Origin: Candidatus Yonathbacteria bacterium
GTDB lineage: Bacteria > Patescibacteriota > Minisyncoccia > Phycocordibacterales > UBA1550
Direction of reading: 5' to 3'
DNA: 32,738 nt
NCBI GenBank assembly: GCA_016215205.1
Contig: JACRKU010000004.1
Location: 1-32,738, forward strand
Shown one piece after another: positions 1 through 32,738 of this stretch (position 1 is its first letter; the number at the start of each line of letters is the position of its first letter). Position numbers and translations under genes: made by a program. The notes below the pieces were generated by a model that worked only from the letters and a program-made list of their open reading frames with translations, did not search any database and was not told the origin of the DNA.

Positions 1-129
1 CTAGAGAAAGTGAATGAAAAACTGCAGGAATATGTGATCTACTACAATACCGTCCGTCCGCACACTTCTCTTGGTTTTGTGTCACCGGAGGAGTATTATG
101 TGAAGAACCGAGAAAATTCTCATATGTAG
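1..129 (+). CDS. IS transposase, C-terminal end (partial)
   Basis: Frame 1 is open from the window edge to a TAG stop and encodes about 42 residues containing YYNTVRPHTSLGFVSPEEYY. This is the hallmark C-terminal end of the DDE integrase-core transposases of the IS3/IS481 type: the 'YN..RPH..LG..SP..Y' motif just after the catalytic Glu. The catalytic residues and the start lie outside the window. It is too short for the ORF track. Whether the element is intact cannot be judged. The next gene starts over 200 bases later and the element's right end must lie in that gap. The IS3 versus IS481 assignment is uncertain; the transposase call itself is firm. Confidence 0.85.
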   Translation, partial: LEKVNEKLQEYVIYYNTVRPHTSLGFVSPEEYYVKNRENSHM

Positions 130-146
130 TGAACTAATACAAAGCA

Positions 147-174
147 TTGACACCAGATTTTAACCTGTTATACT
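147..174 (+). promoter_or_regulatory. Strong sigma70-type promoter upstream of rpoBC
   Basis: There is a consensus -35 TTGACA (147-152), a 16-bp spacer and a -10 TATACT (169-174). TGT directly before the -10 also gives an extended -10. The predicted transcript starts near 181, leaving a leader of about 175 nt before rpoB. It is the best-matched promoter in the window, which suits an RNA polymerase core operon. The -35 begins only 18 bases after the transposase stop, so it may be part of the IS end. Confidence 0.75.
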
Positions 175-356
175 GCTTTTCAACGGTAATTTGATTGCGT
201 ACTTGGCGCCGTACGATAGAGAAGCTACAATTTTAATAGGTATTAAGTGTCTTTTATACCCTTAGTTAACAAAAAGGTGGATATTCCGTGCCTTTTTGAT
301 TTTTGCTGTTTAGGGTCTCTGAAAGACGCTTTGTAATTAACGCGTTACATCACCAT
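175..356 (+). promoter_or_regulatory. rpoB 5' leader with terminator-like hairpin
   Basis: This untranslated stretch holds two possible hairpins. The first is CGTAC-ttggcgcc-GTACG near 200-217. The second is AAAAAGG (271-277) pairing with CCTTTTT (291-297), with an inner GG/CC pair, followed by gaTTTTTg. The second looks like a weak intrinsic terminator or attenuator and includes the only SD-like sequence here (aaggtgg), which is not placed to serve a start codon. The open frame from TTG 303 is less likely to be translated than the ATG at 357. No protein gene is seen in this stretch. Confidence 0.4.
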
Positions 357-3300
357 ATGCGACCACAGAAACATTTTGCGCGCTACAAGAAGCCGCAAGT
401 AGAGATGCCGAACCTTGTCGAGACACACTTGAAGTCATACAAATGGCTTGTCGAAGAAGGACTCAAAGAAGCATTTAAAGAATTTTCTCCGATTGAAGAT
501 TATTCAGGAAAAAAGTTTGCACTCGAATTCGTCGGCATTGAACTCTCGGCGCCAAAGTACGACGAATATTTTGCAAAAGAAAACAAGCTTTCGTACGAAG
601 CACCTCTCAAGGCGCGCGTAAAGCTTATCAACAAAACATTCAAGAGTGAGAAAGAGCAGGAAATCTTTATGGCGGATTTTCCCGTAATGACCTCGCACGG
701 TACATTTATCGTGAACGGGGTTGAACGCGTGGTTGTGCCGCAGATTTCTCGTTCTTTCGGCGTGTCGTTTACGGTAGACGAGCTCAAGGGCAAGCGTTAC
801 TTCGGCGCAAAAATCATCCCCGGTCGCGGCGCATGGGTGGAGGTGGAGTCTGACCCCGACGGTGCAGTGTATGTGCGCATCGACAAGAAGCGCAAGTTTC
901 CCGTCACTGTGCTACTCCGCGCGCTTGGTTTGGAAAACAACGCCGCAATACTAAAGGTATTTTCAAAAGATGAGAATGCAAAGAAATTTATTGAAGCAAC
1001 TATCGCAAAAGACCCAGCACAAACTCCAGACGAGTCTTTTATTGAAATTCACAAGAAGCTTCGCGATGGCGACCTCGCAACCGCAGAAAACGCGCGCGGT
1101 TTCGTGAACTCTATTTTCGCAAAAGAAAAGTATGACCTCTCGGAGGTTGGACGCTTCAAGTTTAACAAACGCTTTGGAAAAGGTCTCGAGAAGACCGATA
1201 TTGCGCGCCGCACTATTGACGCGACTGATGTGGCGACAATCGTTTCGCAAATTGTAAAGCTCAATGCCGACCCACGCTCAATGCCGGACGATATCGACCA
1301 CCTCGGTTCCAGGCGCATTCGCTCTGTGGGTGAGATGCTCCAGCAGAAAATTCGTGTTGGTATGACACAGATGAAGCGTAACATTCAGGACAGAATGTCG
1401 ACCATCGACACTGACGCTACTATGCCGGTGCAGTTCATCAGCCCTCGTCCTCTTCAAGCGCGACTCAAGGAATTTTTCGCGACAAACCAGCTCTCGCAGT
1501 TTATGACGCAGTATAATGTGCTTTCGGAAATCGAAAGTCTTCGCACATTTTCCGCGCTTGGGCCGGGCGGTCTCACGCGCGAGCGCGCAGGTATTGAAGT
1601 TCGTGACGTGCACACTTCGCACTACGGACGTCTTTGCCCTATTCACACCCCAGAAGGTCCAAACATCGGTCTTATTCTCCGTCTTTCTTGCTACGCGCGC
1701 ATCAATGATTTCGGAATGATTGAAACGCCATACGCAAAGGTAAAGAATGGCAAAATTACGAAAGAAATCGTGTACATGGACGCGCTCGAGGAAGAGCAGT
1801 ACAACATTGCGCATGCGTCTTTGAAAATGGACGGCGACAGCATCGTTGAAGAAAAAGTAGAGGTGCGCCGCGCCGGCGACCCCGAGCTTGTTCTACGCTC
1901 TGATGTGCACTACATGGACATCGCCGCAAACCAAGCATTTTCGATTGCAACCTCGATGATCCCATTCCTTGAACACGACAATGCGAACCGCGCGCTCATG
2001 GGTTCAAACATGCAGAAGCAGGCTATTCCTTGCGTTGTGCCGGAAGCGCCGCTCGTTGCAACGGGTATGGAGGGTGCGGCCGCTCGCGATACGGGTCGCC
2101 TTATTATTGCGACAGTGGACGGCATCATCACTCACGCAGATGCAAAGAAAATTGTTTTGAAGAGCGCGGACGGAAAGGAACACACTTCCAACCTCGTAAC
2201 ATTCTCCCGCACAAACGGTTTCACCGCATTTCATCAGCGTCCAATCGTTTCTGTCGGCGATAAAGTAAAAAAGGGAACAACTCTTGCGGACACCTCGTCT
2301 TCAGATCAGGGTCAGATTGCGCTCGGGCAAAACGCGCTCGTCGCATTTATGTCATGGGGTGGTTCCAACTACGAAGACGCTATCATCCTCTCGGAGCGTC
2401 TGGTAAAAAACAGCAAGTTCACTTCAATACACATGGACGAGTTTGTGGTGAATGTGCGCGACACAAAACTCGGGCCAGAGGTAACCACGCACGATATTCC
2501 AAACGTGGGTGAAGCGAAGCTCAAGGATTTGGATGAGGACGGAATCATCCGTATCGGCGCGGAGGTGCACCCGGGAGATATTTTGGTTGGAAAGATTACC
2601 CCAAAGGGCGAGACTGAGCTTACTCCAGAGGAGCGCCTCCTCCGCAGTATTTTCGGAGACAAAGCGCGTGATGTAAAAGACACCTCGCTTCGTATGGATC
2701 ACGGCAAGCGCGGTCGTATCATCGGCGTGAAGGTGTTCTCTCGCGAAAAAGGCGACGCGCTCGACAGCGGTATCATCAAGCGTGTTCACATTGAAGTTGC
2801 GCAGGTGCGTAACATTTCTGTCGGCGACAAACTCGCAGGGCGCCACGGCAACAAGGGTGTTATCTCAGTGATTCTTCCCGAAGAAGATATGCCATACATG
2901 GCTGACGGTACGCCTATTGACATGGTGCTTACACCACTCGGTGTGCCTTCTCGTATGAATCTCGGTCAAATTCTTGAGCTTCACTTGGGTCTCGCCGCTC
3001 ACACCCTCGGCTATCAGGCAATCGTTCCTCCATTTATGGGCGCGACAGTGGATGAAATTAAGGGTGAGCTTGTGAAGGCGGGTTTCCGTGAGGACGGAAA
3101 GATGAAACTTTTTGACGGACGCACAGGCGATAGTTTCGACCAGGACATCGCAGTGGGCTACATGTATATTTTGAAACTGAACCATATGGTAGAAGATAAA
3201 ATTCACATGCGTTCAATCGGGCCATACTCTCTCATTACCCAACAGCCGCTTGGCGGAAAGGCGCAGGGCGGAGGACAGCGTTTTGGAGAAATGGAAGTAT

Positions 3301-3515
3301 GGGCGCTCGAAGGTTACGGCGCGTCCCATGTGCTTCGCGAAATGCTCACCGTGAAGTCGGACGACATCACCGGACGTTCAGAGGCGTTTGACTCTATTGT
3401 GAAGGGTAATGACGTGCTCAATACCAACATACCTGAGTCATTCAATGTGCTTCTCAATTATCTACGCGGGCTCTCACTCGACATATCACTCTTGAAAAAG
3501 GGGGAGAATAAATAA
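357..3515 (+). CDS. rpoB: DNA-directed RNA polymerase subunit beta
   Basis: Catalytic beta subunit of RNA polymerase. The ORF track opens at TTG 303, but ATG 357 (MRPQKHFARYKKPQVEMPNLVE) matches the usual family N-terminus, giving 1052 aa. Landmarks are the Rif-pocket segment LSQFMTQYNVLSEI (residues ~379-392), SALGPGGLTRERAG and VRDVHTSHYGRLCPIHTPEGPNIGL just after it, and GDKLAGRHGNKGV near residue 825. The C-terminus (GGQRFGEMEVWALEGYGA) pairs with RpoC. It is about 290 residues shorter than E. coli RpoB, consistent with absence of the lineage-specific insertions. rpoC follows after 17 nt, so the two are co-transcribed. Several residues of the rifampicin pocket differ from sensitive enzymes (see findings). 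No Shine-Dalgarno sequence precedes the start. Confidence 0.97.
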   Translation: MRPQKHFARYKKPQVEMPNLVETHLKSYKWLVEEGLKEAFKEFSPIEDYSGKKFALEFVGIELSAPKYDEYFAKENKLSYEAPLKARVKLINKTFKSEKEQEIFMADFPVMTSHGTFIVNGVERVVVPQISRSFGVSFTVDELKGKRYFGAKIIPGRGAWVEVESDPDGAVYVRIDKKRKFPVTVLLRALGLENNAAILKVFSKDENAKKFIEATIAKDPAQTPDESFIEIHKKLRDGDLATAENARGFVNSIFAKEKYDLSEVGRFKFNKRFGKGLEKTDIARRTIDATDVATIVSQIVKLNADPRSMPDDIDHLGSRRIRSVGEMLQQKIRVGMTQMKRNIQDRMSTIDTDATMPVQFISPRPLQARLKEFFATNQLSQFMTQYNVLSEIESLRTFSALGPGGLTRERAGIEVRDVHTSHYGRLCPIHTPEGPNIGLILRLSCYARINDFGMIETPYAKVKNGKITKEIVYMDALEEEQYNIAHASLKMDGDSIVEEKVEVRRAGDPELVLRSDVHYMDIAANQAFSIATSMIPFLEHDNANRALMGSNMQKQAIPCVVPEAPLVATGMEGAAARDTGRLIIATVDGIITHADAKKIVLKSADGKEHTSNLVTFSRTNGFTAFHQRPIVSVGDKVKKGTTLADTSSSDQGQIALGQNALVAFMSWGGSNYEDAIILSERLVKNSKFTSIHMDEFVVNVRDTKLGPEVTTHDIPNVGEAKLKDLDEDGIIRIGAEVHPGDILVGKITPKGETELTPEERLLRSIFGDKARDVKDTSLRMDHGKRGRIIGVKVFSREKGDALDSGIIKRVHIEVAQVRNISVGDKLAGRHGNKGVISVILPEEDMPYMADGTPIDMVLTPLGVPSRMNLGQILELHLGLAAHTLGYQAIVPPFMGATVDEIKGELVKAGFREDGKMKLFDGRTGDSFDQDIAVGYMYILKLNHMVEDKIHMRSIGPYSLITQQPLGGKAQGGGQRFGEMEVWALEGYGASHVLREMLTVKSDDITGRSEAFDSIVKGNDVLNTNIPESFNVLLNYLRGLSLDISLLKKGENK

Positions 3516-3532
3516 TCTTAATTCTTATCACC

Positions 3533-6500
3533 ATGAAAACACTACGCGAACAACAGAATTTCGAAACCATCGCTCTTAAGCTTGCATCCCCTGAAAGCAT
3601 CAAAGAGTGGTCATATGGCGAGGTTACCAAGCCGGAGACTATCAACTACCGCACACAGAGAAGTGAGCGTGGCGGTCTTTTTGACGAGCGCATTTTCGGA
3701 CCCGAAAAGGACTACGAATGTTACTGCGGAAAATATAAGCGTATTCGCTACAAGAATATTATTTGTGAGAAATGCGGGGTTGAGGTTACGCGCTCTATCG
3801 TGCGCCGAGAGCGTATGGGGCACATTGAACTTGCAAGCCCTGTCGCGCACATTTGGTTTCTCCGAAGTATTCCCTCACGAATGGGGCTTCTTCTCAATCT
3901 TCCTATTGTCGAGCTTGAAAAAGTGATTTACTTTGCGGGGTACATTATTACCTCTGTGAACATTGCCGAGCGCGACAGAATAATGAAAGAGCTCGACCAT
4001 GAATACAAAACCAAACTAAAGACGCTTACCGACGAAAAAGGAAAAGAGAAACTTAAAGAACTCCTCCTCGTTTCAAAGCACGAAATCGAGTCTCTCGTCG
4101 AAGGCAAGGTCCTTGGCGAAATGATCTACCATAAATTTGCGCTCAAGTACGGCACTGCTTTTGAAGCGGGCATCGGTGCGGAAGCAATCTACAATATATT
4201 CAAGAAGATTGATATGGTGAAATTCCGCGACCAGCTCGAAGCTCTGCTTGAAAAAGCGGGAGCTGTGGAGCGCGCGAAACTACACAAGCGTTTGGGTATT
4301 GTAAAGTCGATGATTAACTCCGGCGTGCGTCCCGAGTGGATGTTCATTACGGTTATTCCGATTATTCCACCAGCGCTTCGTCCAATGGTTGCCCTCGAAG
4401 GCGGCCGCCACGCGACATCAGACCTAAACGACCTCTATCGCCGTGTCATCAATCGTAACAATCGTTTGAAGAAACTTCAGGCCATCGGCGCGCCGGACGT
4501 TATCCTGCGCAATGAAAAGCGTATTCTTCAGGAAGCGGTTGACTCGCTTATCGACAACTCGATTCGCCGCGTGCAGTCGGTGGCGATGAATCAAGCGCAG
4601 AAGCGCACATTGAAATCGCTCGCCGACACATTGAAAGGCAAGCAGGGACTCTTCCGCCAAAATCTCCTCGGTAAGCGCGTGGACTATTCCGGTCGCTCGG
4701 TTATTGTTGTGGGTCCAAAGCTCCACCTCAACCAATGCGGTTTGCCAAAGCATATGGCACTCGAGCTCTTCCGTCCGTTTATTGTTTCGGAAATTCTCAC
4801 GCGTGAACTCGCGTACAATATTCGCGGCGCAAACAAGCTTATCGATGAGAGCGTGCCGGAAGTGTGGGCTATTCTCGAAGAAGTAATCAAAGGCAAGTAT
4901 GTTCTTTTGAACCGCGCGCCGACGCTTCACCGCCTTGGTATTCAAGCGTTCCACCCAATCCTTATTGAGGGTAACGCTATTCAAGTTCACCCCCTCGTAT
5001 GTACCGCGTTTAATGCGGACTTCGACGGAGACCAAATGGCCGTACATGTGCCGCTTTCTCGCGCCGCGCAAGAAGAAGCTGGAAAACTCATGGCAGCAAA
5101 CAAAAACTTGCTCGGACCGGGCAATGGAGACCCGATCGTGAACCCAAAACTCGACATCCCTCTCGGCTGTTATTCGATGACAAAAATTATCGACGGCGCA
5201 AAAGGCGAAGGCAAAATTTTTCCGACGCCAAATAGCGCTATCACGGCGCACGACTTTGACATCGTGAGCTACCGCGCAAAGATTAAGGTAATGGGCACTG
5301 ATTCTCCAAAGTATGCAATATACGAAGGCAAAGTATTCGAGACTACTGTTGGACGACTTCTCTTCAACAGCGTGCTTCCCAAAGATTTCGCATTTGTGAA
5401 CAAGGAAATCACAAAGAAAGAACTCGAGAGCATTATTGATGAAATCATCAGTATTTACGGTATTGATGCGACACTGCCAATTCTCGATAAAATCAAGGAC
5501 TTCGGTTTCAAGTATGTTTCAAAGTCAGGCATCACATGGGGTATTGACGAGATTAAAGTTCCCGCTGAAAAGAAGGGAATCATCGCAAAGGCCCGTGTCG
5601 AGGCGGATGAAGTTCGTTCTGAATTTAACGAAGGTTTACTCTCGGAAGAGGAGCGCTATCGTCGCACTATCGAAGTATGGCAAGGTGCGCGCGCTGAAAT
5701 TGAAAAGTTTATGCCTGCAACTCTCGAAAAGAACGGTTCTGTTGAAGACATGTTGAAGTCCGGTGCCCGCGGTTCGTACGCGCAGATTCTTCAAATGGGA
5801 GGTATGACCGGTCTTATCATCAATACCGCAGGACGCACAATCGACTTCCCGATTATTCCTTCAAGTAAGGAGGGTTTGTCTCCGGTGGAGTATTTTATTA
5901 CGACGCACGGTTCGCGCAAAGGTCTCGCCGACACGGCTCTCCAGACTGCAAAGGCGGGGTACCTTACTCGACGCATTGTTGATGTTGCGCAGGATGCTAT
6001 CATTACCGAAGAGGATTGCGGTGACAAAGATGGCAAAGTTATCCGCAAAGAAAATCTCGTTGGTTTTGACATTCCGCTTTCTCGCAACCTCAAAGGGCGC
6101 GTACTCATACGCGACATGGCAACCGCAGACGGCACAGTGATATACAAGAAAGGGCATTTGATGTCGAAACTTGACGCAAAGAACGCCGAAGCAAAAGGTA
6201 TTACGGAGGCGATGGTTCGATCACCGCTCTCATGCAAGACCTCGCGCGGCATTTGCCGCAAATGTTACGGTCTCGATATCGGCAGGAATGAACTTGTGGA
6301 AATCGGCGAAGCAGTGGGTATTATTGCGGCGCAAGCTATTGGTGAGCCGGGAACACAGCTTACAATGCGTACATTCCACTCTGGAGGTATCGCGTCTGCT
6401 GGCGGCGACATTACGATGGGCCTCCCTCGCGTTGAAGAAATCTTTGAAAAGCGAGAACCAAAAAGTCTCGCGATTATTTCTCACACAAACGGTGTAGTCA

Positions 6501-7171
6501 CCGAGGTGCTTCGCGATGAGAAGGAGCTTGTTATCAAGGTGCTTCCTTCGGAGGGCGAAGGCAAGAAGAAGGGTGAAGTGATTCCGTACGAAACATCGGC
6601 AAAGCGCACGCCGTTTGTAAAGGTTGGCGATACTGTCGCGAAAGGTCAGCTTCTCTCGGATGGTTCGGCAGATATTGGAGAAGTTTTCCAGTATGCCGGA
6701 AAAGATGTCGCAGAAAACTATATTATTACCGAGGTGCAAAAGATTTACGAACTTCAGGGTGCGTCAATCTCACGCAAGCACATTGAGGTGATTATTCGTC
6801 AAATGTTTTCGCGCAGGAAGATCAAGGATGTCGGCGATACCAAGTTCAACATGGGCGAAGTTGTTGAGCAAGGAGAACTCACTCAAGAAAACGAGCGTAT
6901 TGAAAAAGCGGGCGGCGAAAAAGCAAAAGGAGAAATTGTTGTTCTCGGTATTTCGGTCGTCGCCCTTACCACAAAGAGCTGGCTCTCGGCCGCATCGTTC
7001 GAGAACACGACACGCGTTCTCATCGATACGGCAATCAACGGAGGCGTAGACACGCTCCGCGGTCTCAAAGAGAATGTTATTATCGGGCACCTTATTCCGG
7101 CGGGAACCGGTTTTGGCGCTCGAAGCGGTGTGAAAGAACTTCCGGGGAAAAGCAGGGAAGAGGGGAACTAG
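3533..7171 (+). CDS. rpoC: DNA-directed RNA polymerase subunit beta'
   Basis: Beta' subunit, 1212 aa, partner of RpoB. The N-terminal zinc ribbon CYC...CEKCG (residues ~63-81) and the clamp-type sequence [10 protein letters not shown] are present. The active-site Mg-binding loop [12 protein letters not shown] is near residue 494. The second zinc site is formed by CGDKDG plus [11 protein letters not shown] near residues 825-912. The bridge-helix/trigger-loop region contains [16 protein letters not shown]. The C-terminus ([18 protein letters not shown]) is typical, so the gene is complete. It is shorter than the E. coli protein (1407 aa), as expected without the large beta' insertion. The start is the ATG 17 nt after rpoB. 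A palindromic spacer separates it from dnaG. Confidence 0.97.
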
Positions 7172-7176
7172 CTTTT

Positions 7177-7243
7177 AGGTGACAGGTTTTAGCTTCTAGG
7201 AAATGTATTCCACCTAACACCTAAAAGCTAAAACCTAACACCT
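7177..7243. repeat. Imperfect palindrome of CCTAAAA-like units
   Basis: The left arm 7177-7200 (aggtgacaggttttagcttctagg) is the near-exact reverse complement of 7220-7243, with 21 of 24 positions matching around a 19-nt loop. Inside each arm the sequence is itself built from short related units such as tagcttttagg and taggttt. It fills almost the whole rpoC-dnaG spacer and starts 6 bases after the rpoC stop. There is no U-tract, so it is not a standard terminator. It looks like a member of a dispersed intergenic repeat family. Confidence 0.75.
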
Positions 7244-7252
7244 TCTCAAAAA

Positions 7253-8977
7253 ATGTCCTCAATCATTGAAGATATAAAATCACGACTCAACATTGTTGAT
7301 GTTGCCGGCGGATACCTCAAGCTTGAAAAAGCAGGGGGGAGTTTCAAGGCATGCTGTCCATTCCACAATGAACGCACGCCGTCGTTTTTCATTTCGCCGT
7401 CTCGTCAGACATACCATTGTTTTGGTTGCAATAAGGGTGGCGATATTATTTCATTTGTGGAAGAGATTGAAGGGCTTGATTTTCAGGGCGCGCTCAAGGT
7501 TCTTGCAGACCGTGCGGGCATCACGCTTACCCGTGAAAGACCGGGCGCAAAGGATGAGCGCGATGCGATATATTCCGCGCTTGAGCTTGCGACAAGGTTT
7601 TATGAAGCGGTATTACCGAAGTTTCCGGAGGCGGGAGCGTATCTTACGAATCGCGGGCTAACCCAAGAGACTGTCAAACACTTTCGTGTGGGTTTTGCGC
7701 CGGACGAATGGCGTTCGCTCGGTGATTTTCTCGCAAAGAAAGGGATATCCGAAAGCGTGATGGAACGCGCGGGACTTATTGTGCGCTCTCCAAAAGGGTT
7801 CTATGATAGATTTCGCGGCCGCATAATGTTTCCAATTACCGATAGTTCCGGTCGCGTAATCGCGTTCTCGGGACGCATCTTGAAAGAAGAAGCGGGAAAA
7901 ACGCTAGGCGCTTCGGCCTCTGCAAAATATGTGAACAGTCCGGAGACGGAAGTTTTCCACAAGTCGCGCGCGCTATTCGGACTTGCGCTTGCAAAGGAGG
8001 CGATTCGCCATGCGAATGCATGCGTGCTCGTTGAAGGGCAAATGGATCTTATTCTCTCGCACCAAGCGGGAGTAAAGAACACGGTTGCGTCATCAGGTAC
8101 CGCGCTCACTTCGGAGCACCTCGACCTCATCAAGCGCTTCACAAAAAACATCATTCTTGCATTTGATGCGGATGATGCGGGCATGCGGGCTTCGCATCGC
8201 GCAGTGGAAATTGCTCTCTCACAAGACATGTCAGTACGTATTGCGCGCCTGCCGAAAGGGATGGACCCTGCGGATGTCGCGCGGAAAAACCCGACTATGT
8301 GGATAGATGCAGTAAAGAATGCAAAGCAAGTTATTGATCTTTATCTCGAGCTTCTGCCGGAACTCCACACAGAGAAGGCAGAGCTTCGGGAAAAGGTTTC
8401 CGAGATTATCGTTCCGTTTGTCGCGCTCCTTAAAAGCCCTATCGACCAAGGTCACTATGTCGGAGAAGTCGCGAAACTTCTCGGTATTAAAGAAGAGCCA
8501 GTGTGGGATGAAGTGAAGAAAAGAGCAAAGATGGCTAATGTTGCGCGCGAGGCGGAGAAATTAGAATACAAAGTTGCTCCGATCTCGCGTCAGGCGCGCA
8601 TAATTCGCACCATAGAGGGCGGGCTTCGGTGGCAGGAAGGGATCGCGGAGCCAGCGCTCAAAAATATTCCGGAGTATAGAGCACAATTTGCAAAACTCCT
8701 TGAAGAGTCGCCTCCGGACTCTCTCGAGACAATAAGTTCGGACGAACTAATTTTTGAAGCAGAAGCGAGATTTCATGGAAGTGAACATATGGAAAAGGAA
8801 TTGAACGAACTCCTCCACAATCTTAAAGAAGAAATACTTCGTGAAAAGTTTACCACAAAGATGACAGAACTCAAGCAGGCAGAAATTAAAGGGGACGTCT
8901 CTCTTGCGGAAAAACTTCTCGCCGAATGCCAAGCGATTTCAAAAGAAATACACGCGCTAACTAAGAATATAATTTAA
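7253..8977 (+). CDS. dnaG: DNA primase DnaG
   Basis: Synthesises RNA primers at the replication fork. The 574-aa protein has the three expected parts. First is the CHC2 zinc-binding domain, with C35-x2-H38 and C56-x2-C59. Second is the catalytic core with a TOPRIM fold: acidic VLVEGQMD near residue 260 and LAFDADDAG near 303, both needed for metal binding. Third is a helical C-terminal region (~430-574) matching the helicase-binding domain in position. The start ATG lies 9 bases after the palindromic repeat. The stop TAA is immediately followed by the rpoD ATG with no spacer, so translation is probably coupled. dnaG-rpoD is the core of the classical macromolecular synthesis operon; rpsU is absent here. 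Confidence 0.96.
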   Translation: MSSIIEDIKSRLNIVDVAGGYLKLEKAGGSFKACCPFHNERTPSFFISPSRQTYHCFGCNKGGDIISFVEEIEGLDFQGALKVLADRAGITLTRERPGAKDERDAIYSALELATRFYEAVLPKFPEAGAYLTNRGLTQETVKHFRVGFAPDEWRSLGDFLAKKGISESVMERAGLIVRSPKGFYDRFRGRIMFPITDSSGRVIAFSGRILKEEAGKTLGASASAKYVNSPETEVFHKSRALFGLALAKEAIRHANACVLVEGQMDLILSHQAGVKNTVASSGTALTSEHLDLIKRFTKNIILAFDADDAGMRASHRAVEIALSQDMSVRIARLPKGMDPADVARKNPTMWIDAVKNAKQVIDLYLELLPELHTEKAELREKVSEIIVPFVALLKSPIDQGHYVGEVAKLLGIKEEPVWDEVKKRAKMANVAREAEKLEYKVAPISRQARIIRTIEGGLRWQEGIAEPALKNIPEYRAQFAKLLEESPPDSLETISSDELIFEAEARFHGSEHMEKELNELLHNLKEEILREKFTTKMTELKQAEIKGDVSLAEKLLAECQAISKEIHALTKNII

Positions 8978-10219
8978 ATGAAAAAATCAACCAATAAAAG
9001 TTTACATCCAAGACGAGAATCTACTGATTCTAAAGCGGCTAAAAAGGTTGCAAAAAAATCAGTAAAAAAACCGGCAAAAAAGTCCGTTAGAAAGGCTGCC
9101 AAAAAAGTATTGCCTAAAAAAGCGAAGCGTGTCTCAAAGAAAAAGTCAACTGTTGGATGGGAGGAGAAAGCGACACGGCTCATTCTCAAGGGTCGCGGAC
9201 GCGGATTCATAACATACAACGAAATTTTGAAAGAGTTTCCTCAGGTTGAACAGGACGTGATTTTTCTCGATACGCTGTACGAAAAGCTCGGAGATGCGGG
9301 TGTGGATATTCTCGAAAGCGGCGGACTCCTTGAGCTCGAACCGGAGGAAGTCTTGACGCATAAAAAATATACTTACAAGAGCGGGGACTCTTCGTATGAC
9401 TCGATTCAGATGTATCTGAAAGAAATTGGCCAATACCCGCTCCTTTCGGCGGGGGACGAGCGCGACCTCGCGCAGCGCATTGAAGCAGGCGATGAAGAAG
9501 GGAAAAACCTTCTCGCGCGCGCAAACCTCCGCTTGGTTGTATCTATCGCAAAAAAATATGTGGGACGAAGTGCGGACTTGACGCTTCTTGACCTTATTCA
9601 AGAGGGAAACATCGGTCTTTTTAAAGCGGTGGAAAAATTTGACTGGGAAAAGGGGTACAAGTTTTCGACATACGCGACATGGTGGATTCGTCAGGCTATT
9701 ACCCGCGCGCTTGCGGATCAATCGCGCACTATTCGTATTCCTGTGCATATGGTTGAAACGATTTCAAAGTACAAACAGGTAGTGCGTCGTTTGTCGCAGG
9801 ACCTAGGCCGCGAGCCGCTTCCGGGCGAAGTCGCGACGGAAATGGGGCTTGATGTGGAAAAAATCTATAATATTAAAAAAATCGACCAAGATACGGTTTC
9901 ACTTGAGAAGCCGATAGGGGACGATGACGACAAATCAACTCTTGGCGAATTTATCGCGGATGACAAGATTCTTTCACCAGCACAGGATTCCGCTCAGCGA
10001 ATTCTTTCCGACCAAGTAAAAGAAATCCTCGGCGACCTTTCTGAAAAAGAGAGAAAGATTCTCGAGCTTCGCCACGGCCTTGTGGACGGCGTGGTGCACA
10101 CACTCGAGGAAGTAGGTCGCGAGTTTGCAGTAACGCGCGAGCGCATTCGCCAGATTGAGGCAAAGGCTATAGAGAAGATTCGCGCGCATGATAAGGTGGA
10201 CAAACTGCGGAATTACTAA
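8978..10219 (+). CDS. rpoD: Primary RNA polymerase sigma factor (sigma70/SigA)
   Basis: Housekeeping sigma factor, 413 aa. Residues ~15-55 are an Ala/Lys-rich tail ([16 protein letters not shown]...). A region 1.1-like segment follows ([21 protein letters not shown]). Region 1.2 is [21 protein letters not shown]. Region 2 contains [34 protein letters not shown] and [34 protein letters not shown], including the -10 recognition helix. Region 3 is next, then region 4 with the helix-turn-helix [28 protein letters not shown]. The last is the -35 binding helix, so -35 recognition should be possible even though many promoters here lack a clear -35. The gene abuts dnaG, and its stop codon lies inside a long palindromic element. 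Confidence 0.96.
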
Positions 10220-10375
10220 ACCAGCGAATTTTAAAAACTTTTTCTCGGTGCCTCGTTTTGAGGGTACGGATTTTTTGAAGCTTAAAAAATCCTGAAGAGC
10301 TCGTGTCGACACACTCGCAACCCCCTCAAAACGAGGCACGCTCAACAAGTTTTTAAATACGTCTGGTTTGGTAAT
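10212..10375. repeat. Large multi-arm inverted-repeat element
   Basis: Nested complementary arms run inward. 10212-10224 (attactaaaccag, containing the rpoD stop) pairs with 10363-10375, with one G-U. After a 5x5 internal loop, TTTAAAAACTT 10230-10240 pairs with 10347-10357. After a 7x7 internal loop, GTGCCTCGTTTTGAGGG 10248-10264 pairs perfectly with 10323-10339. The 58-nt core holds a second hairpin, GGATTTTTT-gaagctt-AAAAAATCC (10268-10292), and the palindrome GTGTCGACAC (10303-10312). As RNA this folds into a long stalk with a three-way junction; as DNA it could form a cruciform or be a MITE-like element. Its function is unknown. It also accounts for most of the rpoD-dsbA gap. Confidence 0.8.
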
Positions 10376-10390
10376 GTCCTTGCGAGAAAG

Positions 10391-10427
10391 GAAAAAGGGC
10401 GGACACTTGCGTGTCCGCCCTTTTTTT
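10391..10427. terminator. Bidirectional rho-independent terminator
   Basis: A perfect 10-bp GC-rich stem, GGGCGGACAC (10397-10406) with GTGTCCGCCC (10411-10420), closes a 4-nt loop (ttgc). It is followed by seven Ts, and five As precede it, giving a U-tract on the minus-strand transcript as well. It lies between the convergent rpoD and dsbA-like genes and should stop transcription from both sides. Confidence 0.93.
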
Positions 10428-10452
10428 GTCAGTTGTTAATTGTCACTCGTGC

Positions 10453-11166
10453 CTACTTTAGCAATGCTTCAATCTGCGCTTTCACTGCTTCGTATGGCTG
10501 TGCGCCTTGAATACTGTCCACCGGTTTCTTGTTTACAAGAATGATTGAAAACGGCGTGCCATTTTGAGCAAATATACGATTTTTTTCAAGGTTCTTGTCC
10601 ACAATCGCTTTCATCTCATCGCCTTCAAGACATTTATTAAATGCTGTAACGTCTAATCCAATATTATTTGCAATCTTTGGAAGCTCTGCCGGGTCAAGCT
10701 GATTATTCCCGGGCGTTATTTCGAAAAGATTGTTACTGTATTCCCAGAACTTAATATTGTTGCCAAGTTTGTTTGCACATTCAAGCGCTTGCGCTTCTTT
10801 TGCCGCTTTTGTATGTTGAGGAACAACTATCAAGTGGCGATATACCCACGCAACTTTGCCGTCTTTCCCATACTCATTCATTATTCTCTGCATCGTTGGA
10901 TGGAATAATTTACAGTAAGGGCACTCGGTATCCGAGTATTCCACAATTACCACTTTTGCATCAGGGTTGCCCAGGATATGGTCGTCCGGAGTAACAGGCT
11001 CAACGGTTCCTATTGGTTGCGCAGCTACCGCAGGAAAAATCCCCTTTTTACCGTCGCCGAAATAGACTGCTCCCGCGATAGCAAGTCCCGCAACAACAAT
11101 CGCAAATGGGATTGCGTAATTTTGCCCTGATGATACTTGTGGTGCTGTTGCATTTTCTCCATCCAT
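10453..11166 (-). CDS. Membrane-anchored DsbA-family thiol-disulfide oxidoreductase
   Basis: The 237-aa protein has one N-terminal membrane segment (residues ~18-36, YAIPFAIVVAGLAIAGAVYF) and then an extracytoplasmic thioredoxin-fold domain. The active site CPYC is at residues 82-85 in DTECPYCKLFHP. A TP pair, the expected cis-Pro position, occurs near the C-terminus (NGTPFSIILVNKKP). The helical insertion between these is as in the Thioredoxin_4/DsbA family. It probably forms or isomerises disulfides in exported proteins. The pilins and surface proteins in this window carry paired cysteines and would be plausible substrates, though that is inference. No VKOR/DsbB partner is encoded nearby. 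It is a single-gene unit transcribed toward rpoD. Confidence 0.9.
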   Translation of the reverse strand: MDGENATAPQVSSGQNYAIPFAIVVAGLAIAGAVYFGDGKKGIFPAVAAQPIGTVEPVTPDDHILGNPDAKVVIVEYSDTECPYCKLFHPTMQRIMNEYGKDGKVAWVYRHLIVVPQHTKAAKEAQALECANKLGNNIKFWEYSNNLFEITPGNNQLDPAELPKIANNIGLDVTAFNKCLEGDEMKAIVDKNLEKNRIFAQNGTPFSIILVNKKPVDSIQGAQPYEAVKAQIEALLK

Positions 11167-11196
11167 GTTTTTTATAAATTATTATTGTTAAGTCAT

Positions 11197-11213
11197 AATA
11201 GTATACTACTATT
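11197..11213 (-). promoter_or_regulatory. Probable dsbA-like gene promoter with overlapping inverted repeat
   Basis: On the minus strand a -10 TATACT (11200-11205) lies 33 bases before the start codon. It is embedded in AATAGTA-tac-TACTATT (11197-11213), a 7-bp inverted repeat that could be a repressor operator. A clear -35 is not evident. Confidence 0.45.
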
Positions 11214-11243
11214 CAATGTTTTTTGTCCATAAAAGCGATTCTG

Positions 11244-11252
11244 TGGTAAACT
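11244..11252 (+). promoter_or_regulatory. Extended -10 promoter of engB, likely leaderless
   Basis: TGG-TAAACT has the extended -10 form and ends only 6 bases before the engB ATG at 11259. Initiation at the normal distance would therefore start the transcript on or next to the ATG. No Shine-Dalgarno sequence exists. Confidence 0.5.
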
Positions 11253-11258
11253 GATGAA

Positions 11259-11834
11259 ATGAATGTTACGAGCGCGGAATTTGCAAAAGGTATTATTGGC
11301 ACTGATTCGATTTTGGATGAAAAATATCCGCAAGTCGCTTTTGTCGGGCGATCCAACGCGGGGAAATCCAGCGTTATCAACTCCCTCGTGATGCGCAAAG
11401 ATTTGGTGAAATCGAGCTCAATGCCGGGCAAGACAAAAGAGATTAACTTTTTTCTTATCAATAAAAAGTTTTACTTTGTGGACCTCCCCGGATATGGTTT
11501 TGCTCGTATGGGCGCAAAAGGCGCGGAGAAGATTCGCAAACTTATTTTGTGGTATTTGGGGAGCGGGGAGGCGCGCGCGCGGCTAGCAGTGCTCATTGTT
11601 GATTCCACTGTAAAGCCAATGTCATACGACAAAGAAATGGCCGATATTTTACGCGCTGAAAAGATTCCATTTGTGATTGTGGCGAATAAAATAGACTGTT
11701 TAAACCAAACCGAACGCGCGCATAATATCAAATCCATAGAAGCGGCTCTTGGTGGAGCGGTTGTGCTATACTCCGCGCGCACCCACCACGGGAGGGAAGA
11801 ACTATTGGAGATAATTGTTAAGTCGGTCAAATAG
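11259..11834 (+). CDS. engB: Ribosome biogenesis GTP-binding protein EngB (YsxC/YihA)
   Basis: Small TRAFAC GTPase, 191 aa, needed for large ribosomal subunit assembly. G motifs are in order: G1 GRSNAGKSS (30-38), G2-region PGKT (SSSMPGKTKEINFF), G3 DLPGYG near residue 75, G4 ANKID (NKxD) near 145, and G5 SAR near 173. The spacing and the DLPGYGFA motif distinguish EngB from Era and Der. Length is normal for the family. It stands apart from its neighbours: divergent from the dsbA-like gene, with 110 bases before znuA. Read-through into znuA is possible because no terminator is visible. Confidence 0.95.
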   Translation: MNVTSAEFAKGIIGTDSILDEKYPQVAFVGRSNAGKSSVINSLVMRKDLVKSSSMPGKTKEINFFLINKKFYFVDLPGYGFARMGAKGAEKIRKLILWYLGSGEARARLAVLIVDSTVKPMSYDKEMADILRAEKIPFVIVANKIDCLNQTERAHNIKSIEAALGGAVVLYSARTHHGREELLEIIVKSVK

Positions 11835-11842
11835 TATGTCAA

Positions 11843-11946
11843 ATCCCGTTAGAAGTTTTTTTGTAATATGTATCGAGGATACTCAGTAGATAATGAAAAG
11901 AGTAATGTGTATAATTAGTTCTTAATAATTAAACTTCTAACGGGAT
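11843..11946. repeat. 16-bp inverted repeat enclosing the znuA promoter and reaching its start codon
   Basis: ATCCCGTTAGAAGTTT (11843-11858) and its perfect reverse complement AAACTTCTAACGGGAT (11931-11946) flank a 72-bp AT-rich segment. The right arm ends within the znuA ATG (11945-11947). The enclosed segment contains TATAAT at 11910-11915, a likely znuA -10. Possible roles are translational occlusion in read-through RNA, a DNA-looping operator, or an invertible promoter cassette. Confidence 0.8.
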
Positions 11947-12880
11947 GAAAATAATTATAAATCGCAAGTTTGTTCTTGTCGCAACCATTTTTGCCATTGT
12001 TTTCGGAGCGATATTTTTATTTTCATCGCGAATTCCAGAGAGCGACACGGGGAATGCGGGTATTCGAATCGTCGCGAGTTTTTATCCTCTTTCGTATGCC
12101 GCAAATGCCGTCGGTGGTGATTCTGTTACTGTTTATAACTTGGTTCCTGCAGGTGTGGAGCCGCATGATTTTGAGCCATCCGCGCGCGACCTTATCAAAA
12201 TAGGAAATGCGGACATTTTGCTTTACAATGGCGCCGCATTTGAACCGTGGATTAAAAAATGGGAACAAGGGAGTTCCCCGCGCCCTAAGCGCGCTATAAA
12301 CATGACAAACGCCCTAAAAGCGCAAGGGGTAAATTTTATCGAAAACGACGGAGCGATAGATCCGCACTTCTGGCTTGACCCTGTAATAATGAAAAGTGAA
12401 ACAAAAATTATTCGTGATGTGCTAAGTCAGGTTGACCCCGCGCACAAAGATTTATTTAATGAAAACGCAAACCGGCTTTTGAACAGTTTGGATGCGCTAG
12501 ATCAAAATTATCGGGCAGGGTTATCTTTGTGCACTTTGCGTGATGTGGTGGTTTTGCACAAAGCGTTCAATTATCTCGCGCGGGAGTATCAATTTTCCGC
12601 GATTTCAATCGCGGGGATTTCTCCGGACGAAGAGCCGTCGCCAAAGAGTCTTTCACGCATCACCGAGATTGTGCGAACGAAAGGCGTCAAGTATATTTTC
12701 TCCGAGACAGTTGCAAGTCCAAAGTTTTCAGAGTTGATTGCGCGCGAAATTGGCGGCACAACCCTCGTGCTCAATCCCATTGAAAGTCTCACCCCAAATG
12801 AGGTACAATTGGGAGAAGATTATATTTCCAAAATGGAAACGAACTTAAATAACTTGCGAAAAGCAATGTCATGCAATTAG
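11945..12880 (+). CDS. znuA: Zinc ABC transporter substrate-binding protein (ZnuA-like)
   Basis: Extracytoplasmic cluster A-I metal-binding protein of 311 aa. Residues ~8-27 form a hydrophobic N-terminal segment. There is no lipobox Cys, so it is probably an uncleaved anchor or signal peptide. The expected metal ligands are H74 (GVEPHDFEPS), H141 (DPHFWLDP), H205 (VVLHKAFNY) and the acidic E254 (IFSETVASPK). The DPHFWLDP form favours zinc over manganese. The His-rich loop of proteobacterial ZnuA is missing, as in many Gram-positive homologues. It is first in an operon with the ATPase (16-nt gap) and permease. The inverted repeat at its start suggests regulated expression, but no recognisable Zur box was seen. 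Confidence 0.9.
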   Translation: MKIIINRKFVLVATIFAIVFGAIFLFSSRIPESDTGNAGIRIVASFYPLSYAANAVGGDSVTVYNLVPAGVEPHDFEPSARDLIKIGNADILLYNGAAFEPWIKKWEQGSSPRPKRAINMTNALKAQGVNFIENDGAIDPHFWLDPVIMKSETKIIRDVLSQVDPAHKDLFNENANRLLNSLDALDQNYRAGLSLCTLRDVVVLHKAFNYLAREYQFSAISIAGISPDEEPSPKSLSRITEIVRTKGVKYIFSETVASPKFSELIAREIGGTTLVLNPIESLTPNEVQLGEDYISKMETNLNNLRKAMSCN

Positions 12881-12896
12881 TCATTAGATTTTAAAC

Positions 12897-13661
12897 ATGC
12901 CGCTAGAAGAACCATACATCGAGCTCGACAATGTGAGCTTTTCATACGATGACACGCCGGTAATAGAGAACCTCACATTTACAGTGCGCAAGGGTGAGTA
13001 TTTGGGTATCATAGGTCCGAACGGCGGCGGAAAGACCACCCTAATCAAAGTAATCTTGGGGCTTCTTCATCAAACGGAAGGCAGGGTTGTGCTTTTTGGA
13101 AAGGATCGTCACGATTTTAAAGAAAAACATCGCATCGGCTATGTGCCTCAGCGAGTAACGCAAACAGACAAGGAGTTTCCCGCGACCGTTTTTGAAGTTG
13201 TGAAAACAGGCCGTATCGCGCGTCTTGGATTTTTTGAAAGATTTACAAAAAAAGATATCGATGCGGTGGAGCGCGCGATGGAAATTTCCGGTGTTGCGAA
13301 GTATCGTGATACGCTCGTGGGGAATCTTTCCGGCGGGGAGCGTCAGCGCGTGTTTATCGCGCGCGCGCTTGCGAGCGAGCCCGATGTCCTCATTCTCGAC
13401 GAGCCGACTGTGGGTGTCGATATTGGTGCGCAAAAAACATTTTATGATTTTTTGTCGTCTTTAAACCGCGACCAGCACTTAACTATCATTTTTATATCGC
13501 ACGATGTCGACGCAGTTTCTCAAGAAACAAAAACCGTACTCTGCCTCAACCACAATCTTGTTTGTCACGGGCTTCCCCACGACCTGCTCAATGAACATGT
13601 TTTGGAGCGATTGTACGGTAAGCATTCGAAACTTTTAACACATAAGGACACTCCCAATTAA
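12897..13661 (+). CDS. znuC: Zinc ABC transporter ATP-binding protein (ZnuC-like)
   Basis: Nucleotide-binding subunit, 254 aa, energising metal import with ZnuB. Walker A is GPNGGGKTT (40-48), the Q-loop region is YVPQRVTQ, the ABC signature is LSGGERQRV near residue 145, Walker B is VLILDEPTVGVD and the H-loop is FISHD. The sequence and the operon position between a cluster A-I binding protein and a nine-TM-type permease support a metal transporter of the Znu/Mnt class. The permease starts 5 nt after the stop. No Shine-Dalgarno sequence is present. Confidence 0.93.
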   Translation: MPLEEPYIELDNVSFSYDDTPVIENLTFTVRKGEYLGIIGPNGGGKTTLIKVILGLLHQTEGRVVLFGKDRHDFKEKHRIGYVPQRVTQTDKEFPATVFEVVKTGRIARLGFFERFTKKDIDAVERAMEISGVAKYRDTLVGNLSGGERQRVFIARALASEPDVLILDEPTVGVDIGAQKTFYDFLSSLNRDQHLTIIFISHDVDAVSQETKTVLCLNHNLVCHGLPHDLLNEHVLERLYGKHSKLLTHKDTPN

Positions 13662-13666
13662 TTTAT

Positions 13667-14467
13667 ATGCTTGAGATATTTCAATATGACTTTATGATAC
13701 GCGCCTTTGAGGCGGGAATCGCAATAGGAATCGTTGCGCCGCTTATCGGTATGTTTCTCGTGGTGAGAAGGTATTCACTCATGGCGGATACCCTTGCGCA
13801 TGTTTCGTTTGCTGGGGTAGCTATCGGGCTTTTTCTTAAAATAAATCCTATTTTTTCCGCTATCGGACTTTCTGTGCTGGCTTCTTTTGGCATCGAGTCT
13901 TTGCGCAACTCACGCCGTATTTTTGGGGAGTCGGTGCTTGCACTGTTTCTTTCGGGTTCGCTCGCGATTGCGGTCATTATTCTCTCTCTCGCAAAAGGAT
14001 TCAATGCAAATTTATTCAGTTATTTGTTTGGGAGTATTTCAACGGTTTCAACCGCGGACTTGTTGGTAATTATCGTGCTTGCCATAGTAGTGTTTTTGGA
14101 TGTGATGTTTCTTTACAAAGAATTGTTCTTTACTTCATTTGACCCGGAACTTGCGGAAGCGAGCGGTCTTCCGGTAAAGGCAATCAACCTTATGACCGTG
14201 ATGCTCGCGGCGGTGGCGGTGGCCATCTCTATCCGCATTGTCGGCGTGCTTCTCATTGGCGCGCTAATAGTGATTCCCGTCATCTCCGCAATGCAGTATG
14301 GCCGCGGTTTCCGCTTCACGCTTATTTTGTCTGTTATATTCTCACTTACCTCTGTTATTTTGGGTTTGTTTGCATCATATTATCTTGACCTTGCGTCTGG
14401 CGGCGCGATAGTGGTAGTCGCTCTCATTATTTTCTTGTTCAGTCTTGCATTAGTAAAGCGCAGTTAA
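13667..14467 (+). CDS. znuB: Zinc ABC transporter permease (ZnuB-like)
   Basis: Integral membrane subunit of 266 aa with about eight hydrophobic segments over most of its length. The N-terminal FLVVRRYSLMADTLAHVSFAGVAIGL and the central DPELAEASGLPVKAINLM are family signatures of the ABC-3 metal permeases; the latter is the cytoplasmic coupling region that contacts ZnuC. It is the last gene of the znu operon. A hairpin follows before the convergent FAD oxidase gene. Confidence 0.92.
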   Translation: MLEIFQYDFMIRAFEAGIAIGIVAPLIGMFLVVRRYSLMADTLAHVSFAGVAIGLFLKINPIFSAIGLSVLASFGIESLRNSRRIFGESVLALFLSGSLAIAVIILSLAKGFNANLFSYLFGSISTVSTADLLVIIVLAIVVFLDVMFLYKELFFTSFDPELAEASGLPVKAINLMTVMLAAVAVAISIRIVGVLLIGALIVIPVISAMQYGRGFRFTLILSVIFSLTSVILGLFASYYLDLASGGAIVVVALIIFLFSLALVKRS

Positions 14468-14473
14468 GTTCAA

Positions 14474-14519
14474 ACCGTACACTATCCTTGTTTCTCAGCA
14501 TGGAGATGGCGTGTACGGT
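14474..14519. terminator. Hairpin between convergent znuB and FAD oxidase genes
   Basis: ACCGTACAC (14474-14482) pairs with GTGTACGGT (14511-14519) around a 28-nt loop that contains a small TCTC/GAGA hairpin. It fills the 57-nt convergent spacer but lacks a U-tract, so termination is plausible but unproven. Confidence 0.45.
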
Positions 14520-14524
14520 CTGGG

Positions 14525-16159
14525 TTAGTACACCTTATCAATATGCTCTTTTATGTACGCAAGGTCGTGGCCGTACACTTTTTTGCCGGGATTGAAGATG
14601 TTTTTCGGATCAAAAATATTTTTTGTTTCCTCAAAGAGGCGGTAGATTTTGTCGCCGTACATTTGGCGGAGATATGCAGTGCGAATGAGTCCGTCGTTGT
14701 GTTCTGCAGACATTGAGCCGCCGAACGAAAAGACCAAGTCAAATACTTTCTGCGAAAGCTCCATTACAATATCGCGGTCGCGCGCATTACGCAGGTTCAT
14801 AAGCGGAATAATATGCAGGTTGCCGTCGCCAATGTGTCCGGCAATGGTGTAGGTGAGTTTGTACTCCTTCATCACCTCCGCGAGTTTTGGTAAAAATTCC
14901 GGAAGACGCTCCGGCGCTACGATTATGTCGTCTATAAACGGCGCGGTTTTATCGCTCCCGCCGTGCTTGCGCAAAAGATTGAAACTCTCGTGGCGAATCG
15001 TCCAAAATTTTTCCGCGTCTTTTTGCGTTTTCATTATCTCCATCTGCACGGGGAACCGCTTCAAGTCTTCAAACGCGCGCTTGGCTTTTTGGGACGCTTC
15101 TTCCTCGGAGTCGCCGGTAAACTCGGCAAGAAGCACAAGCTTGGGAGCTCCGCCTTTCAAAACCATTAATACCTCCGGAATAAACGACAAACCGAGTTTA
15201 ATAATGCCTGTTTTTAAAGACTTAACAATGTCAGGGAAGAAACGAACGGCAAACTTAAATGTATGGTCGTCGTATGACTCGAATGTTTCCGGTTTGTGCG
15301 TAAGTACCCGCGCGACAATATCTGAAAGTTTGCCAAGGTCCGGTAAAAATATAACCATGAGCTTCCTGTGTTCCTTTGGCTTAATGAGCGCAAATTCTAT
15401 TTCAGTAAAAACCCCGAGAGTGCCTTCGGAGCCGGTAAAAAGTTTTGTAAGGTCAAAAGTTTTCCTGTCCCATATATTCCACAAGGCGTAGCCAGTTGAA
15501 TTTTTTGCGACTTTTGGTTTCGCGCTTTTTATTATGTCGTAATTTTTCTCAAGGAGGTCAAACATGCGTCGGTATATGTCGCCTTCAAGCGTTTGGAGCT
15601 TTTTTTTCTCTTCGAGCTCTGCGGGAGTAAGCGGCCCAAATTCATATTCATTGCCGTCCGAAAGCACGACTTTCAGGCGCTTGACCCAATTCTCTGTGCT
15701 CCCGTAGGTGAGTGTCATTTCACCGGATGCGTTGGTGCCTGTCATGCCGCCCACGGCGCAGATATTTCTTGACGCCGGAAAGGATGGCATAATAACCCCC
15801 TTTTCTTTTGTCGCTTTATCCATATCGCGATAAAAAACTCCAGGCTCCACGACAACGCGTCCGGCGGTAACGCTCTTGATGTGATTCATGTCGCCTACGT
15901 CAATAATGATAGAGTCATTGAGCGCGCCGCCCGCCATACCGGTGCCCGCCGCACGAGCTGTGAGAGAAAGCGTTTTGTCCGCATCCTTTTTGCTTGCAAC
16001 GAATGAGACAATCTTTTTGATATCGTCCGCGTTTTTCGGTTTGACGGCGAGCTTTGGGCGTAGCTCAAACAAACTCGTGTCATTTTCGTATTTAATGAGT
16101 GTTTCCGCATCACCGAAGATTTCGCCTTCAAAACCCATATCTCTGATTTTTGCTTCCAT
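14525..16159 (-). CDS. FAD-binding oxidoreductase, glycolate/lactate-dehydrogenase type (GlcD-like)
   Basis: The 544-aa flavoprotein has an N-terminal VAO/FAD_binding_4 domain (residues ~35-240: LTARAAGTGMAGGALNDS and GGMTGTNASGEMTLTYGSTENWV). Its C-terminal FAD-oxidase domain carries TIAGHIGDGNLHIIPL and SAEHNDGLIRTAYL, with the typical end FDPKNIFNPGKKV. Family members oxidise 2-hydroxy acids (glycolate, D-lactate, 2-hydroxyglutarate) using FAD; the substrate cannot be told from sequence. The Fe-S/CCG domain found in fused relatives such as YdiJ is absent. The gene begins 2 nt after the LytR_C gene and is the last gene of the PilMN-PilO-LytR_C operon. That is an odd place for a catabolic enzyme. 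Confidence 0.88.
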   Translation of the reverse strand: MEAKIRDMGFEGEIFGDAETLIKYENDTSLFELRPKLAVKPKNADDIKKIVSFVASKKDADKTLSLTARAAGTGMAGGALNDSIIIDVGDMNHIKSVTAGRVVVEPGVFYRDMDKATKEKGVIMPSFPASRNICAVGGMTGTNASGEMTLTYGSTENWVKRLKVVLSDGNEYEFGPLTPAELEEKKKLQTLEGDIYRRMFDLLEKNYDIIKSAKPKVAKNSTGYALWNIWDRKTFDLTKLFTGSEGTLGVFTEIEFALIKPKEHRKLMVIFLPDLGKLSDIVARVLTHKPETFESYDDHTFKFAVRFFPDIVKSLKTGIIKLGLSFIPEVLMVLKGGAPKLVLLAEFTGDSEEEASQKAKRAFEDLKRFPVQMEIMKTQKDAEKFWTIRHESFNLLRKHGGSDKTAPFIDDIIVAPERLPEFLPKLAEVMKEYKLTYTIAGHIGDGNLHIIPLMNLRNARDRDIVMELSQKVFDLVFSFGGSMSAEHNDGLIRTAYLRQMYGDKIYRLFEETKNIFDPKNIFNPGKKVYGHDLAYIKEHIDKVY

Positions 16160-16161
16160 TT

Positions 16162-16758
16162 TTATTCGGTGCCGATGATTATTGTCGCATCAAAAGAAGC
16201 GCTTTCTCCTGTTGTGTTTGCGGTTGCGTTCGGATAAATTTTTCTCACTTCCTCAAGAAGCGCATCGCTCAAAGAAGCACTACTTTTTTTGATTGTAACA
16301 GTCGTGGTGTCGCGCTGTTTCTTTTCGTTTCCCGTTGTTGCTTTGGAAAAACCGGCGGATAGGAGCGCTTGACTGAGCGCGGTAGCAACTCCGCTTTTTG
16401 TCGTGCTGTTTAGGATGCTTATGGTAATGGACTTTTTATCCAAAATTTGTGATGTTTCTGCACTAGCTGGTGAAGACGAAGCGACAGAAGCGGGTTCGAC
16501 AACCGCATTTTTCTTCGATTCGGTGCTGATTCCAAGTTTCTTTGCAACAAGAGTGTAATTTGTCATATTGAGAGCGCTTGATTCGCTCGATGTGTCGCCT
16601 GAAAAAGCGGTGTTGATATTTTTCGCTATGAATTGCGTGGAAAAGGAAAAGAGAACACCAGTGACAATAATGAACAAAGAAATAATTCCGGGATACACCA
16701 AGTTGCGAGGTTTTATCTCGGAGACCTTAATGCGCAGATTTTGTATAAATTGAGACAT
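16162..16758 (-). CDS. Membrane-anchored LytR C-terminal domain protein
   Basis: The 198-aa protein has a short cytoplasmic N-terminus, one membrane segment (~residues 19-42, YPGIISLFIIVTGVLFSFSTQFI), a Ser/Ala-rich linker and a C-terminal LytR_C-like domain. That domain reads ITISILNSTTKSGVATALSQALLSAGF...TTVTIKKSS...LLEEVRKIYP; the 'I.VLNGT...G.A......L...GF' pattern is its signature. LytR_C domains are thought to act at the cell wall. Its place directly downstream of PilO (17-nt gap) suggests it anchors or aligns the pilus at the peptidoglycan, a role PilP/PilQ partners fill in Gram-negatives. That role is inference. Confidence 0.8.
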   Translation of the reverse strand: MSQFIQNLRIKVSEIKPRNLVYPGIISLFIIVTGVLFSFSTQFIAKNINTAFSGDTSSESSALNMTNYTLVAKKLGISTESKKNAVVEPASVASSSPASAETSQILDKKSITISILNSTTKSGVATALSQALLSAGFSKATTGNEKKQRDTTTVTIKKSSASLSDALLEEVRKIYPNATANTTGESASFDATIIIGTE

Positions 16759-16775
16759 ATGTGTTTGTTTTTATT

Positions 16776-17330
16776 TTACTGCGTTTGGGCGGCAACTGTC
16801 GCGCTGAATGATATGGTTGCCGAGGTACTCCAATCCCCGCCGCCTGCAGAAATGCTCAGAGAATCAATTTTGGTAAAATAGGGAAGTTGCTCGAACTCTT
16901 TGAGGTAGTTGATGAACATCGGAACATTCGACGATACAGTATTTTGGTATGTAATAATCCCCACAGGAAACGATGTTCCAATTGTTGAAGCGCCAAGCGT
17001 AAAAGAACCAAGCGCCTGCGTAAGCCCTGTTTTTAGAGCAAGGTTTTTGAGCGTGGCGACGAACCCGAGGATGTTGTTGGACGGAATAAATGAGTTCTTG
17101 ATAATCGCGTCATTCGCGCCGATGATTTCAGTTTCGTTTTTTAGGTTGGACAAAAGCGCTGTTCTCTCGCTCAATATCGTAGCTAGGCGTCGCTCTGAAG
17201 TTGCCTTTGCCGATATATTGGCAATCTGATTTGAAAGAAAGAAAACGGCCACGCTGGCAAGCGCAAGAACACCGAGCGTTACAAGAAAGTGTTTGCCAAA
17301 TAGCGCGAAAAGATTTTTTGTGGTGAACAT
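16776..17330 (-). CDS. pilO: Type IV pilus alignment protein PilO-like
   Basis: The 184-aa protein has a cytoplasmic tail, one membrane helix (residues ~13-32, HFLVTLGVLALASVAVFFLSNQI), a coiled-coil-like stretch (~35-65) and a C-terminal ferredoxin-like domain ending in SLSISAGGGDWSTSATISFSATVAA. This is the PilO/GspM layout. PilO pairs with PilN to link the cytoplasmic PilM ring to the envelope. It starts 5 nt after the PilM-PilN fusion, in the usual pilM-N-O order. Sequence similarity in this family is low, so the call rests on architecture and position. Confidence 0.8.
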   Translation of the reverse strand: MFTTKNLFALFGKHFLVTLGVLALASVAVFFLSNQIANISAKATSERRLATILSERTALLSNLKNETEIIGANDAIIKNSFIPSNNILGFVATLKNLALKTGLTQALGSFTLGASTIGTSFPVGIITYQNTVSSNVPMFINYLKEFEQLPYFTKIDSLSISAGGGDWSTSATISFSATVAAQTQ

Positions 17331-17335
17331 GATAT

Positions 17336-18793
17336 TTAATGTGCTTGAGTGTAGTATATCGCACCGGGGTCTCTTAGGCTAAACGACACATTAAACGGGA
17401 TATTCGCCTCTTGTTCAAGGTTGGTTAAAGGAAGCTCAATCCCCGAAAGAAGCGGCGAATCCTGCAGGATTTTTTTATAATTATTGAGGGTCGGGCGGTT
17501 TACTGCGGTCCCGGCAAGAGAAATTCTTCCTGCAATGTTTGGCGCCGTAAACATAGAGACCGTGATTCCACTAGGGGTGCGAGCGAGGAGCTCCGTAAGC
17601 ACAGTGCTCCATACCGGCATTTGCGCGAGAAACATCGCGCCCGTCTCGGTAATGGCGTTTGTGTTGCGGATTTGTTCCTCTTTTTCAGCAAGCTTTGGCG
17701 GAATAGCCACCGCTGAAAGAGTGGTGATTCGTTCTGATGCGCGTTGTGATAAAGAGAGCATGGAAAGGTAAGTCGCGAGGTACGCCACAACAAAAAACAA
17801 AGAAACACCAATGATGAGGTTTCTCATAAGAACGATAAAGGTCGTGGCGCGCTGATACGCATACGCTTCCTCTGTTCCGACAGGGAGGAGGGAGACGAGG
17901 TTGTCCTCGCCTTCGGGGATTTTTGCGCGAATAGCCGCCCCGAGCGGGACTAGCCATTTTGATTTCGGCTCGCTTAGCTCCGTGCGCCCAGCATAATCGT
18001 CGCGGACTTTTGCGTTTACAAGTTCCTCTTCGTGTACGATTTTTTTCGTAACAGCGGAAAGTTGCGTTTCGAGCGCCATTTTTAATTTTTTTATTTCGGA
18101 TGGAATTTTGTCTTCGGAAATAACCCGAAGAGGAAGCGTACGGGAAAAGCGTAAAACTCCGTCTTCGAGCGCGAATATCGTCGCTCCATCCGGAGTTTTT
18201 TTTGAAAAAACGGTTGTTTCTTTTGGTGTGAGCTTTACGGCGCGCGCAATACTTGCGAGATGGGATTCGAGCGCGAGGGTTTTGATACCTGCAAGCTCAA
18301 GAGCGGCAACATAACTTTGCGCGACAGTGCGCGGTATCGTAGAGAGAAGTATTTCGTTCACATGAGATTCGCTTTGGACGCGTTCCCAGTCAAGATACAA
18401 GTCTTCAGTTTTCATTGGGAGTTGAAAACTGATGGCGAGACGCATCGCTTCGGTGAGACGCACCCCATCGACTGATTTCGGAAACGAAAAAATCTTTGAG
18501 TAAATTTTGTCATCAGGAATGGCAACGATGGCATAGTCGGTGCCGAGATGCGCTTTTTCCCAGATACCCTTGAGCGTTTTCCCGAGGAGGTTTATGTCGG
18601 TAACGACACCGTCTGCGATGATGTTTGCGGCAATAGGCTCCTCTATAAGGACAAGATCTTCCTCAGGTTTCTTTTCTTTTGTAGTGTGAACTCCCTTTTT
18701 CTTTGGGCGGAAAAAAGCAATGCGAACAACCGAGTCGCTGATTTCTATTCCCGCAACACGTTTTTCTTTTGTGAGAAGATTTAAAATGTTCAT
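17336..18793 (-). CDS. pilM: PilM-PilN fusion protein (type IV pilus assembly)
   Basis: The 485-aa protein combines two pilus proteins that are usually separate. Residues ~1-315 are an actin-like PilM domain: VAGIEISDSVVRIAFF at the N-terminus, AIVAIPDDKIYSKIF, SFQLPMKTEDLYLDWE, and the SHLASIARAV region. One membrane helix (~323-347, NLIIGVSLFFVVAYLATYLSML) follows, then a helical linker and a PilN-like domain (WSTVLTELLARTPSGITVSMF...GRISLAGTAVNRPTLNNYKKILQDSP...). It should recruit the PilB motor from the cytoplasm and contact PilO across the membrane. The arrangement resembles GspL of type II secretion systems. It is the first gene of the minus-strand operon, behind an extended -10 promoter. 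Confidence 0.87.
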   Translation of the reverse strand: MNILNLLTKEKRVAGIEISDSVVRIAFFRPKKKGVHTTKEKKPEEDLVLIEEPIAANIIADGVVTDINLLGKTLKGIWEKAHLGTDYAIVAIPDDKIYSKIFSFPKSVDGVRLTEAMRLAISFQLPMKTEDLYLDWERVQSESHVNEILLSTIPRTVAQSYVAALELAGIKTLALESHLASIARAVKLTPKETTVFSKKTPDGATIFALEDGVLRFSRTLPLRVISEDKIPSEIKKLKMALETQLSAVTKKIVHEEELVNAKVRDDYAGRTELSEPKSKWLVPLGAAIRAKIPEGEDNLVSLLPVGTEEAYAYQRATTFIVLMRNLIIGVSLFFVVAYLATYLSMLSLSQRASERITTLSAVAIPPKLAEKEEQIRNTNAITETGAMFLAQMPVWSTVLTELLARTPSGITVSMFTAPNIAGRISLAGTAVNRPTLNNYKKILQDSPLLSGIELPLTNLEQEANIPFNVSFSLRDPGAIYYTQAH

Positions 18794-18807
18794 AATCTAT
18801 TGAATAT

Positions 18808-18816
18808 AGTATACCA
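18808..18816 (-). promoter_or_regulatory. Extended -10 promoter of the pilMN operon
   Basis: On the minus strand TGG-TATACT has its -10 hexamer at 18808-18813, ending 14 bases before the pilMN ATG. No -35 is obvious. It lies back to back with the promoter of the histidine kinase gene in a 72-bp divergent spacer, so both could respond to one regulator. Confidence 0.6.
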
Positions 18817-18831
18817 AGATATTTATTTGCA

Positions 18832-18840
18832 TGCTACAAT
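18832..18840 (+). promoter_or_regulatory. Extended -10 promoter of the sensor kinase gene
   Basis: TGC-TACAAT ends 25 bases before the kinase ATG. It shares the divergent spacer with the pilMN promoter. No consensus -35 is seen. Confidence 0.5.
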
Positions 18841-18865
18841 AATTATCAACAGCACATAGTACACC

Positions 18866-21301
18866 ATGAAACTTCGCACGAAAGCCACACTCTTTTTGGG
18901 GACGCTCCTTATCGCAACAGAGCTCGTCATTATTTTTTCTATGGAATATATTATGGGCGGCACATTGAAAACCGAAGCGATTAACACGCTTCGCTCACAT
19001 ACTGAACAGGTCGAAAGTTCATACGGCATTTTTTTGAAAAGCTTAAAGAGAGAAACCCTTGACTGGACAGCTGATCAGGCCCTCGAGCGTATTATAGAGG
19101 ATTTGCTTGCGGCAGAAGATGGCACCTCCGCCCGCACCCGTGCCACAAAAGAGTTTGCGTCATATGTTACTGGTAAAAAAATGCCGTATGACAAGTCAGT
19201 CCTCATGGCTGATATTTTGGATAAAAAAGGCATCGTTATCGCTTCTACACGCTCGGCGCGCATCGGCACTGATGAATTAAGCGAAGAAACTCTTCTCAAG
19301 GCGCACAATTTCAGCAAGACCATTGTTTCGGAGCTTGGCGAGACATTTGTAAAGAGCATTATTTTTGAAACAGACGAGACTCCCGAGCCGATGATTCACG
19401 TGACGGTGCGGTTTTTTAGAAATAATGCTGATGGAACACACACACCACTTGATGCCGTTCTTCTCGTACACTTTTTGAGTGTTGAAGAAATCACCACCGT
19501 GCTTTCAGGTGAAGCGTATCTCCAAGCAGGTGCGACTACCGGCAAAACGTTTTTAGAAAAAAATACCTCCTCCGATATTTATTTAGTTAACAGCGAGAAG
19601 CTTATGGTCACCCCATCGCGTTATGTTTCAGACATAAAACAACAACAAAAAGTTGACACGCTTCCTGTGCGTGAATGCTTGGAAAATGACAAAGAAATAG
19701 ACCAAGAATACGACAACTATCGAGGGACGCGCGTCCTAGGGGCTTCAGTATGTTTTCCGGATGACAAACTCGTGCTTATTACTGAAATAAGCAAAGATGA
19801 AATTCTCGCCACTTCTAGTGTAATAATGAATTCGATTATCGTCTTCGGTGGAACCATCGCGCTTTTTGGGATTGTTGTTATTGCAATCTTTTTTCGTCGG
19901 CCACTTCAACATATTGAATATATCGGTGCGGCCGTTATGCGAATAATGAATGGAGATTTTAATGTAAAAGTAAAAGTGGATACAAAAGATGAGATTGGAA
20001 CTCTCGCTACAATGTTTAACAAAATGGTTCTTTCTGTACGTCAGAACCAAGAGGCAATGCAAGAATCTAAACGCAAACTCGAAGAAAATGAGAATGTGCT
20101 GAAGAAAGACATTCTCGAGCACGAGAAACAGCAAAAGTTTCTTGAGCAATCAAAAAAGGCGACATTGAATTTACTTGAGGATTCATTTGAAATAAAACAA
20201 AAGCTTGAAGAGGAAGGGGATAGACTGCAAACGATACTTGCTTCCATCGAAGACGGACTTATTTTAATTGATACCGAGTATAAAATTGTTTTGGTAAACG
20301 CAAGAACACTCAAAATATTCGCAATGCCAGTCACGGATGTCCTTGGTAAAGATTTGCGCGATATTATGAAGCTTTGTAAAAAGAAAGTGTTCCTTGAACC
20401 GAGAGAATGGCCAACCGAAGAAGTTTTCATAACAAAGAAAGCGATTACCACGACACTTGAAAATGATTTTTGCATCACTACAAAAGGTCTGGATACACAG
20501 CTTCCTGTCGCGTTCTCTTTCGCGCCTTTGGCCGGGAAATTTTCAGGAATTGTTGTTATTGTTCGTGATGTAACCCGAGACCGCGAGCTCGACGAAGCAA
20601 AGTCCGGATTTGTTTCCGTGGCATCGCACCAGCTACGCACGCCGCTTACCTCCATTCGCTGGTATTCGGAGATGCTTCTCTCCGAAGACGCAGGCGCTCT
20701 CAATCCGTCTCAAAAAGATTTTATGAATGAAATCCACGGCGGCGCGGAGCGTTTGTATCAAACAGTGGATCTCTTGCTCGGCATTTCGCGCGTTGAAAGC
20801 GGGAAGTTGAAGGCGGACAAGACTCCGATAGATCTCGGCGTGTTTACAGCTGAAATTAGAAAAGAGCTTGCGCCGCAAATTGACGAAAAGAATCTCGCGG
20901 TTACCGTGGCTCCTCCGGAGCGAGACCCTGTCGTTGTGTGGCTTGACCCGCTCACCCTTCGTCAGGTTGTGCTCAACTTATTTTCCAATGCTATTCGCTA
21001 TACGAACGAAAAGGGGATTATTGAAGTGAAATGGCGGGCGAGCGAAGACGGGAAAGAAGTCGTTTATACGGTGCACGACAACGGCATTGGTATCCCGGAA
21101 GCGGTTCGCTCGCGTATTTTTTCAAAATTCTTCCGCGCGGAAAATGCGCGCGCGCAAGTGCCCGACGGTTCAGGATTGGGCCTTTCCCTCGTAAAGGATC
21201 TCGTGGAGAGCTGGGGAGGAAAAGTGTGGTTTGAAACCTCCGAAGGAAATGGCACGACATTTTTCTTTACAGTTCCACTTTCAACGCAACTCGCCAAATA
21301 G
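18866..21301 (+). CDS. Membrane sensor histidine kinase with HAMP and PAS domains
   Basis: The 811-aa protein has membrane helix 1 (~8-30), an extracytoplasmic sensor domain of ~285 residues, membrane helix 2 (~316-342), HAMP (~343-395, ending DTKDEIGTLATMFNKM), a charged coiled coil (~395-455) and a PAS domain (~457-570, ILASIEDGLILIDTEYKIVLVNARTLKIF). The HisKA H-box follows, with the phosphorylated His588 in SVASHQLRTPLTSIRWYSEML. The HATPase domain carries N-box NLFSNAIRYTNEKG, G1 DNGIGIPEAV, F-box FSKFFRAE and G2 GSGLGLSLVKDLVESWGG. All catalytic motifs are intact. No DNA-binding response regulator is nearby; the two REC-only proteins downstream are the natural partners. The ligand is unknown. 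The sensor region is the right size for a dCache-like domain, but I could not confirm this. Confidence 0.93.
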   Translation: MKLRTKATLFLGTLLIATELVIIFSMEYIMGGTLKTEAINTLRSHTEQVESSYGIFLKSLKRETLDWTADQALERIIEDLLAAEDGTSARTRATKEFASYVTGKKMPYDKSVLMADILDKKGIVIASTRSARIGTDELSEETLLKAHNFSKTIVSELGETFVKSIIFETDETPEPMIHVTVRFFRNNADGTHTPLDAVLLVHFLSVEEITTVLSGEAYLQAGATTGKTFLEKNTSSDIYLVNSEKLMVTPSRYVSDIKQQQKVDTLPVRECLENDKEIDQEYDNYRGTRVLGASVCFPDDKLVLITEISKDEILATSSVIMNSIIVFGGTIALFGIVVIAIFFRRPLQHIEYIGAAVMRIMNGDFNVKVKVDTKDEIGTLATMFNKMVLSVRQNQEAMQESKRKLEENENVLKKDILEHEKQQKFLEQSKKATLNLLEDSFEIKQKLEEEGDRLQTILASIEDGLILIDTEYKIVLVNARTLKIFAMPVTDVLGKDLRDIMKLCKKKVFLEPREWPTEEVFITKKAITTTLENDFCITTKGLDTQLPVAFSFAPLAGKFSGIVVIVRDVTRDRELDEAKSGFVSVASHQLRTPLTSIRWYSEMLLSEDAGALNPSQKDFMNEIHGGAERLYQTVDLLLGISRVESGKLKADKTPIDLGVFTAEIRKELAPQIDEKNLAVTVAPPERDPVVVWLDPLTLRQVVLNLFSNAIRYTNEKGIIEVKWRASEDGKEVVYTVHDNGIGIPEAVRSRIFSKFFRAENARAQVPDGSGLGLSLVKDLVESWGGKVWFETSEGNGTTFFFTVPLSTQLAK

Positions 21302-21314
21302 ATATTCACACACG

Positions 21315-22022
21315 ATGATACGCCATTTTCCCGCTCGTCTCTCCGAAAAGAAAATCATTGCAGAAAATACTGCGGAGCTGACTTTCGCTGTCTCTGACCC
21401 AGACTTCTCCTTCAAGGCGGGGCAGTATGTGTCCGTTGAAATCCCGTCTCTTTCGGAAGCCGCCGCGCCAGACAGGTATCATGATTTTTCTATTGCATCT
21501 TCTCCGTTAAACCCAAAAGAAATATCCATTGCATTTCGCATTTCAAAAAGTATTTTTAAAACAGCGCTCCTCGCGCTCCCTATTGGCGGGACGGTCAATA
21601 TTGACGGACCCAAAGGAGTGCTTGTTCTTCCCGACACAAATGTTTCCCCGCTCATTTTTGTTGCAGGCGGCATTGGCATTACCCCGCTCATTAGTATGAT
21701 AAGAATGGCGACCGAAACATCTCTGTCTCAACAGATAACGCTTTTGTACTGCAACACGAGCAAAGAAATGACCGCTTATGCTGAAGAATTGTCTATTCTT
21801 GAAAAACAAAATCCGCATTTTGTTCTTCGTAGTTTGATTGGTGCGCCCGATGAAAAACTTTTTGCGCCCTATATGCAAAAAACATCAAAAAGTTTTTGGT
21901 ATATTGTTGGCGCGCCTGCTATGACGGCGGTAGTCAAGCAAATTCTCAAAAACTTTGATATAATGGACCCACAAGTAAGAATTGAAGAATTTTCAGGATA
22001 TTTAGCGCCGTTAAAAATATGA
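21315..22022 (+). CDS. Ferredoxin-NADP reductase-like FAD/NAD(P)H oxidoreductase
   Basis: FNR-superfamily flavoprotein of 235 aa. The ORF track opens at 21231 inside the kinase gene; ATG 21315 (MIRHFPARLSEKKII), 13 bases after the kinase stop, is the sensible start. The FAD-binding barrel has AGQYVSVEIP and the flavin motif DRYHDFSIASSP, then GTVNIDGPKG. The NAD(P)H domain begins with the glycine-rich FVAGGIGITPLISMI and ends with WYIVGAPAMTAVVKQIL. No Fe-S or ferredoxin domain is attached. It would pass electrons between NAD(P)H and a flavin or protein acceptor. Its TGA stop overlaps the next ATG (ATGA), so it is translationally coupled to the PAS protein. That pairing suggests redox signalling. 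Confidence 0.88.
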   Translation: MIRHFPARLSEKKIIAENTAELTFAVSDPDFSFKAGQYVSVEIPSLSEAAAPDRYHDFSIASSPLNPKEISIAFRISKSIFKTALLALPIGGTVNIDGPKGVLVLPDTNVSPLIFVAGGIGITPLISMIRMATETSLSQQITLLYCNTSKEMTAYAEELSILEKQNPHFVLRSLIGAPDEKLFAPYMQKTSKSFWYIVGAPAMTAVVKQILKNFDIMDPQVRIEEFSGYLAPLKI

Positions 22023-22564
22023 TAAGTCTTATTAATAAGTACAAGTCAAAACAGCTCGACCTAAACCCTAATGTATACGAGGCAATTATTGGGGCGCTTG
22101 CGGAAGACTCTATCTTTTCGGTAACCGATGAAAAAGGCGACATCATTTTTGTAAATCAAAAATTTATTGAAATATCGCAATACGGAATAGATGAGCTCAT
22201 CGGGCAAAATCATCGGATATTAAAGTCCGGGCATCAACCGCAAGAAATGTTTGTCGAGATGTGGGCGACTATTTCGCGTGGCAAGATGTGGAGAGGGGAA
22301 ATTAAAAATCGCGCAAAAGACGGGAGTTACTACTGGGTTGATGCGACGGTCGTTCCTATTTTGGGAGAAGACGGGAAGATTAAAAATTACGCCGCACTCC
22401 GAATCGTCATTAATGATAAAAAAGAGCTTGAAGAAAAACACAAAAAACATATAGAGGAACTTGAAAAAATGAATAAGCTTACGGTGGACAGGGAGCTGAA
22501 AATGATAGAGCTAAAAAAAGAAATCAAAACCCTGAAAGAAGAGTTGGCGAAAGCGAATGAGTAG
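22019..22564 (+). CDS. PAS domain protein with C-terminal coiled coil
   Basis: The 181-aa soluble protein is one PAS domain (residues ~25-140) plus a charged helix predicted to form a coiled coil (KKELEEKHKKHIEELEKMNKL...LKKEIKTLKEELAKANE). The PAS core NHRILKSGHQPQEMFVEMWATISRGKMWRGEIKNRAKDGSYYWVDATVVP resembles the flavin- or haem-binding PAS domains of Aer-like and diguanylate-cyclase sensors. There is no kinase or other catalytic domain. It is a sensor/adaptor that likely dimerises and passes a signal by contact. The 4-nt overlap with the flavoprotein gene points to a joint function. The cofactor is not determinable here. Confidence 0.85.
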   Translation: MISLINKYKSKQLDLNPNVYEAIIGALAEDSIFSVTDEKGDIIFVNQKFIEISQYGIDELIGQNHRILKSGHQPQEMFVEMWATISRGKMWRGEIKNRAKDGSYYWVDATVVPILGEDGKIKNYAALRIVINDKKELEEKHKKHIEELEKMNKLTVDRELKMIELKKEIKTLKEELAKANE

Positions 22565-22578
22565 GGTTGAGTAGAATA

Positions 22579-22587
22579 TGTTACAAT
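22579..22587 (+). promoter_or_regulatory. Extended -10 promoter of the first REC gene
   Basis: TGT-TACAAT ends 11 bases before the ATG at 22599, predicting a leader of only a few bases. It would allow the two REC genes to be expressed independently of the kinase. Confidence 0.5.
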
Positions 22588-22598
22588 AATAAACAATT

Positions 22599-22985
22599 AT
22601 GGAAACCACCACCAGTCACAAAACAGTTTTACTTCTTGAGGACGATAAAGCGCTCAATCGCGCGATTGTGCTCAAGCTTGAGCAAGGTGGAAATCGCGTC
22701 ATCTCGACAATGCGCGCCGAGGAGGCGCTTGAAGTGTTGAATACGGAACATCCAAAGATAGACATAATTTGGCTCGACCTCCTTCTTCCGGGGATGAACG
22801 GCATCGAGTTTCTTGCCGAAATAAGGAAGAAGCCCGAATACAAAGATTTGAAAGTGGTTATTTGCTCGGTTTCCGGGCGCGAAGAGTCAAAGGGCGTAGC
22901 GCGCGAGCTTGGAGTCGTCGATTATTTGGTAAAAAGCGATTATGATTTGAATACGATTGTGGGCAAGGTTTTGAGTTATGCGTAA
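22599..22985 (+). CDS. Stand-alone response regulator receiver (REC) protein 1
   Basis: The 128-aa protein is a REC domain only. Acidic pocket EDD (LLLEDDKALN, ~15-17), phospho-acceptor Asp in IIWLDLLLPGMNG near residue 56, Ser in the switch position (VVICSVSG) and the conserved Lys (VDYLVKSDYD) are all present. With no output domain it must act by protein-protein contact, like CheY, PilG or PilH, or serve as a phosphate sink. It is followed after 14 nt by a second REC protein. Confidence 0.92.
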   Translation: METTTSHKTVLLLEDDKALNRAIVLKLEQGGNRVISTMRAEEALEVLNTEHPKIDIIWLDLLLPGMNGIEFLAEIRKKPEYKDLKVVICSVSGREESKGVARELGVVDYLVKSDYDLNTIVGKVLSYA

Positions 22986-22999
22986 CTATTACATATAAT

Positions 23000-23380
23000 A
23001 TGGCAGAAAATATGAAAAAAGTGATGATTGTGGAAGATGACGAGCACATTTCAAAGGTGTACGAGATTAAACTTGCCAAAGAGGGATTTGCCACTTCGCT
23101 CGCGGTTGACGGAGAAGAGGCAGTGGCAAAAATCACTGCCGAAAAACCCGACCTCATTATTCTGGACCTCATGCTTCCGAAAAAAGACGGCTTCGGCGTG
23201 CTTGAGGACATCAAAAAAGTTCCTGCGCTCGCGCGCATTCCCGTGATTGTACTCTCAAACCTCGGACAAAAAATCGACCAAGACCGCGCTCTCGCTCTCG
23301 GCGCAAAAGAATATCTGGTAAAGGTGGACAATCCGATTCAGGAGGTGATAAATAAGGTAAAGGGGTACTTGTATTCCTAA
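23000..23380 (+). CDS. Stand-alone response regulator receiver (REC) protein 2
   Basis: The 126-aa CheY-like REC domain has MIVEDDEHISKVYE, the phospho-acceptor Asp in LIILDLMLPKKDGFG (~residue 54), Ser in VIVLSNLG and the conserved Lys in AKEYLVKVDNP. Two in-frame starts exist: ATG 23000 (MAENMKK) and ATG 23012 (MKKVMIVEDD, the usual family N-terminus). A TATAAT at 22994-22999 directly abuts the first ATG and is better placed for the second. There is no DNA-binding output. It stands immediately upstream of the pilin genes; a palindrome begins at its stop codon. Confidence 0.92.
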   Translation: MAENMKKVMIVEDDEHISKVYEIKLAKEGFATSLAVDGEEAVAKITAEKPDLIILDLMLPKKDGFGVLEDIKKVPALARIPVIVLSNLGQKIDQDRALALGAKEYLVKVDNPIQEVINKVKGYLYS

Positions 23381-23403
23381 CTTTTGGGCAAAGCCCAAAA
23401 GTT
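23379..23403. repeat. Perfect 11-bp palindromic hairpin after the REC genes
   Basis: AACTTTTGGGC (23379-23389), loop aaa, GCCCAAAAGTT (23393-23403). The stem overlaps the REC2 stop codon and has no U-tract. It probably forms the 3' end structure of the signalling transcript. Identical-looking hairpins are often dispersed in small bacterial genomes; copy number cannot be checked here. Confidence 0.75.
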
Positions 23404-23410
23404 ATCCACA
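23402..23410 (+). promoter_or_regulatory. Perfect-consensus DnaA box (TTATCCACA)
   Basis: The nonamer matches the bacterial DnaA consensus exactly and lies between the REC palindrome and the pilin promoter. It is isolated, so it does not mark an origin. It may titrate DnaA, link pilin transcription to DnaA, or be a chance match. Confidence 0.35.
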
Positions 23411-23436
23411 CCCCACTATGGTATTTAAATATAGTT

Positions 23437-23445
23437 TGATATACT
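23437..23445 (+). promoter_or_regulatory. Extended -10 promoter of the pilin genes
   Basis: TGA-TATACT ends 21 bases before the first pilin ATG. The sequence around it is very AT-rich and no -35 is obvious. Confidence 0.55.
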
Positions 23446-23466
23446 TATAAACATACCAATTAAATA

Positions 23467-24162
23467 ATGAATATGAATATGAATTTACAGAATATGAAAA
23501 AGAACCGCGAGGGCGGGTTTACCCTCCTCGAGCTTTTGATCGTTATTTCCATTATCGCCATTTTGTCCGTCGCCCTTATTTTCGTTATCAACCCAGCGGA
23601 AACGCTTCGCAAGTCCCGCGATGCTCAGCGTATTTCGGATTTGAGTACACTGAAGACCGCAATTGCGCTTTATTTAACGAGTACAACGACACCATACATG
23701 GGAACTGGCAACTCAAATACTGGGTGTAAAGCAACTCCTACAGACGCATGGACCGCAGGTAAGAAAATATTTTACTCAATTTCTTCAGCTACTGCAATAA
23801 CCGCTTCTTCTACGGATGGTTGGACGGGTAACATAACTGTAGGACAGGTAAGCACGGCCTCTTTAACATTGACCGATGGTACTGGCTGGATTCCGGTAAA
23901 TTTTGACAGCCTTACGGGGGGATCCCCAATTTCAAATCTTCCAATTGACCCAACAAACACCGTTACTGTTGGAGGAGCTAATTCGGGAGACTATGTGTAT
24001 CGCTACGCGTGTTCAATAACACCACTTGCATTTGAGATTGACGCCTCACTTGAAAGTATCGCGTACGCTTCCTCATCTCAAGCAACCGATGGTGGTAACA
24101 ATGCTAGTTATTTTGAGGTAGGTACAAATCTGAAAATCATTGGCTCTGGAACTACTTTCTAA
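23467..24162 (+). CDS. Type IV pilin, major-type (copy 1)
   Basis: Prepilin of 231 aa. The leader ends KKNREGG and is followed by FTLLELLIVISIIAILSVALIFVI, with the prepilin-peptidase site between Gly17 and Phe18 and the assembly-critical Glu at +5. ATG 23494 (MKKNREGG) is an alternative shorter start. The C-terminal head is rich in Ser, Thr and Gly and has two Cys (SNTGCKAT and YRYACSIT) that may form the D-region disulfide. The motif GTGWIPVNFDSL...PISNLPIDPTNT...YRYAC is shared with the next gene, so the two are paralogues. A promoter lies upstream and the second copy starts 23 nt downstream. Confidence 0.92.
   Translation: MNMNMNLQNMKKNREGGFTLLELLIVISIIAILSVALIFVINPAETLRKSRDAQRISDLSTLKTAIALYLTSTTTPYMGTGNSNTGCKATPTDAWTAGKKIFYSISSATAITASSTDGWTGNITVGQVSTASLTLTDGTGWIPVNFDSLTGGSPISNLPIDPTNTVTVGGANSGDYVYRYACSITPLAFEIDASLESIAYASSSQATDGGNNASYFEVGTNLKIIGSGTTF
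23511..23561 (+). repeat. 51-nt direct repeat, copy 1 (pilin N-terminal helix)
   Basis: gggcgggtttaccctcctcg and the following 31 bases are identical to 24227-24277 in the second pilin. The repeat covers the cleavage site and start of the conserved helix and could support recombination between the two genes. Confidence 0.9.
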
Positions 24163-24185
24163 TCATTATTCATTAATTTATCATT

Positions 24186-24920
24186 ATGATTTCATTGAAC
24201 CTAAAAAATAAGCGCGAAGGAACAACGGGCGGGTTTACCCTCCTCGAGCTTTTGATCGTTATTTCCATTATCGCCATCCTATCAATCGCTCTCGTGTTCA
24301 TGTTGAACCCAGCGGAAACATTGAAGAAAGCCCGCGACGCTCAGCGTATCTCGGACTTGAAAACAGTAAAAACAGCGTTGGGTATTTTCCTTACGTCTAC
24401 ATCTACCCCGAATCTTCAATCTGGTACAACAACCGCAGTCTGCGTGACGAATAATAGTAATGGTACTAACCAGGCTGGGATGATTGCATATAGTGCTTAC
24501 CCTGGACCCACCACAATCACGAATACCACCTCAGGGTCAGATGGTGGTACTACTGCGAGTGCCTTTAATTCTACAGCGGGGTATGTTTCAAGTACAGCAG
24601 GAAAAGTTGATGGCAATGGCTGGATTCCAGTGAATCTGAAAGTATTAACGAGCGGAACTCCAATCTCGGCATTCCCTGTTGACCCTGTGAATACAGTTTC
24701 AACTACCGCTACTTCAACTGACCTTGTGTATCGCTACGCATGTCAAAACCTCTCAACTATAACAGGAAGACCATCGTATATCTTTGAGATTGATGCAAGG
24801 CTTGAAAGTAGCGCTTATGTTACTGAAGACGCAAAAATGTCCAAAGACGGGGGAGATAACGATAATTTATACGAATCAGGAAATAGTTTGAACCTTTTGC
24901 CAACAGGAGGCACTTTCTAG
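24186..24920 (+). CDS. Type IV pilin, major-type (copy 2)
   Basis: Prepilin of 244 aa, paralogue of the upstream pilin. The leader KREGTTGG precedes FTLLELLIVISIIAILSIALVFML, with Glu at +5. Shared blocks are NPAETL.K.RDAQRISDL, GWIPVN, PISAFPVDPVNT and VYRYAC, while the surface loops between them differ. Two Cys (AVCVTN and RYACQN) are in equivalent places. A 51-nt stretch encoding the N-terminal helix is identical in both genes. It ends 23 bases before a strong terminator, so the two pilins form one transcription unit. Confidence 0.92.
   Translation: MISLNLKNKREGTTGGFTLLELLIVISIIAILSIALVFMLNPAETLKKARDAQRISDLKTVKTALGIFLTSTSTPNLQSGTTTAVCVTNNSNGTNQAGMIAYSAYPGPTTITNTTSGSDGGTTASAFNSTAGYVSSTAGKVDGNGWIPVNLKVLTSGTPISAFPVDPVNTVSTTATSTDLVYRYACQNLSTITGRPSYIFEIDARLESSAYVTEDAKMSKDGGDNDNLYESGNSLNLLPTGGTF
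24227..24277 (+). repeat. 51-nt direct repeat, copy 2 (pilin N-terminal helix)
   Basis: Second copy of the identical 51-nt segment, 716 bases downstream of the first. Sequence on both sides diverges at synonymous positions. Confidence 0.9.
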
Positions 24921-24943
24921 TCCAATCGATATCAATTTTCTCC

Positions 24944-24985
24944 AAAAACACCCAGCTCGTCTATAGACGAGCTGGGTGTTTTTTT
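24944..24985 (+). terminator. Rho-independent terminator after the pilins
   Basis: The 14-bp perfect stem ACACCCAGCTCGTC (24948-24961) / GACGAGCTGGGTGT (24966-24979) has a tata loop and a run of seven Ts. Five preceding As also permit function in reverse. It separates abundant pilin mRNA from the downstream machinery genes. Confidence 0.95.
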
Positions 24986-25000
24986 GTTAGTATTGTTCCT

Positions 25001-25648
25001 ATGTCCCTAATTTTTGTTTTCAACAATATAAACACTATTTTAATGACAGGGTTGGCTGTTTTGGCGATTCTTGTCGCTATGCGTTTCTTGCGCCCGTTAT
25101 CGGTGAAAAATATATCCTATTGGTGGTTTGTTGGCATCGCAGTTGCGCTCTATCTTTTCTACGGCGCTTTTGTCACATGGGGACAATATTATGTATGGGC
25201 AAATGGCAACGAACTTACGAAAGTCTTTATTTCTGCGCCATTGCCCCAGGAAGCACCACTACCAGTCATTCTTGAATGGAGTCGTTCATCCTTTGAACAA
25301 CCTCTTGGATATTTTACCTACTATGTTTTTGGCAGAATTTGGCTTAACATCACCATTCTCTTTATTGTCTCGCTTTTATTTTATTCCATATTAAAATTGT
25401 GGAGTTTTTACAAAGGAGGTTTTTTGCCAAACGGACTGGAAATGATTCTTGCGCTCCTCCTCGTTGTCGGGTACCCGGGCGTCCTCATCCTTATACCACT
25501 CGGCTTTATTCTGGCGATTATTTGGTTCGGGGTTATCTATTTCAAAAATAGAACGACAGTCCAACCACCAATGTACATTGAACCCGCGTTTCTTATTGCT
25601 ACACCAATAGCACTCTTTTTTGCCAAGACATTTTTGAACTACTTATAA
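25001..25648 (+). CDS. Multi-pass membrane protein of unknown function
   Basis: 215 aa with about five hydrophobic segments (residues ~8-30, 40-60, 105-130, 145-180 and 190-213) and an extracytoplasmic loop around residues 60-105. I recognise no family. It begins 15 bases after the pilin terminator's T-run and lies between the pilins and pilB, so a role in the pilus is possible but only by position. No good promoter is visible; TAGTAT at 24988-24993 is a weak -10 candidate. It contains no Cys or recognisable catalytic motif. Confidence 0.75.
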   Translation: MSLIFVFNNINTILMTGLAVLAILVAMRFLRPLSVKNISYWWFVGIAVALYLFYGAFVTWGQYYVWANGNELTKVFISAPLPQEAPLPVILEWSRSSFEQPLGYFTYYVFGRIWLNITILFIVSLLFYSILKLWSFYKGGFLPNGLEMILALLLVVGYPGVLILIPLGFILAIIWFGVIYFKNRTTVQPPMYIEPAFLIATPIALFFAKTFLNYL

Positions 25649-25675
25649 AATTTGTCTTCGGATTTAATTTCTAAC

Positions 25676-25721
25676 TTATACACAACAGGGTAGCGCGCAG
25701 ATGAATTAGCTATGCTATACT
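25676..25721 (+). promoter_or_regulatory. pilB extended -10 promoter and upstream DnaA-box-like site
   Basis: TGC-TATACT (25713-25721) ends 9 bases before the pilB ATG, so the mRNA should be nearly leaderless. TTATACACA (25676-25684), a consensus-type DnaA box, lies about 30 bases upstream of the -10. Confidence 0.5.
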
Positions 25722-25730
25722 GTTTATGTA

Positions 25731-27446
25731 ATGCACATCGCAAAGGATACACTAAAAGCAATCGTACTTGAATCGGGACTTGTGACCGACGAAGATTTTA
25801 CTATTGCCGCGGAGGAGTCCCGCCGTTCTGGACAGTCGATACAAAATGTTCTCATTGGGAGAGGGAAGATTCCCGAAGATTATTTTGCCGAGCTTTTGAG
25901 TCCTTATTACAGCGCGCCTATAGTAAATCTCAAGAAAGAAGCGGAGACTATCAAGCCCGAAGTGCTTGAGCTTATTCCCGAGGTCTATGCAAAATCAAAA
26001 AATATCGTTTTATTTGCGTATGATAAAGAACAGGGTCGCGCAAAGCTCGCGATGCTCGACCCATTTGACTACGACACCATTGAGTATGTCCGCGCAAAAC
26101 TTGATGTGTGGGTGGACGCGTACTTGACCACATTCCCAAGCCTTCGATACGGCCTCAAACAATACAAGAAAAAAGTTGGCATCAATTTTGACCAAATTAT
26201 TTCTGAAAATGTTGAACAATCTCTCGCAGTTGCTGGGGAAGCAGATGTTGCAAAAAGCGCCGCCGCGGTGCCGATTGTTTCTATTTTAGATAATGTTATC
26301 GACCATGCGGTTAGCCTGAATACTTCGGACATACACTTTGAGCCACTAGACAAAGAACTCCTCGTGCGTTTCCGCATAGACGGCATTATGCAGGAAATTT
26401 TGAGCTTGCCAAAGGCGATTGCGCCCGTGCTTGTCGCGCGGGTAAAGATTCTCGCAGGGATGCAGATAGACGAACATCGCATGCCGCAAGACGGCCGTTT
26501 TCGTTTTGATATGGACGACGGCGGGTCTATCGATGTACGCGTCAACATTATGCCGATATTTCACGGCGAAAAAGTTGAAATGCGTATTTTGAAAGGCGCT
26601 ACGCGCCCGCTCACACTCAAAGACCTCGGTGTTTCGGACGAAGGAATCGCGATACTTTACAATGAAATAAAAAAGCCACATGGTATGGTGCTCGTTACCG
26701 GCCCCACCGGACACGGCAAGACCACGACACTCTACGCGATACTGCAGATTCTTAACACGCCTTCGGTCAATATTACCACCATTGAGGACCCGGTTGAATA
26801 TGAATTCCCGCGTGTAAATCAAACGCAAGTAAACCAAAAGGCGGGGATTACTTTCGCAAACGGCCTCCGCGCGCTCCTTCGCCAAAATCCCGACATCATT
26901 ATGATCGGAGAAATCCGGGACAACGAAACAGTGGAGATTGCCATTCACGCGGCGCTCACTGGGCATCTCGTGCTTTCGTCGCTTCACACCAACGATGCGC
27001 CGTCTGCCCTTCCTCGCCTTCTCGACATGGGTGCGCCAGCGTTCCTCCTTTCCTCAATAGTAAATCTAGTTATCGCTCAGCGCCTCGTGCGTCGTATCTG
27101 TGCTTCGTGCATCGAATCATATCCTGCAAGTCCGGAGATAGTGCGTCTCATCAAAGCGCAGATGGAACTTTCCGGGAACGCAAAAGGGAGCATTCCAGGC
27201 ACCCTCTTTCGCGGTAAGGGGTGCAAGGTGTGCGGCAATTCGGGATTTCAGGGGCAAATTGGCATCTTTGAGTTTTTTCGTATTACCGATGCAATTCGTG
27301 AACTCATTCTTCGCGAAGCAACAGTAGGTGAAGTGCGTAAAAAAGCCATCGAAGACGGAATGACATCGATGTTTGAAGACGGTTTGGATAAAGTCGAACG
27401 CGGTGTCACCACAATCGAAGAAATCCTGAGAGTTGTTAATGAGTAG
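25731..27446 (+). CDS. pilB: Type IV pilus extension ATPase PilB (GspE family)
   Basis: Cytoplasmic hexameric motor of 571 aa that powers pilus assembly. The N-terminal GspE_N/MshEN-like domain spans ~1-150. The core has the Asp box (SDIHFEPLDKELLVRFRIDG), Walker A GPTGHGKTTT (~324-333, with His where Ser is common), ITTIEDPVEYEF, Walker B IMIGEIRDNETVEIA and the His box GHLVLSSLHTNDA. The C-terminal tetracysteine zinc site CASC...GCKVCG is typical of PilB/GspE and absent from PilT, which fixes the assignment. pilC follows after 12 nt. No PilT retraction ATPase is in the window. Confidence 0.96.
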   Translation: MHIAKDTLKAIVLESGLVTDEDFTIAAEESRRSGQSIQNVLIGRGKIPEDYFAELLSPYYSAPIVNLKKEAETIKPEVLELIPEVYAKSKNIVLFAYDKEQGRAKLAMLDPFDYDTIEYVRAKLDVWVDAYLTTFPSLRYGLKQYKKKVGINFDQIISENVEQSLAVAGEADVAKSAAAVPIVSILDNVIDHAVSLNTSDIHFEPLDKELLVRFRIDGIMQEILSLPKAIAPVLVARVKILAGMQIDEHRMPQDGRFRFDMDDGGSIDVRVNIMPIFHGEKVEMRILKGATRPLTLKDLGVSDEGIAILYNEIKKPHGMVLVTGPTGHGKTTTLYAILQILNTPSVNITTIEDPVEYEFPRVNQTQVNQKAGITFANGLRALLRQNPDIIMIGEIRDNETVEIAIHAALTGHLVLSSLHTNDAPSALPRLLDMGAPAFLLSSIVNLVIAQRLVRRICASCIESYPASPEIVRLIKAQMELSGNAKGSIPGTLFRGKGCKVCGNSGFQGQIGIFEFFRITDAIRELILREATVGEVRKKAIEDGMTSMFEDGLDKVERGVTTIEEILRVVNE

Positions 27447-27458
27447 CAAATCAATATC

Positions 27459-28676
27459 ATGGCAATTTTTATTTATGAAGTGTACAACAGTGACGGCGCA
27501 ATCGTGCGCGGAGAGTACGAGGCGATAACACGCGATGAAGTCGTTGAATACTTGCTTCGTCGCGACTTAACCCCCATCTCTGTTACCCCACTTAGCGGCG
27601 GGAAAAAGAGATTCAATCTCTCGATTACCTTTTTTGAAAAAATCACTCCGGTGGATATTTTGTTTTTAGTGCGCAATCTTTCCGCAACCGTCAAAGCAGG
27701 CCTCTCTATCGTGGAAGCGCTTGATATTTTAATCGCGGACACCGAAAAGAAGGTTATGAAAAATATGCTTCGCGAGGTTCAGGCCTCGGTAAAAAACGGT
27801 CAGCCCCTGTCTTCAGGTTTCGAAAATTACGCAAACGCATTTCCGCCGATTTTTTTGGGTATGCTCCGCGCGGGGGAGTCGTCTGGTCAGCTTGACCGCA
27901 CACTCGACGAGCTCGCCAAATATCTTGCAAAAGAATTCGCGCTTCGTTCAAAAGTAAAATCTGCGCTGATGTACCCGATTATCCTTCTTGTCGCGTCTAT
28001 AGGCGTGGTGTCGCTCCTTCTTATTTTTGTGCTTCCGCGTTTGACCAAAGCTTTTGAGTCGAGCGGTGTAAAGCTCCCGTTGGTCACCAAATTCTTCCTC
28101 TCGCTTTCAAATATGATGACATACAGTTTCCTTCTCGACGGAGCAATTCTGATTTTCTTGATTTGGTTTTTCCTCTATTTCCGAACGACCCGTATTGGCA
28201 AGAAGTTTTTTTTCTGGTTCATCTCACATATTCCGGTTGCAAGCGAACTGGTAAAAAAGGTCGCACTTGTGCGCTTTTCTCGCACATTGGGCAACTTGAT
28301 GGCGAGCGGGCTTTCCGCGGTTGGGTCGCTTGAGTCTTCCGCGCATTCTATTGGCAATCAAAAATACGAGACGGCGATTTTGGCGGTGGTTGATGATGTA
28401 AAGAATGGAGTCTCCATCTCGGATGCTCTTGTAAAATTTCCGGAGCTGTTCCCGCGCCTTCTTGAGAGTTTGACAATAGTGGGGGAGCGTACTGGTTCTC
28501 TATCGTCAATTCTCATTACATTTTCAGATTTTTATGAAGAAGATGTGGACAATAAACTCAAAGACCTGACCGCGGTCCTCGAGCCTGTCCTCCTCCTCAT
28601 TATGGGTCTTCTTGTGGGGTCTATAGCATTTTCAATCATCCTCCCTATTTACCAGCTCGTTGGCCACTTTATTTAA
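27459..28676 (+). CDS. pilC: Type IV pilus inner-membrane platform protein PilC
   Basis: The 405-aa protein has two repeated GspF domains (VDILFLVRNLSATVKAGLSIVEALDIL... and VALVRFSRTLGNLMASGLSAVGSLESS...) and three membrane helices (~170-195, ~225-245 and ~375-400). It forms the platform through which PilB drives pilin insertion. The N-terminal FIYEVYNSDGAIVRGEYEA is the usual PilC start. It lies between pilB and the minor prepilins, with a 1-nt gap to the next gene. Confidence 0.95.
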   Translation: MAIFIYEVYNSDGAIVRGEYEAITRDEVVEYLLRRDLTPISVTPLSGGKKRFNLSITFFEKITPVDILFLVRNLSATVKAGLSIVEALDILIADTEKKVMKNMLREVQASVKNGQPLSSGFENYANAFPPIFLGMLRAGESSGQLDRTLDELAKYLAKEFALRSKVKSALMYPIILLVASIGVVSLLLIFVLPRLTKAFESSGVKLPLVTKFFLSLSNMMTYSFLLDGAILIFLIWFFLYFRTTRIGKKFFFWFISHIPVASELVKKVALVRFSRTLGNLMASGLSAVGSLESSAHSIGNQKYETAILAVVDDVKNGVSISDALVKFPELFPRLLESLTIVGERTGSLSSILITFSDFYEEDVDNKLKDLTAVLEPVLLLIMGLLVGSIAFSIILPIYQLVGHFI

Positions 28677-28677
28677 T

Positions 28678-29148
28678 ATGATTATCCGTTCTTCCCCGAA
28701 ACATCATCAAAATGGTTTTTCGCTTCTTGAATTGCTCATCGTGGTGGCTATTATGGCGCTCCTTGCGGCGGCTGGGGCAGGATTTTATCGCGGGTTTATG
28801 AAAAATGTGGAGATTCAATCTGCCTCAAAAATGATTGCCAGCGACTTGCGTCAGATGCGCGCAAAATCAATGATAGGGGAGAGCGGGTACAAATGGGGCG
28901 TGCGTTTTGTGAAGAACGCCAGTGGAAACGACTACTACACCCTCTTCTCAACGGACGGCACAAATTCCACCACCACCGCCACCACGACTCTTTCATCCGG
29001 TATCACATTTATCGACCCCGTATCGGGGTACAAAGATGTTATTTTCAGCAAAATCTCCGGCACAATATCCGCGGCAACAACGACGATTATTACCGCAGAA
29101 GGGAAAACGGCAACGACAACAATATCCACGATAGGGACGATATATTAG
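28678..29148 (+). CDS. Minor prepilin (GspH/FimT-like)
   Basis: The ORF track opens at TTG 28660 inside pilC. ATG 28678, one base after the pilC stop, gives 156 aa starting MIIRSSPKHHQNG followed by FSLLELLIVVAIMALLAAAGAGFYRGF. That is a standard class III prepilin signal with Glu at +5. The helix continues into ASKMIASDLRQMRAKSMIGESGYKWGVRF, the pattern seen in GspH/FimT minor pilins. The C-terminal half is strongly Thr-rich (TNSTTTATTT, SAATTTIITAEGKTATTT). It probably helps start or tip the pilus. Confidence 0.85.
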   Translation: MIIRSSPKHHQNGFSLLELLIVVAIMALLAAAGAGFYRGFMKNVEIQSASKMIASDLRQMRAKSMIGESGYKWGVRFVKNASGNDYYTLFSTDGTNSTTTATTTLSSGITFIDPVSGYKDVIFSKISGTISAATTTIITAEGKTATTTISTIGTIY

Positions 29149-29163
29149 AATATTGACATCAGT

Positions 29164-29796
29164 ATGATTTTCCAACATTCAACCTTCAATATGCAACATT
29201 CTACCAAGCGCGGAGTCCTCCTTCTCGAGCTTTTGGTCGTTATCTCTATTCTCGCGATTATTCTTTCTATTGGCGCGCAGTCGGTGTACGTCAGCATGCA
29301 GAGTGGAAAAATTTCAAGTGAGAGCGACGTGGCGATTGGGCTTGCAAACGAATCCCTCGAGGCTGCGCGCGCGGTTGCGGATGAAAAGTGGCAGAATATT
29401 TACGACCTTACCGGCAAAGGTTCTACTCAATACAAAACGGTGCAGTCCGGTTCAAGGTGGACTATCGCTACGGGGACTGAATCCATCGCTCTGAATACCG
29501 CGAGTTACACACGTTATGTTATAATAGACAACGTGAGCCGTAACGCATCGACGCGTTTGGTCGATACCGGTACCAACTACGACCCGTCAACACAAAAAGT
29601 CACGGTAACTGTCTCATGGCAGGGGTCTGGCAGTCCTATCTCGGTGAGCGATTATTTTTTCCGCTGGAAAAATAAAACTTGCTCGCAGACAGATTGGTCG
29701 GGGGGAGCAGGAAGCGGGGTAAAGACCTGCCCCGACACCACCTACTCGACATCCACCAATCTCGGCACTCCCGGCGTTACGCTCCAAGTGTATTAG
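29164..29796 (+). CDS. Minor prepilin (PilV/GspI-like)
   Basis: 210 aa. The leader MIFQHSTFNMQHSTKRG precedes VLLLELLVVISILAIILSIGAQSV, so the cleaved pilin would start with Val instead of the usual Phe or Met, though Glu+5 is kept. Next come ANESLEAARAVADEKWQNIYDL and a beta-rich head with two Cys (NKTCSQTDW and VKTCPDTTY). The 'A.ES.EA.RA.AD..W..I..L' pattern is typical of PilV/GspI minor pilins. It is the last recognised pilus gene of the pilB operon. Confidence 0.82.
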   Translation: MIFQHSTFNMQHSTKRGVLLLELLVVISILAIILSIGAQSVYVSMQSGKISSESDVAIGLANESLEAARAVADEKWQNIYDLTGKGSTQYKTVQSGSRWTIATGTESIALNTASYTRYVIIDNVSRNASTRLVDTGTNYDPSTQKVTVTVSWQGSGSPISVSDYFFRWKNKTCSQTDWSGGAGSGVKTCPDTTYSTSTNLGTPGVTLQVY

Positions 29797-29819
29797 AATT
29801 TGTTTAAAAATATAACAGT

Positions 29820-30443
29820 ATGATTACTTCAAAATCCCTCCACCATGCAAACATCGCGCTCATCTTTAATGAGAGGGATTTCGCGCTTCCTGAAAGCGCG
29901 GACCTGATGGCGCTTTATCGGGGTGCGGATGCAAAGGGCGCGCGCTTGGTAGACGACGCTGTCCTCCGCGCAAAGGTGCTTACGCTCCCCGCGATACAAA
30001 CGCGTTTTACCGTAGAGCATTCGCGCCTTCGCATAGACGACGAGTCGGGCGCCGAGCTCGCAAAGTCGCGCCTCGCAAAAGACGCGCGCCACGCATACGA
30101 CGCGCTTTTTAAGCGGTATCCGCTTGGCGCGTGGGGGATCAATATGGATATTTATTTTCGCACGCAAAACTTGATCCAGCTTCGCGAGCTTTTTTTGCCG
30201 TATTTTGGGGAGGAGGCGCTTACGGGGGCGGATATTCTTGATACGGGCATCCAGTTTACTCTGAAACGCAAGAACTTTGTTGAGGTATGGTTTGTCAAAA
30301 TCACCGCGCCACTTGAAGTCGCGGTGCATGTGAACCGTCATTTTAGGGGTGTGGATTTCCCTGACGAAAAATGGCTAGAAGACGCGCTGGAAAAATGCTA
30401 CAATGAAACAGACAAGATGATGGAGCATTTCAGATTCGCGTAA
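29820..30443 (+). CDS. Soluble protein of unknown function
   Basis: 207 aa, not recognised. It has no signal peptide, membrane segment or Cys-rich motif; only one Cys is present. The N-terminal two thirds are alpha-helical and rich in Ala, Arg, Asp and Leu, with a high Lys/Arg content. The C-terminal part (GIQFTLKRKNFVEVWFVKITAPLEVAVHVNRHF) looks like a beta sheet. It starts 23 bases after the minor prepilin and is probably in the same operon, followed by a secreted protein gene. That position suggests a cytoplasmic helper of the pilus or surface-protein locus, but this is only context. Confidence 0.7.
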   Translation: MITSKSLHHANIALIFNERDFALPESADLMALYRGADAKGARLVDDAVLRAKVLTLPAIQTRFTVEHSRLRIDDESGAELAKSRLAKDARHAYDALFKRYPLGAWGINMDIYFRTQNLIQLRELFLPYFGEEALTGADILDTGIQFTLKRKNFVEVWFVKITAPLEVAVHVNRHFRGVDFPDEKWLEDALEKCYNETDKMMEHFRFA

Positions 30444-30464
30444 TTCCCCACGAAAAGATTTTTT

Positions 30465-32078
30465 ATGTCATTTTCTTCAACTGGCGTCACTTTCAATAAA
30501 ACAAAATGGATACGAAATCGTATTTTCAGATTGCTCTTTCGGGGGGCGGAGGGGATTCTCTCGGTTCTTTTTGTCATCTCGCTCGCCGCGCCGATGGTTT
30601 TCCCGAATCATGCGTACGGAGCGCTGGGAGTTTCTAAGTACCTTTCATATCAGGGACGGCTTACCGATACAAACGGGAACCCTTTGGGGGGAGCAGGAAC
30701 AAATTACTGCTTCAGTTTCTCAATTTTTGATGCGTCCTCTGCGGGGAATAAACTATGGCCATCGACTGCCACGACCACATCAATTTTGATGGTCACTAAC
30801 GGCATATTTAATACATCAATAGGTGATGTCAGCACTTTTGACTTTTCCTCAAACGATACCACGTATCTCAATGTTGATGTTGCGTCGCAGATTAGCGGTT
30901 CATGCACCGGGGTAAGTTGGGAAACGCTTCTTCCGCGACAAAAACTTGATTCTGTTGCGTATGCTCAGGTGGCGGCGAATCTTTATGGAGGAAACGCGCG
31001 CATAGGCACAGGCACTGGTGTAAACAGTGGAAGCCAAAAATACTTGCATTTGGATGTTATGAGTCAGACAGGTGTTGAAATTCTTGGAACTGCATGCCCA
31101 TCTGGCTCCGTGAATGGTTCCGTGTGGTACAACTCCTCCTCAACCCGCGCATTGATGTGTGCCGCTAACGTTATTAAAGCGCTCGACAACGCCTCTGAAA
31201 TTGTAAGTTTGAATATCACTGGAAACACTGCGGGGACTCCTGCCGCTATTTCCACAGGAGCAATATCCCTCGCCGGTGGTCCCAACATCACCCTTTCGCA
31301 AGTCGGCAACGCGATTAGTATTTCCGCTGGCGCGGGTGGAGGCGGCGGCGGCGCCACCGTTTCCCACTGGCCGCCGTTTCCGGTCGGGTTAGCCGCATCA
31401 ACCAATAATTCAGGCACAACTGCCGCCGGCACTAATGTTACCGCTTCTTTCCATGTTGCGCCGTTGCAACTTGGACAGGCTGTGGCTTTTACCCGTATTA
31501 ACATGGTTGGCTTAAACATTACCACCATTGCCGGTACGGGGTCGGCATCAGTGGCGCACATGCTCGGCATTTATACGCTGAACGGCGGAACTGCTCTTTC
31601 CCTCTCTACCTCCTACATGTTCCGACAAGAGATTAGTCAAAGTAGTGTTACAGCCGAGACCCATAGATGGTATTGGGGCACAAATAGCACTGCTAACAGC
31701 TCTTCTACTGCGGGGAACGTTGCCAGTGCAGTGGCAGGAATTAGAATACTTCCTTTATTTGTAAGCGCGGGCGGTAATACTTTTTCTGCCGGGCAGTATT
31801 GGGTTGCATACGCGCAGACGAATGTTACGGGAGGTTCAAATGTTGTGTCTGCAAATTCTTTAATGTATATTTCTCAATCACAAAGCAGTCTCGGTGGTCA
31901 AATTGGCTCGGCTGTCACTCTCCCGCCGTTCCCTCTTATTGGTCAGTTTTCATCAACGACTGTTTTAGGTAATTACACTAGCCCTTTTATGCCGTCTTCA
32001 ATAAACACAACTGCCATTACCAACACCGGTGGTTCGAGTCAATGGAAATGGCCGTACGTCAATTTCCTTGGGAAATAA
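30465..32078 (+). CDS. Secreted chimeric surface protein (adhesin or tail-fibre-like)
   Basis: The 537-aa protein has a basic N-terminus, then a hydrophobic signal or anchor (~28-50, ILSVLFVISLAAPMVFPNHAYG). Residues ~56-170 form a module seen in many bacterial surface proteins: YLSYQGRLTDTNGNPLGG... NGIFNTSIGDV... LPRQKLDSVAYAQVA. The middle carries ISLAGGPNITLSQVGNAISISAG and a glycine hinge (AGAGGGGGGA, ~290-300), both reminiscent of phage tail fibres. The C-terminal ~235 residues (HWPPFPVGLAASTNN...) are beta-rich and Ser/Thr/Gly-rich and unrecognised. It is likely exposed on the cell and may bind a host or surface. It follows the pilus operon by 21 nt. Confidence 0.78.
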   Translation: MSFSSTGVTFNKTKWIRNRIFRLLFRGAEGILSVLFVISLAAPMVFPNHAYGALGVSKYLSYQGRLTDTNGNPLGGAGTNYCFSFSIFDASSAGNKLWPSTATTTSILMVTNGIFNTSIGDVSTFDFSSNDTTYLNVDVASQISGSCTGVSWETLLPRQKLDSVAYAQVAANLYGGNARIGTGTGVNSGSQKYLHLDVMSQTGVEILGTACPSGSVNGSVWYNSSSTRALMCAANVIKALDNASEIVSLNITGNTAGTPAAISTGAISLAGGPNITLSQVGNAISISAGAGGGGGGATVSHWPPFPVGLAASTNNSGTTAAGTNVTASFHVAPLQLGQAVAFTRINMVGLNITTIAGTGSASVAHMLGIYTLNGGTALSLSTSYMFRQEISQSSVTAETHRWYWGTNSTANSSSTAGNVASAVAGIRILPLFVSAGGNTFSAGQYWVAYAQTNVTGGSNVVSANSLMYISQSQSSLGGQIGSAVTLPPFPLIGQFSSTTVLGNYTSPFMPSSINTTAITNTGGSSQWKWPYVNFLGK

Positions 32079-32091
32079 TCAACCTCAATAA

Positions 32092-32738
32092 ATGAAAACA
32101 AAGATTGTTATTTTGTTGATTATTGTCGTAATCATCGTCGCCGGTTTTTGGTATTATCGTACTACTACTACTACTACTGATTTTCCGTTTATCAATAAAG
32201 CAGTAACGGCGAATTTGGGCAAGCATTTTATCATTAACTTTAAGCCGCTCCGGACGGAGCTGGAAAAAATCCAGAAAAGTTATCCGCAGAAGACTTATAT
32301 TTATTTTTCGTATCTCAACAGCGGTTCGTGGGTCGGCTTGAACGAGCGGGAGGAATTTTATGCCGCGAGCACTTTGAAGGTGCCGCTCGCGATGGCGGTG
32401 CTGAAAGCGGTTGAAGACGGAAGATTAAAGCTCTCCGATTCATACTCGCTGGAAGAGCTGGATCTGGATCAGGGATTCGGCGATCTTTACAAAGTGGGCG
32501 CGGATAAAGAATTCACGGTGGAGGAGCTTTTGAAGATCATGCTTGAGCAATCGGACAACACCGCTTTTAACGCCGTATTTACTGTTTTTCGCCGTGTCGG
32601 CATAGACGATCCGTTGGGGAGCGTGTACGGATTTTTGGGCTGGGAGTCTCTGCCGTCTATTCCGGAACTCGGCGAGACGCCGAACTATTCAAAGATCACG
32701 CTCAAAACTTTGGCGAATCTTTTTGTCGCGCTCTACGA
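32092..32738 (+). CDS. Class A beta-lactamase-like serine hydrolase (partial, runs off the window)
   Basis: The frame is open from ATG 32092 to the window edge (215 codons) and is missing from the ORF track because it has no stop. MKTKIVILLIIVVIIVAGFWYYR is an N-terminal membrane anchor, followed by a Thr6 linker. The catalytic SxxK motif appears as AASTLKVPLAMAV and the SDN motif as EQSDNTAFN, both diagnostic of the penicillin-binding serine hydrolase fold. The KTG motif and the Glu of the omega loop would lie beyond or near the edge. It may be a peptidoglycan-active enzyme or a beta-lactamase; the sequence here cannot decide. It starts 13 bases after the surface protein. Confidence 0.85.
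   Translation, partial: MKTKIVILLIIVVIIVAGFWYYRTTTTTTDFPFINKAVTANLGKHFIINFKPLRTELEKIQKSYPQKTYIYFSYLNSGSWVGLNEREEFYAASTLKVPLAMAVLKAVEDGRLKLSDSYSLEELDLDQGFGDLYKVGADKEFTVEELLKIMLEQSDNTAFNAVFTVFRRVGIDDPLGSVYGFLGWESLPSIPELGETPNYSKITLKTLANLFVALY
32161..32178 (+). repeat. (ACT)6 trinucleotide repeat in the serine hydrolase gene
   Basis: Six tandem ACT codons encode six Thr between the membrane anchor and the enzyme domain. Copy-number change would alter linker length without shifting frame. Confidence 0.9.

Follow-up and report, generated by a model that had tools for sequence, protein, structure and literature searches.

This locus raises the question of what a cluster of sensory and signalling genes does between two groups of pilus genes, and whether its members work as one system. 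The window, i.e., the whole 32,738-nt stretch of DNA analysed here, corresponds to contig C7; the genome to which it belongs is 611 kb in size. Five forward-strand open reading frames had been reported between the pilus genes in the initial annotation; they are present as described, and all their Pfam domain calls exceed the gathering cut-offs. The first gene (18866..21301) encodes a membrane histidine kinase of 811 aa with HAMP, PAS, HisKA and HATPase_c domains. It is followed, after 13 bp, by the gene for an FNR-type NAD(P)H:flavin reductase of 235 aa (21315..22022; FAD_binding_6 and NAD_binding_1, without Fe-S domain), whose start was set at the ATG at 21315, replacing the mechanical TTG start at 21231. 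The reductase gene overlaps by ATGA (22019-22022) the gene for a 181-aa PAS/coiled-coil protein of the Aer/MmoS/NifL type (22019..22564; Pfam PAS), which has a long C-terminal helix and the terminal tail LEKMNKLTVDRELKMIELKKEI; the conserved coiled-coil tail, located by a tail search and a motif scan, is encoded at 22430..22561. Two REC-only response regulators (Response_reg) complete the cluster: REC1 (128 aa, 22599..22985), 34 bp beyond the PAS gene, and REC2 (126 aa, 23000..23380), after a further 14 bp. Each of the five genes has intact domains and conserved relatives, so their grouping of open frames is not due to chance.

On the reverse strand, 72 bp away from the kinase gene and divergent from it, lies PilM (17336..18793; PilM_2 above the cut-off), the first of a series composed of PilM, a gene in the PilN position and a LytR_C gene. 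On the forward strand the flank is a pilus operon (23467..28676; N_methyl, T2SSE, T2SSF) with two pilin-like genes, p25001, PilB (T2SSE, 25731-27446) and PilC (T2SSF, 27459-28676). The 86 nt separating REC2 from the first pilin gene contain a perfect 11-bp hairpin, AACTTTTGGGC-AAA-GCCCAAAAGTT (23379..23403, forward strand), with no T run after it, possibly a terminator or a processing site; the pilins may therefore be transcribed separately from the REC genes. The scan for promoters and terminators gave results at about chance level.

Both proteins of a two-component pair are encoded here. The kinase is built of an extracytoplasmic domain (residues 28-320, for which no Pfam or PDB match was found), HAMP, a coiled-coil linker (KKATLNLLED), PAS, HisKA and HATPase_c, and the RECs carry phosphorylation-site motifs, with the acidic pair, Asp, Ser and Lys all present in REC1. 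Judged by gene order in relatives, the conserved core is PilM, divergent from the kinase, followed by REC1/REC2, the pilins and PilB. PilM and kinase orthologues are adjacent and divergent in seven loci of the genus (G002, G005, G007 contig C14, G010, G011, G012 and G013), with kinases 45-59% identical and, downstream, REC1 and/or REC2, pilins, PilB and PilC up to the contig end. Seven relatives, each either a member of the genus or G055, have a REC1 orthologue (58-79% identical), and orthologues of REC2 (60-85% identical) stand immediately upstream of pilins in several relatives; the gene caller takes the longest open frame, and small REC genes beneath a longer antisense frame may escape the locus listings, as is the case for REC1 on contig C15 of G007. 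A kinase-REC cluster beside pilus genes recurs in another family (G055). An orthologous PilB (74-91% identical) was found in ten other genomes of the genus, although two have just a partial copy where a contig ends. Eight of these ten genomes have the kinase, against none of the five that lack this PilB (Fisher p = 0.007, shared ancestry not corrected for). Conservation beside pil genes, the main prediction of the initial annotation, held for the kinase and the RECs and failed for the unit of five: the seven orthologous loci have the kinase-REC cluster without reductase or PAS protein, and a conserved five-gene unit was rejected.

The reductase and PAS genes, absent from all seven orthologous loci of the genus, sit, by this comparison, in an accessory-sensor position, which in relatives is empty or taken by hemerythrin or another sensor. 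The interval between kinase and REC genes is empty in G007 C14, G010, G012 and G013, holds hemerythrin in G005 and G011 and a GIY-YIG protein in G002, while in G008 a protein that carries the tail and matches NIT below the threshold lies between kinase and REC2. The two hemerythrin-domain proteins (L149:13603-14004 and L148:5406-5807), each encoded after the kinase and before REC1, are a possible oxygen or iron input. Six other genomes encode FNR and PAS domains on a single protein, and four of these proteins have a kinase on the same chain (G006, G015, G029 with an extra GAF, and G305 from outside the class). In the remaining two, an FNR-PAS-PAS-tail fusion is encoded upstream of a pilus kinase-REC cluster: immediately upstream of kinase and RECs in G055, whose locus also encodes an ABC_sub_bind protein and a Cache-GAF-tail protein, and, by a partly masked gene, in a second pilus locus of G007 (C15). 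Two REC-only genes come directly after the fused kinase of G029, where FNR, PAS, kinase and two RECs thus form a contiguous set. A literature search for reductase-PAS-kinase fusions returned nothing relevant.

The PAS protein is a good candidate for an FAD redox sensor, and we consider its predicted FAD binding highly probable. Among proteins of solved structure, it is most closely related to MmoS, Aer and NifL. The FAD contacts described for Aer include a His and an Arg that are somewhat uncommon in flavin PAS domains and that MmoS has as well (PMC9668731). Counterparts of the Aer contacts are found in H65 (H53), K69 (R57), M81 (M69), W82 (W70), N97 (N85) and R128 (R115), so that all four residues chosen as a flavin-contact test (Aer H53, W70, N85 and R115) are matched, and H65, N97 and R128 show no variation when 40 relatives are aligned. 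The AlphaFold2 model (pLDDT 88) consists of a PAS core and a single long C-terminal helix (132-180), and the top Foldseek matches for the predicted fold were 2gj3, 3ewk, 8dik and 9qq6, with NifL, MmoS and Aer ranked first. In the kinase-fused PAS domains Pro and Glu replace the Aer His and Arg, and flavin may there be handled differently or not bound. LOV photoreceptors have their photoactive Cys within a GXNCRFLQ motif; the corresponding residue in the window is His (GQNHRILK), and a LOV photoreceptor was rejected.

Elsewhere in this genome, a second kinase with its own adjoining REC-only gene (contig C5; L124:427-2181, L130:2374-2766) has a PAS domain about 71% identical over 112 residues, possibly a second FAD redox sensor. 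This resemblance, together with the REC gene next door and the orthologous loci lacking the reductase-PAS pair, speaks for the pair merely sitting in the pilus operon and serving another kinase, such as that of C5, with the pilus kinase sensing only its own extracytoplasmic signal. We regard this as unlikely, as FNR-PAS-tail fusions immediately precede the pilus kinase in G055 and in the second pilus locus of G007, and FNR-PAS-kinase fusions exist. That the PAS protein serves the pilus kinase is the reading we favor with some confidence.

The relation of the reductase to the PAS protein needs separate consideration. Relatives of the reductase in the PDB are BenC, MMO component C and the SpNOX-type domain. 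The NAD(P)-binding motif GGxGxxP is intact (GGIGITP), but the flavin-binding motif R-x-[FY]-[ST] is unmet, with His in place of Arg (H-D-F-S); the position is R in the relatives G055, G006, G015, G029, G305, G128 and G074. In a tree of reductases the four kinase fusions form one supported clade, and those of the window and G055 lack a firm placement. The tree thus does not support the window reductase as an orthologue of the fused ones, the FNR-PAS association may have arisen more than once, and reductase activity in the window, given also the His, is a prediction. The initial annotation had read the ATGA overlap as a sign that the reductase feeds the PAS sensor: the overlap is real, the PAS is of the FAD type and six fusions exist elsewhere, while the reductase does not group firmly with the kinase fusions and has His for the motif Arg. 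An ordinary flavin or metal reductase without a part in signalling, leaving the PAS protein alone to feed the kinase and to be reduced by other reductants of the cell, would agree with the lack of firm placement and with the best-scoring standalone relatives lying beside ferric-reductase-like membrane proteins. The ATGA coupling and the FNR-PAS fusions in six other genomes count against such a role, as does the failure to find a ferric-reductase-like gene within the window, and we judge it improbable; service to the PAS protein appears the likelier function, if by no great measure. Three of the standalone relatives (L083:777-2175, L082 and L084) adjoin a ferric-reductase-type membrane protein, confirmed by Pfam for L082 and L083.

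Beyond the PAS domain, the protein ends in a tail with the consensus LExxNxxMVGRELKMxELKKEI. The tail search gave 51 matches in 28 of 148 relatives, and in an unrestricted motif scan of the loci examined the tail always lay within 20 residues of the C-terminus. It is preceded by PAS, dCache-HAMP, dCache-GAF, NIT-like, HAMP or FNR-PAS-PAS domains, and none of the 41 distinct tail genes with wider context is itself a kinase. A same-strand kinase lies within two genes of 17 of the 41, directly downstream of the tail gene in 10, and seven are near pil genes; with six HATPase_c matches per genome, kinase adjacency by chance is estimated at a few percent. Gene orders near PilB are tail-kinase-REC-PilB in G049 and PilB-tail-kinase-REC in G017. 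A linker motif of the LN-x-LED type is carried by 13 of 17 kinases near tail genes vs. 6 of 23 other kinases in the loci examined (p = 0.003, a comparison confounded by relatedness). Other tail genes lack a kinase nearby and have P-type ATPases or TerC-like proteins as their neighbours, and some of the tail proteins must therefore act elsewhere or in trans. One such sensor (L193:8087-9340) has P-type ATPases, a DUF2231 protein and an HI0933-like flavoprotein as neighbours, and similar loci are L205, L206, L212 and L213. Assignment to a known family was rejected, as a PDB profile search gave generic coiled coils only and no NCBIfam model fits; the motif strings were not found in the literature searched. 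The tail is absent from 33 genomes reached via other PAS matches, and may still be present in other phyla.

What is newest about the system is the set of receptors marked by this tail, which calls for a wider census. Kinase-less receptors sharing the tail (PAS, Cache-HAMP, Cache-GAF, NIT-like and FNR-PAS) could plug into common HisKA kinases that phosphorylate REC-only regulators, several of which lie at type IV pili. Such a set of exchangeable receptors would be an alternative to CheA/CheW arrays, which are missing here; the window would be the redox version, with a dedicated reductase linking NAD(P)H status to the state of the PAS flavin. This generalization is speculative and we hold it with considerable doubt. 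If it were true, the tail would be a sequence tag for finding further receptors.

For the window itself, we propose a pilus two-component core to which a flavin redox module has been added at the accessory-sensor position. The membrane kinase would phosphorylate the two REC-only regulators, in a circuit dedicated to the adjoining pilus, and the phosphorylated RECs would have a post-translational effect on the type IV pilus machine encoded next to them. The FNR-type reductase would take electrons from NAD(P)H and so set whether the FAD of the PAS protein is oxidised or reduced. Through its C-terminal coiled-coil tail the PAS protein may in turn modulate the kinase, by way of the HAMP or linker region, in the manner proposed for CetB on CetA, and the cell may in this way tune its pili to the internal redox state. 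Counted for this explanation are the conservation of kinase and RECs next to pili, the co-occurrence of the kinase with the orthologous PilB, the six FNR-PAS fusions, the Aer contacts and fold, and tail sensors near kinases or PilB; counted against it are the seven loci without reductase and PAS genes, the many tail genes without a kinase, the His and loose grouping of the reductase, and the fused PAS domains devoid of the Aer His and Arg. Taken as a whole, the explanation is offered tentatively and falls somewhat short of being probable. If true, it would provide a concrete path for electrons between NAD(P)H and an FAD-PAS sensor, as well as a route by which such cells could steer pili via internal redox state and other exchangeable inputs.

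Each half of the proposed system resembles a known one. In the energy taxis of Campylobacter jejuni, CetA is a membrane protein on which CetB, a PAS protein encoded separately, is believed to act (PMC2628428). CetA/CetB and the window share adjacent genes for a separate Aer-type PAS protein and a membrane HAMP signalling protein, but CetA is a chemoreceptor feeding CheA whereas the partner in the window is a HisKA kinase, and only in the window is a reductase gene coupled to the PAS gene and are output genes found at a pilus locus (PMC2628428). A CetAB-like split receptor would have the stand-alone PAS protein act on a separate membrane HAMP protein; a HAMP kinase is encoded in the PAS gene's cluster, and FNR-PAS-kinase fusions occur elsewhere. 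Aer, MmoS and NifL (PDB 8dik, 3ewk, 2gj3; PMC9668731) have the FAD-pocket residues and fold in common with the PAS protein, which differs in standing alone at 181 aa, in its distinctive tail and in the adjoining reductase gene. On the output side, PilG/PilH of the Chp system are likewise two REC-only regulators tied to type IV pili, and their direct targets are still open (PMC10519157); the genome of the window, unlike that system, has no CheA/CheW, and a HAMP-PAS-HisKA kinase accompanies its RECs. No CheW domain was found in the genome, and among 99 genomes searched one has it (G047:C5:7330-7749); a chemotaxis array or Chp (PilG/PilH) system was rejected accordingly. By analogy, the system would work like CetAB, with its split PAS redox input, joined to a PilG/PilH-like output, and, CheW being absent, belongs to neither.

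PilR is a transcription factor. The PilS/PilR system (PMC6058289) resembles the window in having a membrane histidine kinase linked to type IV pili, and differs in that both window regulators are REC-only. A precedent for response regulators on the pilus motor is given by the PATAN-REC regulators, e.g., PixG, which bind PilB1 in Synechocystis (PMC12288463), while REC1 and REC2 lack the PATAN domain. A DNA-binding regulator as the true partner of the kinase, named earlier as an outcome contrary to the proposal, was looked for and rejected, since the genome has no REC protein in an open frame longer than 157 aa. The earlier argument that regulators unable to bind DNA probably contact pilus proteins is weak: the REC proteins leave no room for a DNA-binding domain, but all eight response regulators of the genome are REC-only (open frames of at most 157 aa), and what is the rule in the genome does not point to the pilus in particular. 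Neighbourhood and co-occurrence are more telling, as in the gene orders of G049 and G017 and the position of REC2 before the pilins. The RECs might instead control a target outside the pilus, e.g., through a phosphorelay to other proteins, and owe their place to gene order alone. REC-only regulators distant from pilus genes, the hairpin between REC2 and the pilins, and the fact that REC-pilus contact is a prediction weigh in its favour; the conserved neighbourhood, the joint presence with orthologous PilB and the further tail-kinase-REC sets adjoining PilB in G049 and G017 make it quite unlikely. Action of the RECs on the pilus is thus reasonably likely, and kinase-REC clusters are kept beside pili in this genome and its relatives in spite of this genome's lack of CheW and of any response regulator large enough for a DNA-binding domain. 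Elsewhere in the genome, a REC2 paralogue (66% identical; contig C19, L132:3041-3418) lies away from the pilus, beside genes for an EF-G-like and a small membrane protein, and on contig C22 (L133:2680-3093) a REC-only gene is embedded in a second pilus-type operon, between PilB-like genes and a PilC-like gene.
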